From positions 5,022,001 through 5,086,000 of the forward strand of contig UGYN01000002.1 in the NCBI GenBank assembly GCA_900457075.1: a stretch of DNA of 64,000 nt, read 5' to 3'. Positions 1-64,000 of this stretch are shown in pieces (position 1 is the first letter of the stretch; each line of letters starts with the position of its first letter). The notes under the pieces are model-generated. The model was not told the DNA's origin and ran no database searches. It worked only from the letters and a program-made list of their open reading frames with translations. The DNA comes from Serratia quinivorans. GTDB taxonomy: Bacteria > Pseudomonadota > Gammaproteobacteria > Enterobacterales > Enterobacteriaceae. A program made the translations under genes and the position numbers.

Positions 1-775
1 GGTTGTAGTCACTCAGGTGCGAAGGCACTACGTTCTGCATCGCGCTGAACATGGTTTCCAGCCGGCCCGGATAACGTTTATCCCAGTCGCGCAGCATGTC
101 GCCAATCACCTGGCGTTGCAGGTTGGGCTGCGAGCCGCACAGGTTGCACGGGATAATCGGGAAGCCTTTGGCGACCGAGAACCGCTCGATGTCTTTTTCA
201 CGGCAGTAAGCCAGCGGGCGAATGACCACGTGTTTGCCATCGTCGCTCATCAGCTTGGGTGGCATGCCTTTCAGCTTGCCGCCGTAGAACATGTTGAGGA
301 ACAGCGTCTGCAGAATATCGTCGCGGTGGTGGCCAAGGGCAATTTTGGTGGCCCCCAGCTCGGTAGCGGTGCGGTAAAGAATGCCGCGGCGCAGGCGTGA
401 ACACAGTGAGCAGGTGGTTTTGCCCTCAGGGATCTTGTCCTTGACGATGCTGTAGGTGTTTTCCTCAACAATCTGGTATTCCACCCCCAGGCTTTCCAGA
501 TAGGCCGGCAGAATATGCTCGGGGAAACCGGGTTGTTTCTGATCGAGGTTGACCGCAACCAGTGAGAAATTGACCGGGGCGCTTTGCTGCAGGTTGCGCA
601 AAATCTCCAGCATGGTGTAGCTGTCTTTGCCGCCGGACAGGCAAACCATGATGCGGTCGCCTTCCTCAATCATGTTGAAATCGGCGATCGCCTGACCCAC
701 GTTACGACGCAGGCGCTTTTGCAATTTGTTCAGATTGTACTGCTCTTTTTGACTAACTGTTTGTTGTTCTGACAT
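1..775 (-). CDS. ttcA: tRNA 2-thiocytidine biosynthesis protein TtcA (5' part, runs off the window)
   Basis: Cytoplasmic enzyme that adds sulfur to C2 of cytidine 32 in certain tRNAs, using ATP and an Fe-S cluster. Reading down from the ATG at 775 the frame is open to the window edge, about 258 residues of a family near 310. It carries the PP-loop SGGKDS (about residues 50-55) and two CxxC pairs, CSLC and CNLC, which are the cluster and sulfur-transfer cysteines of TtcA. The start is fixed by the N-terminus [20 protein letters not shown], a typical TtcA opening. The C-terminus lies outside. In E. coli the Rac prophage sits next to ttcA; here the neighbour is umuC. Identification is secure. 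Confidence 0.95.
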
Positions 776-902
776 TTAAATCGTGCTCGTTCTCAATTGG
801 GGGCACTATGGGCATAAAGTTTTAGGCAGCGAGTTTAGCATTCTATGGGCTGCTTGGGTATTTCATCCATCCGCTCCGGATAGCAAATGCGGTTTGCTTG
901 CC

Positions 903-2171
903 TCAGTACACACGGGCACGCGGCAAATCTGCCACCCGCGTGGTGTAAGCGGGAGACAGAAACTCACGTTTCATCGACCATGTCTGTTGGTTTCCTTGCC
1001 CGGCAAACCAGATCCCGGCATGCCCGGACTGATTGATTTTATCCAACGCGGCCATTAAGCGTGCGCTGTTAGGCCGTGGCTGATACTCATCGAACAGGTC
1101 CAACTGAGCGACGCCTTGCGAGTAAAAGTCTTGTAGCATAACGCCGGCTTTTAGATAGCGGTAGCCGGGCTGCCATATCTTATCAAGGCATCGAATCGCA
1201 GCGGCGATGATGTCGCGCGTATCTTGCGTCGGCGTATTGAGCCTGATGCTCGCGGTGTTGCCGTAATACTTTTCATTGGCCGAGAAGGGGCTGGTTTTAA
1301 CCCATGCATTGATATTCCGGCAATACTGGTGTTCTGCACGCAGTTTTTCTGCCGCGCGGGAAGCGTGCATGCAGATCGCCTGATGCATATCCTGGTATTC
1401 AGTGACGCGTTCGCCAAATGATCTGCTGCAAATGATTTGCTGTTTGGTGGGGGCAAACTCCTCAAGTGACAAACAGGGTTCACCACGCAGTTCACGCACC
1501 GTGCGTTCAACCACCACGCTGAAATGCTTGCGGATCATCGTGGTGCTTGCATCCGCCAGCTGCAGTGCGCTTTCGATCCCCATATTTTGCAATTCTTTGG
1601 TTATGCGCCGCCCGATGCCCCAGACTTCTGCTACCGGTACTTTATCCATTAGTTTTCGCTGCCGCTCCTGGTTGGAAAGGTCAACCACGCCTTGGGTCTG
1701 ACTCCATTTTTTCGCCGCGTAGTTCGCCAACTTTGCCAGCGTCTTGGTCTGGGCAATACCGACGCCGACGGTGAGGCCGGTGCATCGCAAAACGCGGGCG
1801 CGAACCTGGTGCCCAAAGGTGGCCAAATCGACACAATTTTGTACCCCGGCAAGCTCCAGGAAGCTTTCGTCGATAGAGTACATTTCGGTCCGCGGTGCCA
1901 TTTCTTCGAGCACGGCCATCACTCGCATCGACATATCGGCGTACAGCTCGTAGTTGCTGCTGAATGCGATACCCCCGGCACGCTCAAAATCATGCTTTAT
2001 CTTGAAATAGGGCGCGCCTGTTTTCAGGCCCAGGGCCTTTGCCTCTTTGCTCTGTGCCACCACACAGCCGTCGTTGTTCGACAGAACAACAATCGGGCGA
2101 CCACGCAGATCCGGACGCCACAGCGTTTCACAACTTGCATAGAAGTTGTTTACATCGGCCAGGGCGTACAT
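903..2171 (-). CDS. umuC: DNA polymerase V catalytic subunit UmuC (Y family)
   Basis: Error-prone translesion polymerase subunit that works with two cleaved UmuD' subunits and RecA in SOS mutagenesis. The 422-residue protein has the usual UmuC length. The N-terminus has the Y-family metal-binding motif ([13 protein letters not shown]) and the palm motif SIDESFLEL with catalytic Asp-Glu near residue 100. A helix-hairpin-helix region (EVWGIGRRI) and a UmuC C-terminal domain follow. Its start codon shares one base with the umuD stop, so the two form a coupled operon under the LexA box upstream of umuD. The gene appears intact and functional. Confidence 0.95.
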
Positions 2172-2593
2172 TATTTCAGCCTGGTGATGGTTGAAACCAC
2201 CACGCCGACAATGTCCAGTTCCGCACCATCATCCGGGAGCGGTATCGGCCTGAATGTCGGGTTCATCGGCTCAAGCTGTTTGACTGGGTGCAGGCACAGG
2301 CGCTTAACCGTGAACTCGCCTGCGATGCTGGCGATCACGATATCGCCGTGACAGGCACCAATACTGCGATCGACCACCAGCATGGATCCGTCGGTGATCC
2401 CGGCTTCGATCATGCTTTCTCCTGAAGCGATCAGAAAGTAAGTCGCCGAAGGGTGGCTAATGCAGTACTCGTTGAGGTCGATCCTCGCGTGTATATAGTC
2501 TTGCGCGGGGCTGGGAAAGCCCGCCGGGACGTTATCGGCGTAAAGCGGAATGAACTGTTTCTCTGGGGTTGGCGTGGGGAAAAAGTGTTTCAT
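2171..2593 (-). CDS. umuD: DNA polymerase V subunit UmuD (self-cleaving)
   Basis: Regulatory subunit of polymerase V; RecA-stimulated self-cleavage yields UmuD'. The 140-residue protein has the LexA/UmuD S24 peptidase fold with nucleophile Ser60 (in SGESM) and general base Lys97 (in EFTVKRL), the same positions as in E. coli UmuD. The cleavage site is Ala24-Gly25 (PAGFPSP), whereas E. coli UmuD has Cys-Gly; Ala-Gly is the bond found in LexA. It is the first gene of the umuDC operon, with a 20-bp LexA operator about 15 bases upstream of the start. No frameshift is seen. Confidence 0.95.
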
Positions 2594-2608
2594 GGTGCAT
2601 TTCTCTGT

Positions 2609-2628
2609 ACTGTTTTTATATACAGTAT
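2609..2628 (-). promoter_or_regulatory. LexA (SOS) operator of umuDC
   Basis: The core CTG-N10-CAG occupies 2611-2626, with flanking TA on each side making a near-palindrome. The interior is AT-rich (TTTTTATATA), matching the E. coli LexA consensus. It lies immediately upstream of the umuD start on the minus strand, the expected place for repression of umuDC until DNA damage. Confidence 0.93.
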
Positions 2629-2852
2629 AAGCGAGTTTTAGCCATTACAACCATAAAGAAAGTCAGGGGCGAGAGGATCCGCAGCTATCCCCTTGTTGGG
2701 CAAGATGATCCTCTCGGAAAATTTTTAGGGTGTGGCTTGCAGGGCCGAATGTAGCGGTGTTTTTACGCCTGGAAACGTTTTTTATCAGCCGGGAAAGGCG
2801 AGCTACGTGCGGGGGGCGGTGAAAGAGGCACAGCGGCAAAGCTGGCTGGAAG

Positions 2853-2877
2853 CGGGGCGCGAACCGGTCGCGCCCCG
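2853..2877 (-). terminator. GC-rich hairpin after nifJ (no U tract)
   Basis: A perfect 9-bp inverted repeat (CGGGGCGCG / CGCGCCCCG, 7-base loop) lies six bases past the nifJ stop codon. It lacks a T run on the minus strand, so it could be a 3'-end stabiliser or a Rho-assisted stop rather than a classical intrinsic terminator. The rest of 2,630-2,882, between umuD and nifJ, shows no gene. Confidence 0.5.
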
Positions 2878-2882
2878 ATGAT

Positions 2883-5800
2883 TTACTCGGCGGAGGATTT
2901 TTCCCCTTTGCCGGCCAGCAGGCTGAGGAAGTCGTACTTCTCCTTCAGCTCTTTCTCTGCGGCCTGATACAGCGCGCTGGCGACCTCCGGTTGCTGCGAG
3001 TTCAGGCGGCGGAAGCGCTGTTCTTTCAGCAGCGTTTCGGTCAGGTTGCTGTTTGGCGGCCGGGAGTCCAGCGCCAGCGCAGCTTTGCCCTCATCGGCAC
3101 GGCGTGGATCGAAGCGGTACAGCGGCCAGAAACCGGTGGCGGTCAACTGTTTCATCTGGTCGTGACTGAGCGCCAGATCGTAACCGTGCTCTTCGCAGGG
3201 GCTGTAGGCGATAATCAGTGATGGGCCCGGATAGGCCTCGGCCTCCTGAATCGCTTTCACCGTCTGGTTGAGCTGCGCACCCAGCGAGATTTGCGCCACA
3301 TACACATGGCCATACATCATCATGCTGACGCCCAGATCCTTACGTGCCTTGCGCTTGCCGTGCTCACCGAACTTGGTGACTGCGCCCAGCGGGGTAGCTT
3401 TCGACTGTTGGCCACCGGTGTTGGAGTAACATTGGGTATCCAGCACCAGTACGTTGACGTTCTCGGTCAGGCTGAGGACGTGATCCAACCCACCGAACCC
3501 GATGTCGTAAGCCCAGCCGTCACCGCCAATCAACCAGATGGACTTATCTACCAGATAATCGGCGTCGGTCGCCAGTTGGCGTGCATCGTTGCCTTCAATT
3601 TTCGTCAACAGGCCGCGCAGTTCAGCAATCTGCTGGCGGCGCGGTTCAGGTGCGATATCCTCCATCTGCAGGGCATTAACCAATTGTGCCGGCAACTGCG
3701 GTGCCAGCGTGTTCAACAGGCGCAATACGCGGCTGCGGTGCTGGTCGACAGTCAGGCGGAAGCCCAGACCGAATTCGGCGTTGTCCTCAAACAGCGAGTT
3801 GGCCCAGGCCGGGCCGCGCCCTTCGGCATTGGTGGTGTAAGGCGTGGTGGGCAGGTTGCCGCCGTAAATGGATGAGCAGCCGGTGGCATTGGCAATCAGC
3901 AGCCGGTCGCCATAAAGCTGGGTCAACAGTTTGATATACGGCGTTTCGCCGCAGCCGGAACAGGCGCCGGAGTATTCGAACAGCGGCGAAATCAGCTGCG
4001 AGGTGCGAATATCGATCCGCTCGATCTGCGCCGGGTCGATCTCCGGCAGTTGCAGGAAGAAGTCGTAGTGTTCTTTTTCCACGGCCAGATGCTCCAGCCG
4101 TGGCGCCATGTTGATGGCCTTGATGTCAGGATCCTGGCGGTCTTTCGCCGGGCACACCTCAACGCACAGGTTGCAGCCGGTACAGTCTTCCGGCGCCACC
4201 TGCAGCACATATTTCTGACCGCGCATATCTCGCGCTTTTACATCCAGCGATTGCAGCGAGGCAGGGGCATTCTCCATGGCCTCCGGCTGAACCACTTTGG
4301 CGCGAATGGCGGAATGCGGGCAGGCGGCAACGCAGTGGTTGCACTGGGTGCACAGATCCGGCTGCCAGATAGGGATCGCCTCGGCGATATTACGTTTTTC
4401 CCACTGGGTGGTGCCCACTGGCCAGGTGCCGTCCGGCGGGAAGGCGGACACTGGCAGCGCATCGCCCAGCCCGGCCAGCATCGCGGCGGTGACGGTTTTG
4501 ACAAAGTCAGGCGCGGCGTCGGAAACCACCGGCGGTCGCATTGGGCTGCTGTCGTTAACCGGCTGCAGCGGGATCTCAATCAGTGCATCGAGCGTAGCGG
4601 CCAGCGCCTGCCAGTTGCGTTCAACAATATCCTGGCCTTTGCTGCTGTAGCTGCGGGCAATGGCGTCGCGCAATTGCTGCAGTGCCACATCGCCCGGCAG
4701 GATCTGGGTCAGGTGGAAAAACGCCATCTGCATCACGGTATTGATACGCGCGCCAAGTCGGCATTCCCGCGCCAGTTTGGCGGCATTGATGATGTAAAAT
4801 CGCGCCTGACGCTGTTGCAGCACCGCCTGCACTTCCTGCGGCAGCCGCGACCAGACTTCTTCCGCACCGTACGGGGTATTGAGCAGGAAAATGCCGCCGG
4901 GTTTCAGGCGCTCTGCCATCTGGTAGGTATCGATAAACTGCAATTGGTGACAGCCGACAAAGTCAGCGCGACTGACCAGATAGGCCGAGTTAATCGGCTG
5001 CTCACTGACGCGCAGATGCGACACCGTCAGGCCACCGGCCTTTTTCGAATCGTAGACAAAATAGCCTTGGGCATAGAGCGGCGTGCTGTTGCCGATGATT
5101 TTGATGTTGTTTTTGGTGGCGGAAACCGACCCGTCGCTACCCAGGCCGTAGAATAACGCCTCCAGTGAGGCACGCTGTGGCAGGGTTTCTTCACTGAGCG
5201 GCAGGGAAAGGCCAGTCACATCGTCAAAAATACCGACGGTAAAACGTGGGCGCGGTTTGTCCAGCGTCAGTTCTTTAAATACCGCCAACGCGCAGTCCGG
5301 CCCGAACTCTTTCGAGGACAATCCATAACGGCCACCGATCACCATCGGCATGTTGGCGCGTTCACCCCGGCTGAAGGCTTCGGCCAGCGCGGTCATCACG
5401 TCCAGATACAGCGGTTCCGCCAGCGCGCCTGGCTCCTTGGTGCGATCCAGTACGGCGATTTTCGTTGCGCTTGCCGGCAGCACGCTGAGCAGGTGTTGCG
5501 CGGAAAAGGGGCGGAACAGTCGGACTTTCAGCACGCCGACTTTTTCGCCGCGAGTCAGCAGGGCGTCGATCGCTTCTTCACAGGTACCGATAGCGGACCC
5601 CATCAGGATCACGACGCGTTCGGCCTGTGGATGACCGTAATATTCAAAAGGCTGATAGGCCCGGCCGGTGATCTGGGCAAACTTGTCCATCGCATCAATC
5701 ACGTGCTGACTGGCCGCGTTATACCAGGGATTGGTGGCCTCACGGGACTGGAAATAGGTATCCGGGTTGGCGGAGGTACCGCGCACCACGGGATGGTCCG

Positions 5801-6416
5801 GTGACAGCGCGCGGCTGCGGTGCGCATCAATCGCTTCCTGCGGCAGCATCTGGCGCAGGGCATCGTCGCTCAGCGGGACGATCTTGTTGATTTCATGCGA
5901 GGTACGGAAACCATCAAAAAAGTGAATAAACGGCAGGCGACTGTTGAGGCTCGCCGTTTGAGAAATCAACGCAAAGTCCTGCGCCTCCTGCACGTTACTG
6001 GCGCACAGCATGGCGCAGCCGGTCTGGCGTACCGCCATCACGTCGGAATGGTCGCCGAAAATCGACAGTGCGTGCGTAGCGATGGTACGTGCGGCGACGT
6101 GCAGAACAAACGGCGTCAGTTCACCGGCCAGTTTGTACAGCGTCGGGATCATCAACAGCAGGCCCTGCGACGAGGTAAATGAGGTCGACAGTGCGCCGGT
6201 TTGCAATGCACCGTGCACGGTGGCGATCGCACCGCCTTCCGACTGCATTTCCACCACTCGCGGTACGTCGCCCCAGATATTCTGACGGCCGTCGCCGGAC
6301 CAGGCATCGGCCTGTTCCGCCATGGTCGAACTGGGTGTAATCGGGTAGATGGCAATCACTTCGCTGGCGCGATAGGCCACGGAAGCGACTGCGTTATTAC
6401 CATCTGTAGTAATCAT
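2883..6416 (-). CDS. nifJ: Pyruvate:flavodoxin (ferredoxin) oxidoreductase, YdbK/NifJ type
   Basis: Single-chain enzyme that oxidises pyruvate to acetyl-CoA and CO2 and reduces flavodoxin or ferredoxin. The 1177-residue length fits the homodimeric family. The N-terminus is the pyrimidine-binding domain (YPITPSSTMAEQAD), followed by the CoA-binding and gamma domains. A two-cluster ferredoxin insert carries CTQCNHCVAACP and CTGCNLCVEVCP. The C-terminal thiamine-diphosphate domain has GDGWAYDIGFGGLDH and the NTGGQQSKATP stretch. Cys in SGACSGCGE and a later QCYSN complete the proximal-cluster ligands. Position between ttcA and ydbJ-hslJ-ldhA matches E. coli ydbK. Possible roles are anaerobic or oxidative-stress electron supply. 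Confidence 0.95.
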   Translation of the reverse strand: MITTDGNNAVASVAYRASEVIAIYPITPSSTMAEQADAWSGDGRQNIWGDVPRVVEMQSEGGAIATVHGALQTGALSTSFTSSQGLLLMIPTLYKLAGELTPFVLHVAARTIATHALSIFGDHSDVMAVRQTGCAMLCASNVQEAQDFALISQTASLNSRLPFIHFFDGFRTSHEINKIVPLSDDALRQMLPQEAIDAHRSRALSPDHPVVRGTSANPDTYFQSREATNPWYNAASQHVIDAMDKFAQITGRAYQPFEYYGHPQAERVVILMGSAIGTCEEAIDALLTRGEKVGVLKVRLFRPFSAQHLLSVLPASATKIAVLDRTKEPGALAEPLYLDVMTALAEAFSRGERANMPMVIGGRYGLSSKEFGPDCALAVFKELTLDKPRPRFTVGIFDDVTGLSLPLSEETLPQRASLEALFYGLGSDGSVSATKNNIKIIGNSTPLYAQGYFVYDSKKAGGLTVSHLRVSEQPINSAYLVSRADFVGCHQLQFIDTYQMAERLKPGGIFLLNTPYGAEEVWSRLPQEVQAVLQQRQARFYIINAAKLARECRLGARINTVMQMAFFHLTQILPGDVALQQLRDAIARSYSSKGQDIVERNWQALAATLDALIEIPLQPVNDSSPMRPPVVSDAAPDFVKTVTAAMLAGLGDALPVSAFPPDGTWPVGTTQWEKRNIAEAIPIWQPDLCTQCNHCVAACPHSAIRAKVVQPEAMENAPASLQSLDVKARDMRGQKYVLQVAPEDCTGCNLCVEVCPAKDRQDPDIKAINMAPRLEHLAVEKEHYDFFLQLPEIDPAQIERIDIRTSQLISPLFEYSGACSGCGETPYIKLLTQLYGDRLLIANATGCSSIYGGNLPTTPYTTNAEGRGPAWANSLFEDNAEFGLGFRLTVDQHRSRVLRLLNTLAPQLPAQLVNALQMEDIAPEPRRQQIAELRGLLTKIEGNDARQLATDADYLVDKSIWLIGGDGWAYDIGFGGLDHVLSLTENVNVLVLDTQCYSNTGGQQSKATPLGAVTKFGEHGKRKARKDLGVSMMMYGHVYVAQISLGAQLNQTVKAIQEAEAYPGPSLIIAYSPCEEHGYDLALSHDQMKQLTATGFWPLYRFDPRRADEGKAALALDSRPPNSNLTETLLKEQRFRRLNSQQPEVASALYQAAEKELKEKYDFLSLLAGKGEKSSAE

Positions 6417-6666
6417 CGACTTTACCTTTCATTGCTCAAAAAGCCGCAAAAGTCGCCTCTTGCAGTAATTAACAAAGTCTAGCAGAGGGATATATTGGCC
6501 CTTTATCGCATTTGTGTGACGGTGGAAAAATCGACCAGAGTTACTGTAAATTGATATTTCCCGCATTAAAATCACGCCGCGAAGACGAATTGTTATGGTT
6601 GTTTAACGACAATTTATTTCCAGCGCGTCATACTGTCGAACAGGTGAACTTACGGAAGAAAAAACG

Positions 6667-6999
6667 ATGAGCGGATTTATGTATTTAGCCATGGCGATTG
6701 TGGCGGAAGTGGTCGCCACTACCATGCTGAAAGCCTCTGAAGGCTTTACCCGCCTGTGGCCATCGCTGGTGGTGGTGGTCGGTTACGCGGTCGCTTTTTG
6801 GGGGCTGTCGATGGTGGTTAAAACCATGCCTCTGGGTATTGTCTACGCTATCTGGTCCGGTATGGGCATTGTTCTGGTGTCCATTGCGGCAGTATTTGTT
6901 TATCAGCAAAAACTGGATTTACCGGCAGTTCTCGGGATGGGGTTAATTATTGCCGGCGTACTGGTGATTAATTTACTGTCGAAAACGGCGGCGCACTAA
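6667..6999 (+). CDS. emrE: Small multidrug resistance transporter (EmrE/SsmE family)
   Basis: Proton-coupled exporter of lipophilic cations, acting as an antiparallel dimer in the inner membrane. The 110-residue protein has four predicted transmembrane helices. The essential Glu14 is present in helix 1 (AIVAEVVATTMLK), and the loop motif YAIWSGMGIV typical of EmrE rather than SugE is seen, with a C-terminal VINLLSK. A plausible ribosome site (ACGGAAG) precedes the ATG. It is transcribed divergently from nifJ. The symbol is by family; Serratia orthologues are also called SsmE. Confidence 0.9.
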   Translation: MSGFMYLAMAIVAEVVATTMLKASEGFTRLWPSLVVVVGYAVAFWGLSMVVKTMPLGIVYAIWSGMGIVLVSIAAVFVYQQKLDLPAVLGMGLIIAGVLVINLLSKTAAH

Positions 7000-7434
7000 T
7001 TGTTATTTTAAGGTGAACATAGCCAGCGTGACATTCAGTGACGCTGGCTGAACGCCTCAGTAATAATAACTGAAAATAATGAATCAGTTATATTCACCCA
7101 GTAACAAAACCAACGCTGTTTTTTTACTATTGTCTGACAATTCCCAGCCCGTCTATTGCTCCCAATCTGCTCCTTCAAACCTGTTATCGCACGTGTCGCC
7201 CAGACCACACGCTGGCTGCTCCATGAGCTGCGTGAAAGCCGCGGTGACGACAAGAATGATCGCAACGTTCAAATAAACGCCAAATAATTGCAGGAATATA
7301 TTTTCATTATTTATATATCAGGCTAGATTAAATAGGTTTGCATCAAAGATAACGAAACGTGTCCGCATAAAGTGACGCGAGTTATCGGCAATGGCGATTT
7401 TACACAGCTTAGTTCCGGGTTCAGGAGTGGGATA
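7000..7434. other. Intergenic stretch without a clear gene
   Basis: Between the EmrE-like gene and ydbJ no convincing gene was found. One plus-strand frame at about 7,167-7,287 reads like protein (it contains ARVAQTTRWLLHELRESRG and ends at a stop) but has no ATG or ribosome site and no product I recognise. It may be a gene remnant. The 3' part (7,290-7,430) is AT-rich and presumably holds the ydbJ promoter. Confidence 0.35.
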
Positions 7435-7695
7435 ATGACAACATCAAAATGGTTGCTGGCCGGTGCCGTATTGCTTTTGGCCGCATGCAGCAGCAAAAAT
7501 GAAGAGCCAGTACAGCAGGGCAACAGTGCCAGAATCAATACCTTACAGACCAGCGCGAACTGCGCCAGCGTGGGCGGTACCACTACCGTGACGCACAATT
7601 TAAACGGCGAGGCGGTAAGAATGTGCCAGATGCCGAATGGTAAGCAATGCGAAGAATGGACGCTGGGTCAGGGAGCCTGTTCAACCGCCGGTTAA
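7435..7695 (+). CDS. ydbJ: DUF333 hemolysin-type small lipoprotein YdbJ
   Basis: An 86-residue predicted outer-membrane lipoprotein of unknown biochemical role. The start at 7435 is preceded by AGGAG eight bases upstream and gives a signal peptide with lipobox LLAACSS (Cys at about residue 19). The mature part has the DUF333 pattern NCASVGGT...NGEAVRMCQMPNGKQCEEW with paired cysteines. The position next to hslJ and ldhA matches E. coli ydbJ. An upstream in-frame start at 7372 would add 21 residues before the signal peptide and is unlikely. Confidence 0.88.
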   Translation: MTTSKWLLAGAVLLLAACSSKNEEPVQQGNSARINTLQTSANCASVGGTTTVTHNLNGEAVRMCQMPNGKQCEEWTLGQGACSTAG

Positions 7696-7706
7696 ACCGG
7701 AAAGAA

Positions 7707-7729
7707 CACCAGGCCACCTGGGCCTGGTG
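7707..7729. terminator. Hairpin between convergent ydbJ and hslJ
   Basis: A 9-bp perfect stem (CACCAGGCC / GGCCTGGTG) with a 5-base loop lies between the stops of the convergent genes ydbJ and hslJ. There is no strong T run on either strand, so its termination strength is uncertain. Confidence 0.55.
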
Positions 7730-7737
7730 AACAGGGA

Positions 7738-8166
7738 TTACTGCACCCAGTCTCGCTGGGTATAGACCAGGACGTGGCCGCTGCCGCTCAGTGTCAATTT
7801 CTGAGCGCTGAGGGTGACTTTTGCCCCTTTGCCCAGCACGTCGCCAATCAACCAATCCCACTGGTTGAGTTGCGGGTCTGAGCAGGCCATGCGGGTTGAA
7901 GCCAGCCCAGGCACCGTCAACACGCCGTCTTGCAATTGGCCGCCACCAAAGAAGTGGTTACACATGGCGCCGGAAACGTGCATTTTCTCACCGAACTCAA
8001 GATTGGGTCCGTTGCCGGGGCGTGACTTTACTGCCACGCCATCGACGCTTTGCAGCGCAAAATTGTGATGCAACAGATCGCTTTCTGTCACCGTTTTACC
8101 GTTCTGGCTCATACCACACCCCGCTAACAGCAGCGCCGTTAACGCCACTGAGATGGACTTTTTCAT
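7738..8166 (-). CDS. hslJ: Heat-shock lipoprotein HslJ (META domain)
   Basis: A 142-residue envelope lipoprotein; in E. coli HslJ is heat-inducible and affects novobiocin resistance. A signal peptide with lipobox LLLAGCG places the lipidated Cys at about residue 17. The rest is one META/HslJ domain with SGAMCNHFFGG and the conserved STRMACSDP motif. It lies just downstream of ldhA in the same direction, as in E. coli. Function in lipid or protein quality control is not shown by sequence. Confidence 0.92.
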   Translation of the reverse strand: MKKSISVALTALLLAGCGMSQNGKTVTESDLLHHNFALQSVDGVAVKSRPGNGPNLEFGEKMHVSGAMCNHFFGGGQLQDGVLTVPGLASTRMACSDPQLNQWDWLIGDVLGKGAKVTLSAQKLTLSGSGHVLVYTQRDWVQ

Positions 8167-8187
8167 CGACTTTCCTTGTTAAAAATA

Positions 8188-9180
8188 TCAGGCATTGAGC
8201 TGATTCGGGCAGTTCTCGCCCTGTTCCAATTGGTGAATGTTTTTCAGCGTGGTTTCCGAGATGCTGGTCAGCGCCTCTTCGGTCAGGAAAGCCTGATGGC
8301 CGGTAAACAGCACGTTGTGGCAGGCTGACAGGCGGCGGAAAATATCGTCCTGGATCACGTCATTGGATTTGTCTTCAAAGAACAGATCGCGTTCATTCTC
8401 ATACACATCCATTCCGAGTGCGCCGATTTTCTGCTGCTTCAGGGCATCAATCGCCGCCGAGGAGTCAATCAGTGCGCCACGGCTGGTGTTGATAATCATC
8501 ACGCCGTTTTTCATCAGGCTGAAAGCATCACTGTCCAGCAGATGGTGGTTTTCCGGCGTCAACGGGCAGTGCAGGGTGATCACGTCGGACTGTGCGTACA
8601 GCGTTTTCAGATCGACATATTCGGCACCCATCTCCAGCGCTTGTTCGCTTGGGTAGGGGTCATACGCCAATAGCTTCATGCCAAACCCTTTCAGGATCCG
8701 CATGGTGGCGATGCCAATTTTACCGGTGCCAATCACCCCGGCGGTGCGGTTATGCATATTGAAGCCAATCAACCCCTCGAGCGAGAAGTTGGCATCGCGG
8801 GTACGCTGATAAGCGCGATGAATACGACGATTCAGGCACATCATCATACCCACGGCGTGTTCAGCGACCGCTTCCGGCGAATAGGCCGGGACGCGTACCA
8901 CTTTGATGCCCAATTCTTTGGCGGCGTCCAGATCCACGTTATTGAAACCGGCGCAGCGCAGGGCCAGGATTTCCACCCCCAGCGCCGCCAGTTCTTCAAG
9001 GACTTCACGGCTGCCGTCGTCGTTAACGAAGATACAGATGGCTTTGCAACCGGCGGCGTTTTTGGCGGTTCTTTTACTGAGCAGGAAATCGAAAAACTCC
9101 AGCTCGTAGCCAAACTGCTGATTCACCAGTTCGAGATATTTACGGTCATACTGTTTAGTGCTGTATATCGCCATTTTCAT
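8188..9180 (-). CDS. ldhA: Fermentative D-lactate dehydrogenase
   Basis: Cytoplasmic NADH-dependent enzyme reducing pyruvate to D-lactate under fermentation. The 330 residues match the family. The Rossmann motif GVIGTGKIG is at about 151-159. The D-2-hydroxyacid dehydrogenase catalytic residues are visible: Arg in INTSRGALID, Glu in VYENERDLF and His in TGHQAFLT. It begins MKMAIYSTKQYDRKYLE, close to E. coli LdhA. hslJ follows 21 bases downstream, so co-transcription is possible. Confidence 0.96.
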   Translation of the reverse strand: MKMAIYSTKQYDRKYLELVNQQFGYELEFFDFLLSKRTAKNAAGCKAICIFVNDDGSREVLEELAALGVEILALRCAGFNNVDLDAAKELGIKVVRVPAYSPEAVAEHAVGMMMCLNRRIHRAYQRTRDANFSLEGLIGFNMHNRTAGVIGTGKIGIATMRILKGFGMKLLAYDPYPSEQALEMGAEYVDLKTLYAQSDVITLHCPLTPENHHLLDSDAFSLMKNGVMIINTSRGALIDSSAAIDALKQQKIGALGMDVYENERDLFFEDKSNDVIQDDIFRRLSACHNVLFTGHQAFLTEEALTSISETTLKNIHQLEQGENCPNQLNA

Positions 9181-9394
9181 CGTGGTTTCTCCAGCGTCAT
9201 TTTTGTGATCAATTTAACAGATTTTAGTAAATTCTACAATTGGTTAGCCGGCTTCGGTAACGTTAAAAAGGGGTGACGACCATCGCCTGGGGCGGTATCA
9301 ATTAAGGGTAGCTGGCGACGCTGGAGTATGGCGGATATTCGTGGTGGGTGGATTGGCAAGGCGATGTGCGGCGCAAGGCTCTTTCGGCCTGAGC

Positions 9395-9455
9395 AAAAAA
9401 AATCCCCACGGGGGGTGGGGAATGGCTTCTCAGTATAGTTAGCTAGCAGCTGACT
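9395..9455 (-). ncRNA. Candidate small RNA upstream of ydbH (orphan minus-strand terminator)
   Basis: A strong intrinsic terminator reads on the minus strand: stem TCCCCAC / GTGGGGA (9403-9421), then eight T (9395-9402 on the complement). No minus-strand gene lies upstream of it; the next gene, ydbH, is on the plus strand. A possible promoter is -35 TTGATC (complement of 9485-9490), a 17-base spacer and a weak -10 CATTCT (complement of 9462-9467), giving a transcript of about 60 nt. I could not match it to a known enterobacterial sRNA from memory. The 5' end is the least certain part. Confidence 0.45.
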
Positions 9456-9736
9456 TTTGTTAGAATGCTTGCAAGACTATTAATGATCAAATGTAACGAC
9501 AATAACAAAAGTCTGAAATAGGTCATATTCATGTGATGAATATGTAACTAAAACTTACAGCATCCGCAGCAATGGCTATAAAAGCCCCGGTACAAGGTAT
9601 CTTCTTCGGTCTCAGCTTCACCCTATGTCAAATTCATGCCATCATTATTGCCAATTCAGGCATAGACTTAGCCTAAACCTAAACGGTCTTTGGCCCGGGC
9701 AAAGGGCGCCTAACTCAGGAATGAAACAATCATTTA

Positions 9737-12349
9737 ATGACTAAGCGATTGAAAGTATTCATAGGGATTGTGGTGAGTGTGCTGATCCTGCTGGTGGCGC
9801 TGTGGCAAACTTTGCCGCGCTGGCTGCCGCGTGTGCTCTCGCACTGGTTACCGCAGGGCAGCCAGTTGGTTTTGCAGGGCAAACTACAGTGGCACCAGGG
9901 CGCCTTGCAGTTGGATGGCGCCCGCTTTTTAGCGCAAGACTGCCTGCTTGCCAGCGCCGGCCCAACCCGATTGGCTTATCAGCAAGGGCGTTGGCAACTG
10001 ATCGGCGACAAGCTGCATGTCGATACGGCCTGCCTATCAAAATTGCCTGCCGGTGATGCCAATAGCGCCCCCCTGGCGCTTGACCAACTGCAAAAACAAC
10101 TGCCGCTGCTGGATATCACCATTAAGGATCTCTCGGTGCTGCCGTGGCAATTCTATGCCGGTAAACTGCAGATACACGCCACCGCAGAAGGCCAGAGCCT
10201 GCAATATCAAGGTCCCAACGTCAGCGTTGACGCGCTGCTGGATCAACATCAACAACTGACGCTGAACAGCCTGACGCTCACCGCGCCCAACAGCCCGCAG
10301 CCGCTGCATCTGACCGGAAAAATCAGCATTCCGCTGGATTTGGACAGCATGCCGACGCAAGGCGCACTGCAGGGCGAACTGCAGACCGCTTATCTGGAAA
10401 AGCCTTTGCTGCTGGATATGCGCTGGCAACAGCAGCAGGGGGTGATGACGCTGACTGAAAAGGGGGCAGATAAACCCTTGGCCACCTTGCCGTGGGAGAT
10501 CAACCCGCAGCAGGTGAGTATCAAGCAGGGCGAGTGGCGCTGGCCGTACAGTCAGCAACCGCTTAACGGCGGCTTGAGCATCGCGCTGCATGACTGGAGC
10601 AAAGGCTTTGATGAAGCCCAGATCAGTGCCCGTTTAAATGTGATCACCGACGGCCACAACGGTAAGGGCAATGCGGTGTTGACGCTGGGGCCGGGTAAGG
10701 TCGGGCTAATCGACAGCGACTTACGCTTCCAACTGACCGGTCAGGCGAATATGGCCGATTTTTCCATGACCGCTTCCATCCCCGGTATCATCAGCGGCAC
10801 TATTCTTAACCCGACGCTGGTGTTGCAGTCAGGGGCACTGCTGCGTTTGTGGGGCAACGCCACACCGGAAATGAAACTGGAAGAGGCGCGGTTGCCGCTG
10901 GCCGGCGTGAAGGTCACCGCGGGCGGCATCACCGGCCGCCTGCAGGCGATCATCAATGCCAGCGACAGCTATTGGGGCCGTTTTAAACTGCATCTGGACG
11001 GCAAGGCCCAGGATTTTTGGCCGGATCACGGTAACTGGCAATGGCGCTATTGGGGTAACGGCCAGTTGCCGCCGCTACAGGCTGCCTGGGACGTCGCCGG
11101 CAGCGGCAGTTGGCAGGACAGCACTTTGGTGCTCGATCGCCTTTCTACCGGTTTTGATCAATTGAAATACAGCATGGTGACGGTAGACGCACCGCGTCTC
11201 AGTCTTAGCCAACCGCTGCGTTGGCAGCGTGACCAGCAGGCCCCGGCATTCAATGGCGAACTGCAGCTGGTTTCCGGCAAGGTTAGCTTCACCAACGGGG
11301 GTTACCTGCCGGCCCCGGTGCTGGCGCTGCAGCTCAAGGGCAAAGCGCCGGACAGCTTCCAGCTACAGGGCAAACTGCAGGCGGAACAGATTGGGCCGAT
11401 AGCACTGCGAGGCCGCTGGGACGGTGAGCGTTTGCGCGGAGAGGGCTGGTGGCCAAAACAGTCGCTGGAAGTGTTCCAACCCTTGATCTCACCCGATCTG
11501 AATATCAAACTGCGCGACGGCGAGTTTTATGCCCAGTCGGCCTTCTCTGCGGCCCGGGTACAGGGCTTTGAGGCCGGTGGCCACTGGGTGGTGAAAAACG
11601 GCGGCATGTGGCTGAAAGACGGCGAGATGAGCGGCCTGGACTTTGTGATGTCCTACCGACTGAAAAACCATCTCTGGCAGTTGGGGGCCAAAAAGCCAGT
11701 GATGTTACGCATCAGGTCATTCAGCAACCTGTTTGAAATGCAGAATATTACCGCCGATCTGCAGGGGACCTACCCGTACAGCGAACAGACACCGCTGACG
11801 CTGAGCAACGTTGGAATGGATGCATTAAACGGTCATATCAGCCTGTCGGCGCTGCGGATGCCGCAGCATGACGCTGCCGTATTGAAACTGGATAAAGTTG
11901 ATCTCAGCGCCTTGTTTACCGCGCTGAAGCCAAAACAGTTTGCCATGTCCGGGCGGGTGGACGGCGAACTGCCGCTGTATCTCAATCATCCCAAATGGCT
12001 GGTACGCAACGGTTGGATCGCCAACTCGGGCATGCTGACGCTGCGGCTGGACAAGGATATGGCCGATGCCATCGGCAGCAATAATCTGGCGACCGGCGCG
12101 GCGATCGACTGGCTGCGCTATATGGAGATTAACCGCTCGAAAGCCAGGGTTGATCTCGACAACCTCGGTGAGCTGACGCTGAAGGCGCGCATTGACGGGG
12201 TTAATCCGCAAAAAAGTACCAAACGAGAAGTTATCCTGAACTATAGCCATCAGGAAAACGTATTTCAGCTGTGGCGCAGTCTGCGCTTTGGCGACAATTT
12301 ACAGGAGTGGCTGGAACAGGCACTCTCAAAGAGTGGTAATAGTCAATAA
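9737..12349 (+). CDS. ydbH: AsmA-like intermembrane protein YdbH (3' end supplied by the prophage)
   Basis: Inner-membrane-anchored periplasmic protein; in E. coli YdbH pairs with the lipoprotein YnbE to form an intermembrane bridge for phospholipids, redundant with TamB and YhdP. The 870 residues start with one transmembrane helix (VFIGIVVSVLILLVALWQ). A long beta-rich AsmA/DUF3971-type region follows, with many short alternating hydrophobic strands. The C-terminus WLEQALSKSGNSQ is formed by prophage sequence. Reading through the right repeat instead would give ALSKPGEQP with the stop overlapping the ynbE start, probably the original end. About 390 bases upstream are non-coding apart from the candidate sRNA. 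Confidence 0.92.
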   Translation: MTKRLKVFIGIVVSVLILLVALWQTLPRWLPRVLSHWLPQGSQLVLQGKLQWHQGALQLDGARFLAQDCLLASAGPTRLAYQQGRWQLIGDKLHVDTACLSKLPAGDANSAPLALDQLQKQLPLLDITIKDLSVLPWQFYAGKLQIHATAEGQSLQYQGPNVSVDALLDQHQQLTLNSLTLTAPNSPQPLHLTGKISIPLDLDSMPTQGALQGELQTAYLEKPLLLDMRWQQQQGVMTLTEKGADKPLATLPWEINPQQVSIKQGEWRWPYSQQPLNGGLSIALHDWSKGFDEAQISARLNVITDGHNGKGNAVLTLGPGKVGLIDSDLRFQLTGQANMADFSMTASIPGIISGTILNPTLVLQSGALLRLWGNATPEMKLEEARLPLAGVKVTAGGITGRLQAIINASDSYWGRFKLHLDGKAQDFWPDHGNWQWRYWGNGQLPPLQAAWDVAGSGSWQDSTLVLDRLSTGFDQLKYSMVTVDAPRLSLSQPLRWQRDQQAPAFNGELQLVSGKVSFTNGGYLPAPVLALQLKGKAPDSFQLQGKLQAEQIGPIALRGRWDGERLRGEGWWPKQSLEVFQPLISPDLNIKLRDGEFYAQSAFSAARVQGFEAGGHWVVKNGGMWLKDGEMSGLDFVMSYRLKNHLWQLGAKKPVMLRIRSFSNLFEMQNITADLQGTYPYSEQTPLTLSNVGMDALNGHISLSALRMPQHDAAVLKLDKVDLSALFTALKPKQFAMSGRVDGELPLYLNHPKWLVRNGWIANSGMLTLRLDKDMADAIGSNNLATGAAIDWLRYMEINRSKARVDLDNLGELTLKARIDGVNPQKSTKREVILNYSHQENVFQLWRSLRFGDNLQEWLEQALSKSGNSQ
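12311..12330. repeat. attL, left attachment repeat in the ydbH 3' end
   Basis: The 20-base segment CTGGAACAGGC-A-CTCTCAAA matches 35482-35501 at all but one base (A here, C at the right end). It codes for LEQALSK in ydbH. Strand exchange therefore took place in the 11-base left block or the 8-base right block of identity. The prophage supplies a new stop codon 17 bases on. Confidence 0.88.
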
Positions 12350-12450
12350 ATACATGTGGATATGTGTTTTTTATGAGGTGCTGCGGGTTAAGTAACGGGG
12401 TAACCCCATCCCCGATTTTCACCCCAAAGCCTCCCCCCTGAAAATCCCTC

Positions 12451-12481
12451 TTGACAACCCTTTGGTCTTTGCGGTTATCCT
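12451..12481 (+). promoter_or_regulatory. Possible promoter for the leader non-coding region
   Basis: A perfect -35 hexamer TTGACA is at 12451-12456. A partial -10, TATCCT at 12476-12481, stands 19 bases away, longer than optimal. It would start transcription near 12488, at the beginning of the hairpin-rich region and heading to the terminase genes. Confidence 0.4.
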
Positions 12482-12485
12482 AAAA

Positions 12486-13070
12486 AAGGAATCCGTGCTG
12501 GGTTCTGCTGCTCTGGTAACTATTCCAGGGTAGAGACTCATTTAGCTTTGAAGCCGCCTCCACATGTGGCCAGTTGCAAGGGTGAGTCGTTGGGAATCGG
12601 GGTACTTGTCTGAACGCCATGCCCCGGGCGCTTCTTGTTACCCGAGGTACACTTCGGCGGATTGAGTTCCGGGATTGGTGTGAAGGTAGCGGCCGGGCGC
12701 GGCACCTCAGTGTCAGGAGGGAAGATAGGCCGTTCATGCGGGTGATGACATATATCCGCGCATGACGTTGGAAACTTCGTTCGGATACTTCAGGGACGCT
12801 TTCCAGCGCGACATCGGAGGCAATGGTTTGGTTGCGGCTAAACTTTTGTCTCCGCTGTTTCTTGAACCGTTGCTTAGGGTCGCTGGGCTACCACGCCTCC
12901 GGCAGCGTGCCCTGAAATATTTTCTGTGCGCGAAACAGTCAACTCGTCGCAGTTCGAGTTGACGGCCAGCAAGTTTAGCGACACTGAAGGCCAGATGTTC
13001 ACTGTTGGTCTGCTGATTCAAACGAACAGCAGGAAATGAATTAACTCGCGGGCAGGATGAGCCCCGTGCT
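12486..13070 (+). ncRNA. Large hairpin-rich non-coding region upstream of the terminase (candidate structured RNA)
   Basis: No plausible gene fills these ~585 bases in an otherwise tightly packed phage. By hand I find many stems: GGAAT/ATTCC (12488/12522), GACTCA/TGAGTC (12535/12583), CCACATGTGG (12560), CCGAG/TTCGG (12642/12653), 12735-12742/12756-12764, a 9-bp stem 12766-12774/12800-12808, a 9-bp stem 12815-12823/12846-12854, GGGC-ACGC/GCGTGCCC (12885/12905), a perfect 9-bp stem 12938-12946/12955-12963, and CTGCTG/CAGCAG (13010/13027). GCTAAACTT (12837) is also perfectly complementary to AAGTTTAGC (12971), an alternative or pseudoknot pairing. Sites for packaging (pac/cos) may lie here too. 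Family unknown; no folding program was run. Confidence 0.5.
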
Positions 13071-13084
13071 GGAGGTTGCGATGC

Positions 13085-13570
13085 GTGGCAACCAAAGCAA
13101 ACAAAATCAGGGCAGCGGCACGAAAGCGCCTTGCTAACCTGAATCAAAAACAGATTGAGGCCGAACAGACACGGTCTGCCAATCGAGAACTTCTGTTGAA
13201 TGCGCAAGACAGAGCGATGCTTGAGGATATGCGAGCACGCGGCTTTTGCGCACCTAAAGCACTTCCAACCGCCCGCCAATACGCACGGTATGCCGCATTC
13301 AGGAGCAGCCAGGCCGCTGCCAACCGCGCCGAAATCGTAGAACAGGAAACCGCCGTGTATGCCGCCAATGGCGGTGTTATGGATTTGGTCTTCGAACGTC
13401 TGCGCAGCCCCAAACTCAAGGACACGGCATTTGCTGCCCTGGCTCAGCTGGCACAAAAGGGCATGCAGCTGGCGCCGGTTCCTGTGGATGACAACCACGT
13501 CACCGAATCACCGTTACCTGATGAAGATGAGCTGGACGCTATCTCCGACGAACTCGGGGGTATCGAATGA
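13085..13570 (+). CDS. Terminase small subunit
   Basis: DNA-recognition component of the packaging motor, inferred mainly from its position before the large terminase. I choose the GTG at 13085 because GGAGG lies nine bases upstream; this gives 161 residues starting MATKANKIRAAARKR. The N-terminus is basic and could bind DNA. The middle is helical and Ala-rich, and the tail is acidic (PDEDELDAISDELGG), a usual region for contacting the large subunit. The stop overlaps the terL start by four bases (ATGA). Sequence similarity to a specific family is not recognised. Confidence 0.7.
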   Translation: MATKANKIRAAARKRLANLNQKQIEAEQTRSANRELLLNAQDRAMLEDMRARGFCAPKALPTARQYARYAAFRSSQAAANRAEIVEQETAVYAANGGVMDLVFERLRSPKLKDTAFAALAQLAQKGMQLAPVPVDDNHVTESPLPDEDELDAISDELGGIE

Positions 13571-15195
13571 TTACCACGCTGGAATACCGCAATAAGGTTC
13601 GCCAGAAGGCAACGCTTATTCGCGCTGCCGGCAAGGCAAAGATGCGCGAGCACTGGAATATCATCGAAGCAGCGTTGCAGTTCCACCGCTTTTACCGACT
13701 GGACTACTTCAAGCCCTACGACTACCAGTTCAAATGGTTTGAGTCGGGCATCTATGCCACGTTGCGCTATCTGTCTGCCGCTAACCAGATTGGTAAAACC
13801 TACGGTGGCGCCGTGGAAATGACTTACCACTTGACCGGTCTCTATCCTGACTGGTGGCCGGGACGTCATTTCGAGGTGACGGGCAAGGAGGTGTGCTGGG
13901 CAATGGGTGTAAGCCTGGAGTCCACGCGCAAGGTGTTGCAGAACTACCTGCTCGGCACGGATAACGCGAAGAAAACCCGTGAGTTCGGCAGTGGCACCAT
14001 CCCGCGGGAGATGATCCGTATGGAAACACTGGTTCGCGATGGCGAGCTAGTGAAGTCAATCTCAATCGATAACGCAGCGGGAGGTTACTGTGAGCTGTAT
14101 TTCTATGCGTCCACGCAATCGACGGATACTCTTCATGGCCAGAAAGTTTTATATATTTGGCTTGACGAGCAGCCGGACAACGAGCTGGAACTATCCAGTA
14201 TCTTTGCGGCACGAACTATTAATACCGGCGGCATTGTTGCCGTCACCGCCACACCGGAAAAGGGCGCTACAGACCTCTGGCGTCAGTGCAAGGAAGATAA
14301 CAGCCCGCACGTCCATTTTCAGTCAGCCACCTGGGACGACGCCCCGCACTTAAGCGAAGAAGCAAAAGACCGAATCCTTGCTGCCATCCCCTATCACGAA
14401 CGTGAAATGCGCTCCAAAGGCATTCCTGTTGCCGGCATTGGCGCCATCTATCCCTACCGCGACGACGACATCACCTGCGAACCGTTCGATATCCCCGACC
14501 ACTGGCTAGTCCTAGCTCCGCTGGACTTTGGTGTCAGCGGTAACCGTGACCCGTCAATCATCCTGTCCATGGCGTACGACCCGGATACCGGCGTGCGTTA
14601 CGTCTTTGCCGAGTGGTCAAGCGAGATGGACAAGAGTGTCTACGCCAACAGCTACATGCCTGACTTCATGGCGCACAAAATCATCGGCCAGAAGCCTGAC
14701 GACTGGGATGCGGTAACCCAATCCGCGCCGTTCGTCGGTATCGGTCTGCCTGGCATCGTGGTCAAGTCTCCGCATGATGGCGCAAACACCCAGCCCGGCA
14801 CCAACCAGACGCGATGCGAAATCATGCGTGACGTCGGCGCCAATGTTGACCCGCGTCTTTGGGAATTACCGCCTGATATGGCACCACTGGAAAAGAACCG
14901 CCGGTCGCTTGCCGGCTCGATTGCCATCGCTGCCAACCTGTTTCGGGATGGAAAGCTGAAGATTTTCACGACATGCACGGAAACGCTGCGGGAACGCCGG
15001 GGCTATCAGTGGATCAAGAAAGGGCAAAAGACCGTCCCCATCGACAAAGACAATCACTTCATGGATGCCATGCGCATCGGTGCTATCCGCATTAGCTACG
15101 ACGGCGAATACATGCAGGACGCACGTCAGCCGATCCCGAATAACACCGTTGACGGGAACCCCTACGAAACCGACATGGGAGCATACCACCTGTGA
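13567..15195 (+). CDS. Terminase large subunit (packaging ATPase/nuclease)
   Basis: Motor that cuts and translocates phage DNA into the prohead. The 542-residue protein has a Walker A-like motif SAANQIGKTYGGA (about residues 70-82) and a Walker B-like strand VLYIWLDEQPD (about 195-205). A VTATPEKG motif follows, and an RNase H-type nuclease domain begins APLDFGVSGNRDPS. The closing DNHFMDAMRIG stretch fits the last nuclease acid. Its start overlaps terS and its stop overlaps the portal start, each by four bases, indicating translational coupling. No indel is seen. Confidence 0.92.
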   Translation: MITTLEYRNKVRQKATLIRAAGKAKMREHWNIIEAALQFHRFYRLDYFKPYDYQFKWFESGIYATLRYLSAANQIGKTYGGAVEMTYHLTGLYPDWWPGRHFEVTGKEVCWAMGVSLESTRKVLQNYLLGTDNAKKTREFGSGTIPREMIRMETLVRDGELVKSISIDNAAGGYCELYFYASTQSTDTLHGQKVLYIWLDEQPDNELELSSIFAARTINTGGIVAVTATPEKGATDLWRQCKEDNSPHVHFQSATWDDAPHLSEEAKDRILAAIPYHEREMRSKGIPVAGIGAIYPYRDDDITCEPFDIPDHWLVLAPLDFGVSGNRDPSIILSMAYDPDTGVRYVFAEWSSEMDKSVYANSYMPDFMAHKIIGQKPDDWDAVTQSAPFVGIGLPGIVVKSPHDGANTQPGTNQTRCEIMRDVGANVDPRLWELPPDMAPLEKNRRSLAGSIAIAANLFRDGKLKIFTTCTETLRERRGYQWIKKGQKTVPIDKDNHFMDAMRIGAIRISYDGEYMQDARQPIPNNTVDGNPYETDMGAYHL

Positions 15196-17201
15196 ACCAG
15201 AGCGAACTGTTTACCGAGTTACAGAACAATTTCAACGCTGCCAAAGAGCAGCAGGACATGCTGGCCGATCGCTACAACAAGGCCTACATGATGTATCGCG
15301 GCGAACTGCCCGAGCGGCTCAAGCCTTCGGACTTGCCCGCTGACCGTGTGATGTGGAAGGCCTTCGAGAGCATTTATCCGGCCCTGGTGAAGCTGTTCAC
15401 CGACAACGACAAGTCGCCGGCGCGGTTCAACAGCGAGGGGATGGCGACGACAAAGGTTGCGCAGGCCGTCACTCAGGCTGTGCACACGGCAGCGATGGGG
15501 GTGAACAACGCCTACAAGCTGTACATGCAGGCGATTAAGGAAATCCTGATCACAGGCAACCAGGCGGTAATGGTCGGTTATGACAAAAAGACGTATGAGA
15601 CAGAGAAAGTCACTTTTACGGATGCATCCTTTGCGGCTATCGGCATCCATCAGAAGCTGCTGCAGCTGGGCGGCTATAACATCAAAAGCGAGATTGAGTT
15701 CAACGAGGAAAATCAGACCGGTACCGGCTGGATGCAGGGCGAAAGGGAGGTTAAATACCCGGTCATCAATTTAATCGACTTCAAGGATTTCTACCTCCAC
15801 CCCGACGCGATGGATGTGGAGTCATCGCGCTATGTCGCCTACACCGAAAAGCTGACTATTGGTGAGGCTGTTGAGCGCGGATACGGCCGGAACAAACTGT
15901 CCAGGGCTGATGACATTGATACCAATGCCGGCCGTGGCCTGAGCAAGAAAATGCTGGTGATTAACGACATGAACGGCAACGACGCCGTTACTGCTGACTC
16001 CGTGCTGTCTGACGACAATAGCGACATCACGCTGTATCACCATTTCTGGCGCGGCTGCTACGACAGCGACAAGCAGCAGCTGCATTACGTCATCGCCACG
16101 GATGTCGACATCGTCAGCCATACCTCGGTGGATTATGTCCCGATCGTCCTGGGCGGCATGAGCACCGTCACCGGCAGCGCCTGGAGCGAGTCTCTGTACG
16201 ACATCTGCGGCAGCGTGCAAATCAGCAAGACCCGCGCACTCCGCGCTATCCAGCGCAGCGCAGACAACGCTGCATACAGCGAATACCTGGTTAACGAGCA
16301 GCAGCTCACCCCGAAAGGGAAAGAGACGTTTTCAAAACGCGGGCCGGGCGCCGCTTACAGCGTCAAAGACCATTCCGCCATCACCAAGCTGCCGATCAAC
16401 GACGTCCCGCGTGCGATGGAACTGCTTAACAGCGAACTGACCAGCCAGGAAGAAACCACCATTCAGGGGAGTGCCGGCAAGGCGCAGGCGCTGGAAGAGA
16501 ACGGCCAGGCGTCAGGCGTGGCGGTGGCGCTGACGCAGGACAAACAGGAGCTGAACGAAAGCCAGATTGCATCCTGCATTGCCGAGACGTTCATCAAGCC
16601 GATGTACCGCATCCTGCTGCTCGTTCTCCAGGAAATGAGTAACGCCGTGGATATCGACGGCCAGCAGGTACCACTAAAAATGCTGCGCGCGGATATCGGT
16701 ATGACTATCGATATCGAAACGGCTTATGACCGCGCCAACGCCGCAACGAACCTCATGGCCATGCTGAACAGCGGCACTCAGGCGCAAACGCTGCCGGCCA
16801 ATGTGACCGACCAGAACCGGTATGAGATTTACCGGCTGTATGCCCAGGCTGCAACAGGGCAAAAGGACGTCTCCGCGTTCATCACACCACCAGACCAGAT
16901 GCCGAAACCGTCGAAACCGGAAGTGCTCGCCAGGGCGCTGCTGGCTGTCGCCCATCTTCGGAGCCAGGTTGCTGCGTGTGAGCTTGCGGAGGCCAGCGTT
17001 AACGACAAAAAAGCGGAGGCCCAGAAGAAGTGGAACGACGCTGCAAAAGACCTCGCGCAGATTGCCGAGATTGTGGCGGGTATTGAAGTCGACAAGCTGG
17101 AGTTGTTGCTGAAAGTCCAGCAGGAAAAAGCCGCTGAGGCTGATGCGGTGACGCAGAACGCCCAGAACCAAGAGCAAATCAACCAGGAGAGTAACTCGTG
17201 A
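15192..17201 (+). CDS. Portal (head-tail connector) protein
   Basis: Dodecameric ring at the capsid vertex through which DNA passes. The 669-residue size and the place between large terminase and scaffold fit podovirus portals. N-terminal residues (YNKAYMMYRGELPERL, WKAFESIYPALVKLF) and the region VALTQDKQELNESQIASCIAETFIKPMYR are typical portal features. A long C-terminal helical, Gln/Glu-rich segment may form the barrel or coiled coil. It starts with GTG in a GTGA overlap with terL and ends in a GTGA overlap with the next gene. Confidence 0.88.
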   Translation: MNQSELFTELQNNFNAAKEQQDMLADRYNKAYMMYRGELPERLKPSDLPADRVMWKAFESIYPALVKLFTDNDKSPARFNSEGMATTKVAQAVTQAVHTAAMGVNNAYKLYMQAIKEILITGNQAVMVGYDKKTYETEKVTFTDASFAAIGIHQKLLQLGGYNIKSEIEFNEENQTGTGWMQGEREVKYPVINLIDFKDFYLHPDAMDVESSRYVAYTEKLTIGEAVERGYGRNKLSRADDIDTNAGRGLSKKMLVINDMNGNDAVTADSVLSDDNSDITLYHHFWRGCYDSDKQQLHYVIATDVDIVSHTSVDYVPIVLGGMSTVTGSAWSESLYDICGSVQISKTRALRAIQRSADNAAYSEYLVNEQQLTPKGKETFSKRGPGAAYSVKDHSAITKLPINDVPRAMELLNSELTSQEETTIQGSAGKAQALEENGQASGVAVALTQDKQELNESQIASCIAETFIKPMYRILLLVLQEMSNAVDIDGQQVPLKMLRADIGMTIDIETAYDRANAATNLMAMLNSGTQAQTLPANVTDQNRYEIYRLYAQAATGQKDVSAFITPPDQMPKPSKPEVLARALLAVAHLRSQVAACELAEASVNDKKAEAQKKWNDAAKDLAQIAEIVAGIEVDKLELLLKVQQEKAAEADAVTQNAQNQEQINQESNS

Positions 17202-18088
17202 GCATTGAACAAAAGCCAGTAGATGGGGTGAACAATGACGAACCAATGGGCATTACCCGGACGTTGTTTGGACTGGAACCAGAAGCGCCAGCTCCAACAG
17301 GAACTGAAAGCGAAGACCCGGGCACAGAAGCTGGAACAGGAGCACCACCTGAAGACGCAGCGGATGCAGGCGGCGATACCGGCCACGAAGGAGGCGGCGA
17401 GCAAACTGAGGACGGCGCTGGAGGCGGCGAAGTCTGGGAAATCGACGGAACGGAATACACCGCCGAACAAGTAGGCCAGGCCGTTAAAGACCACGACATG
17501 TTCAGGCGTTACAACGAGTCCATTACGCCGCTGCTGGAAAATATCCGGGGGTACGGTGAGCAGGTGCAGCGCCACCAGACGCTGGCGCTAACCGAAACCG
17601 AAAAGGTTATCCAGGAGCTCCAGGCACGCATCGGCTCCGGCAAGCTTGACGCCAGGGAATACCAGGCGGCGCATATGCAGCTGGTGCAGGCGCAGCAGCG
17701 AATGGACTTGCTGAGCAACGCCGCCGAACAGGAGAAGGCGCAGCGCGAAAAGACCCTCGGTGCCGCACGTGAGCACAATGTCCGCCAGGTGGTCACGTCG
17801 CTGCTCAGTGCCGGCTGGTCGCAGCAGGATTTGACCCTGGCTAACCAACTGGCGAAAACGGCATTCAAGGCGGAGGTGTTTGTGGACTCCATCAACCCGC
17901 CGCTGATGGAGATTCTGCGTGATGCCGCCAAATACCGCGCCGCGCAGGAAGATGCGGCGGCGAAGCTGGCAAGGCAGGGCAAAAAGGCGGTGCAGGTCAA
18001 TGCCACCAAGCCGACGCCGGTGAAAAAGACGACCACGAAAGTGGGTTCGGATGAGTGGATCAGCCAAACCCTCTGGAGGGCGAAATGA
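17198..18088 (+). CDS. Scaffolding-like protein
   Basis: Likely assembly scaffold for the procapsid. The 296-residue protein starts with GTG overlapping the portal stop. It has a very acidic, Gly/Glu-rich N-terminal third, a heptad-like helical middle (ETEKVIQELQARIGSGKLDAREYQAAHMQLVQ, about 130-165) and a basic C-terminus (RQGKKAVQVNATKPTPVKKT). That charge layout, with a basic tail that would bind the coat protein, is usual for phage scaffolds. The identification is from layout and position, not from a motif. Note that the major capsid gene lies unusually far downstream (23.1 kb). Confidence 0.65.
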   Translation: MSIEQKPVDGVNNDEPMGITRTLFGLEPEAPAPTGTESEDPGTEAGTGAPPEDAADAGGDTGHEGGGEQTEDGAGGGEVWEIDGTEYTAEQVGQAVKDHDMFRRYNESITPLLENIRGYGEQVQRHQTLALTETEKVIQELQARIGSGKLDAREYQAAHMQLVQAQQRMDLLSNAAEQEKAQREKTLGAAREHNVRQVVTSLLSAGWSQQDLTLANQLAKTAFKAEVFVDSINPPLMEILRDAAKYRAAQEDAAAKLARQGKKAVQVNATKPTPVKKTTTKVGSDEWISQTLWRAK

Positions 18089-18957
18089 ATATTTTCGGAC
18101 GCGATAACGCGTCGACAACCGATTCCAGCAGCAGCACGACCAGCTGGCTGTCCGGTCTTATCGAGCCGATTGTGGCGGACTTCATCGGCAGCAACCCGTC
18201 CATCGACTACATCGACTCGATGGTCGCAGGGCTGACGCCTGCCCAGCAGGCGGCGCTCGACCGTTACGGCTCCGGCGCGGCGGTCGATACGGGTACCAAC
18301 ATCGCAAAGGGCGGCGCGTCGCTGATTCAGGAGCAGATTTCACGCATTGAGGGGCTGCTCAGCGGCGGGGCGAAATCCCAGTTCACCACCGGCGTCACTG
18401 GCATCTACAACGCGGCCGGCGGCTTTATCAACAACCAGAACCAGGCCATTCAAGACCAGGTCTACGCCGATATGGGTAACACCTTTGGCCAGACGGCACA
18501 GAGCAACATGGCATCAACCGCCGTGTCCGGCAGCAGTGCTGCGCAGAGCGCGACAAACAGCGTTCTGGCCAGCGGCGCTAACCAGATGACGCAGATGATG
18601 GCCGACGTCAGCAGCAACGTCCTCAAGGGGGCGGTAGGTATTACGTCGGGTGCCATGGGCGCAGAGATGTCGCTGATTAACGAGCTGCTGGGGGCGGGCG
18701 GCTCTATGGCCGGCGCCGGCGCAAAAATGGCTGCAACCGGTGCGAGCAACCAGTTCAAGGCCGGGTTGTTTGAGCAGTGGTTTAACCAGCAGAACATCAA
18801 CAACGACCGCAAGAACACGATGATCAACAGCAACATGGAATGGGTCGATATGGCCGCATTACTGAGCGTCATCCTGCCAACGGCAGGCATTGACACAACC
18901 ACCAACTCTACATCGACAGCCACGCAAAACAACGGTGGCTGGTTCTCGGGGCTTTAA
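18085..18957 (+). CDS. Ala/Gly-rich internal virion (ejection) protein candidate
   Basis: A 290-residue protein rich in Ala, Gly, Ser and Asn, with stretches such as AQSATNSVLASGANQMTQMM and GGSMAGAGAKMAATGASN. Low complexity and the position between scaffold and capsid suggest a DNA-ejection protein packed inside the head. The ATG at 18085 is preferred over an upstream one at 18055, because it makes the ATGA overlap seen through the operon and has GGAGG upstream. No enzymatic motif is visible and no family name can be given. Confidence 0.5.
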   Translation: MNIFGRDNASTTDSSSSTTSWLSGLIEPIVADFIGSNPSIDYIDSMVAGLTPAQQAALDRYGSGAAVDTGTNIAKGGASLIQEQISRIEGLLSGGAKSQFTTGVTGIYNAAGGFINNQNQAIQDQVYADMGNTFGQTAQSNMASTAVSGSSAAQSATNSVLASGANQMTQMMADVSSNVLKGAVGITSGAMGAEMSLINELLGAGGSMAGAGAKMAATGASNQFKAGLFEQWFNQQNINNDRKNTMINSNMEWVDMAALLSVILPTAGIDTTTNSTSTATQNNGGWFSGL

Positions 18958-18959
18958 TT

Positions 18960-19349
18960 ATGTGGGAAGCGCTTTTAAGCATGTTCGGCATGGGTGACAC
19001 CGCGGCTGGCGCAGCAAGCGTTGGTGCTCAGGTCATTGCCGGTGACGACCCCGGGCTGCAAGCAGGGTTGAGTGCCAGTGATATTGCAGAACTTGACCGC
19101 CAGGCCGCACCTCCTGTTGCCTCTGACGGGATGGACGATTGGGTTTATGACGCCATCAAACCGTTAATGGGGCCGGTCATGAATGCCGCCTTGCGCCCTG
19201 ATGTGGGCGCCCGCGCGCCCGTTGCGCCATCCGGTCACGGCGTCAATGTGAACACCAACGGGATCATGAAGCCGGTCGACGTACTGGGCAAGGCTGCGAA
19301 CAACAACCCGCTCGACGAGCTCAACAAATGGAGCGCGCTATTCAAATGA
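18960..19349 (+). CDS. Small structural-module protein, unknown
   Basis: A 129-residue acidic protein (MWEALLSMFGMGDTAAGAA at the start). It has an Ala/Gly-rich N-terminus and a Pro/Asn-rich second half. It begins two bases after the previous stop and ends in an ATGA overlap with the next gene, so it is translated as part of the late operon. Probably a minor virion or assembly protein; no family recognised. Confidence 0.5.
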   Translation: MWEALLSMFGMGDTAAGAASVGAQVIAGDDPGLQAGLSASDIAELDRQAAPPVASDGMDDWVYDAIKPLMGPVMNAALRPDVGARAPVAPSGHGVNVNTNGIMKPVDVLGKAANNNPLDELNKWSALFK

Positions 19350-19855
19350 GAAAGGTAACGCAGGAATTCAACACCATGCTGGCCAACTACGAGAAGCTGG
19401 CCGCCCATATTCTGGGGAGCGATGGTAAGGAAGATAAACCGGAGGACGACCCGCTCAAAATCGAGTGGGCCACCCAGGAGGGTTACCGGCCGCACTACAA
19501 CCCGAACAGCGACGAGGTGTCCTGGATACAGCAGCCACAGCCCGTTTACCAGGTGCCAATGACCCTGAAAATGCAGGGCTCGATGAGTCCCGAGGCGCTG
19601 ACCGAGGTTTACCCCATGTTTGCCGTGAAACAGCAGGAGGTTGACCCGTTACTGGTGCAGATTTTCGAGGCGGCACTCAAAGGTGACATCACCCAGCAGC
19701 GCGCCAGGGAGCTGACGTACCAGCTGCTCAGTGATACGTATAAAACAGCCGGCGCAGACCAGAAACCAACCGGCGCCGCCGCAAAATCATCAAGCTATAA
19801 CCAAACCATCAGCAATGCAGCCAAGGGCCAGCGAGTGGCAGGAGTGAGCGAATGA
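19346..19855 (+). CDS. Structural-module protein, unknown (possible internal core protein)
   Basis: A 169-residue protein starting at the ATG in the ATGA overlap (an earlier ATG at 19328 is less likely). It has a helical N-terminus (TQEFNTMLANYEKLAAHIL), a Pro/Gln-rich middle (SWIQQPQPVYQVP) and a Lys/Ser-rich C-terminus. Its stop overlaps the next start by four bases. Role inferred only from position between scaffold and capsid. Confidence 0.48.
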   Translation: MRKVTQEFNTMLANYEKLAAHILGSDGKEDKPEDDPLKIEWATQEGYRPHYNPNSDEVSWIQQPQPVYQVPMTLKMQGSMSPEALTEVYPMFAVKQQEVDPLLVQIFEAALKGDITQQRARELTYQLLSDTYKTAGADQKPTGAAAKSSSYNQTISNAAKGQRVAGVSE

Positions 19856-21151
19856 CAACGCAGTTAGAGCAGCAGCGGCAACTACAGATTGCGCAGGAAC
19901 GCGCGCGGGCAATACAGCCGGTCACAGTCACCCCTAACCAGGGAAGCGTCGTGCCGGCCGTGTATCAACGAAACTATGTCCAGGAAGAGATGGACAAGTA
20001 CCCGCAAATCACCCCACCAACAGAGGAGAACATCAAAAAAAATATGTGGATAGCGTCAGGCATGGTGGGACTGATGGCGGCACTGGCCACCGGTAATGCT
20101 GCTGGTGGCATCGCCGCCGGCATGGTGGCGGCCGTTGGTGTTCACGACCACGGCTTCGACCTGCGCCAGCGCGGGCAGTACATCCGCAGGCTACAGGAGG
20201 ATGGTTACAGCTATCCGGCGATACTGGCGTGGTACAAGACCGGCGACAACAAGGAGCTGGACAAGGAACGCGAGTACATGTTGCAAAAGGATAAGTTCAA
20301 GGAGGAAAAAGACGAGTTCACCCAAACCGAGGAAGACAAGCGTTTGGATCGGGAGCAGCAAGCCAGGCTTGAGCGCGACCGGCTGGATAACCAGATGAAT
20401 ATCGCCAGGATGCACGAGGCCGGCGCTAATGCGAGGGCGGTCATGCAAGCCGACGCAACCAGGGAGGCGCAATCCAAGAGTGGTCTTACCCAGATGAACA
20501 TGCAGCATCGTCAGGCTCTGATGAATGCTGCGAAAATGGACGCTGACCAATTTAAAGCCATGACTAAAAGTCAGGCTGCTGCCGACAAGGCGGTAGCGGA
20601 TGCAAAATTGGGCACTCCGATAGCGCTTCAGCAGATGCTGTTAATGGGGCAATTGATTGACGCGCCTAATGCATCAGTGAAGTTAACTCAACTGCATCAC
20701 ATGTCAGAGGGGGGCCGCCCACGGCCTGGTAGATAAAGCGCTCCAGACCGCTAATAACCTTGCTACAGGTAAACCTGTGACTGATGAACAAATGCAGGAA
20801 TTGCTACAGGTTATCGCTGCTGGACACCAGGCTCAGACAGATACGTATTATAAGCAGGTTGGCAGGCAGGCATCTCGCTACAAAGATGATCTCGACAAGG
20901 CCAAGTATGCGGTCGAACAATTCCCTGCGGACGCAGGCGCTAAGGCGCAACTAAAACTTAAAAGCCAAGATTATGACGACTTTTCTATCGCTGCGGGGCT
21001 TAACCCTCAAGAGTTGGATTATGCGGTGCGCTTGTACAAGGCTTCGCCAAAAGTCATGGAAGAGAATCATGATGCCCAGACGTTTGGGTCTGGCTCTGCT
21101 GTGGGCAGTTCTACAGGTTCTTCGAGTGTCACCTATAAGGAGCCTGAATAA
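19852..21151 (+). CDS. Internal virion protein with coiled coil, interrupted by a frameshift
   Basis: The N-terminal frame (19852-20736) carries a hydrophobic, Gly/Ala-rich segment (MWIASGMVGLMAALATGN, about residues 64-100) and a long charged coiled coil (KDKFKEEKDEFTQTEEDKRL onward). At the G6 run near 20710 the reading continues in the +1 frame to 21151. Removing one G gives an unbroken 432-residue protein through GAAHGLVDKALQTANN and NPQELDYAVRLYKASPKVM. I treat it as one gene with a probable one-base insertion. Membrane-active plus coiled-coil architecture fits an ejection protein. Base composition becomes lower in GC from about 20.6 kb. Confidence 0.6.
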
Positions 21152-23034
21152 TGCCAAATGTCATGTTGCCAAATGGGGTAATGATGAGCGGGGTTCCTGA
21201 AGGGACTTCGTGGGAGAAGGTTGCAAAAAGTGCAGTACAGCAAGGAGTGGCAACGCCTGAAGATTTTAAAGGCTACCCAGATATCTATGCTCAATTAAAA
21301 CCACTGTCAAATACCCCCACGACAGCACCACAACCAAGCAGTGTGGGGATGGATGTACTGCGGGAGCAGGGGCGGCAGAACGCCATCGCCGCATCGAGTC
21401 CTCACGGGCAAAGTATGGCTGATGGCCTGGCTCAACAATCGGAGGCGTTGCGCCAGTCACTGGGGAAAACAGCTCAGGAGCGCTGGGGTAGTGAGTCGCC
21501 GGAGGAGCGCCATCGGGATATTGAAACTGTTACAGGGCTTGCATCGGGTGTGCTTGCGTTAACGGGAATCGGTATTCCTGCAGCAATGGCTATAGGGGCG
21601 GCAGGCACCACAGCAGGGGATTCAGTTGCAACGGGAATTACTACGGGTGGCAAATCGTTTGCACCTGAGCATATCGGAGAGGATGTTTTGTTAGGGGCGG
21701 GTGGTGGCGCTTTGCCGGGTGTTGTGACGGGAAGTAAAGCAGCAGTTAAGGCGCTGACTGAGCGGCTTACGCCTCGCACTGCTGCATATCTTAAAGGGGT
21801 GCTTGAGGGGGGGCTTCCGGCAAAACCGGGTATTGTGTGGCAATCAGCAGACAAGCCACCTGTCACCACGGAACCAGAGATTTTAGACGATGTATTGCCA
21901 GTTAACCCCAAGGCCGAAGAGCAAGTAACTAGCACGGGGCTTGATGAAATTCGTGCCGAACAAGCTTTGCATGACCAAAAAATGCAGCAGCTTTCCGTGC
22001 ACCGATTATCAAGCATTGAGGCATCTAGCTACATGCGGCCAATGTTGGAGCAAAGCGAATCTGGCAAGATTGGCAAGACTCCCGCAGCAGCCTTGCAGAT
22101 GTACCGTGATTTTACAAAGGGGTACAGGCATTCGGCTGTTCCGCATGCTGGCACTGAAGAGGGATTAGATCATTTAGCTAATATGCCCTACTACGAAGCC
22201 AGGATGAGGGCAGATAACCCGGCATTACATCGTATCGTGACGGCAATTGATGCGGGTGAGAAGGTGGACGCTGATGAGTTTCTTAATGCTTTGGCATCTT
22301 ACGATTTGCGGACAAAATTCGACGTGATGGATTATGCCGCCCGCCTTCCGGCATCCTATGCTGATCATCTAATTGGCCTGATGCGCGATGCCCCAGACGT
22401 TGATAGGTGGCTTACAGGTGATGTGCTTGATAATGCGTTAAGCGGCAAGGTGACAACGCTATCGAAAAAAATGGTTGAGGACTATCGCAATGGCATCAGG
22501 GACGTTATGCAAAACGAGGCGGAGGGCTTGCAGGAGGCAATAAGCAAGGAATACGCCGTTGCCCGCGATCGGTTTATGATTGCCACGGATGAGGGGGAGA
22601 AAAACCTCGCGACGGCACTTGACCATAAAATGAAAGCCCTGACAAAAATGAATAAATCAGTCCAGCACTTTGCCGAGACAGGCGAGTGGAAGGGCGGCAT
22701 TGATGCAGATGACGAGGCTATATATCAGGCCATGGCGTTAACGCATGACGAAGCCCGTAACGGACTCCTGGTCATGGAAAAATTTAGGCGGCTGCGCAGC
22801 CTGGGTAATGCTCAGCCTGTGGTGGGGGAGCAGACGGGGTTAGATGCGATGGCGGACAGGACGGCAGATTTAATATCGGGGGTTCTAACGGTTAAAACTG
22901 GCGGCGCTGGTGCGGTTGCGGCCCCGGTTGTCAGAAAAACGGTGAGAGCTGCGGCGCGTAAGGTTCGCCGCAATGTTATTAAGGGCAGGGCGGAGCTTGC
23001 GGCCGCCGCAAAGGAGGCAGCGAAAAATAAATAG
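21151..23034 (+). CDS. Large internal virion protein (DNA ejection)
   Basis: A 627-residue protein; the start overlaps the previous stop (TAATG) and has AAGGAG seven bases upstream. The N-terminus (PNGVMMSGVPEGTSWEKVAK) resembles the short domain often found at the start of large phage ejection proteins. A Gly/Ala-rich hydrophobic segment (LASGVLALTGIGIPAAMAIG, about 130-160) could insert in membranes, and the rest is largely helical with a very basic C-terminus (RAAARKVRRNVIKGRAEL). No transglycosylase motif was found. The gene is richer in AT than its neighbours, suggesting acquisition from another phage. Confidence 0.6.
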   Translation: MPNVMLPNGVMMSGVPEGTSWEKVAKSAVQQGVATPEDFKGYPDIYAQLKPLSNTPTTAPQPSSVGMDVLREQGRQNAIAASSPHGQSMADGLAQQSEALRQSLGKTAQERWGSESPEERHRDIETVTGLASGVLALTGIGIPAAMAIGAAGTTAGDSVATGITTGGKSFAPEHIGEDVLLGAGGGALPGVVTGSKAAVKALTERLTPRTAAYLKGVLEGGLPAKPGIVWQSADKPPVTTEPEILDDVLPVNPKAEEQVTSTGLDEIRAEQALHDQKMQQLSVHRLSSIEASSYMRPMLEQSESGKIGKTPAAALQMYRDFTKGYRHSAVPHAGTEEGLDHLANMPYYEARMRADNPALHRIVTAIDAGEKVDADEFLNALASYDLRTKFDVMDYAARLPASYADHLIGLMRDAPDVDRWLTGDVLDNALSGKVTTLSKKMVEDYRNGIRDVMQNEAEGLQEAISKEYAVARDRFMIATDEGEKNLATALDHKMKALTKMNKSVQHFAETGEWKGGIDADDEAIYQAMALTHDEARNGLLVMEKFRRLRSLGNAQPVVGEQTGLDAMADRTADLISGVLTVKTGGAGAVAAPVVRKTVRAAARKVRRNVIKGRAELAAAAKEAAKNK

Positions 23035-23035
23035 A

Positions 23036-23041
23036 TTGACA
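23036..23041 (+). promoter_or_regulatory. Possible capsid-gene promoter (-35 TTGACA)
   Basis: A perfect TTGACA follows the stop of the internal protein gene, inside the longest gap of the late operon (23,035-23,131). No good -10 hexamer stands at 16-18 bases; AATAAA further on is the best candidate. With the terminator after the capsid gene it could make a separate capsid transcript. Confidence 0.3.
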
Positions 23042-23131
23042 AGTAACATTTACAAATGATCGAATAAACGCGCTGTAAACATCTGATATCAACTCGAGGG
23101 CGGGATTGCCCCATGGGGAGGCCACCATGAC

Positions 23132-24085
23132 ATGGCTGAACTACATTCATACGAACTGATAGGCGTCAAAGAAGAAGTCGCAGATTGGATTTCTAACCTG
23201 GCACCGACCGAATACCCCTTTTCGGCGATGATCGGAAAGGCGAAAACTCACAACGCTATGTTCGAATGGCAGTACGACACCGACGCGCAACCGGACACGG
23301 ATAACGCGCTGATCGAGGGTACTGACTACGGAACGCTGGATGATTCCTTCACGCCCACGTCGATGCTCAAGGGCTACACCCAGATTCTGGCCAAGGTGAT
23401 CAAAGTCAACGGCACCACTGACGCCCAGGCAAACTGGGGGCGTGGTAAGGAATCCAACTACCAAACCAACAAAAAGAGTCGCGAGCTCAAGGCTGACCTT
23501 GAAGCGTCGTTCCTGCGCAACGGTAAAGCGCAACCGGAAGACAAGGCGGCAAAAGTCCCGCGCAAGTTGGGCGGCTATTTGTCCATGGTCTCCTCGACCG
23601 ATGGTGGCGACACTGTCGAAGGGGATCCGCTGACCGGCGCTGTCACGTTCAAGACGGCAGCAGGCGAAACGCCGACGGCTGAAGAGATTTTGGCGGTCAT
23701 GACACAAATGTGGAAGGCCGGGGGCCGCCCTGAAATCCTCATGTGTAACGAAACCATGAGCAGTGTTATCTCCGGCATGCAGGAGAACACATCCGGCTCG
23801 CGCGCTCGTCTCTTTGAAAACACCGAGAAAATCACCCTCGAAGTCAACACCATCACCGACCCGCTGGGGCAGACCGTCAAGGTGGTCTACAACCGCTACA
23901 TGCCGGATGACACCGTGTATATCTTCAACCCGGAAGACTGGCAGGAAATGGTGCTGCGTGCGCCACGTCATGAGCCGTTATCCAAGGTGGGCGACTTTGA
24001 GCGTGTGGCTATCGTGATGGAAGTGGGCCTGCGTCACCGTAACCCATGGGCCAGTGGCGCGGTTGTGGGAAAGCTAGCAGCTTAA
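23132..24085 (+). CDS. Major capsid protein (SU10/DUF5309-like)
   Basis: Main shell subunit, 317 residues. It resembles the SU10/DUF5309 coat family: N-terminal VKEEVADWISNLAPTEYPFSAMIG, a central KKSRELKADLEASFL helix, ILMCNETMSSVISGMQ, and the closing LRHRNPWASGAVVG. GGGGAGG lies nine bases before the ATG at 23132; an ATG at 23127 in another frame gives only ten codons. The zero-frame stop falls where this family normally ends. Just before it, G-GGA-AAG allows a -1 shift into a long extension (next entry). The gene is followed by a terminator at 24487, after the extension. Confidence 0.85.
   Translation: MAELHSYELIGVKEEVADWISNLAPTEYPFSAMIGKAKTHNAMFEWQYDTDAQPDTDNALIEGTDYGTLDDSFTPTSMLKGYTQILAKVIKVNGTTDAQANWGRGKESNYQTNKKSRELKADLEASFLRNGKAQPEDKAAKVPRKLGGYLSMVSSTDGGDTVEGDPLTGAVTFKTAAGETPTAEEILAVMTQMWKAGGRPEILMCNETMSSVISGMQENTSGSRARLFENTEKITLEVNTITDPLGQTVKVVYNRYMPDDTVYIFNPEDWQEMVLRAPRHEPLSKVGDFERVAIVMEVGLRHRNPWASGAVVGKLAA
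24067..24073 (+). promoter_or_regulatory. Slippery heptamer for -1 ribosomal frameshifting in the capsid gene
   Basis: GGGAAAG is phased as G-GGA-AAG in the capsid frame, exactly the X-XXY-YYZ form. It is the same heptamer used by phage lambda to make gpGT from gpG. It stands four codons before the capsid stop. Only a weak 4-bp stem (ACTG/CAGT, 24085/24098) is visible downstream, and no upstream anti-SD stimulator. Confidence 0.7.
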
Positions 24086-24483
24086 CTGACGCCGGAGCAG
24101 TCCAGATAAGCGTAGATAACGAGACGTGGGATACGGCCTTTCCGGCCGGGTTCCTCGTCGCTGGCTCCGAAACAGAGTTCTGGATACGTGTAGACCCTGA
24201 GTCACTTGTCGAACCGGACGACGGTACGTACGAGTATGACTTCAGTGTCAACCAGGCAGCTGGTGGTTTGTCGCTGTACAACGTCGACCACAACCTGGCA
24301 CACGTCACGGGCACCACGCAGGCAGACCAGGCAGGGTTGGAGCTCGATGTCATGTGTAAGGTAACTGACAGCTCCGGCACGTTAGCGCTTTCCGGTTCTG
24401 TTAATGGCACGTGGGGCGAACCTGAAGTGCAACAGGGTGAACCTGAAGAGCAACAGAGCAAAAAATCCAAATCAACCAAATAA
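24073..24483 (+). CDS. C-terminal extension of the capsid protein reached by -1 frameshift (Ig-like decoration domain)
   Basis: The frame one base behind the capsid frame stays open for 136 codons after the slippery site, giving a 450-residue fusion. The added part is beta-rich (ISVDNETWDTAFPAGF, TEFWIRVDPESL, YEYDFSVNQAAGG, VMCKVTDSSGTLALSG), like an immunoglobulin-type head-decoration domain. It ends in an acidic-to-basic tail (EPEEQQSKKSKSTK). There is no ribosome site for a separate start; the only nearby ATG (24046) lies inside the capsid gene without SD. T7 makes gp10B in the same manner. It could instead be a separate protein or a one-base sequencing deletion, but most indels in this window are insertions, which would give the other frame. 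Confidence 0.65.
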   Translation, partial: ASSLTDAGAVQISVDNETWDTAFPAGFLVAGSETEFWIRVDPESLVEPDDGTYEYDFSVNQAAGGLSLYNVDHNLAHVTGTTQADQAGLELDVMCKVTDSSGTLALSGSVNGTWGEPEVQQGEPEEQQSKKSKSTK

Positions 24484-24486
24484 CGC

Positions 24487-24510
24487 AAGCCCCTTAACTG
24501 GGGCTTTTTT
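24487..24510 (+). terminator. Intrinsic terminator after the capsid gene
   Basis: Stem AAGCCCC / GGGGCTT with a 6-base loop is followed by TTTT. It lies just beyond the stop of the frameshift extension. Confidence 0.85.
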
Positions 24511-24524
24511 GTTGGAGACAAGCC

Positions 24525-24776
24525 ATGAAAGCAGCACTGGCAGTCACTGAAATCGCGCAGATTTGTTACGCCGGCGTGTCCGCCCTCCGTGAGGCAACAG
24601 GGGGGGGTAACCAGCCTGAATGGGTCGACCTGGAGCCGGACAAGCAGGGCGTCATTATCGACTACATCACCCAGTTGTTGACCGGCCGCGCCATCCCGGA
24701 CAGCCACGAAGGTGAAGTTATCCGCCGCATTATCGCCGTCGTTCGTGACGATAAGAAGGCGCTCAAGTACGCATAA
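24525..24776 (+). CDS. Hypothetical phage protein
   Basis: An 83-residue, acidic, probably helical protein starting shortly after the capsid terminator (TTGGAGACAAGCC before the ATG). It reads EWVDLEPDKQGVIIDYITQLL and VIRRIIAVVRDDKKALKY. No motif recognised. It lies between capsid and head-tail adaptor genes, so a minor head or assembly role is possible. Confidence 0.5.
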   Translation: MKAALAVTEIAQICYAGVSALREATGGGNQPEWVDLEPDKQGVIIDYITQLLTGRAIPDSHEGEVIRRIIAVVRDDKKALKYA

Positions 24777-24812
24777 CCAAGGCGGCTACGGCCGCCACTT
24801 AGCAGGTGCTAT

Positions 24813-25406
24813 ATGTCAACAACCTACAACAAACTGATCGCCGATATTCGGCTTTATTCCGGCCGCACGGACACGGAAGTGGTGGTGGCCATCCCGCAGT
24901 TTGTCGCTGCCGCCCAGGCAAAGCTGGATAGCGAGCTGCGTATTGCCGAGATGATCGGCACGCAAACCATCAAGGCGTCCACGCTGACCATCACTCCGGC
25001 GGATGTACTGGAGCTGATTAGCGTCATCACCGGGGATTACGAAGCGCACCAGACCACGCTGGCGGAGGTGCTGCGTATGCGCGGGTTTAACATTAACCCA
25101 TCGCATCACGTGTTCGCGATGAACGGTAAGAACATCGAGCTTATCACCCCCACTGACGTAACCATCACCGCCTTCCAGACGCCGCCACGCATCAACAAGG
25201 ACAAACAGACCAACGCCTACACCGACGGCGCAGAGAATGCCCTGCTGTGGCTGGCGCTGTCTTATCTCGGCGTCTTTGCACGTGATGTCGAGATGACGCA
25301 GTCCTGGGCGCAGTTGGCGAGTAACGAGATTGAACGCCTTAACAACAGCTACCAGGCGTACGCCGTCAGTGGCGCCATCCAGGAGCATAACAATGAGTAC
25401 TTCTGA
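24813..25406 (+). CDS. Head-tail adaptor (tail tubular A-like) protein
   Basis: A 197-residue protein of the kind that docks beneath the portal in short-tailed phages. It is mostly helical: YNKLIADIRLYSGRTDTEVV, then VAAAQAKLDSELRIAEMIG, then a beta segment, then AENALLWLALSYLGVFARDVEMTQSW and ASNEIERLNNSYQAYAV. This layout, with a terminal helix pair carrying NNSYQ-like residues, matches podovirus adaptors. It sits directly after the head genes and before tail genes. Its stop overlaps the next gene by 14 bases. Confidence 0.65.
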   Translation: MSTTYNKLIADIRLYSGRTDTEVVVAIPQFVAAAQAKLDSELRIAEMIGTQTIKASTLTITPADVLELISVITGDYEAHQTTLAEVLRMRGFNINPSHHVFAMNGKNIELITPTDVTITAFQTPPRINKDKQTNAYTDGAENALLWLALSYLGVFARDVEMTQSWAQLASNEIERLNNSYQAYAVSGAIQEHNNEYF

Positions 25407-25668
25407 CGAATCACGCCAGCAGTTGAAACTGCTGCGCGTTATTGGCTTTGGTGGGCTGGTCACGGTCATCGCTACGGCCGTGGCCATCGCCCAGTACCAG
25501 GAAAAGAATCAGCTCAATATCGACTACCTGAGGTCGCAGCTGGATGACGTGCAGCTGCAGCTCAGGGAGTTAAACGCCATTGATAATGATCTGCGCGTTA
25601 TCCGCTATCAGACCGAGGATAACACCCGCCGTATCGCAAAGATGGAGGAGAAAACCGATGCCCATTGA
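25393..25668 (+). CDS. Single-pass membrane protein with coiled coil, unknown
   Basis: The ATG at 25393 has AGGAG seven bases upstream and gives 91 residues; a longer frame from 25330 overlaps the adaptor gene and is unlikely. One transmembrane segment (VIGFGGLVTVIATAVAIAQY, about 15-34) is followed by a charged coiled coil (YLRSQLDDVQLQLRELNAI). It might help lysis or virion assembly. It is not a clear holin, since there is only one membrane span, and no family is recognised. Confidence 0.55.
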   Translation: MSTSDESRQQLKLLRVIGFGGLVTVIATAVAIAQYQEKNQLNIDYLRSQLDDVQLQLRELNAIDNDLRVIRYQTEDNTRRIAKMEEKTDAH

Positions 25669-26494
25669 ACAGGCTGTATACGTTAGTGAGCTGGTGGAAG
25701 ACTGGCCGCTTGGCACTGACCCACAATCTGCCGGCGATGACCATTTTCGCCTGGTAAAGAAGGTCATCAAAAACACCCTCCCGAATGCCACCGGCGCTAT
25801 CACCGGCACGCCGGAGAACCTGAACAACCTCACCGACGGCATCACCTGGCGAAAGTCGGACACGGCCGGCGTTCCCAGTTATTACAGCGTCGACAACCCG
25901 GAGGTGATGCGGGAGGATATTGTCCAGGAACGCGCATCCATCGCCGCCCGCACCCCGTCGTTGGACGATGTCAAAAACATCCCGGAACTGCTGCTGACCT
26001 GGCAGGCGCTCCAGAACCTGTTTTACCCGATTGGCTCTCAGTACGTGAACTACACCGACTCCCGCAATCCGTCCGAGATTCTGGGGTTCGGTACCTGGGT
26101 GACGGTGGTAGGGATGGTTGCCGGCGTCGGCAGCGCCACAGACGACGTTGGCTACACCAAAACGCTCGATGCCGGTTACCAGGCTGGCAGCTGGCGTGTC
26201 CGCAATGAGCAGATTGTTCAGGTAAGCCTCGACCTGGACGCTTGGACAGAACTGGCCGGCTCGCATAATCATGAGTACAAACGCTACATGAACGGCGGGG
26301 AGAACGAGCAAAACCATATCTCGATCGATGATGTTCCGTTCGGTTGGAGCACAGACTGGACGTCAACCACGCCAGACCACTCACACGCCGTCACGGGAGC
26401 GGTCATCATCGGCTATGGCCTCCAAGAAGACGCCACAAAACCCGCGTTCTTCAATCCATACTACGGAGCCTATATCTGGAGGCGCACAGAATGA
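25658..26494 (+). CDS. Tail tip / short tail fibre protein
   Basis: A 278-residue receptor-interaction candidate. The start at 25658 follows GGAGGAG. The N-terminal part (DHFRLVKKVIKNTLPNATGA) is of the type found at the start of many prophage tail-fibre proteins. The C-terminal half has IGSQYVNYTDSRNPSEILGFGTW and ends NPYYGAYIWRRTE. Both are signatures of the gp10/gp12-like baseplate and fibre-tip domain, together with the SHNHEY and DHSHAV histidine motifs that bind metal in short tail fibres. It ends in an ATGA overlap with the nozzle gene. Confidence 0.75.
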   Translation: MPIEQAVYVSELVEDWPLGTDPQSAGDDHFRLVKKVIKNTLPNATGAITGTPENLNNLTDGITWRKSDTAGVPSYYSVDNPEVMREDIVQERASIAARTPSLDDVKNIPELLLTWQALQNLFYPIGSQYVNYTDSRNPSEILGFGTWVTVVGMVAGVGSATDDVGYTKTLDAGYQAGSWRVRNEQIVQVSLDLDAWTELAGSHNHEYKRYMNGGENEQNHISIDDVPFGWSTDWTSTTPDHSHAVTGAVIIGYGLQEDATKPAFFNPYYGAYIWRRTE

Positions 26495-28194
26495 CCAGCC
26501 CAGCCATTACCAAACTTGGCGCCGTCGGCCTGGCGCTGGACGGTGACGACACTCTTTTGCCGGACAATGCTTTTACGGACGTGAACAACGTCCGCTTCGA
26601 TGCCCGGGAAATCGTCCCGTATCTGGGCACGGAGCCTGAGCCGTACTATGCAACCAGTATTGACGGGGTGGTACACCAAACAGAGGCTTACCGTATGCAA
26701 CCCATCATCTTTGATGGGTTCAGCAATGGATCTTCATTGCTTTACCTGCTGGGGCGCAGTTCAGCATCCGTTGCTATCTTTCAGCAGAACATGGGTGAGC
26801 CAGACCTGAAGGTACTGACCGTTACCGATTTCTCGATGGACAACACCTGGCTGTTCTACAAGGGACAAATCAACAACTGCCCCTTTTTCGGTCGCCAGGG
26901 CCACGCACCCATCGGCAAGCAGTACGACTGGGTAGCGTTCGACTCTCTGCCAGGCTGGGGAGAGCAGACGGGCGGCGACCAGGTTGTTGTCACCCGCCGC
27001 TGGACGTGCTCCAACCTGGTGTCATTTGATAACCGGCTGCTGGCGCTCAACACTACCGAAGAGACCGCCGGCGGCGTCGATATTCCGTACCCGAACCGCA
27101 TACGCTGGAGCGGATTCGCCCAGGAGAACGCGCTTCCCATCAACTGGGACGACACGGCCGGCAACCGCACCCCGGAAGAGTACGCCGCTGCGGTGATTGA
27201 CGGCTTTGCCGGCTGGCAGGACTTGTCCAGTGGCAGCCAGATAATCGACGCCTGCGAGAATGGCGGCACGCTTTATGTTTACACCGCCCGGGAGACTTTC
27301 AGCCTGACCCCGTCGGGCAATGACCAGGCACCGTTCGTTACCAAGCTGCTCTACAGCGATATGGGCTGCGTTGATATCGGCTGCTGCGTCAACGCCCACG
27401 GCTATAACTATGTGTTCACCGGCGCTGACGTCATCCGCCACGACTCCGTGAGCCGCAAGTCGATTGCCGAGGGGCGGGTGAGGGAGTACCTAGCTGAACT
27501 GGCTAACGAACACAAGGCGGGCATGGTGCGCCTTGCGGTGTTCCCTGAACTCTCTGAAGTCTGGGTTATGTGCTACGGCCGCGACCAGGACGACGGCGAC
27601 TACGCCAAAACCTACGCGCTGACTTACAACTACATCAACCAGACCTGGGGGAAAAAGTCGCTGCCCTACATTTATGACACTGATTTTTTGCCGGCACCGC
27701 CGGACGACCCGGAAATGGTATGGGATAACGACGCGGTGGCCTGGGACAGTGAGACCCAAAAATGGAACCGCAGCGTAGAGCGCGTCGCCCAGGGCAACAT
27801 GTGCGGCTCTTGTAAAAAAGGCGGTATCTACTACTTGAACAAGGGGTACTCGGAGTGGTCGCACGATTACGTAAACGGTGAGTGGCGCATGCAGAAGACT
27901 CCGCTCAGCTGCTACGTCGAACGCCGCGGCCTGGAGTTCGGCGCTGGCGGCCGCTATATGGTGACCGAGGCTTACCTCAACGGCAGGGGCACCAATGCCG
28001 TCACGCTGGCCATCGGCCGCGCCAACCACCCAGGCAGCGGCTACACCTGGTCAGAACAAAACGTCAACCTGACGTACTGGCGGCGCAGTACCTGGCGCGC
28101 CGAAGGCGGCATGCACGCCTACCGCATGACCATCACCGGCGAGGGCAATCTGCCGTCAGCCATCACATTTAAGGTAAGGAGCACGGGACGATGA
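26491..28194 (+). CDS. Tail nozzle / stabilisation protein (tail tubular B-like)
   Basis: A 567-residue protein starting in the ATGA overlap. It begins MTSPAITKLGAVGLALDGD with FTDVNNVRFDAREIVPYLG, the style of podovirus nozzle proteins that start with a list of beta-propeller or barrel strands. Aromatic-rich motifs run throughout (YVFTGADVIRHDSVSRKSIAEGRVREYL, ALTYNYINQTWGKKSLPYIYD). Large size, beta content and position after adaptor and fibre genes support the call. There is no coiled tape measure, consistent with a short tail. Confidence 0.65.
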   Translation: MTSPAITKLGAVGLALDGDDTLLPDNAFTDVNNVRFDAREIVPYLGTEPEPYYATSIDGVVHQTEAYRMQPIIFDGFSNGSSLLYLLGRSSASVAIFQQNMGEPDLKVLTVTDFSMDNTWLFYKGQINNCPFFGRQGHAPIGKQYDWVAFDSLPGWGEQTGGDQVVVTRRWTCSNLVSFDNRLLALNTTEETAGGVDIPYPNRIRWSGFAQENALPINWDDTAGNRTPEEYAAAVIDGFAGWQDLSSGSQIIDACENGGTLYVYTARETFSLTPSGNDQAPFVTKLLYSDMGCVDIGCCVNAHGYNYVFTGADVIRHDSVSRKSIAEGRVREYLAELANEHKAGMVRLAVFPELSEVWVMCYGRDQDDGDYAKTYALTYNYINQTWGKKSLPYIYDTDFLPAPPDDPEMVWDNDAVAWDSETQKWNRSVERVAQGNMCGSCKKGGIYYLNKGYSEWSHDYVNGEWRMQKTPLSCYVERRGLEFGAGGRYMVTEAYLNGRGTNAVTLAIGRANHPGSGYTWSEQNVNLTYWRRSTWRAEGGMHAYRMTITGEGNLPSAITFKVRSTGR

Positions 28195-28484
28195 ACGCAG
28201 CAAAAGAGCAGGTTGCCGCCGCAAAGCTGAAGCAGAAACAGGACGCCATGCGCCGCGCCAGACAGCAGCTGCCTGGCAAATCCATGATGGCCACCATGAC
28301 AACAGCAGAACAGAGCGAGGTGACGGAACGGCCACCGAACCTCTACCGGGCGCCAAAGATAAACCCGCCGTCGAACCTCATGGAGTTGACCAGGTTGTTG
28401 CAGCAGGAACTGACCAAAATAGAGATGGCTCAGTCCTACCTGCTGACCCTCTGGAAGAAAACGCAGGAGCAGCAGGAAAACTAG
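28191..28484 (+). CDS. Hypothetical small protein closing the structural operon
   Basis: A 97-residue basic, Gln- and Lys-rich helical protein (AAKEQVAAAKLKQKQDAMRR; LMELTRLLQQELTKIEMAQS). It begins in an ATGA overlap with the nozzle gene and is followed directly by a terminator. It could be a minor virion or chaperone-like protein; not recognised. Confidence 0.5.
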   Translation: MNAAKEQVAAAKLKQKQDAMRRARQQLPGKSMMATMTTAEQSEVTERPPNLYRAPKINPPSNLMELTRLLQQELTKIEMAQSYLLTLWKKTQEQQEN

Positions 28485-28493
28485 CCCACCCAG

Positions 28494-28514
28494 CCCGGTT
28501 CGCCGGGTTTTTTT
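28494..28514 (+). terminator. Terminator at the end of the structural operon
   Basis: CCCGG-ttcg-CCGGG hairpin followed by seven T. It ends the run of overlapping late genes that began at 13,085. Confidence 0.85.
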
Positions 28515-28621
28515 CTTTTTCGCCTTCCTGATAATTTAATTCTGAATAACGTACGGCTTGCGCAATAAATGAGCGCCGTTCTATAAAGTTTGCATTGATT
28601 TAAATCAAAAGAGTTAAGTAT

Positions 28622-28903
28622 ATGAAGACCCGTCTTATGAACAAGCGTTTAACGTTATCCAGATTGATTATTACTGCCATGGATATGGGGTATCTCATCA
28701 AGCTACGGGGGCGAGATATACTGGTCTTTGTCCTTCAAGACGATGATACATTTGTGGAAGAGGCGTTCAGCTATAGCGAGCTGAGAAGCCCCAATAAACG
28801 TAAAGAGGTGCTGAAAATCCTGATTAAGTGGGCAGGCAATAATGATGAGGAGACGATAATTTGGCACCAGGCCCAGGCATTGACCAAGAATGCCTGGAAG
28901 TAA
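28622..28903 (+). CDS. Hypothetical phage protein in a terminator-bounded cassette
   Basis: A 93-residue basic protein (MKTRLMNKRLTLSRLIITAM), beta-alpha in character, with an acidic loop (LQDDDTFVEEAF). It follows a 137-base AT-rich gap after the operon terminator, which probably holds its own promoter. No homologue recognised. It is the first of a series of small genes unlike the late genes in composition. Confidence 0.45.
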   Translation: MKTRLMNKRLTLSRLIITAMDMGYLIKLRGRDILVFVLQDDDTFVEEAFSYSELRSPNKRKEVLKILIKWAGNNDEETIIWHQAQALTKNAWK

Positions 28904-29172
28904 CAATCAGCAACCCAGAGCTGCTTGATAAAGGTTTAATTACCGAGGGCGTCAAAATGGATGCAGGCGTAATCGTATTTTGGATAGTGTGGCTGGTAAT
29001 AATGTTATTTTTCCTTTTCTTAATAATGACTTATGTTATCAGTGAAATCATTAGTGAGGTAATTGAACTCATCACCTGGAAAAACAGAGAAATCGAAGGC
29101 GAAATTTTCAACGACTATTCAGAGGTTCCGGAAGTAGAACCAGCACCAGGGAAAGAAAGTAGCATGCAGTAA
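28861..29172 (+). CDS. Small single-span membrane protein
   Basis: With a TTG start (GAGGAG eight bases upstream) this gives 103 residues; an internal ATG at 28957 would give 71. One strongly hydrophobic stretch (VIVFWIVWLVIMLFFLFLIM) is followed by an acidic cytoplasmic or periplasmic tail. It overlaps the previous gene by 43 bases and is followed by a terminator. It could take part in lysis or superinfection exclusion; neither is shown by sequence. Confidence 0.45.
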   Translation: MAPGPGIDQECLEVTISNPELLDKGLITEGVKMDAGVIVFWIVWLVIMLFFLFLIMTYVISEIISEVIELITWKNREIEGEIFNDYSEVPEVEPAPGKESSMQ

Positions 29173-29191
29173 TAATAAAATACCCTCATCA

Positions 29192-29218
29192 GCCCGGTTC
29201 GTCGGGCCTTTTTTTTTT
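29192..29218 (+). terminator. Intrinsic terminator
   Basis: GCCCG / CGGGC stem with a 6-base loop and ten T, closing the cassette at 28,622-29,172. Confidence 0.85.
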
Positions 29219-29316
29219 GCTATCACCTGAAAATTTAATTATGAATCATGTCTACGTTGCGTGATGAAAATATATCGATCTATAAGTTGAGTTCATTACA
29301 GCTAATAGGTGAGCGT

Positions 29317-29418
29317 ATGACTTACATATTGTTGGGTGTACTGGTGATGGCTGGCATAGGAGTTTTGATCTACATGCCTGCATGGCTGATTTATGTTCTG
29401 TGGAGATGGGGTGAGTGA
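29317..29418 (+). CDS. 33-residue membrane peptide
   Basis: Short open frame from ATG (GGTGAG upstream) to TGA, coding for an almost wholly hydrophobic peptide (MTYILLGVLVMAGIGVLIYM, then PAWLIYVLWRWGE). It lies alone between two terminators. The size and single span resemble phage small membrane peptides; function unknown. Frame length is short, so confidence is moderate. Confidence 0.4.
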   Translation: MTYILLGVLVMAGIGVLIYMPAWLIYVLWRWGE

Positions 29419-29464
29419 TGAGATTTAAGGGTGGGTACTGTTCACCCGACTGATAAGCAAGGAG

Positions 29465-29485
29465 GCCCCATTAGGGGGCTTTTTT
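29465..29485 (+). terminator. Intrinsic terminator
   Basis: GCCCC-attag-GGGGC stem followed by six T, closing the cassette of the 33-residue peptide. Confidence 0.8.
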
Positions 29486-29508
29486 GCCTCTAGGACACAG
29501 GAGGATAT

Positions 29509-29652
29509 ATGCATACAGAAAACATGTGGGATAGCGTTGCCGTATGGTTTCACGATCTCGTCCCATTGGTAGTTCCTTTGGCGCTGATAGTGTTAGTGGT
29601 GGTCACCGTCTGCGTTGCACTCATTGCCATTGGTGATACCTGGGGGGGGTGA
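29509..29652 (+). CDS. 47-residue membrane protein
   Basis: ATG preceded by a strong AGGAGG. A single hydrophobic span (VVPLALIVLVVVTVCVALIA) follows a short acidic/aromatic N-terminus (MHTENMWDSVAVWFHDL). Its stop overlaps the next ATG (TGATG), so it is coupled to the exported protein that follows. A holin-like or immunity role is possible but not evident. Confidence 0.45.
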   Translation: MHTENMWDSVAVWFHDLVPLVVPLALIVLVVVTVCVALIAIGDTWGG

Positions 29653-30036
29653 TGAACATAAAGAAGGTGATAATGGCGACAGCGGTTTTTGCTGGCTTCA
29701 CAGGGCGCTATTGCTGCGGGTTCCAGCTCGTGGTTTGAGATTGCGCATTCGGCTGATTACACTTCTTACGGAAAGAAAGGCTCCTTCCATAATGCTGGCG
29801 GTTCCTCGTCAATACTGATTCAGGAGGTTGGTGAGTATGATCGCCGGGTCTCACATTACAAGGCCTCAATTAAAAATAAGGACTGTGATAATGGTTACGG
29901 GGTGGTGAGTTACCATCATTTAGATGGCAAACTTGATTTTCGCTCGGAGTACATGGCAGATGGAAACAGCATGACCGATGGTCTAGGGGATTTGATTTGC
30001 GGATTCAGAGCACTTAATAACGGAAAAAAAACTTAG
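29652..30036 (+). CDS. Exported protein of unknown function, interrupted by a one-base frameshift
   Basis: The start MNIKKVIMATAVFAGFTG is a signal peptide. At the GGG run (29703-29705) the frame breaks; removing one G joins it to AIAAGSSSWFEIAHSADYTS and gives 127 residues with a normal Ala-x-Ala-type cleavage region. The mature part is Gly/Ser/Tyr-rich with two cysteines (NKDCDNGY, DLICGF) that could form a disulfide. It lies in a terminator-bounded cassette, so it may be a lysogenic-conversion (moron) gene. No family recognised. Confidence 0.5.
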
Positions 30037-30044
30037 AGCTAGCC

Positions 30045-30066
30045 AATCCCCTTCGGGGGATTTTTT
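30045..30066 (+). terminator. Intrinsic terminator (copy 1 of a repeated hairpin)
   Basis: AATCCCC-ttcg-GGGGATT followed by T run. The same hairpin occurs at 30517-30538. Confidence 0.88.
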
Positions 30067-30100
30067 GTGGCCGTTATAGTGGAATGATAAGGATAAATAT

Positions 30101-30493
30101 ATGGTTATTAATAAAGTATGGGTGGTGGCATTTTTGATGGTTATTACTGGCGGTGTCAGCGCGAAGGATAAGCCTTTAGGTGGAAAGGCGTTTATCAATC
30201 ACGATTATGTGTGTACGGGAGTAAGCACGGGGAGGGCTGCGGCAATGACGGTGCAGGAACTGCCCGGTGGTGCAAGTAGTATCACTATTGCAGAAAACAC
30301 CCCAAAGCCAATTACTGCGAGTCTGACTGCGATGGATGATCAAACCAGGGCCTCAAGGCAATATAAGTTAGATTTTGGCAATGGGGCAAAGGAAGTGCTT
30401 TTGCTATCTGATCTCACAAAAATCGCCACGGTAACGATGCTTAATGCCGTGGGGTTGGAAGTGTTTACTTCACTGGTGTGTTATGAGGATTAA
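30101..30493 (+). CDS. Exported protein of unknown function (possible moron)
   Basis: A 130-residue protein with a clear signal peptide (MVINKVWVVAFLMVITGGVSA, cleavage near residue 21). The mature protein has two cysteines, one in YVCTGVSTG and one in SLVCYED, likely a disulfide. AAGGAT precedes the ATG. Terminators of identical sequence stand before and after, so it is an independent cassette. Periplasmic or secreted location is inferred; no homologue recognised. Confidence 0.5.
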   Translation: MVINKVWVVAFLMVITGGVSAKDKPLGGKAFINHDYVCTGVSTGRAAAMTVQELPGGASSITIAENTPKPITASLTAMDDQTRASRQYKLDFGNGAKEVLLLSDLTKIATVTMLNAVGLEVFTSLVCYED

Positions 30494-30516
30494 CGGTAAA
30501 AACTAGGCCGCACAGG

Positions 30517-30538
30517 AATCCCCTTCGGGGGATTTTTT
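30517..30538 (+). terminator. Intrinsic terminator (copy 2 of a repeated hairpin)
   Basis: AATCCCC-ttcg-GGGGATT plus T run, nearly identical to 30045-30066. The 140 bases that follow (to 30,678) hold no gene and presumably the promoter of the recombinase. Confidence 0.88.
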
Positions 30539-30678
30539 GTTTCCATGCGGTATCATTTAAGTGTACCCAAACGGAGAGTGGCCCCGATGTGGTGAATCGG
30601 TATCGTTTATTGTCTTTGTTGGTGGTTAATGAGACGGTACAATAATAGCTAGAAGCAAATGATACTTAGGGGAGGAGT

Positions 30679-31260
30679 ATGAAAATAGGATACATTCGCG
30701 TTAGTACGTTAGACCAAAATTTGGAGCGGCAGACTGAGGTCATGAAGTCAGAAGGGGCCGAGAGGATTTTTCAAGATAAAGCCTCTGGGAAAAATAACGA
30801 CAGGCCGCAACTAAAGAAAATGCTTGAATCGCTTCGTTCGGGTGATGTGGTGATTGTAAAGTCGGTAGATAGGATGGCGAGAAGCTATAGCGCATTTTAT
30901 TTGATTTGGGAAGAAATCAAGGAGAAGGGCGCCAGCCTCCGGGTTGTTGATTTGGGAATGACTCTCGATAACTCCCCCATGACTGCTTTTTTGGTTAGCA
31001 TCATGGCCGCTGTAGCTGAGCTTGAGCGAGGCATGATAAGGGAGCGACAAAAGGAAGGTGTCAAGATAGCCAAGGAGAAGGGGGTTTTACACCGGGAGAA
31101 AGCCGGATATTGAAAAGCATAATCAAATAATAAAGTTGCGACGAGCTGGTCTGACAGTCGATGAAATTGTGAAAACCCTAAAAGTGGGGGCGAGCTACGG
31201 GTGTTTAGGGTAATGAAGCTGTACACGGATGAGGAGGGGGTCTTAAGGGATCCTGGTTGA
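30679..31260 (+). CDS. Serine recombinase (resolvase/invertase family), broken by three one-base insertions
   Basis: Site-specific recombinase of the DNA invertase/resolvase type. The intact first part has the catalytic motif GYIRVSTLDQN (Ser nucleophile about residue 9), then VDRMARS, LDNSPMTAFLVSIMAAVAELERGMIRERQ. Near 31093, 31189 and 31199 an extra T, G and G disrupt the frame. Removing them gives a 192-residue protein, exact in phase, ending with a helix-turn-helix (LRRAGLTVDEIVKTLKVG, then RATVFRVMKLY). GGGGAGGAG precedes the ATG. No flanking invertible tail-fibre segment was found, so its target is unclear. Confidence 0.8.
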
Positions 31261-31391
31261 TAAACACAACCATATGATAAAAGTGACATATTCCCTTTTG
31301 GTGTTGCATGTCAAAAAAGGTCATAAAAAATACTTGTGTTTGTATGTCAAAAAAGATTATAGTTATTGTGTCGAGGCGGAAGGAGGGTTTG

Positions 31392-31654
31392 ATGAAGCTA
31401 ATTGATTATATTGAAAAAATACTTTAATGGGAATAAGTCGGCTTTTGCCAGGCATGGAAGGTGTTGATCAGGCATATGTTTATAAGTGGCTAAAAATGGA
31501 GTGCATCATTGTTGATGGCAAGCTCTATAGCCCGCGCCGAGAAATGAAACCCGGTAGACCTGAAAACCAAATAAGCGAAGCAGGAGCCATTTTTAATAGC
31601 CGCCTCGTGCGGGCTTTTTATTGCCCAAAATCAGCCAAAAGGAGCAATAGATGA
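31392..31654 (+). CDS. Cro/YdaS-like helix-turn-helix regulator, with two one-base insertions
   Basis: Conceptual frame restored by deleting one A near 31415 and one G near 31456 (length then divisible by three, 86 residues). It reads MKLIDYIEKYFNGNKSAFAR, then HEGVDQAYVYKWLKMECIIV, then DGKLYSPRREM. This is the pattern of lambdoid Cro-like or YdaS-type repressors. GGAAGGAG lies upstream. The last ~20 residues run through a hairpin (31,595-31,622), so the true C-terminus may be earlier with another indel. It is the only transcriptional regulator recognised in the early region besides the AlpA-like protein. Confidence 0.6.
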
Positions 31655-31939
31655 ACATCGAACAGCAACACAAAGCAGCAGTAGCCATGGCCAACACCCC
31701 CATGATCCGCACCATGACTGACTACCAGTTGGTGGTTCAACACCGCACTGCTAAGGAGGAGAAGAACGACGTCATGCGCTTGGCTATTGAGATTGAACTG
31801 GAGCGCCGCGGCCGACCTGGAGTATCAGGCGGTGAAGTACTTCGAGCGTTTCAAACCGGCATGCTCCACAGAGCAGCTAGACCGCGTGGCCGCAAAGTTT
31901 GACCTCTACGGCTCCCTGGCGGTTCTGGGCAGGCTCTGA
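31651..31939 (+). CDS. Hypothetical early phage protein, one frameshift
   Basis: Starts in an ATGA overlap with the previous frame: MNIEQQHKAAVAMANTPMIR. Near 31806 one extra C shifts the frame. Removing it joins DVMRLAIEIELER to AADLEYQAVKYFERFKPACS and STEQLDRVAAKFDLYGSLAV, a 95-residue helical protein. The recovered frame is clearly protein-like. No family recognised. Confidence 0.5.
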
Positions 31940-32020
31940 GGTCGTGTCACGCTGCGACTGGAGCATCTAAGTGAAGGTATCCATCAACAACAGAGGTAAT
32001 AAGCACATGAGGGTGACGGT

Positions 32021-32206
32021 ATGAAATCAGAAAAGCAGTTCTGGTATGAGGTAGGTCAGAACATGAGGCTGGCCAGGGAAAAGCGCAAAGCCAACGAACG
32101 GGAACGGGAACACGCAGAAAAGGCCAGGGAAGAGCCGATAGTCACACCAGATATTGCCCCCAAACTCCGCGCCGCACTGGAAAAGGCGAAAGGGAGTATT
32201 AAGTGA
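32021..32206 (+). CDS. Small highly charged helical protein
   Basis: 61 residues, rich in Lys, Glu and Arg (NMRLAREKRKANEREREHAE), likely one long helix or coiled coil. GGTGACGGT lies before the ATG. It is in the early region, so it may bind nucleic acid or another small protein. Unknown. Confidence 0.4.
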   Translation: MKSEKQFWYEVGQNMRLAREKRKANEREREHAEKAREEPIVTPDIAPKLRAALEKAKGSIK

Positions 32207-32373
32207 AAATACATGCATAAGCTGTTTATAAATAAATATACGCCGGCGTCGTATTGTTTAAATGTGACCAGAATCAACTTGTAGTTATTAAATCAGTAAA
32301 AATAATTGCCAAAAAGGCATAAAAATTCACTATGGAATACTGCCCATCGCACGGTTTGACGAGCGAGGCGGCA

Positions 32374-32586
32374 ATGAAAGATAAAAGGAAATCGATATTT
32401 GAACGGCTCATTGACGAAATGTCAGATGATGAGTTACGGGATATTATCGCCTTTAACTCTGAGAGCGCGCGTAAAAATTACAGCGTTCTATCCTATGCAA
32501 TTAAAGTAATGAGGAAGAGAAATGAAAAAGTTAATTCGCAAAATCGCGGAGTTTTTCCGTGCACACCAAAAACTAAAGCTGGCTAA
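32374..32586 (+). CDS. Hypothetical small phage protein
   Basis: 70 residues from the ATG at 32374, which has a purine-rich GCGAGGCGG upstream. It reads KDKRKSIFERLIDEMSDDEL, a charged helical protein. An earlier in-frame ATG at 32332 adds 14 residues. The end overlaps the next gene by 65 bases, so its C-terminus may be affected by an indel. Confidence 0.4.
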   Translation: MKDKRKSIFERLIDEMSDDELRDIIAFNSESARKNYSVLSYAIKVMRKRNEKVNSQNRGVFPCTPKTKAG

Positions 32587-32806
32587 TTCATACATTGCAT
32601 TTCTGCGACACGAATTGTCTGCATTTAGCGAAAACGTTAGGCAGGAACAACGTTTGGCAGAGGAATGCCGTAAAGAAATTGAAATGCATAAGGGGGCAAA
32701 CTATGACTTGACCAAAGTAAACAAGCATTTACTGGGGCTCTGCGAGCAGTTAAGAAAAGACCTGCATCAGCGCGGCAGCACGGATGCGGAGGAGGGATTT
32801 TATTAA
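32522..32806 (+). CDS. Hypothetical coiled-coil phage protein
   Basis: 94 residues with GAGGAAGAG immediately upstream. A basic N-terminus (MKKLIRKIAEFFRAHQKLKL) leads into a long heptad-like stretch (RQEQRLAEECRKEIEMHKGA). A weak membrane-associating amphipathic helix is possible at the start. Function unknown; it could be a spanin-like or accessory lysis protein but lacks the expected signal. Confidence 0.42.
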   Translation: MKKLIRKIAEFFRAHQKLKLANSYIAFLRHELSAFSENVRQEQRLAEECRKEIEMHKGANYDLTKVNKHLLGLCEQLRKDLHQRGSTDAEEGFY

Positions 32807-32973
32807 TGGTGTGTAAGGACATCATACACCAATGGGAGGATGATCTCTCGGCTGCAATATTGAATCCTGCATGTACGAAGTTCTTAAGCAGAGAGAGATG
32901 ACCTGTATTAACAGGGATCTGGGAGCTGAAAGAATGAAAAAAGTAATCCGGAGGGCCTCCCGCGGGGAGGTTG

Positions 32974-33316
32974 ATGGATTTGCGAGCGCGTTATATGGAG
33001 GTGCTATCAAAAAAACCGCTAACCAGTCAGGAAATTAGCGGGAGTGCTTTGATATATCCCGCAAAGGAATTAATAAAGAGAATGTCTGTTTTATTACACG
33101 AACGGAAATCATACCAAGTGATTGCCGGGGATTGGTTCGTGAATAATAAAAGGGGAGAGGGAAAGGGAATACCGTTTGGTCCGTATTAACACAGATAAAT
33201 CCATCGCAAAGACAAAGGTAAAACAGGCTTTGACAATTTCTAATTACAAAAAGGAGGAGCGAGAAAGACAGAGAAAGAAACCGAAAAATAGCAAAGGTGC
33301 GCGCCAGGCTTATTAA
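32974..33316 (+). CDS. Winged-helix-like early protein, one frameshift
   Basis: Starts at 32974 behind GGGGAGG. Reading: MDLRARYMEVLSKKPLTSQE, then SGSALIYPAKELIKRMSVLL and ERKSYQVIAGDWFVN. An extra G in GGGG near 33150 breaks the frame. Deleting it restores KREREREYRLVRINTDKSIA and a very basic end (EERERQRKKPKNSKGARQAY), 113 residues in total. The N-terminal part looks like a small DNA-binding winged helix. Its role, perhaps regulation of the phage early genes, is inference. Confidence 0.45.
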
Positions 33317-33405
33317 AGCTGGTGCATATAGCGATAGCGAAGAAATAAACATACGCACAAAACGTTGAAGCACATCCCAAAATCAAATCAATAAGGACGG
33401 TGAGC

Positions 33406-33877
33406 ATGAAAAGTAAAATCATCCCCCTGCTATGCCAGGAAGAGGGCACGGAGCTGATGCCATACCACGATAGTCTGGGTTATCCAACGGTAGGCACCGG
33501 GTTTAAAATTGGCCCGGCCGGTGTCCCGTTGGATAACTACACCTTCTCGCTGACACAGCCGGTCAACGACGTCTGGTTGCAATCCCTGGTCGATGAGACG
33601 ATGGCCAAAAATGCTAGCCGACGAAGAAATCACGGAGGCGTTGCAGCACTGCAATCAGCCACGCTGTGATATCTTGACCAGCATGGCCTATCAGATAGGG
33701 GTTGCCGGCCTGGCTGGATTTCATAAAATGCTGGAGGCGATTTGTGATGAAGACTGGGACGAAGCGGCGGCTCAGATGCTGGACAGCAGTTGGGCAGAGC
33801 AGACCCCGGAACGCGCAGAACGGCAGGTCGAGGTCATGGAGTCGGGGCAGTGGGCACCAACGTACGACTTTGAATAA
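33406..33877 (+). pseudogene. Phage endolysin (lysozyme-like), frameshifted by one base
   Basis: Peptidoglycan-degrading lysis enzyme candidate. The start at 33406 gives MKSKIIPLLCQEEGTELMPY with a Glu and DSLGYPTVGTG, similar to the catalytic Glu-Asp-Thr layout of phage muramidases. At the A5 run near 33605 the frame breaks. Removing one A joins VDETMAK to MLADEEITEALQHCNQPRCD and SMAYQIGVAGLAGFHKMLEA, 156 residues in all. As written the enzyme is truncated. No holin or Rz pair was firmly identified near it. Confidence 0.7.
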
Positions 33878-33916
33878 CAATCAGCCGCCTCTGGGCGGCT
33901 TGCTTCAGGAGGCGAG

Positions 33917-34097
33917 ATGATTGAACGATATCTTTCAACTGACGAGGTGTGCGATATCATCAAGCGAACCAAGCCCACACTCTGGGCCTGGATCAAGGCG
34001 GGGGACTTTCCGCCGGCGAACCGCACAAAAATCAGGGAAGGTGATTGGTTGGCCACCCAGCGTTGTTGAAAAATGGCAGGCCCAATGCAAAAAATAA
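33917..34097 (+). CDS. AlpA-like excisionase/regulator, one frameshift
   Basis: A short winged-helix protein adjacent to the convergent integrase, the usual site of an AlpA-type regulator or excisionase. AGGAGG precedes the ATG. Reading: MIERYLSTDEVCDIIKRTKP, then TLWAWIKAGDFPPANRTK. An extra T near 34044 (GGTTGG) hides the conserved end DWWPPSVVEKWQAQCKK. The restored protein has 59 residues. The IKRTKPTLWAWIKAGDFPP segment matches the helix-turn-helix of AlpA (recognition helix plus KxGxFP). Confidence 0.7.
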
Positions 34098-34103
34098 CAC
34101 CTA

Positions 34104-34126
34104 AGCCGGCGTCACAGCCGGTTTAG
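34104..34126. terminator. Hairpin between convergent alpA-like gene and integrase
   Basis: CCGGC-gtcaca-GCCGG stem overlapping the 3' end of the integrase gene, with a TTTAGTTTATT stretch after it on the plus strand. It is a plausible terminator for the phage early/lysis genes. Confidence 0.5.
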
Positions 34127-35323
34127 TTTATTCTCCCACGCCTCAAGCCCCTGCCGCTTCTCTCTGATGTAATCGTACCGGTCATAATGCTTTGACGAGA
34201 CCCCGGGGCGCTTGTGGTTCTGGATGCGGTCGCGCAGCTCGATGCTGAGTCCCATATCGCCGGCGAGGGTTTTAAATGTGCGTCGGATGTCGCGTGGCGT
34301 GAATGGCTCCAGGTCGTAGTCGTAACAAAAATCCTTGATGACCCGCGAGTAGTGTCCTGTATTGCGTAGGCTATCAGGACGGCGGGGTGAGGGGAAAAGG
34401 TGCTCCGACTTATGGCTGTTTAGCTGCTCGGTGACAAAATACCAGGCTGTATCGGTAAGCGGTACCACATGCCAGTTAAGCGACTTGGACAGTTCGGGCG
34501 GAATGGACAGCGTCCTGTCTCGTTCTACGACACTCCTCCGATAATTTTTGATGATTTCCCACGGCCGCTGGCCGCCGGTGTACAGAGAAATCATGAACAG
34601 TCGTTCCAGGTCGCGCGGCATGCCCGACGCCCCGGATTTTATTATCGTCAGTATCTTGGCCAACTCATCCCAGGACAAAAAGCGGTCAAGCGCCCTGTCG
34701 GCGCCAGGCTGGTCTGGTATGGCTGACACGGGGTTCATTGTCATACCGTACCGTTGCGGTTTGTCGACGCTCATTGGGTCGTTGTCCGCATGCAGTCCGA
34801 AATTGAATGCGGCATGCATAACGGCGCGTAGCTTGCTTGCGCCACCAATCGCCCCGCGGCGTATCATGTCACTCAGTACCAGCCTGATTTGGTGTGTCGT
34901 GACGTCCTTGGCCGGCGTTTTGGCGTTGATATGGCCGCAGGTCAATACGCCGTTCAACCGCCGCTCACTGAGTGCCCACGCCCGCTTACCCCGTATTTTC
35001 TGGTTGCTGATGTAGTCTGCAAACAGGTCACCCACACTGGCATAGCCAAATATGATGGCGCCGCCGTTCTGGAGGCTGGCCATTGCTGCCCGTGCCTTGT
35101 CCTGGGCAACCGAAAGTGTGATTTGCGGATAATCACCGATGCGCTCAAACCTTGCCTTTCCCCCTGCAAAGTAGCGGTAAACAAACACCCGACGGCCAGA
35201 AGGGTAAACCTTCACGCCCAAGCGTCCGGTTCCACGCGTGGCAGCGGCGTGCCACACGTAGTAAGCTGATGCTTTGGGCTTGAGCCCCTTAATTTTTGTG
35301 TCGGTCAATAAAATATTTGGCAT
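34112..35323 (-). CDS. int: Tyrosine integrase (P4-type, with Arm-binding domain)
   Basis: Recombinase that inserts and removes the prophage at ydbH. The 403 residues have an N-terminal DUF4102-type arm-binding domain (LTDTKIKGLKPKASAYYVWH, then GVKVYPSGRRVFVYRYFAGG), a core-binding domain, and a catalytic domain. Visible catalytic residues are Arg in LYTGGQRPWEI, the RDIRRTF box (the usual His replaced by Arg-Asp-Ile context), and Tyr near KHYDRYDYIRE. It lies 160 bases from attR and reads inward, towards the alpA-like gene. No frameshift. Confidence 0.92.
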   Translation of the reverse strand: MPNILLTDTKIKGLKPKASAYYVWHAAATRGTGRLGVKVYPSGRRVFVYRYFAGGKARFERIGDYPQITLSVAQDKARAAMASLQNGGAIIFGYASVGDLFADYISNQKIRGKRAWALSERRLNGVLTCGHINAKTPAKDVTTHQIRLVLSDMIRRGAIGGASKLRAVMHAAFNFGLHADNDPMSVDKPQRYGMTMNPVSAIPDQPGADRALDRFLSWDELAKILTIIKSGASGMPRDLERLFMISLYTGGQRPWEIIKNYRRSVVERDRTLSIPPELSKSLNWHVVPLTDTAWYFVTEQLNSHKSEHLFPSPRRPDSLRNTGHYSRVIKDFCYDYDLEPFTPRDIRRTFKTLAGDMGLSIELRDRIQNHKRPGVSSKHYDRYDYIREKRQGLEAWENKLNRL

Positions 35324-35481
35324 AAAATTACGGGTTCAGTTACGGGGCAAGTAGTGATTTAATTCCATTTGATACTTGCTTGCCATATCTAATTAATTTG
35401 TTCGTTATATGTCTTTGATGTTAAAACTAATTTAATGGATTTAAGCAAATGCCTATACACTTAAAAACATGCGCTACCTGT
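35324..35481. other. AT-rich region between int and attR
   Basis: About 158 bases without a gene. It must contain the int promoter on the minus strand, and after integration also whatever now drives ynbE-ydbL rightwards. The best plus-strand pair I see is TTGTTC (35,398) and TTAAAA (35,421) at 17 bases, weak. Integrase arm sites are expected here but cannot be recognised by eye. Confidence 0.4.
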
Positions 35482-35501
35482 CTGGAACAGGCCCTCTCAA
35501 A
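35482..35501. repeat. attR, right attachment repeat
   Basis: Matches 12311-12330 at 19 of 20 bases (C here where attL has A). Read in the ydbH frame it continues SKPGEQP and stops at a TGA overlapping the ynbE ATG. That looks like the original chromosomal junction. Confidence 0.88.
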
Positions 35502-35516
35502 ACCTGGGGAACAACC

Positions 35517-35714
35517 ATGAAAATCATCAGCGGGCCATTGCTGGTCGCCGTGCTGGGCACGTTTTTGCTGAGCGGCTGCGTGCCGCGCATCGAGGTCGCG
35601 ACGCCTAAAGATCCGATCACCATCAACATGAACGTGAAGATCGAGCATGAGATCCACATCAAGGTAGATAAGGACGTTGATAATCTGCTGAAAACCCAAA
35701 GCGGCCTTTTCTAG
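35517..35714 (+). CDS. ynbE: Outer-membrane lipoprotein YnbE
   Basis: A 65-residue lipoprotein that in E. coli interacts with YdbH to complete the intermembrane lipid-transport bridge. Signal peptide with lipobox FLLSGCV and the highly conserved mature part PRIEVATPKDPITINMNVKI. The ATG at 35517 probably overlapped the original ydbH stop. The prophage now lies immediately upstream, so the gene has lost the native ydbH-coupled transcription and translation. ydbL follows after eight bases. Confidence 0.93.
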   Translation: MKIISGPLLVAVLGTFLLSGCVPRIEVATPKDPITINMNVKIEHEIHIKVDKDVDNLLKTQSGLF

Positions 35715-35722
35715 GAGCCAAC

Positions 35723-36046
35723 ATGAAAAAACGTTATTTAGGTTTGATGGCCGCCGCCTGGATGTTCAGCAGCATGGCGATGGCGCTGACGCTCGATGAG
35801 GCCAAACAGCAGGGCCGCGTAGGGGAAACGCTCAGCGGTTATATCGCGCCGGTGAAGCAGGACGCCGAAACGCTGACGTTGGTGAAAAACATTAATGCCG
35901 GGCGCACCGAAAAATACCAGCAAGTGGCGGACAGCAATCATATTGCCATCGACGATGTGGCGCGCATGGCGGGGCAGAAGTTGGTAACGCGAGCCCCGGC
36001 TGGGGAATACGTGCGCGGTATTAACGGGCAGTGGCTGAAGAAATAA
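35723..36046 (+). CDS. ydbL: DUF1318 periplasmic protein YdbL
   Basis: A 107-residue exported protein acting with YdbH-YnbE, where in E. coli it influences YdbH-YnbE multimer formation. It has a signal peptide (LMAAAWMFSSMAMA) and the DUF1318 domain, with LDEAKQQGRVGETLSGYIAP and a C-terminal GEYVRGINGQWLKK. It is preceded by AGGAG and eight bases separate it from ynbE. No frameshift. Confidence 0.93.
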   Translation: MKKRYLGLMAAAWMFSSMAMALTLDEAKQQGRVGETLSGYIAPVKQDAETLTLVKNINAGRTEKYQQVADSNHIAIDDVARMAGQKLVTRAPAGEYVRGINGQWLKK

Positions 36047-36124
36047 AAAAACGCGCCGTCAGGCGTAATGCCGGTCAGTTAAGCAAAGTTCTGAATAAGA
36101 ATGTACGACGTTGTTTAAGTGGGC

Positions 36125-36213
36125 GTCCCCCTCTCCCGAGGGAGAGGGCCGGGGTGAGGGGCTTTCGTGTTGGTATGTATCCCCTCACCCTAACCCTCTC
36201 CCAAAGGAGAGGG
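36125..36213. repeat. REP-like inverted pair between ydbL and azoR
   Basis: Two related GC-rich units face each other. Unit 1 (36125-36161) has stem CCCTCTCCC / GGGAGAGGG; unit 2 (36181-36213) contains CCCTCACCCTAACCCTCTCC with its own stem. The same CCCTCACCC...CCCTCTCCC motif is common in REP elements of Gram-negative bacteria. The pair lies between the convergent genes ydbL and azoR and may end transcription from both. Confidence 0.75.
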
Positions 36214-36238
36214 AACAATACACCTTAACTGACAAGCA

Positions 36239-36880
<642 letters not shown>

Positions 36881-37134
36881 TTAAGACAGTGACATCAGGA
36901 CGGTGCGTCCCTTGCATGCAGTACACTCTATTCACATTTTTCCAGCAGTGATAGCGCAATATTTCGAGACCTTTGTTCGATTTTATTGAATAACCTTTTG
37001 GGCCTTAAGCGGCGGGATTATGGGGAAAAAGCGGCTTGTGATATTCTTCGCGTCCAAAGCTAAAAACGGGCTAACCCATTACCAAACCGTTGCTAACGCT
37101 TGATACAGCAGCGATGAAACAAGGAATACCGAAC

Positions 37135-40100
37135 GTGAAATCTCCGCTCGCGGCATTGTCTGCCCAACTGGGCGAGCTGATGCTCCGTGATCAACAGCGC
37201 CTGCAACGTCGGCTGCAGGGCGCACGAAAAATCAAAAATCCCGATGCTCAATTGGCGGCTGCCGTTGAAATCGAAAGTGACATGGCGCTGGCGTTGCGTA
37301 AGGTGCAATCCCGCGCTGCGACCTGCCCGAAAATAACCTATCCGGAAAAACCTGCCGGTCAGCCAGAAAAAGCAGGATATTCTGCAGGCGATCCGTGACC
37401 ATCAGGTGGTGATTGTTGCCGGTGAAACCGGCTCGGGGAAAACCACCCAGTTGCCGAAGATCTGCCTGGAATTGGGGCGCGGGGTCAAAGGGCTGATCGG
37501 TCATACCCAGCCTCGACGCCTGGCCGCGCGCACCGTGGCCAACCGCATTGCCGACGAACTGGAAACCCCATTGGGCGGCAGCGTCGGTTATAAGGTACGT
37601 TTTAACGATCAGGTCGGGGAAAATACCCTGGTCAAGCTGATGACCGACGGCATCCTGCTGGCGGAAATCCAGCAGGACCGACTGTTGATGCAGTACGACA
37701 CGCTGATTATCGATGAGGCGCATGAACGCAGCCTGAACATCGATTTTATCCTCGGCTACCTGCGCGAACTGCTACCGAAGCGCCCCGATCTGAAAGTCAT
37801 CATCACCTCGGCAACCATAGATCCGCAGCGGTTTTCACGTCACTTCAACAACGCGCCGATTATTGAAGTTTCCGGCCGGACTTATCCGGTGGAAGTCCGT
37901 TACCGCCCGGTGGTGGACGACGCCGACGATACCGACCGCGATCAACTGCAGGCGATTTTCGATGCGGTGGACGAACTTGGCCGCGAAGGGCCGGGGGATA
38001 TCCTGATCTTTATGAGCGGTGAGCGCGAAATCCGTGATACCGCTGATGCATTGAATCGCCTCAATCTGCCACATACCGAAGTCTTGCCGCTGTATGCCCG
38101 GCTGTCCAACAGCGAACAGAACCGGGTATTTCAGTCACACCACGGGCGGCGCATTGTGCTGGCCACCAACGTGGCGGAAACCTCATTAACCGTACCGGGC
38201 ATCAAGTATGTGATTGATCCGGGGACGGCGCGTATCAGCCGCTACAGCTTCCGTACCAAGGTACAGCGACTGCCGATCGAGCCGGTGTCTCAGCCTCGGC
38301 CAACCAGCGTAAGGGCCGCTGCGGCCGTGTGTCGGACGGTATTTGTATTCGCCTGTATGCGGAACAGGATTTCCTGTCGCGACCGGAGTTTACCGATCCG
38401 GAGATCCTGCGCACCAACCTGGCATCGGTGATTTTGCAGATGACCTCGCTCGGGCTGGGCGACATCGCCGCATTCCCGTTCGTGGAAGCGCCGGACAAAC
38501 GCAATATTCTGGATGGCGTGCGTCTGCTGGAAGAATTGGGGGCGATTAAAACGGCAGACAATGGCCACTACCAGCTCACCGCGCAGGGCCGTCAATTGGC
38601 ACAGTTGCCGATCGACCCACGCCTGGCGCGTATGGTGCTGGAAGCGCAGAAGAGCGGTAGCGTGCGCGAGGTGATGATTATCACCGCGGCGTTGTCGATT
38701 CAGGATCCGCGTGAACGGCCAATGGACAAACAGCAGGCGTCGGATGAAAAGCACCGTCGCTTCGCGGATAAAGACTCGGACTTCCTGGCCTACGTGAACC
38801 TGTGGGACTGGCTGAAAGAGCAGCAAAAAGAGCATTCCTCCAGCCAGTTCCGTCGGCTGTGCCGCAATGATTTCCTGAACTACCTGCGGGTGCGCGAATG
38901 GCAGGATATTTACACCCAACTGCGTCAGGTGGTGAAAGAGCTGGGGCTGCCGGTTAACAGCGAGCCTTCCGATTACCGCAGCGTACATACCGCACTGCTG
39001 ACCGGCTTGCTGTCGCACATCGGTCAGAAAGATGTCGACAAGCAGGAGTTCACCGGTGCTCGCAATGCGCGTTTCTCCATCTTCCCGGGTTCCGGCCTGT
39101 TCAAGAAGCCGCCGAAGTGGACCATGGTGGCCGAACTGGTGGAAACCAGCCGCCTGTGGGGGCGTATTGCCGCTCGTATTGAGCCGGAATGGATAGAACC
39201 GCTGGCTCAGCATCTGGTGAAGCACAGCTACAGCGAACCCCACTGGTCCAAATCCCAGGGGGCGGTGATGGCCAGCGAAAAGGTAACGCTGTTCGGGTTG
39301 CCGATCGTTGCCGCGCGCTCGGTCAATTACAGCACCATTGATCCGCTGCTGTGCCGTGAGCTGTTTATCCGCCATGCGTTGGTGGAAGGCGACTGGCAGA
39401 CGCGACATGCGTTCTTTGCCGCTAACCTGAAACTGCGTGCCGAAGTGGAAGAGCTGGAACATAAATCGCGTCGCCGTGACATTCTGGTGGACGACGAAAC
39501 CCTGTTTGCTTTCTACGATCAGCGCATTCCGAACGATGTGGTGTCTGGACGCCATTTCGATAACTGGTGGAAAAACGTCGGTAAGCAAAATTCAGACCTG
39601 CTCAGCTTTGAAAAAGAAATGCTGATCAAAGACGGTGCCAATCAGGTCAGTGCGCTGGACTACCCAAACACCTGGTACCAGGGCAACCTCAAACTGCGCC
39701 TGACTTACCAGTTTGAACCGGGCACCGACGCCGATGGCGTGACGGTACACATTCCGCTGCCTATCCTTAATCAGGTAGAGCAGCAGGGCTTTGAATGGCA
39801 GATCCCGGGCATTCGTCGGGAACTGATCATTGCCCTGATCAAGTCCTTGCCGAAGCCGGTACGCCGCAACTTTGTGCCGGCACCGAACTACGCCGAAGCT
39901 TTCCTGGGGCGGGCGACGCCGCTGGAGATGCCGCTGCTGGATTCACTGGAGCGCGAGCTGCGTCGCATGACTGGTGTGACGGTGTCACGTGAAGACTGGC
40001 AATGGGATCAGGTGCCCGATCACCTCAAGATGACATTCCGGGTGGTGGGTGAAAAACACAAAACCCTGCTTGAAGGCAAAGATCTGACGGCATTGAAGCT

Positions 40101-41022
40101 CAAGCTGAAGGACAAGGTGCAGGAAACGCTGTCGGCGGTGGCGGACGATGGGCTGGAACAAAGCAATCTGCATATCTGGAGCTTCGGCAAACTGCCGGAG
40201 TTTTATGAGCAGAAACGCGGTGGCTATTCGATGAAGGCCTACCCGGCGCTGGTGGACGAAAAAGACAGCGTGGCGATCCGCCTGTTCGACAGCGAGCAGG
40301 AGCAGCGACAGGCGATGTGGCAGGGCACGCGCCGCCTGCTGTTGTTGAATATTCCTTCACCTATCAAATATCTGCATGAAAAACTGCCGAACAAGGCCAA
40401 GCTGGGGCTGTACTTTAACCCTTACGGCAGGGTGCTGGATCTGATCGACGATTGCATTTCGTGCGGCATCGATAAACTGATCGCCGAACACGGCGGGCCG
40501 GTGTGGCAGGAGGAAAACTTTGCCCGTCTGCAGGAGCTGGTGCGCGGCGAACTGAATGAAACGGTGGTGGGCGTAGCCAAACAGGTCGAACAAATCCTGA
40601 CGGCGGTGTTTAACATCAACAAGCGCTTGAAAGGCCGGGTTGATATCTCGTTGGCGCTGGCACTGTCAGATATCAAAACTCAGCTCGGCGCTCTGGTTTA
40701 TCGTGGGTTCGTCACCAACAACGGCTGGAAGCGCCTGCCGGATACGCTACGTTATCTGCAGGCGATTGAACGTCGGTTGGAGAAACTGGCTATCGATCCG
40801 CACCGCGACCGAGCGCAAATGCTACGGGTGGAACAGGTGCAGCAGGCCTGGCAGCAATGGCTGAACAAACTGCCGCCGAAACGCCAGCAGGATGACGAGG
40901 TGAAAGAGGTGCGCTGGATGATTGAAGAGCTGCGCGTCAGCCTGTTCGCTCAGCAATTGGGCACGCCTTATCCGATCTCGGACAAGCGTATCCTGCAGAC
41001 TATCGAGCAGCTTTCAGTGTAA
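37135..41022 (+). CDS. hrpA: ATP-dependent RNA helicase HrpA (two one-base frameshifts as written)
   Basis: DEAH-box helicase; E. coli HrpA acts on mRNA processing and helps resolve collided ribosomes. Restored length is 1295 residues (E. coli 1300). The sequence shows [11 protein letters not shown] (Walker A), [11 protein letters not shown] (DEAH), [25 protein letters not shown] and the long C-terminal HrpA domain. One extra A in the A5 run near 37348 and one missing G near 38297 (CAGCC for CAGGCC) break the frame; both corrections restore exact E. coli-like sequence. I prefer the GTG at 37135 (AAGGA nine bases upstream); ATG 37114 is possible. Likely functional, errors likely technical. Confidence 0.92.
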
Positions 41023-41028
41023 TTAATC

Positions 41029-41060
41029 GGGGGCAATAAGTTGCCCCCGGGTTTTATTTT
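41029..41060 (+). terminator. Intrinsic terminator of hrpA
   Basis: GGGGGCAA-taag-TTGCCCCC stem followed by GGGTTTTATTTT, overlapping the last bases of the convergent ydgD gene. Confidence 0.88.
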
Positions 41061-41875
41061 CCCGCCGCCAGCGCGTCCAGCGCATCGCGGATACCGGTCA
41101 CCGCCAGCGCGCGGTTATCGGCGCGGTAACGGTCTTTGGCTGCCGGTGCGGAGCTTTGAATAGCAATAAGCCGCCAACCTTCGGCAGTTTTCAGCAGTAA
41201 CGGCGAACCGCTATCGCCGGGCAGGGTATCGCACTGGTGTGAAAGTACGCCTTGTTGCGCCCAGCCGGTCACTTTACAGTTCTGGTGGCTGTAGAGATCG
41301 TCCAGATGGTCTTCCGGGTATCCCGCCTGGGTAATCAGCCGTTTGGCTTGTTTCATTGCCTGGGTCAGTGCCTTGCTGTCGCCTTGCCACAACGGCAGCG
41401 GCTTAATCGGCAAGGTTTTTTTATCCTTCAGACGGATCAGGGCAAAGTCATAGGCCGCTGCCGCTGGCGGTACAATCCAGCCATCGCCGTCAGGTTTGAG
41501 TTTTTTCCCCAGTTTGCGATCCACCAGCGTCTCAATATTGTCGGTCTGGTATTTCCAGGTCTTATTACCGGCAACAAAACGCAGCGCAATGGCTTTATCC
41601 AGTTGACCCGGTGGTGCCAGCACGCAGTGGCCTGCGGTGAGCGCCAGATGCGGAGAGATCAGCGTGGCGGTGCACAGGTTACCGCTGGCGGTTTCCACTT
41701 GCCCAATGGCCTGCCACGGCCAACCGTCGGTTTCCGTTACTTTTATTCGTTCATCCTTGCCAAAAAACAGGCGGGTTTGCTCAGCGGTCGACGAATCGGA
41801 TGGGCTGTCAGCCCGTGCTGAGAGGGAGAGTGCGAGCGGGAATGAGCACAGCAACAGCAAAACGGTTATGCGCAT
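41054..41875 (-). CDS. ydgD: Periplasmic trypsin-like serine protease YdgD
   Basis: Exported S1-family peptidase. The ATG at 41875 gives a signal peptide ([20 protein letters not shown]); a longer frame from 41914 would put 13 residues before it. The catalytic triad is visible as His in TAGHC, Asp in YDFALIRL and Ser in GDSGSP. A pair of cysteines around [10 protein letters not shown] and SHQCDTLPG is also usual for the family. About 273 residues. The position beside ydgU and asr matches E. coli. Substrate unknown. Confidence 0.88.
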
Positions 41876-42003
41876 AGGTTTCTTGCCTGGAAAATACGGA
41901 TCATCCATAAACACACTGAATGGTAACTATAGACTGAATTAGTCGCCGTGTGGATGGGCAGTGATTGATTTTTCAATAATTTATTATCCAGAGGGCGGTG
42001 TGG

Positions 42004-42084
42004 CTACAGATAAAAAAAGGCGGCGATCAGTCCACAGAGGATCAGCGTGGTCAGAATGATTTCAAATAGGTAGCGACGCAGCAT
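42004..42084 (-). CDS. ydgU: 26-residue membrane protein YdgU
   Basis: A tiny single-span protein (MLRRYLFEIILTTLILCGLI, ending AAFFYL). It resembles E. coli YdgU in length, the xxRYxFE start, the LILCxLI core and location between asr and ydgD. A GGGGG stretch precedes the ATG. It lies between the asr terminator and ydgD, so asr read-through could express it in acid. Function unknown. Confidence 0.75.
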   Translation of the reverse strand: MLRRYLFEIILTTLILCGLIAAFFYL

Positions 42085-42101
42085 GATGAGAACCCCCGAT
42101 G

Positions 42102-42126
42102 AAAAAACACCCGGCGAACCGGGTGT
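42102..42126 (-). terminator. Intrinsic terminator of asr
   Basis: On the minus strand ACACCCGG-ttcg-CCGGGTGT is followed by six T (the A run at 42102-42107 of the plus strand). Confidence 0.88.
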
Positions 42127-42175
42127 TGGACAACTCAAGCCTGAACTGGTGAGGGGAGCCTCACATTAATTGCTG

Positions 42176-42457
42176 TTACGCCGCTTTTTTATGGCTGGCT
42201 GTTTTGTGGTGTTTTTTAGCTGCCTGGGCTTTCTGAGCCGGCGCTTTTTTGTGGTGTTTTTTGGCGGCCTGAGCTTTTTGAGCTGGGGCATTCTTCGCGT
42301 GATGTTTTTTCACGTGAGTGGTCTTGGCTGGTGCAGCCGCGGTGGTGGTAGCCGTCGCCGCAGGTGCGGTAGTGGTGGTAGTGGCAGCGTCAGCAGCGAA
42401 GGCAACAGAAGACAGACCCATTGCAGCGGCAACAACCAGAGCTAATACTTTTTTCAT
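42176..42457 (-). CDS. asr: Acid shock protein Asr
   Basis: Periplasmic basic, intrinsically disordered protein strongly induced by acid; it acts as a chaperone for periplasmic proteins. The 93 residues have a signal peptide ([20 protein letters not shown]), a Thr/Ala linker, then two near-identical repeats of [14 protein letters not shown] and a KKHHAK-rich tail. The RstA box at 42563-42576 and the nearby rstBA operon fit known regulation. A terminator follows. Confidence 0.93.
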
Positions 42458-42562
42458 CGTTGATTCCTCAAGTTACTCATCATGTATCAAGCCCACTGCG
42501 GGGCCGGTGATAAGATAGTAGGCAAACGGCCCGATGCTTTCCGTGAGTGATTGGTTTCGGCG

Positions 42563-42576
42563 TGTAACCTAATGTA
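42563..42576 (-). promoter_or_regulatory. RstA box upstream of asr
   Basis: Read on the minus strand the site is TACATTAGGTTACA. It matches the RstA consensus TACATNTNGTTACA at all but one fixed position. It lies 106-119 bases upstream of the asr start. The rstA gene is 3 kb away on the same strand. Confidence 0.7.
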
Positions 42577-42734
42577 CAGCGCGAGCACTGGCCGGTTAAC
42601 GAACCGGAACCATCGAAGTTTAAATCTCACTTTAGTTACAACATACATATAGAGAGTGGCCAACCGGTACTCTGCAGCCTGGGCGTCTTGGGTGAAGGAG
42701 GTGCGCTATGGAATAGCGGCGGCAAAACAGGGGG

Positions 42735-42759
42735 AAAAGGCACGGGATTAGCCGTGCCT
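42735..42759 (-). terminator. Intrinsic terminator of the M32 carboxypeptidase gene
   Basis: AGGCACGG / CCGTGCCT stem with a short A run on the plus strand (T run on the minus), just past the stop at 42767. Confidence 0.75.
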
Positions 42760-42766
42760 GGGGATC

Positions 42767-44264
42767 TTACAGGTAACGACTTTCCAAATGCTTACGGAAA
42801 TAGTCTGGGTTCAGGGCCTCGCCGGTCGCATTGGCGATCAGGGTATTGGTAGGGAAACGGCTGCCGTGACGCCAGATATTCTGCTTCAGCCATTGGAACA
42901 GCGGATTCAGGTTGCCTTCGGCAATGTCACTGTCCAGCGTTGGCAGCGCTTTGCGGACGCTGTGGAACAGTTGCGCGGCATACATGGCACCCAGGGTGTA
43001 AGTCGGGAAGTAACCGAAGGCACCATCGGTCCAGTGAATATCCTGCATACAACCGTTACGGTAGTTGCCGATAGTATCGAGGCCAAGGTAACCGTGCATT
43101 TTCTCGCCCCACAGCGCCGGGATATCTTCTACCTCAATCTCGCCTTCGACCAGAGCTTTTTCGATTTCATAGCGCAGGATCACGTGCGCCGGGTAGCTGA
43201 CTTCGTCAGCGTCTACGCGGATCAGGCCTGGTTTCACTCGCTGATTTAGTCGGATGAAGTTACCTTCTTCCAATGCCGGTTGTTCGCCGAATTGTTTGAC
43301 CACCAGTGGACGCAGGATCTTCAGGAAATCGCTGCCGCGCGCCAGTTGCATTTCAAACAGCAGACTCTGCGACTCATGGATAGCGGTTGAACGAGCCTGG
43401 GCTACCGGCTGGCCCAGCCATTCGCGTGGCAGATTTTGTTCGTAACGAGCATGGCCGGTTTCATGCACGATGCCGAGCAATGCGGTCAGAAATTCTTTGT
43501 CGTTGTAGCGGGTGGTAATACGAACATCTTCCGGTACGCCCGCCGCAGAATGGGTGAGCGCTGACGTCCACGCGACCGCCGTCGAAGTTAAAGCCGAGCA
43601 GCTTCATCACGCTCAGGCTCAGTTGACGTTGGGTTTCCACATTGAACGGCCCCTGCGGAACCAGACAAGGTTCCTGGGCCTGTTTGGCCACCACCTTCTG
43701 CAGCAGGTCGGGCAGCCAGGTTTTCAGGTCACCAAAGATACGGTCTATATCGCTGCTGCGCATTCCCGGTTCATAAAGGTTCAGCAGGGCATCATAACGA
43801 CTGCTACCTGCCGCTTCGGCACGGATCTGCGCTTCCTGGCGGCTCAGTTTAACCACTTCGCGCAGATTCTCCGCGAAACCTTCCCAGTCGTTGGCTGGGC
43901 GTTGGGAACGCCAGGCATGTTCACAGCGTGCACCGGCCAGGGATTTAGCCTCGACCAACGATTCTGGTACCAGCACTGCATTGTCATACTGGCGGCGCAT
44001 CTCCAGCAAATTCGCCTGGTCAATGCCGTCCAGCGTTTCTTGCTGTGCGCGTTCAAACAGACGGCCGGTTTTATCCGACGTTAAAATCTGGTGTTGCAAT
44101 ACGCTTAGCTCAGCCAGTGCCTCGGAACGCGCTTTGCTGCCGCCCGGTGGCATCATGGTTTGCATATCCCAGCCGGCAATGGCGGAGAGATGGCCGAAGC
44201 GTGACAGGCGGGTGAAAATGGCACGCAGCTCGTCGTAAGAAGAAGGGGAATGTGCAGATGTCAT
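42767..44264 (-). CDS. M32-family metallocarboxypeptidase, one frameshift as written
   Basis: Zinc carboxypeptidase of the thermostable carboxypeptidase 1 (Taq) family, cytoplasmic. The N-terminal frame (44264 to about 43540) joins the C-terminal frame by removing one C/G from the CCC run at 43539-43541. This restores DVSAHPFCGGVPEDVRITTR and 498 residues, the usual length. The active-site HExxH is HETGH in VHETGHARYEQN. The Glu-containing QDIHWTDGAFGYFPTY helix and GAMYAAQ follow. Probably functional, the indel being technical. The peptide substrate is unknown. Confidence 0.85.
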
Positions 44265-44330
44265 CGTTTAGCTCCATTTTTTGTAAACCGGATCACTGTT
44301 TCGCGTTTTTATGCTGCCACGTAAACGGGG

Positions 44331-45635
44331 TTACACCGGGTCTGCTTTTAAATTGAAAGTGGGCTTTAGCGGCCAACAGAATCGGAAGCTGGCACCACCG
44401 AGAGAGCTGGCGTCAACGTAGACCTGGCCCTGGTAGGCCACGGCAATCGAATGAACAATCGCCAAACCCAGGCCACAGCCGCCGGTAGCGCGATCGCGGC
44501 TGGGATCGAGACGTACAAAGGGCTCGAATACCCGCTCACGTTCTTCCGGCGGAATACCTGGCCCATCGTCTTCTACCTGCAGGCAAGCGTTGTCGCCGTC
44601 AAACCACAGGCCGATGCGCAAGCGTTGCTCACTATAACGCAGCGCATTGTTCACCAGATTATCCAGCACCCGCTCCATTAGCCGTAAATCGACGCCGCCA
44701 AAATCACCGACGTGCGGGATGTTCAATTCGATTTCACGTTCCGGGTGGATCAGGCGCAGGTCGTCAGCCTTGTCCTCCAGCCATTTGGGCAAATCCAGCG
44801 GTTCTATATTGAGTGCGACCTGCGGACGGTCCAATCGTGCATAGGTCAGCAGTTCGTCGATCAGTGACTCCAACTGACCGATATCGCGGTTCAGCGCCTG
44901 CTGTTCACTCTCGGAAAGGTTATCGCTCATCGCCAGGCGGTAACGCAGCCGTACCAGCGGAGTGCGCAGTTCATGGGCGATACCGTCTATCAGCTGTTTC
45001 TTGCTGGCGATCAGCGTATTGACGTTATCCGCCATCTGGTTAAAGGCTACGCCAAGCCGATTCAGGCTGGAGGTAGGGTCGAAATGGGTGCGCTCATCCA
45101 GATGCCCGGCACCGAGGCGCTGAGCCGCGTTTTCGAGCTTCAGCAAGTCCTGCCAGTGCGGACGCATCCACAGAAATACCGGCAGCGCCAGCGACATGCC
45201 GATAAACACCAGCAGCGCCAAATCCAGCAGCCGCATTTGATGCAGATAGAACAGATAAGGGATCGGCCCGACCACCAGCACGTAGTGACTGCGCGGGATG
45301 CGCTGCATAAAGGTGTATTGATCGTCGAGGGCGATAATCTCCCCCAGACGCAGCCGTTTTTTCAAATCTTCGCTCAGATCCTGTTTGCCCAGCGGCTCGA
45401 TGTGCAGCTTAAACGACAGATTCAAGTCCAGCGTGGCGATGGTCTTGTTCCAGTCTTTGAGCGGAATTTCCCGCAGTTCGCTGCGCATCAGGTACAGCGA
45501 GCTTTTCATCAGATCGTCCATCGACTGGCGGCCGGCGCGTTCGGCGGTGACTTTGTACACCAACCCCACCAGCATCGCCATCACCAGGAAACACACGAAA
45601 AGCAGCAGGAAGAACTGCACAAAGAGCTTTCTCAT
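44331..45635 (-). CDS. rstB: Sensor histidine kinase RstB
   Basis: Inner-membrane sensor of the RstBA two-component system, linked to PhoPQ and acid responses. 434 residues: TM1 (FVQFFLLLFVCFLVMAMLVG), periplasmic RstB domain, TM2 (LALLVFIGMSLALPVFLWM), a HAMP region, the phosphorylation box IAHELRTPLVRLRY (His about 226), and the HATPase with NNALRYSE, DDGPGIP and GGCGLGLAI. The start overlaps the rstA stop by four bases, so it is translated after rstA. Confidence 0.94.
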   Translation of the reverse strand: MRKLFVQFFLLLFVCFLVMAMLVGLVYKVTAERAGRQSMDDLMKSSLYLMRSELREIPLKDWNKTIATLDLNLSFKLHIEPLGKQDLSEDLKKRLRLGEIIALDDQYTFMQRIPRSHYVLVVGPIPYLFYLHQMRLLDLALLVFIGMSLALPVFLWMRPHWQDLLKLENAAQRLGAGHLDERTHFDPTSSLNRLGVAFNQMADNVNTLIASKKQLIDGIAHELRTPLVRLRYRLAMSDNLSESEQQALNRDIGQLESLIDELLTYARLDRPQVALNIEPLDLPKWLEDKADDLRLIHPEREIELNIPHVGDFGGVDLRLMERVLDNLVNNALRYSEQRLRIGLWFDGDNACLQVEDDGPGIPPEERERVFEPFVRLDPSRDRATGGCGLGLAIVHSIAVAYQGQVYVDASSLGGASFRFCWPLKPTFNLKADPV

Positions 45636-46357
45636 TGCTGCACGAACTCCCAGGCATTCGGAGCGAACAGGTAACCTTTATTACGCACGGTTTTGACGCG
45701 GAAGGGTTCCAGGGCATTGTCGTACAGTTTGCGGCGCAGGCGGGAAATCGCTACGTCTATACTGCGGTCCAGACCGTCATAACTCACGCCACGCAGGTTC
45801 TGCAGCAGGGCTTCGCGATCCATTATTTGGCCGGCGTGGGTGGCCAGTTCCCACAGCAGATCAAAATCTGAGGTGGAAAGGGTGATGACCTCTTCACCCA
45901 ACGTCACCTGCCGGTTAACCGGGTCGATGCATAACAGGCCAAAGTGCAGGGCGTTGTGTTGAGTGAGCGGTTGTGTTGACTCTTCCTTTGGCTGGCTGCC
46001 ATGCTGGCGCAGGTGTAAACGCAGTCGCGCCAGTAGCACCGCCGGCGGCGTGGTCTTCAGGATGTAATCGTTGGCGCCCATTTCCAGCGAAAGAATATGG
46101 TTCATATCGCTGTCGAGTGAGGTGAGCAGCACGATCGGGCCGGGGAAGGTTGGGCGCAAATCACGGCACAGCGTCATACCATCCTTGCCGGGCAACATAA
46201 TATCCAGCAGCACCAAATCAGGTTGTTCCAGCTCGATGCGGGCTTGTGCACTGTCGCCGCGTGGCTCAATCAACACTTCAATGTCGTGCTTGCCCAGATA
46301 GGCGGCAATCAGTTTGCCGACTTCGGGATCGTCTTCCACAAAAACAATTTTATGCAT
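45632..46357 (-). CDS. rstA: Response regulator RstA (OmpR family)
   Basis: Transcription regulator phosphorylated by RstB. The start at 46357 (MHKIVFVEDDPEVGKLIAAY) fits the E. coli start; an earlier ATG at 46393 adds 12 unlikely residues. The receiver domain has acidic residues in VEDD, the phosphorylated Asp in LVLLDIMLPGKDG, Thr in LLTSLDSD and Lys in ILKTTPP. The winged-helix output domain includes GQIMDREALLQNLRGVSYDG, RSIDVAISRLRRKL and KTVRNKGYLF. It probably binds the site upstream of asr. Confidence 0.95.
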   Translation of the reverse strand: MHKIVFVEDDPEVGKLIAAYLGKHDIEVLIEPRGDSAQARIELEQPDLVLLDIMLPGKDGMTLCRDLRPTFPGPIVLLTSLDSDMNHILSLEMGANDYILKTTPPAVLLARLRLHLRQHGSQPKEESTQPLTQHNALHFGLLCIDPVNRQVTLGEEVITLSTSDFDLLWELATHAGQIMDREALLQNLRGVSYDGLDRSIDVAISRLRRKLYDNALEPFRVKTVRNKGYLFAPNAWEFVQQ

Positions 46358-46430
46358 ATTCAGCGGTTTTATCAGAATAACGAAATTCAGCATAACGCGG
46401 GGCTCCGCGATACGCCATGCAGATCATGCG

Positions 46431-47153
46431 TTAGCGCAGCGGGCGTCCGCCGTCGACACCGTGGGTACGGCCGGTGACATAGCGACTGTCCAGCAGATAG
46501 TTCACCAGATTGACCACTTCGCTCTCGCCTGGGGCGATTTTCATCAGTGATTTTGCCAGCGCCTGTTGCCGATAATGCTCGTCGTCGCCCGGATTGAAAA
46601 TAATCAGCGCCGGAGCGATGGCATTGACTTTAACTTCGGGTGCCAGCTTGCGGGCAAAAGAGCGGGTCATATTGTCCAGCGCGGCCTTACTGGCGGCATA
46701 GGCAATGTGCTTGTCGCTGCCTTTCTCCACCACATAGTCGGTCAGATGGATGATATCCGCACCGGCTTGCCCCTGGCCCAACAGACAAGATTCCAGCAGT
46801 TGATTGAGCAGATAAGGCGTATAAACGTGAATTTGCAACATGGCCGCCATCACTTGCTCCGGTGGCACTTCCGGTGATTCGGCCTGCCAGGCGCTGGCGT
46901 TGTGGATCACCGCGCGCAGTTTGGGCGCCGCCTGGCGAACCTGATCGGCGAAACGATAGATACCGTCGTGCGTTGAGAAATCGCCCTGAATGCAGGTTGC
47001 CCCCAGTCTTTTCAGTTCGCCCAGCGCCGGGTAGTCGCTGCGATAGGCAATGATCACGGGAATATCACGTTGCAAGAATGACCTGGCCAATGCCAGTCCA
47101 ATCCGGCGTGCGCCGCCCGTAATCAGCACCGGGGCTGAGTTGTGAAGTTCCAT
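46431..47153 (-). CDS. folM: Dihydromonapterin reductase FolM
   Basis: NADPH-dependent short-chain dehydrogenase reducing dihydromonapterin and dihydrofolate. 240 residues with TGGARRIG (nucleotide-binding motif), NASAW, and the catalytic Tyr-x3-Lys as YAASK. It lies upstream of rstA; the gene ydgC found between them in E. coli is absent. A fused or downstream tus is not present either. Confidence 0.92.
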   Translation of the reverse strand: MELHNSAPVLITGGARRIGLALARSFLQRDIPVIIAYRSDYPALGELKRLGATCIQGDFSTHDGIYRFADQVRQAAPKLRAVIHNASAWQAESPEVPPEQVMAAMLQIHVYTPYLLNQLLESCLLGQGQAGADIIHLTDYVVEKGSDKHIAYAASKAALDNMTRSFARKLAPEVKVNAIAPALIIFNPGDDEHYRQQALAKSLMKIAPGESEVVNLVNYLLDSRYVTGRTHGVDGGRPLR

Positions 47154-47280
47154 TGATTAAAGCTCCTGGACAGACTGGCAAACAATAGGGGAATTATGCC
47201 ATTATACGGCGGAAATTCGTTAAAGCTTCGCATCGATTATCCATTTCAGGATGTAATACACCCGGCAATGAGAGGAAGGG

Positions 47281-47697
47281 ATGAACAGCAGTCACCTTGC
47301 ACCCGTCGCCCGCAGTGAGAAAGTCTGTTTTGATTACATGGATTTTCTGTCCGCATCGTGCAAGAAGCACTGGCGCTTTGTTGATGCAATTTATGGCGTG
47401 ATGCCATTTTTTGGCATGGTATTGAAATCTCAGGCTTCCGCTTCGCAAACGCGGAAAGAGCAGTTGAAAGCGTTGGCGCTGCAGGTGGTTTCTACCCAGG
47501 TCAGCGACGAAACCAACATCGTGCGCCTGATCGACCTGGCACAGCAACAGGGGCTGGCGGTATTCGACATTAAGCTGCCTTACGCTCTGGACACGCAGCA
47601 GTTGGCGACCATTCAACAAGAGTGCGTTGAGGGAGTGATTATCTCTCAGGTTGGGGAACGCATGACCATCAGCCTGCGTACATCTCAAAGTAACTGA
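47281..47697 (+). CDS. Hypothetical cytoplasmic protein
   Basis: A 138-residue protein between folM and ydgI, with no signal or membrane segment apart from a modestly hydrophobic stretch (VDAIYGVMPFFGMVLKS). The second half is alpha/beta: LALQVVSTQVSDETNIVRLI, QGLAVFDIKLPYALD, CVEGVIISQVGERMTISLRT. GGAAGG lies just before the ATG. It is followed by a good terminator, so it is likely a single-gene unit. I do not recognise its family. Confidence 0.65.
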   Translation: MNSSHLAPVARSEKVCFDYMDFLSASCKKHWRFVDAIYGVMPFFGMVLKSQASASQTRKEQLKALALQVVSTQVSDETNIVRLIDLAQQQGLAVFDIKLPYALDTQQLATIQQECVEGVIISQVGERMTISLRTSQSN

Positions 47698-47723
47698 CCG
47701 GGTGATCCCACCCGGCCATTTTT
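47698..47723. terminator. Terminator between the hypothetical gene and ydgI
   Basis: CCGGGTG / CACCCGG stem followed by a short T run (CCATTTTTC) on the plus strand. It stands between convergent genes. Confidence 0.8.
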
Positions 47724-47726
47724 CAC

Positions 47727-49118
47727 CTACTGCAGCATAAACCAGCCGGCCGGTACCGTGGCCACCAGCAACAGAAAAATACTGCCTTTCTCCAGCTGAT
47801 TCAGCAGCTTGACGTCGTTATGTCCGCTTCGGGCATAAATAAACACCAGCAGCCCCGGTGCATACAGCAACACCGACATCAGCAAATGCATTAACCCAGA
47901 AGCGTAGAGCAGCCAAATACCGTACAGACAGGCACCTGTGGCGGCGAACATCAGCCGTTTGTCCTGACGACGAATTGCCACCTTAAACAGGAAGGCACCG
48001 ACCAGGAAATAAGGCACCAGGATCATTTCCGAGGCGATAGTCAGCAAAGAATTATAATTGCTGCCGGTCAGCCAGATCAGCACCAGTGCGAACTGCACGG
48101 CAATATTGGTCAGCCATAGTGAAGCTGAAGGCGCATGATTCTTGTTCTGCTTGCGGAAAATCTTTGGGAAAGCACCGTGTTGTGCCGCCAGCAGCGGGAC
48201 TTCGGCGGCCATAATCGTCCAGCTCAGATAGGCCCCGCAGACCGAAACAATCAGCCCGGCCGCGATAATCACGTCACCCCAGGGGCCAATTAGATCGACC
48301 ATCAGCACCGCCATGGAAGGATTGCGCATTTCGGCCAATTCGCTGCGTGGCACCACACCCAGGGACAACAAAGTCACCAGCAGGTAAACCGCCAGTGCGG
48401 AGATCACTGCCAGCATGGTTGCACGGCCGACATCCTTTTTATGACGCGCCCGCGCTGAAACCACGACTGCGCCTTCCACACCGATAAATACCCACAGGGT
48501 AATCAGCATGGTGTTTTTTACCTGTTCCCACACCGGTTTACCGAGAGCAACGCCGTGGAAATCCAGCGTAAAGACGTCCATATTGAACGCCATTGCCGCC
48601 AATACCGCAAACATCCCCAGCGGCAACAGCTTGGCCAGGGTCGCCACCAGATTGATGCTGGCTGCAGTTTGCACGCCGCGCAACACCAGCGCATGGACGA
48701 TCCACAGCAATACTGACTCTGCCAGTAGTGCCTGCCAGGTATTGCCATCGCCCAGAATGACGTTTCCGCCGCGATCGGTGAATAAACTCAGTGCGGCGAA
48801 CACGATAACCAGATAAGAGACATTGGCGATCACTGCGCACAACCAGTAACCCCAGGCGGAACAAAAGCCCACCAGCTCGCCAAAGCCTTCTTTCGCATAG
48901 GTAAAGATGCCACCGTCCAGATCGGGACGCAGGCGGGTTAGCAACAGCATGGCAAAAGCCAGAAACAGGATGCCGACGCCGGTGATTGCCCAACCCAATA
49001 GCAGGGCCGCCGGGCTGGCAACCTGCGCCATGTTTTGTGGCAGGCTGAAAACCCCGGCGCCCAGCATTGAGCTCAGCACCAATGCGGTTAACGCGGTAAG
49101 ACCTAGTTTTTTTTCCAA
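47727..49118 (-). CDS. ydgI: Basic amino acid antiporter, ArcD/YdgI family (APC)
   Basis: Inner-membrane amino acid exchanger of the arginine/ornithine antiporter type; the exact substrate of YdgI is unsettled. 463 residues with 12-13 predicted helices, starting LTALVLSSMLGAGVFSLPQN with the APC G-x-G-x-F motif. Further helices include TLWVFIGVEGAVVVSARARH, and a C-terminal multi-helix block. The position beside folM and ydgH matches E. coli. No frameshift. Confidence 0.88.
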   Translation of the reverse strand: MEKKLGLTALTALVLSSMLGAGVFSLPQNMAQVASPAALLLGWAITGVGILFLAFAMLLLTRLRPDLDGGIFTYAKEGFGELVGFCSAWGYWLCAVIANVSYLVIVFAALSLFTDRGGNVILGDGNTWQALLAESVLLWIVHALVLRGVQTAASINLVATLAKLLPLGMFAVLAAMAFNMDVFTLDFHGVALGKPVWEQVKNTMLITLWVFIGVEGAVVVSARARHKKDVGRATMLAVISALAVYLLVTLLSLGVVPRSELAEMRNPSMAVLMVDLIGPWGDVIIAAGLIVSVCGAYLSWTIMAAEVPLLAAQHGAFPKIFRKQNKNHAPSASLWLTNIAVQFALVLIWLTGSNYNSLLTIASEMILVPYFLVGAFLFKVAIRRQDKRLMFAATGACLYGIWLLYASGLMHLLMSVLLYAPGLLVFIYARSGHNDVKLLNQLEKGSIFLLLVATVPAGWFMLQ

Positions 49119-49312
49119 TGACGGATCCTGAGCGCAGAATAAACAACTGGAAGGGAACTGCTTGGCAGTAACAACGTAATGACAATTACTGAACGAGTAG
49201 ACAATAGCCCTAAAAATTGGCGCAAATTCTACGGCTGGATGCGTGTGGATGCAATGATTAAGTATGCGTGATTTACAAAAAACTATTCAACTGGCAGGGC
49301 GGTATCAGCGAC

Positions 49313-49341
49313 AAAAAAACGGGCAGCTCAATGGCTGCCCG
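49313..49341 (-). terminator. Intrinsic terminator of ydgH
   Basis: CGGGCAGC / GCTGCCCG stem (49320-49341) with seven T on the minus strand (A run 49313-49319). Confidence 0.9.
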
Positions 49342-49363
49342 ATGGTAAACCGCAAAGTGAAAC

Positions 49364-50314
49364 TTATTTGAACAGGTCGGCGCTGACGGTCAGGTTGCCG
49401 CCGCTCTTGTTCTGCCACTGGCGGGTCACATGATAGTACTTGGCGCCTTTCTCGGCCGCACGTTTGGCAACTTCGCTAGAAACGTCAGTCATGCTGTTGA
49501 AGTGACCAGTGAAGGTCACGGAATCAAACGGCACCATCTGCGCGGCAGTCACGTTGTTCACTTCCTGAATCTTGGTCCCGTTCGGTAAAGTGACAGTATA
49601 ACGTTTGCCGGTAGACGACTGGGTTTCGAAGAAACGGCCTACGTCGCGACTTGGTGAGCCAGAAGAGGCAACACCTGGAATTTCAACCTTGGCAGCAGCA
49701 GCGCCACCGGCAGCCAGTGCGGCCTTACCGGCTTCAGAATCAGCCGGGATGGCATCCGGGCTCTGAACGGTACGTTTAGGGGCATCGGCCTTATAGATAT
49801 AAGCGGTAATGAACTGGTTGCCGCCCTGGTTGGCATCTACCTGACGCACGATAAAGAAGGAGGCTGCGCCTTTCTTTTTCGCTTCTTTGGTGATGGCATC
49901 GTTGATGTCCGGCTGGCTGCGGTAGAAACCGCTGACGCTCACCGTGTCGTACGGCTCCAACAGGAAGGCTTGTTCTTTCGGCAGTTCGGTAACCCCGTTA
50001 ATCACGCGGTATTTGGGGTCTTTGCTCACTTCCGGCGCATCTTTATGATAAAGATCTGCGGTGACGCGCCAGTTGCCGCCATTGTTGCTGTTGTTGCTGT
50101 CCTGAATGTAGAAGGAGTCTGCACCCAGTTTATCTGCACGGCGGGATATGGCATCAGCGGCTTCATTGATGGCATTAAAGCGGCCGGTAATCGTGATGCG
50201 ATCAAACGGCTTCAGCGCCGCTGCTTTTTCAGGAGTTAACTCTTGTGCCGCCTGAGCAGACAGCGCTGTGAGTGATAACAAGGCTGATGCGATGATCGTG
50301 TTCTTCAGCTTCAT
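49364..50314 (-). CDS. ydgH: DUF1471 three-repeat periplasmic protein YdgH
   Basis: Exported stress-related protein. 316 residues with signal peptide (SALLSLTALSAQA) and three DUF1471 (YhcN/BhsA) repeats, each with a strand-rich pattern: FDRITITGRFNAINEAADAI, DTVSVSGFYRSQPDINDAIT, and FDSVTFTGHFNSMTDVSSEV. Gly/Asn-rich ends (GGNWRVTADLY, GGNQFITAYIY, GGNLTVSADLF) close each repeat. It is transcribed divergently from pntA and has its own terminator. The exact molecular role is unknown. Confidence 0.92.
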   Translation of the reverse strand: MKLKNTIIASALLSLTALSAQAAQELTPEKAAALKPFDRITITGRFNAINEAADAISRRADKLGADSFYIQDSNNSNNGGNWRVTADLYHKDAPEVSKDPKYRVINGVTELPKEQAFLLEPYDTVSVSGFYRSQPDINDAITKEAKKKGAASFFIVRQVDANQGGNQFITAYIYKADAPKRTVQSPDAIPADSEAGKAALAAGGAAAAKVEIPGVASSGSPSRDVGRFFETQSSTGKRYTVTLPNGTKIQEVNNVTAAQMVPFDSVTFTGHFNSMTDVSSEVAKRAAEKGAKYYHVTRQWQNKSGGNLTVSADLFK

Positions 50315-52382
<2,068 letters not shown>

Positions 52383-52392
52383 GGGGTAGCAT

Positions 52393-53787
52393 ATGTCTGG
52401 AGGATTAGTTACAGCTGCATACATTGTTGCCGCTATCCTGTTTATCTGTAGTCTGGCCGGCCTGTCGCGCCATGAAACGTCCAAGCGGGGCAACCTGTTT
52501 GGCATCGCCGGGATGGCGATTGCGCTGATCGCCACCATCCTCGGGCCGGATTCCGGCAACGTGGGCTGGATCATCATCGCGATGATTATCGGGGGGTCCA
52601 TCGGGGTTTATCTGGCGAAAAAGGTCGAAATGACCGAAATGCCAGAGCTGGTTGCGGTACTGCACAGTTTTGTGGGGCTGGCGGCGGTTCTGGTGGGCTT
52701 GAACAGCTACCTGGATCACGGCGTGGCGATGGAGCCGGTGATGGAGAATATCCATCTGACCGAAGTGTTCCTCGGCATCTTTATCGGTGCGGTTACTTTC
52801 ACCGGTTCTATTGTCGCGTTCGGCAAACTGCGTGGCATCATCTCTTCCAAACCGCTGGCGTTGCCAAACCGACACAAAATGAACCTGGCGGCACTGGTGG
52901 TTTCCTTCGTCCTGTTGGTGGTGTTTGTTCGTGCCGACAGCGTGGGTTGGCAAGCGGTGGCGCTGGTGCTGATGACCGCTATCGCGCTGGCGTTTGGCTG
53001 GCATCTGGTGGCTTCCATCGGCGGTGCCGACATGCCGGTCGTGGTGTCGATGCTCAACTCCTATTCGGGTTGGGCGGCGGCGGCGGCGGGTTTCATGCTG
53101 AGCAACGATTTGCTGATCGTGACCGGTGCGTTGGTGGGTTCTTCGGGGGCCATCCTGTCTTACATCATGTGTAAGGCGATGAACCGTTCGTTTATCAGCG
53201 TGATCGCCGGAGGCTTCGGTACCGATGGATCTTCGACCGGTAATGCGGAAGAAATGGGCGAGTATCGCGAAACCACCGCGGAAGAAGTTGCCGAGCAGTT
53301 GAAAAACTCCACGTCGGTAATCATCACCCCAGGCTACGGCATGGCGGTAGCGCAGGCGCAGTATCCGGTGGCAGAAATCACCGAGAAACTGCGCGCTCGT
53401 GGTATCAAGGTGCGTTTCGGTATTCATCCGGTTGCCGGGCGTTTACCGGGCCATATGAACGTGCTGTTGGCCGAAGCCAAGGTGCCATATGACGTGGTGC
53501 TGGAGATGGATGAAATCAATGACGATTTCGCCGATACCGACACCGTGCTGGTGATCGGCGCCAACGACACGGTGAACCCGGCCGCACTGGAAGATCCGCG
53601 CAGTCCAATCGCCGGTATGCCGGTGCTGGAAGTGTGGAAAGCGCAGAATGTGATTGCCTTTAAGCGTTCGATGAACACCGGCTATGCCGGCGTGCAGAAC
53701 CCGCTGTTCTTTAAAGAGAACACCCAGATGCTGTTTGGCGATGCCAAAGAGAGTGTGGAAGCGATACTGCGTGCGCTGCAGGCGTAA
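52393..53787 (+). CDS. pntB: NAD(P) transhydrogenase subunit beta
   Basis: Membrane and NADPH-binding subunit, 464 residues. Nine helices span the first two thirds ([37 protein letters not shown]). The C-terminal NADP domain has [36 protein letters not shown] and [17 protein letters not shown]. It is second in the pntAB operon, followed by a strong bidirectional terminator. No frameshift. Confidence 0.96.
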
Positions 53788-53800
53788 CGCAAACAAATAA

Positions 53801-53826
53801 AAACGGGCCTTTTCGGCCCGTTTCTT
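53801..53826. terminator. Bidirectional terminator between pntB and uspE
   Basis: AAACGGGCC / GGCCCGTTT, a 9-bp stem with a 5-base loop and AT-rich arms on both sides. Confidence 0.9.
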
Positions 53827-53839
53827 TATGCGTCAAACA

Positions 53840-54802
53840 TCAATCCTCGTCGTCGTGCTCATCGTCCTCATCGACTTCGATCGGGCAATTGAAGTTTTCC
53901 GGCTTAATCACCAGCAGGTCACATTTCAGATGGTCGATCACATGTTCTGCCGTGTTACCGATAAACGCCGCCGAAATGCCGGTGCGCCCCAGGGTACCCA
54001 ATACCACCACACCCGCCTGCAAGTGCTCGGCCAAATCGGGGATCACCTCTTCCGGCAGGCCTTTTTCAACGTGGGTAAACTCTTCTTTAATGCCGAATTT
54101 TTGCCTTAACGCCTTCATGGCGATCAGGTGCTGCCCGCGAATGGCGTCGTTGTAGACGCTGGGGTCAAAGTCCGGGAGTTCGATAGCAATATTGATGGGG
54201 GTAACGGGGTAGGCGCCGACCAGGTGAACTTCGGTTTGGTTGACGTTTTGCGCCAGTTCCACGGTTTCCTGTACCAGCTTGATGTTCAATGGGTCATGGT
54301 AGGGTTCTTCACTGGCCAGATTGACCGCTACCACCGCTTTGCTGCCTTCCTGCCAGGGTTGGTCCTTGACCATCCACACTGGGCAAGGGCATTTTCGTAA
54401 CAGATGCCAGTCGGTGGGGGTGAAAATAACGGATTCGAGGCGGTCGTGCTGATGCGCCATTTTTAACAGCAGATCGTGCTTGCTGGCGATCACTTCCTGA
54501 ATAATCGCTTCATAAGGGCGGTTATGCCAGACCACTTTGATTTCAATAGGAACGCCTTCGTCGAGGTAAAAACGGCATTGCTCGTTAATCCATGCGGCAC
54601 GTTGGCTGATAACACCTTGTCGCATCGCCGTCCTTTCGTCCGGTGAGAGCAAGGTCGTCATCTCGTAAGAGAAGTCGTAAATAGGCAGGAAGGCCTTAAT
54701 GCGCCCGCCATTTCGTTTAATCAGGTACACCGCCCGGCGCAGCGCCGGCTGGTCATCCTGGTTGGGGTCAATAGCCACCAGAAGATTCTGATACTTCGCC
54801 AT
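53840..54802 (-). CDS. uspE: Universal stress protein E
   Basis: Cytoplasmic stress protein with two tandem Usp domains; involved in stress survival and motility in E. coli. 320 residues; domain 1 starts [20 protein letters not shown]. Domain 2 ends with a [20 protein letters not shown] motif, the G-2x-G-9x-G(S/T) ATP loop type. An acidic tail ([11 protein letters not shown]) closes the protein. It lies upstream of fnr, but downstream in transcription, as in E. coli. Confidence 0.95.
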
Positions 54803-54928
54803 AGGGCCTCCTTACAGCTGAAAATCAACAGTCTGTCAATTTACAGAGTAACCCAACATTGAAAAACAGAACAGCAGCAGAGATAGGCTGGGTCAATAAT
54901 TCTGTTGAATTACTAACCCAGCTTGGGA

Positions 54929-55693
54929 TCAGGCGTTTACGGTCACGTTAATGCGTGGCGTACCGGCCAGCACCGACAGGGCGTCGACGTTTTCGATGGT
55001 GATATATTTACCTTTAACGCTGAGGATTTCGCTTTTCTGGAAGCGGCCCAGCAGACGGCTGATGGTTTCTACCGTCAGACCAAGGTAGTTGCCGATGTCG
55101 CCACGGGTCATGGTCAGACGGAACTCACGCGGTGAGAAACCGCGTTCCGCAAAGCGGCGCGACAGGTTATAGACGAATGCGGCCAGGCGCTCTTCGGCAT
55201 TTTTCTTCGACAACAGCAGGATCATGTCCTGGTCGCCTTTAATCTCGCCGCTCATCAGACGCATGATTTGCTGGCGCAGGTTAGGCATTTTACCGGACAG
55301 GTCATCCAGGGTTTCGAACGGGATCTCACACACCATGGACGTTTCCAGCGCCTGAGCGAAGCTTGGGTGCTTCAGGCCACCAATGGCGTCAAAACCGACC
55401 AGATCGCCCGCCAGGTGGAAACCGGTGATCTGCTCATCGCCTTGCTCGGTAATGGTATAACTTTTGATGGTCCCGGAGCGGATAGCGTACAGCGATTTCA
55501 GTTCATCGCCGGCCTTGAACAAGGTCTGGCCCTTCTGGATAGGCTTCTTCCTTTCGATAATGTTGTCGAGCTGGTCCAGCTCATGGGCATTAAGAGTAAA
55601 AGGAATACACAGTTGGCTGATACTGCAATCCTGACAATGGATCGCACAACCACCAGACTGGATACGACGAATCACGCGTTTTTCCGGGATCAT
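54929..55693 (-). CDS. fnr: Oxygen-responsive regulator FNR
   Basis: Global activator and repressor of anaerobic genes, sensing O2 with a [4Fe-4S] cluster. 254 residues; ligand cysteines Cys20, Cys23, Cys29 and Cys122 (in SMVCEIPF) are present. The C-terminal helix-turn-helix [12 protein letters not shown] has the family's recognition-helix pattern (ETxSR). A site matching the FNR consensus at one mismatch lies just upstream, indicating autoregulation. Confidence 0.97.
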
Positions 55694-55713
55694 AGATTAC
55701 GCTCATTCAATAA

Positions 55714-55727
55714 TTGATATGCGTCAA
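55714..55727 (-). promoter_or_regulatory. FNR box upstream of fnr
   Basis: Sequence TTGATATGCGTCAA matches TTGAT-N4-ATCAA with one mismatch. It lies 21 bases before the fnr start, as expected for repression of fnr by FNR. Confidence 0.75.
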
Positions 55728-55918
55728 TTTTAACATCTTTTCCGGCAGGTGATAAGGGTAGCATTAATAACAACGGGGGCATTCTGTGCGAATTTTGCGC
55801 AAACATGCCGCCGAATATCCTGTAGTGGCCTGAAATGTTTTGATTTCTTTGCTACTTACATCAATACGTAACGCTTACCGCAGCCGGGGTATCTTGCGAT
55901 GTATCGGCTGCGGTGGGA

Positions 55919-56443
55919 TTAAAGCAGATCGTTTTGCAAATACCCTTCGTGCTTGAGCAGCCACTGCTTGCGCTGAACGCCACCGGCATAGCCGGTCAAG
56001 GCGCCTTGCGAGCCAATCACCCGGTGGCAGGGCACCACGATGCTGATGGGGTTGGAGCCGTTAGCCATACCCACTGCGCGTGAAGCGGTCGGCCGACCGA
56101 TGCGTTTCGCCAGTTCGCCATAGGTAATGATTTCCCCGCAGGGGATTTGGCGCAGTTGCTGCCAGACGCTGCGCTGGAATTCGGTACCGGCGGTCATCAC
56201 CGGTAACTGATCAATGACATCCAATTCACCCGAAAAATAGCGTTGCATCGCTTCGGTCAGGCCGCCGGGGTTGCGTTTGTCTATCAGTTGAAAACGATCG
56301 GCTCGGTAATGAGTATTCAGCAGCTTCATCAGGCGTACTTCATGCTCAGTCCAGTCGATGGCGCGCAAGCGGTCCTGCTCATCGGCAATCAGCACCAGTT
56401 CGCCTACCGGCGTCGCCATACGGTCAATAAAAAAGGTCTGCAT
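55919..56443 (-). CDS. ogt: Methylated-DNA-protein-cysteine methyltransferase Ogt
   Basis: DNA repair suicide enzyme that removes O6-methyl from guanine. The start at 56443 has GAGGAGAG six bases upstream and gives 174 residues; an in-frame ATG at 56581 adds 46 unlikely residues. The active-site motif [10 protein letters not shown] carries the acceptor Cys, with [20 protein letters not shown] forming the helix-turn-helix. E. coli has it next to fnr. Confidence 0.94.
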
Positions 56444-56519
56444 GTGAACTCTCCTCTCGTTTGATGCGTGGATTATTGCACGAAATGCGGGGGAGCGATG
56501 GCGGATTCCGGACATGAAG

Positions 56520-56542
56520 ATGGGCAACCTTGGGTTGCCCAT
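56520..56542 (-). terminator. Hairpin downstream of the fimbrial-like gene
   Basis: ATGGGCAACC / GGTTGCCCAT, a 10-bp stem with a 3-base loop. Only weak T-richness follows on the minus strand (CTTCAT). Confidence 0.55.
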
Positions 56543-56701
56543 ACTGTGAGCATGAATATGGTGTGTCGCTTTATGCCTCAAATGTATAAAATAAATTTAC
56601 AAATCTTCAATAAGTTTATTTAATTGAGTCAAAATTAATACTAAAAAAGTTTCGCAGGTGATTAATAAAAGTAACCTGAGTTATTAATAAAGTAACGCAG
56701 G

Positions 56702-57013
56702 TTATTTATAGCTGATTATGATGTTCTTTAGTTTTTGGTTATTATTAATGGTTTCGGTTGTCACGTTGGAAACCAGTTCAGGCGACATGTTGTTTAATGA
56801 GCTAATGCCAGGACTCTTGCCATTGGCTAGAGTTATACCAGAGCAATTAGAAACGATCCCTTCATTCAGATGTTTGATAGTGCAGGCTGGCGCTGTGATT
56901 TCGCCGGTAAAACGGATGGTGCCAGAAGCCACGCGGCTGTTGTAGCCCTGCGCTGCCTGCAAGGTCGCTGGAAGAAGGGCCAGGAGTACCAAAGCTATGC
57001 GATAATAGTTCAT
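56702..57013 (-). CDS. Orphan type 1 fimbrial-like exported protein
   Basis: 103 residues with signal peptide (ALVLLALLPATLQAA). The start of the mature part (GTIRFTGEITAPACTIKHLN) is the beginning of a type 1 pilin-like domain with the first disulfide cysteine. The second Cys is in IVSNCSGITL. The rest is short and Asn-rich and lacks the C-terminal strand typical of pilins. No chaperone or usher gene adjoins. It may be a truncated pilin or a standalone periplasmic protein. Confidence 0.6.
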   Translation of the reverse strand: MNYYRIALVLLALLPATLQAAQGYNSRVASGTIRFTGEITAPACTIKHLNEGIVSNCSGITLANGKSPGISSLNNMSPELVSNVTTETINNNQKLKNIIISYK

Positions 57014-57336
57014 TATTAATTCCTTTTTAAAATGAAATGAAAAATAATTGACTCCAATTAAATAAACATTAAACGGGTATGTTGAATGTCATCCTGATCC
57101 AAATTCCACTAATCTCCGTTTTGAATGGTTTATATACTATTCTTAATTTTTAGTGCCAATAGATTTGATAATAGGGAGGGGGGCGGGAAAAACCATGATT
57201 TAGATCATGCTGAAGACGGCTTAATGATTTGCAGGCGGATGTAGCGGGTGGGCTGTGAACTCTGTCACGGTAAAAAAATGGATTTTGGCCGCCATTGAAT
57301 CTTAAGCGGCGGCCAGCTGTGGTGATTTATGCTGAG
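57014..57336. other. Non-coding stretch before the sugar cluster, with a terminator
   Basis: No gene found. The terminator of the sugar operon is TGGCCGCC / GGCGGCCA (57286-57315), with an A run upstream on the plus strand (57272-57278, T run on the minus). The AT-rich part (57,030-57,160) probably holds the promoter of the fimbrial-like gene. Confidence 0.55.
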
Positions 57337-58200
<864 letters not shown>

Positions 58201-59367
58201 TTACGCCACAGATGACGGGTAACGGTAAATAGTAACGCCTTTAACCACCCGGTTAACTTCTCCGGTCGGGCATGGGTTATCCGGCGTCAGGCCAAGTGCC
58301 AGCGAACTTTCAAAGGCCAGCATCTGGGTGAATAACAGATAAGGGAACAGCAACCAGACGTCATCTTCGGCGTGGTGCAGGTTCAGCATTTGTTCACAAA
58401 GCGCCTGAGTATTGCCGGTCAGGCCGACCATCTGCATTGCCAGGCCGTCGCGTTGCAGCTCGTTCCACAGATCGCGATCGTACTGGCGGGCATAGTCGCC
58501 GCTGGAGAACATCAGCAAGACCAGGGTTTGGTTGTCGACCATAAACTTCGGGCCATGGCGCAGGCCGAGCGGCGAGTCGTAACGGGTAACGATCTGTCCG
58601 GCCGTCAGCTCCAGCATCTTCAGCGAAGCCTCTTCCGCCAGCCCGGTAAAACAGCTGCCGCCCAGCGTGATGTAACGCCGGAAACCGCTGGCAGCCAACG
58701 CCTTCACCTGCGGTTGCAGAGTTTCACGCAGTTCGCGGCAGCGCTCCACCATGGCCGTCAGAGGCCGCTGGGCCTCGGCAAGGGAATAGGGGCCGAGCAA
58801 CAGCGCGGCGGACAGCATCATGCAGCTGAAGCTGGAGGTCATGGCAAAGCTTTGATCGTTGGAACCCTGTGGCATCACCAGCGAACAGACGTTATCGCGT
58901 TGATGGGCATATTGCGCCAACTGGCTGTCCGGATTGCATACCAGCATCAGGTGATAGCTTTCCGGCAGCAGTTGATCGGCCAGCTCCACCGTTGCCACGC
59001 TTTCCGGGCTGTTGCCGGAGCGAGCGAAAGACACCAGCAGCGTAGGGCGGGTCAGGTCGAGATATTGGTGCGGGTTGGCGACAATATCGGTGGTGCCGTA
59101 GGCCACCACGTCGCGACCGGTCTTCTCGCGCAGCCAGGGTGCCAATGCCCGACCGGCGAAGGCTGAGCTACCTGCGCCGCACAGAACAATCTGCAGGCGC
59201 GGGTTAGCCAGCAGCGGGGTAAGGAAAGGCTGCCACAGCGTTTGTTGCTGCTGTAACTGTTGGTGCAGGGTGGCCCATAAGTCCGGCTGCTGCCAGATCT
59301 CACGTGCGGTATGCAGCGCATGTCGTTGTTCCAGCCAGCCCGCATCGTAAGCAAAATAACCGTTCAT
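58201..59367 (-). CDS. agaS: AgaS-type SIS-domain sugar isomerase/deaminase
   Basis: In the E. coli Aga pathway AgaS converts galactosamine-6-phosphate to tagatose-6-phosphate by deamination/isomerisation. 388 residues with two SIS domains. Motif FARSGNSPESVATV with the phosphosugar-binding serines, IVLCGAGSSAFAGRALA, and FTGLAEEASLKMLELTAG are visible. Next to kbaY, so the product would feed the aldolase after phosphorylation; no PfkB-type tagatose-6-phosphate kinase is seen in the window. Confidence 0.82.
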   Translation of the reverse strand: MNGYFAYDAGWLEQRHALHTAREIWQQPDLWATLHQQLQQQQTLWQPFLTPLLANPRLQIVLCGAGSSAFAGRALAPWLREKTGRDVVAYGTTDIVANPHQYLDLTRPTLLVSFARSGNSPESVATVELADQLLPESYHLMLVCNPDSQLAQYAHQRDNVCSLVMPQGSNDQSFAMTSSFSCMMLSAALLLGPYSLAEAQRPLTAMVERCRELRETLQPQVKALAASGFRRYITLGGSCFTGLAEEASLKMLELTAGQIVTRYDSPLGLRHGPKFMVDNQTLVLLMFSSGDYARQYDRDLWNELQRDGLAMQMVGLTGNTQALCEQMLNLHHAEDDVWLLFPYLLFTQMLAFESSLALGLTPDNPCPTGEVNRVVKGVTIYRYPSSVA

Positions 59368-59391
59368 GTTGAAACTCCTTAAAAACCTCGG

Positions 59392-60162
59392 TTAACGGTC
59401 GGCGATAATCACGTCGACCCCTAAATGGTTCAGCGCATGCAGGTAGCTTTCCGGGATGCGGCTGTCGGTGACCAAACGCTGGATTTGGCCGATTTCACGG
59501 ATCATGCAAAAGCTGGTGCGGCCGAACTTGCTGGCATCCGCCACGGCGATCACTTCACGCGCTACGTCGCACATGGCGCGGTTGAGTTGCGCTTCACCGG
59601 GATCCGGCGTGGTGATGCCGCTAATCAGGTCGAAGCCGTCGACGCCGAGAAACAGCTTGTCGAAACGGAACTGACGCATGTGTTGCTCGGCGGCCGGGCC
59701 ATACAGTGACCAGGATTTACGTCGTACGCTGCCGCCGACCACCATCAGATCAACCTGTTCGTTGTTGGCCAGTTCGAAAGCGATATTCAGCGCATTGGTC
59801 ATCACCACCAGATCCTTTTTACCGACCAGCTGCTGCGCCATTTGGCTGGTGGTCGAACCGGAGTCGAGAATGATGGCATCGCCGTCGTTGACCAGTTCCG
59901 CCGCCGCGCAGGCAATGGCGTATTTCACGTCGCGATTGAGGCGCCCCTTGTCCTGTAGCGGACGATCGAAGGCGAACTGCTTATTGAGCATTGCGCCGCC
60001 ATAGGCACGGACCGCACAGCCGCTTTTTTCCAGTTGGCGCAGGTCGCTACGGATAGTGACGCTGGAAACCGAAAACTGGGCGCTGAGTTGCTCGACGCGC
60101 ACTGAGCCTTCGCGACAAAGCTGGTCGATAATTAATTCCCGTCGTTTTAGGGTATTGATCAT
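59392..60162 (-). CDS. agaR: DeoR-family repressor, AgaR-like
   Basis: Repressor of an amino-sugar operon. 256 residues: N-terminal helix-turn-helix (VRVEQLSAQFSVSSVTIRSD, then LRQLEKSGCAVRAYGG), the DeoR sugar-phosphate sensor domain with DSGSTTSQMAQQL and LGVDGFDLISGITT. It begins the unit agaR-agaS-kbaY and has its promoter in the 170 bases upstream. The operator cannot be read with certainty, though CTTTC (60,238) and GAAA stretches resembling Aga-type sites occur there. Confidence 0.82.
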   Translation of the reverse strand: MINTLKRRELIIDQLCREGSVRVEQLSAQFSVSSVTIRSDLRQLEKSGCAVRAYGGAMLNKQFAFDRPLQDKGRLNRDVKYAIACAAAELVNDGDAIILDSGSTTSQMAQQLVGKKDLVVMTNALNIAFELANNEQVDLMVVGGSVRRKSWSLYGPAAEQHMRQFRFDKLFLGVDGFDLISGITTPDPGEAQLNRAMCDVAREVIAVADASKFGRTSFCMIREIGQIQRLVTDSRIPESYLHALNHLGVDVIIADR

Positions 60163-60494
60163 TAACGCGTGACTCCTGATTTAGCTGTAGCCATACCCGG
60201 CCGCGGCGCAATGCGTCGCAGTTAATCTGGCAGGAGTGCTTTCAGTTGTTCGTGGCGAATTACAGCAAACGAAACAGTGAAATGCAATCGGTTATTTTAT
60301 AAAAAACCATATGTATCAGTTGTTTATATTAAAAATGCCTTTCGGTTGGCCCTCAACCGAAAGCTACCTGGAAATAAAGTGAAAAGCCGTAATCCGTTAT
60401 TTATCAGGCGGCAACTTGCCGCCTGGGTTAATTTGCCAAAAGCAGGATGAAAGCTGCGGCACTGATTTTTTCCTGGTGGTCTTTTCACTATTTT
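60163..60494. other. Region between agaR and the ROK kinase: terminator and palindrome
   Basis: Contains a strong minus-strand terminator of the upstream operon: perfect 10-bp CTTTCGGTTG / CAACCGAAAG (60339-60363) followed by ATTTTTAAT. Also a 21-base palindrome CAGGCGGCAA-C-TTGCCGCCTG (60405-60425) of unknown role. The rest, up to 60,334, should hold the agaR promoter and operator. No gene. Confidence 0.6.
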
Positions 60495-61404
60495 TTATTG
60501 CCAGCTTTGGCGTAATAACGCGGCTCCTCGTACACCGCTGCTGTCGCCGTGCACCGGCGGGTAGATTGCCGCCGGTTCGGTACCGGGCAACAGCCAATGG
60601 CTCATGGCCGGGGGCAGCAGTGAATACAGCTCGCCAACGTTGGACAGGCCGCCACCCAGCACAAAAGCATCTACATCCAACAACAGTTGCAGGCCGGCCA
60701 GCGCACTGGCCAGAATATCGACGTACATTGCCATCAGTCGTCGCGCCAACGGGTCGCCCTGTCGATAACTGGCGATCAACGCCGGTACGTGGTCGGCCGG
60801 GTGGCCGAAATGACGGCTCAGCGCCAGCAGACCGCTGCCGGAAACGTAACGTTCGAAGCAGCCAGTCAGACCGCAATTGCAGGTGAATAACGGCAAGTCG
60901 TAGCGCTGCGCCAACTGGGCGGAGATCGGCGTGTGGCCCCATTCGCCTGCCAGCCCATTGCGGCCTTTATGCAACTGCTTGTTCATCACCAGGCCGCCGC
61001 CGGCCCCGGTACCGATAATGGCGCCGAACACCAGCGCCAGATGCTCGGTTTGCGGCGTGCTGGCTTCGGAAAGGGCGAAGCAGCGGCAGTCGTTTTCAAT
61101 CTCAACCGGCCGCGCCAACTCTTGTGCCAAATCGTCTGCCAGACAGTGGCCGGTCAGGCAGGGGACGTTAACCGCCAACTGTCGGCGGCTGCGCGGGTCG
61201 GTCACGGCCCGGTAAACCGATGCCGATACTGCCCTGGGTATGCAGTTGGCTGTCGGCACTGTCGACCAATTGATGGATGCAGGACAAGAACTCGCGATAA
61301 TTACCGGTGGGAGTCGTGACTCGCTGGCACAGTACCTGTCTGAGCTGCCGGTCGTAGGCCGCCATCTCGATCTTGGTGCCGCCGATATCGAAACCGTAGC
61401 GCAT
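60495..61404 (-). CDS. ROK-family amino-sugar kinase (NagK/AgaK-like), one frameshift
   Basis: Cytoplasmic ATP-dependent sugar kinase. The N-terminal frame (MRYGFDIGGTKIEMAAYDRQ from 61404, with DIGGTK phosphate-binding) must join the C-terminal frame near 61210, where one G appears extra or two bases missing. It then has about 302 residues, like NagK. Motifs: IENDCRCFALSE, GTGAGGGLV, GEWGHTP and the ROK zinc signature TCNCGLTGCFERYVSG. The downstream frame alone starts within the gene. Substrate is probably an N-acetylhexosamine; GalNAc fits the Aga context but is not proven. Confidence 0.78.
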
Positions 61405-61423
61405 CTGTGATATTTCCACGTTT

Positions 61424-62707
61424 TCAGGCTCCACTCAGGGTGATCACTGCAGATTCGCGGCGTGCGCGTTCCGCCGCAAACACCATCAGGTGGCTTTCCA
61501 GCGTTTCTGCCGGGCCGGACAGCACCTGTGAAGGATCGTTGGTGCGAATGGCGTCGATAAAATGCTGCATCAGATAGTAATCGCCACCGCCGTGGCCGGA
61601 CATGGCGTGCAGATCTTCGGCCTCATCGACGTCGTAGACCTTTTCACTGTCGTCGACGAATGAGGTAATGCGGATGTAGCGTCCGTCTCCCTCGAGACAG
61701 CCATGGCTGCCGAAAATACGGGTCTGGCGATCTTCCAGCCGGGTAAAGGCGGTCATGGTGAAGGAGGCGGTGCGGCCACCGGCAAATTGCATGTTGACCA
61801 CCTGATGATCAACCACGTTATTGTCGCAGCGATAGACGCAGCGGCCATACTGACCGTCGCGCAGCGCCGCCTGCAAATGCGGCTGACTGACTTCTGGGGT
61901 CAACACCCGCAGGAAACCCGGCGTCGCCTTGTGGTCGTCACCCAGGTAGATGCGTTTGGCGGAGTAGGGGCAACTGGCTTCCACCGCGCAGTCCAGGCAA
62001 TTATCTGCTGCCCCGGCCGGTTGGTTTTCCTGGCGAAAATGGCGCAGGCCGCCGAATGAACTGATCTGCTCGCAGGGCAACTCCATGATGTAGCGGATCC
62101 AGTCGATGTCGTGGCAGGACTTCTGCAGCAGCATAAAGGCGGCTTCGTTGTCGTTGCGCCAGTTGCCTCGCACGAAGGAGTGCGCCTGATGCCAGTAGCC
62201 CACCGGCTCCAGATGTTGCAGGCTGACGATGTCGCCAATCACGTTATCGCGCAGCAGTTGCTTCAGTTTTTGGGTGTAGCGCGTATAGCGCAGCACGTGG
62301 CCGACGGAGAAAATCAGCTTCTGGCGCACCACTTCCTCGACAATAGTGCGGCATTCGCTGGCGTCCGGCGACAGCGGTTTCTCCAGCAGCATGGCATAAC
62401 CCTGTTTGGCGAAGGCCAGTGCCGGTTCGAGGTGCAGGGTATCCTGGGTGCAGATCAGCACCGCATCGGCCAATTTGCCTGCGTCGGCGGCCTGCCGCCA
62501 GTCGGTGAACACCTTGTCCGCCGCGATAGCGTGCTGTTCGACAAATTGCTGACGGTAGACGTCACGTGGCTCGGCCACTGCCACCACCTGCATTAAATCC
62601 GGGTGAGCCAACGCGTAGCGCGAGTAAATTTCTCCACGCGCCCCGGCACCAATCACCAGTACCCGAACCGGGCGGCCGGCAAAACCATTTTGTTGAGCTG
62701 ACGACAT
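61424..62707 (-). CDS. Gfo/Idh/MocA oxidoreductase with a Cys-rich insert
   Basis: NAD(P)-dependent sugar oxidoreductase, 427 residues. It has Rossmann motif VLVIGAGARGEIYSRYALAH, the EKPLSPD motif (Lys-Pro of the family active site) and a substrate domain. An insert carries Cys residues in NCLDCAVEASCPYSAKR and later GRCVYRCDN, which could bind a metal. This insert occurs in some Gfo/Idh enzymes of glycoside-processing clusters. It may oxidise or cleave a glycoside by a keto intermediate (GH109-like chemistry) rather than a free sugar; this is inference. It overlaps no gene and is followed by the ROK kinase after 19 bases. Confidence 0.75.
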   Translation of the reverse strand: MSSAQQNGFAGRPVRVLVIGAGARGEIYSRYALAHPDLMQVVAVAEPRDVYRQQFVEQHAIAADKVFTDWRQAADAGKLADAVLICTQDTLHLEPALAFAKQGYAMLLEKPLSPDASECRTIVEEVVRQKLIFSVGHVLRYTRYTQKLKQLLRDNVIGDIVSLQHLEPVGYWHQAHSFVRGNWRNDNEAAFMLLQKSCHDIDWIRYIMELPCEQISSFGGLRHFRQENQPAGAADNCLDCAVEASCPYSAKRIYLGDDHKATPGFLRVLTPEVSQPHLQAALRDGQYGRCVYRCDNNVVDHQVVNMQFAGGRTASFTMTAFTRLEDRQTRIFGSHGCLEGDGRYIRITSFVDDSEKVYDVDEAEDLHAMSGHGGGDYYLMQHFIDAIRTNDPSQVLSGPAETLESHLMVFAAERARRESAVITLSGA

Positions 62708-62726
62708 TGCACATTCTCCGATCTAA

Positions 62727-63841
62727 TTATTTGAGGTTTTGGCCGCTGATTTCGTCAAACAGGTGCGCGCGGGACAGGTCGAAAGCCAGGTGGATCTGTT
62801 CCCCCAGGCGTGGCTCCCAGTCAGGCTGCGACGCCATGCGCAGCACAAAGCGCAGTCCGGCCAGTTCGCAGTGCAGCAACTCTTCATTGCCCATGCGTTC
62901 GATAGTGACAATCTTCGCCGGGAAGCAATTACTGCTGCCGGGCGCACACAGCCGCAGCGACTCCGGGCGAATGCCAAGGCACACGCGAGGGCGCGGGTAA
63001 TTTTCCAACTGTCCTTGCAGCGTCGCCGGCAGTTCGAGGGGATATTCGTCACCAATGCGCAGCCCCGAATACCCTGCGCGCCGCGGGTAATCGCCATATC
63101 GTGCAGGTTCATCGACGGGCTGCCGATAAACTCGGCGACAAAGCGGTTGGCCGGTTGGTGGTAGAGATTGATCGGTTTATCCACCTGCATAATGGCCCCC
63201 CGGTTCAGCACGCAAATGCGGTCACCCATGGTCATTGCCTCCACCTGGTCGTGGGTGACATACACCATGGTGGCGGCAGCACCCTCCTGCTTGAGTTGAT
63301 TGTGCAGTTCGATCAGTTGAACGCGCATCGAGACCCGCAGCTTGGCATCAAGGTTGGACAGCGGTTCATCGAACAGAAATACCTTGGGCTTGCGCACAAT
63401 GGCACGGCCGACCGCTACACGCTGGCACTGGCCGCCGGATAACTGGCCCGGTTTGCGTTGCAGCAGATTGGTGATTTCCAGTTTTTCGGCCGCGTCCCGC
63501 ACCCGGCGGTCAATTTCGGCTTTGCTTTCCTTGCCGATCAGGCCAAACGCCATGTTTTTGTAGACCGTCATGTGCGGATACAGCGCATAGTTCTGGAACA
63601 CCATGGCGATGCCGCGATCTTTCGGCATGGTGTCGTTGACGCAGCGGTCGTGGATTAATATCTGGCCTTCGCTGACGCTCTCCAGCCCGGCGATCATCCG
63701 CAGCAGGGTGGATTTGGCGCAGCCGGATGGCCCGACAAACACCATAAACTCGCCGTCTTTAATATCCAGATCGATCCCGTGCAATGCTTTGAACCCGTTG
63801 GGGTAAACCTTCTTCACACTGTTTAACTGTATACCGGCCAT
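62727..63841 (-). CDS. ABC transporter ATPase, UgpC/MalK type, one frameshift
   Basis: ATP-hydrolysing subunit of a sugar importer. Walker [18 protein letters not shown] (Cys instead of Gly in the second position is unusual but known in this subfamily), signature [15 protein letters not shown], Walker [15 protein letters not shown], and H-loop [13 protein letters not shown]. Near 63065 the frame is lost. Restoring one base joins it to [14 protein letters not shown], then the C-terminal regulatory TOBE domain ([12 protein letters not shown]). Expected 371 residues, as in MalK. Serves several sugar ABC systems; the specific permeases lie beyond the window. Confidence 0.8.
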
Positions 63842-63863
63842 ATTATTTACCTTGTGTACGCGG

Positions 63864-64000
63864 TTAGCCTTTTACCCCAGCGCTGGCGATGCCCTGGATG
63901 AAGTAGCGTTGGAAAAGAATGAACAGCATCAGCATCGGGATCACCGCCATCAGCGCACCGGCCATCAGCAGCGGGTATTCCACTCCGGCACGGCTCGACA
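63864..64000 (-). CDS. ABC sugar permease, C-terminal end (partial)
   Basis: Only the last 44 residues are in view: [20 protein letters not shown], then [20 protein letters not shown] and VKG. This is the standard end of MalG/UgpE-type permeases. It precedes the ATPase gene in the operon. Confidence 0.85.

Follow-up and report, generated by a model that had tools for sequence, protein, structure and literature searches.

A prophage coat gene of Serratia quinivorans with a conserved slippery site and a predicted Ig-like extension in the -1 frame

The window analysed here, the whole stretch of 64,000 nucleotides, is chromosomal, covers positions 5022001-5086000 of its contig and includes a prophage flanked by two host genes, one of the YdbH family (9737-12349) and an hrpA-like gene (37406-41022), with at most about 24 kb between them. 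On the forward strand the prophage encodes the large subunit of a terminase (13567-15195; PF03237, E = 5.7e-17), an SU10-type portal protein (15192-17201; PF23899, E = 7.5e-52) and an SU10-type adaptor protein (24813-25406; PF24175, E = 4e-13); the coat gene shares a block with the portal and adaptor genes. The presence of a tyrosine integrase on the reverse strand (34112-35323; PF00589 and PF13356; phrog_1 integrase, E = 2.9e-39) identifies the phage as an integrated prophage. It falls outside the Kuravirus-like (phiEco32-like) phages when these are delimited as lytic with genomes of at least 67 kb. The prophage of the window (about 12.5-35.4 kb) and four contigs of about 22-24 kb (L124, L126, L127, L128) represent a clade of small prophages with SU10-type coats; in the phage collection, the genomes of their near relatives reach at least 67 kb.

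The coat gene (23132-24085, forward strand) encodes in its zero frame a major capsid protein of 317 residues from the SU10_MCP family (profile search against PF17236, E = 7.5e-70, 236.2 bits with a curated cut-off of 24.1; phrog_1328, major head protein, E = 1.2e-76). A Shine-Dalgarno-like GGGGAGG (23115-23121, forward strand, by eye) stands 10 nt 5' of its ATG. Towards the 3' end the codons read GTG GGA AAG CTA GCA GCT TAA: the slippery heptamer G GGA AAG (24067-24073, forward strand) lies in phase, three sense codons separate it from the stop, and the TAA (24083-24085) ends the short coat. No stop interrupts the -1 frame between the heptamer and a TAA at 24481-24483, which gives 136 codons after the slip and a slipped product of 450 residues. 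The heptamer, the length of the extension and the sizes of both products had all been read in this way in the original prediction, and the sequence and its frames confirm them. Going 5' from the zero-frame stop, only 40 nt of the -1 frame contain no stop, and its single internal ATG is at 24046. We saw by eye no Shine-Dalgarno sequence 5' of this ATG, in agreement with the earlier claim that the extension has no ribosome site of its own, and no Shine-Dalgarno-like element 5' of the heptamer. Bare GGGAAAG is common in the window (9 copies, with 8.6 expected from shuffling), so the signal resides in its position and phase: the junction is an in-phase X XXY YYZ site within the overlap of both frames. 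A terminator-like stem, AAGCCCC/GGGGCTT with a T run (24487-24510, forward strand, by eye), follows the -1 stop and not the stop of the short coat, and the annotated terminators of the phages Privateer and Paul are likewise placed after the -1 stop.

The extension (24067-24483, forward strand) encodes an Ig-like domain and a Lys-rich tail. Its residues 8-116 match phrog_18016 (E = 3.1e-12), a family to which no function is assigned, and it is 76% identical to the protein P0002. An Ig-like fold had been proposed from the letters alone; the AlphaFold2 model (mean pLDDT 87.3) agrees with this and confidently predicts an Ig-like beta sandwich, while the model made from the single sequence was poor (mean pLDDT 50). 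One PDB structure was matched at E < 0.001 in a Foldseek search of the model, and we class the domain as Ig-like without naming a subfamily; a profile search of the Ig alignment against solved structures gave two matches (E = 0.3 and 0.63), neither of them convincing. Two annotated fragments from Klebsiella aerogenes (P0003, P0004) contain two tandem Ig repeats of the same family and a Lys-rich tail; they are probably mis-started pieces of a longer extension.

A separate genome (G016) encodes a coat 96% identical to that of the window and retains the heptamer, the TAA stop and the open -1 frame. The frame thus lacks stops across 136 codons in the window and 129 codons in G016, two diverged genomes, and the sole indel between their extensions is an in-frame deletion of 21 nt in G016. 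The dN/dS ratio between them is 0.12 for the coat. For the extension, reading the -1 frame gives 0.49, and the two remaining frames give 0.86 and 1.19; changes in the extension number 11, 15 and 21 at the three codon positions. The extension is under purifying selection, though of modest strength. The coat of an IMG/VR contig (L001) is 100% identical to that of the window; it probably comes from the same strain and is thus no independent evidence. Among 392 genomes of the family, three match the coat and three the Ig domain, the genome of the window being included in each count, and among 394 genomes of the order the coat profile matched only the window's own genome. Searches of the genome contig collection with the coat and with the Ig alignment gave no match, the extension was not found in plasmids, and the DNA of the cassette described below was not found in E. 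coli genomes.

We studied the distribution of slippery sites in a set of coat genes, in which 107 entries were reduced to 95 distinct genes, window included, by removing duplicates over the last 150 nt; three rows without a stop (L014, L017, L021) were left out. Of the 570 in-phase positions offered by the final six codons, 12 are strict X XXY YYZ heptamers, against 10 of 30,035 in the gene bodies (Fisher p = 8e-16, a value inflated by relatedness, as the genes are not phylogenetically independent). One of the ten body heptamers is the junction site of a relative with swapped frames (L095, see below). The -1 extension has at least 100 codons in 11 of the 12 genes with a terminal heptamer and 40 codons in the twelfth (L019, AAAAAAG). 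A -1 open reading frame of at least 80 codons also occurs in 25 coat genes whose final six codons include no strict heptamer; a Pfam scan of ten of these identified Ig-like domains in two (L015 and phage LAh_6) and found no Ig domain in the other eight. In L015 and L114 (Aeromonas phage LAh_6), the Ig-like -1 extensions follow an imperfect GGTAAAG at the 3' end of the coat. Escherichia phage PJNS034 (L111, 2501-3795) has CCCAAAA one codon 5' of the coat stop and an Ig-like -1 extension, the fusion being unannotated. Codon 293 of one of the three coat genes in the L019 contig falls at a strict CCCTTTC, possibly near another junction between coat and extension.

Within the prophage clade, a strict in-phase heptamer is found at the coat-Ig junction in all eight coats that could be scored, seven of them with a -1 Ig domain and one (L095) with the frames swapped; a ninth relative (L014) reaches the contig end before the junction and was left unscored. 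The conservation of extension and heptamer among relatives, which the original prediction had proposed to examine, is therefore observed, and the absence of the heptamer together with a separate start for the second frame, which it had named as evidence against itself, was found in none of the eight. The slip site is GGGAAAG in the window and G016, CCCAAAG in L095 and L128, CCCAAAA in L124 and CCCTTTC in L096, L126 and L127, in each case directly after the last conserved motif of the coat, HRN(P/M)W(A/S)S. The encoded residue pair varies accordingly (GK, PK or PF). These four versions of the heptamer, with their varying residues, indicate that it is the slippery class that is kept and not the residues. 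Pairwise coat identity is at least 57% among seven of the clade coats, and 75% between L128 and L095. The coat gene of L128 (from 2501) is broken by a frame change 5' of its intact CCCAAAG junction. The Ig domains behind these sites are of the phrog_18016 type in the window, G016, L096 and L095, and of the He_PIG type in L126 and L127 and, below the curated cut-off, in L124. At the protein level, back-translation of the -1 frames of P0019 and P0024 points to CCCAAAG, and P0032 and P0039 carry PK and GK, respectively, at the junction.

The swapped relative (L095, 2541-3929) encodes the Ig domain in the zero frame, as a protein of 462 residues, and retains C CCA AAG in phase at the junction. Here a ribosome that slipped would finish in PKADSGGGTF and produce the short coat, with the roles of the two frames opposite to those in the window. 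The dnaX gene is a known case in which frameshifting yields the short product, and slippage would yield the short form in both. A hairpin begins about 4 nt 3' of the heptamer of L095, with a fold z-score of only -1.03. P0032, from a different contig, is an in-frame fusion like L095. Coat and an Ig domain of the same family occur as one in-frame protein in L095, P0020, P0032, P0039 and gene 9 of phage APT65, which indicates that the fusion is a real type of product.

Other phages encode a longer coat without a change of frame. Salmonella phage 7-11, Cronobacter phage GAP52 and Aeromonas phages BUCT695 and APT65 each have at least two coat genes, and one of these encodes a longer coat within a single frame. 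They resemble the window in their coat family and in having a C-terminally longer form, the Ig domain of APT65 being of the same family; unlike in the window, where a frameshift is proposed, the long form comes from an in-frame paralogue. We found no strict heptamer near the junctions of these four phages in the codons scanned. An extra, longer coat gene may thus be an alternative route to a shell of two forms. Aeromonas phage APT65 (L003, 1672-5866) has four tandem coat paralogues, the fourth of which continues in frame into the Ig domain.

The RNA 3' of the slip site may contribute a stimulatory structure. In the window a putative three-way junction (24074-24164, forward strand) has its first hairpin 6 nt after the heptamer, with a minimum free energy fold z-score of -1.95. 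G016 folds into the same three-armed shape (-1.22), and the best fold of L094, a contig with the same Ig domain on another gene, keeps two arms and loses the closing stem. In an alignment of the three sequences, 4 of 35 pairs persist with both partners substituted, and 4 are disrupted in one sequence. Among the other loci of the frameshift type, the scores are -3.54 for L094 and G041 (identical to each other over the folded 98 nt), -3.30 for L096, -2.21 for phiEco32, -1.37 for Privateer, -5.32 for PJNS034 (the strongest), -0.93 for L124, -2.67 for L126 and -0.10 for L127; for L124 and L127 the fold is no better than those of shuffled sequences. The loci with the Ig domain in frame (L095, -1.03; APT65, 0.74; phiEap-2, -0.15) overlap with this group. 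The element is a possible stimulator, a candidate predicted from sequence whose structure is not common to all relatives.

The original prediction had invoked lambda and T7 as precedents; lambda gpG/gpGT uses the same heptamer, in a tail assembly chaperone and not in a coat. As proposed for the window, T7 gp10A/10B and T3 gene 10 produce a minor coat by -1 frameshifting at the 3' end of the coat gene, in T3 with an Ig-like extension, as described in a review (PMC5009743); their coats belong to another family and the T7 site is of an imperfect G_GU type (PMC5009743). The closest precedents lie instead within the same capsid family, in Paul and Privateer. The record of phage Paul carries the annotation 'Frameshift at GGGAAAG'. 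Phages phiEco32, Paul, YF01 and SU10 (Gordonclarkvirinae) share with the window the PF17236 coat, GGGAAAG and an Ig-like -1 extension, and in phiEco32 and Paul the heptamer is 3-4 codons from the stop. They are themselves lytic, with genomes of about 67-80 kb and extensions of the Big_2 type; the window differs in being an integrated prophage, in its phrog_18016-type Ig domain and in its coat, which is about 40% identical to theirs. Frameshifting at GGGAAAG in this coat family is reported for YF01 (PMC9965538), and that of the phiEco32 coat is published, as cited in papers on its relatives. For SU10, two coat forms with proteomic support were described in 2014 (PMC4281155); this is contested, since a cryo-EM study saw no density of the minor capsid protein (PMC9509320), and the YF01 paper finds a -1 stop soon after the SU10 heptamer (PMC9965538). 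The Proteus phage Privateer has the same coat family and a frameshift at GGGAAAG, its long coat having been detected by mass spectrometry (PMC7881722); unlike in the window, its heptamer abuts the stop (0 codons) and its extension combines I-set and Big_2 domains. Both G_GGA_AAG and C_CCA_AAG are described as highly shift-prone in E. coli in the review (PMC5009743). The locus in the window is a prophage-borne addition to this already published mechanism.

We therefore regard it as very probable that the gene makes two coats by programmed -1 ribosomal frameshifting, with a minority long form in the shell whose extension would be shown on the outside. The anatomy of the locus, the phase of the heptamer, the predicted fold, the conservation of the slip site and the relatives with coat and Ig domain in one protein are what we observe, and the steps built on them are these. 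Most ribosomes would read through G GGA AAG and end at the TAA at 24083-24085, producing the coat of 317 residues. A minority would slip one base back on the heptamer and add 136 codons, producing a coat of 450 residues whose C-terminal part is an Ig-like domain. This long form would enter the virion at a minority of the positions of the shell and display this domain outside, where it would probably bind weakly to sugars or proteins of the cell surface or the environment. The earlier reading of the locus is thus supported, the slippage itself being deduced from the DNA.

The change of frame could also stem from an indel, an assembly error or a mutation of this strain, that broke a single in-frame coat-Ig gene. 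In-frame fusions do exist in relatives, and indels do occur in the window: the host helicase gene (37090-41022), which we take to be hrpA from its Pfam domains, is split over frames. Compared with two intact copies from congeners, both open across 1315 codons, it has a +1 change and a -1 change, and it reflects either assembly errors or a broken gene. The argument of the original prediction that an artefact is less likely because indels in the window mostly shift the frame one way fails on this gene. Its conclusion holds on other grounds: G016 shares the register, the stop and the heptamer, which refutes an indel unless both assemblies share one error, the slip site is kept in L096, L124, L126, L127 and L128 in the -1 arrangement and in L095 with the frames swapped, and lytic relatives have the same arrangement, with the long product detected by mass spectrometry in Privateer (PMC7881722) and in the disputed case of SU10 (PMC4281155). 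We consider such an indel extremely improbable, and give equally little credence to the idea that the -1 frame is a decaying, untranslated remnant. The latter would fit the faster evolution of the extension compared with the coat (the dN/dS of 0.49 and 0.12 above), but a remnant is hard to reconcile with frames that stay free of stops over 136 codons in the window and 129 in the diverged G016, a 21-nt deletion that preserves the frame, 76% protein identity to P0002 and a confidently predicted fold.

Translation of the extension apart from the coat, from the ATG at 24046 by coupling, would make it a free decoration protein. Gene callers picked such internal starts in P0002, P0019, P0024 and P0031, and relatives of the domain occur free-standing (K4PH164, P0040, P0048). 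Against this, the ATG has no visible Shine-Dalgarno sequence ahead of it, and the ATG or GTG at this place falls within the codons of the conserved PWA motif, which makes its conservation a by-product. Where the same domain follows a cement gene (L094, G041), the first start in the -1 frame is a GTG (L094, 3546) that lies past the first conserved strand. A separate start also leaves the conservation of the heptamer across four sequences unexplained. We judge it very unlikely, if marginally less so than the indel or the remnant, and retain programmed frameshifting as the explanation of the locus.

The Ig domain of the window also occurs outside coat genes. In a metagenomic phage contig (L094, 2992-3854) and in a whole genome from the window's own family (G041; L110), it occupies the -1 frame of a cement gene in an unrelated phage; the cement protein, a structural one, matches PF22758 (E = 4.7e-10 in L094), and an unrelated coat gene (PF09950) comes next in both. 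In the window, BLASTN similarity to this cassette starts with the heptamer, at 24067, and extends over 252-266 columns with 68% identity. From AAAG onward, zero-frame stop included, 26 of 29 bases agree between the window and G041 and 28 of 29 between G016 and G041, and of the 63 bases 5' of the cassette just 16-17 agree, which is the chance level. The slip site of the cement gene, G GCA AAG, is not strict, and the agreement of the heptamers at their first two matching bases may for this reason be fortuitous. The cassette is missing from relatives of the cement protein (L133, 91%; L134, 80%), suggesting a gain by the cement gene. Atkins et al. already pass on, in the review (PMC5009743), the idea that it is a matter of chance whether a mobile Ig domain ends up in frame or out of it; here, in contrast, the moving unit also includes part of the slip site and the stop. 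Slip site and Ig domain look like an exchangeable unit. We propose tentatively, giving it a little less than an even chance, that the slip site acts as a recombination hinge: a portable cassette made of the 3' part of the heptamer, a short zero-frame tail, the stop and the -1 Ig domain would move between unrelated virion genes, coats would swap Ig families behind a slip site that is kept, and selection would act on the mixture of two forms and not on the frame. The full-text literature searched, most of it non-subscription, yielded no description of the turnover of slip sites, of a coat with swapped frames or of the cassette in a cement gene.

The clade is a natural experiment, with four versions of the slip site without loss of slipperiness and one swapped member. 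The comparison set adds phages in which a further, longer coat gene takes the place of the frameshift, together with one cement gene, unrelated to the coats, that bears the cassette. Together they make it testable why Ig domains are placed on only some of the subunits of a capsid, and how such domains spread.
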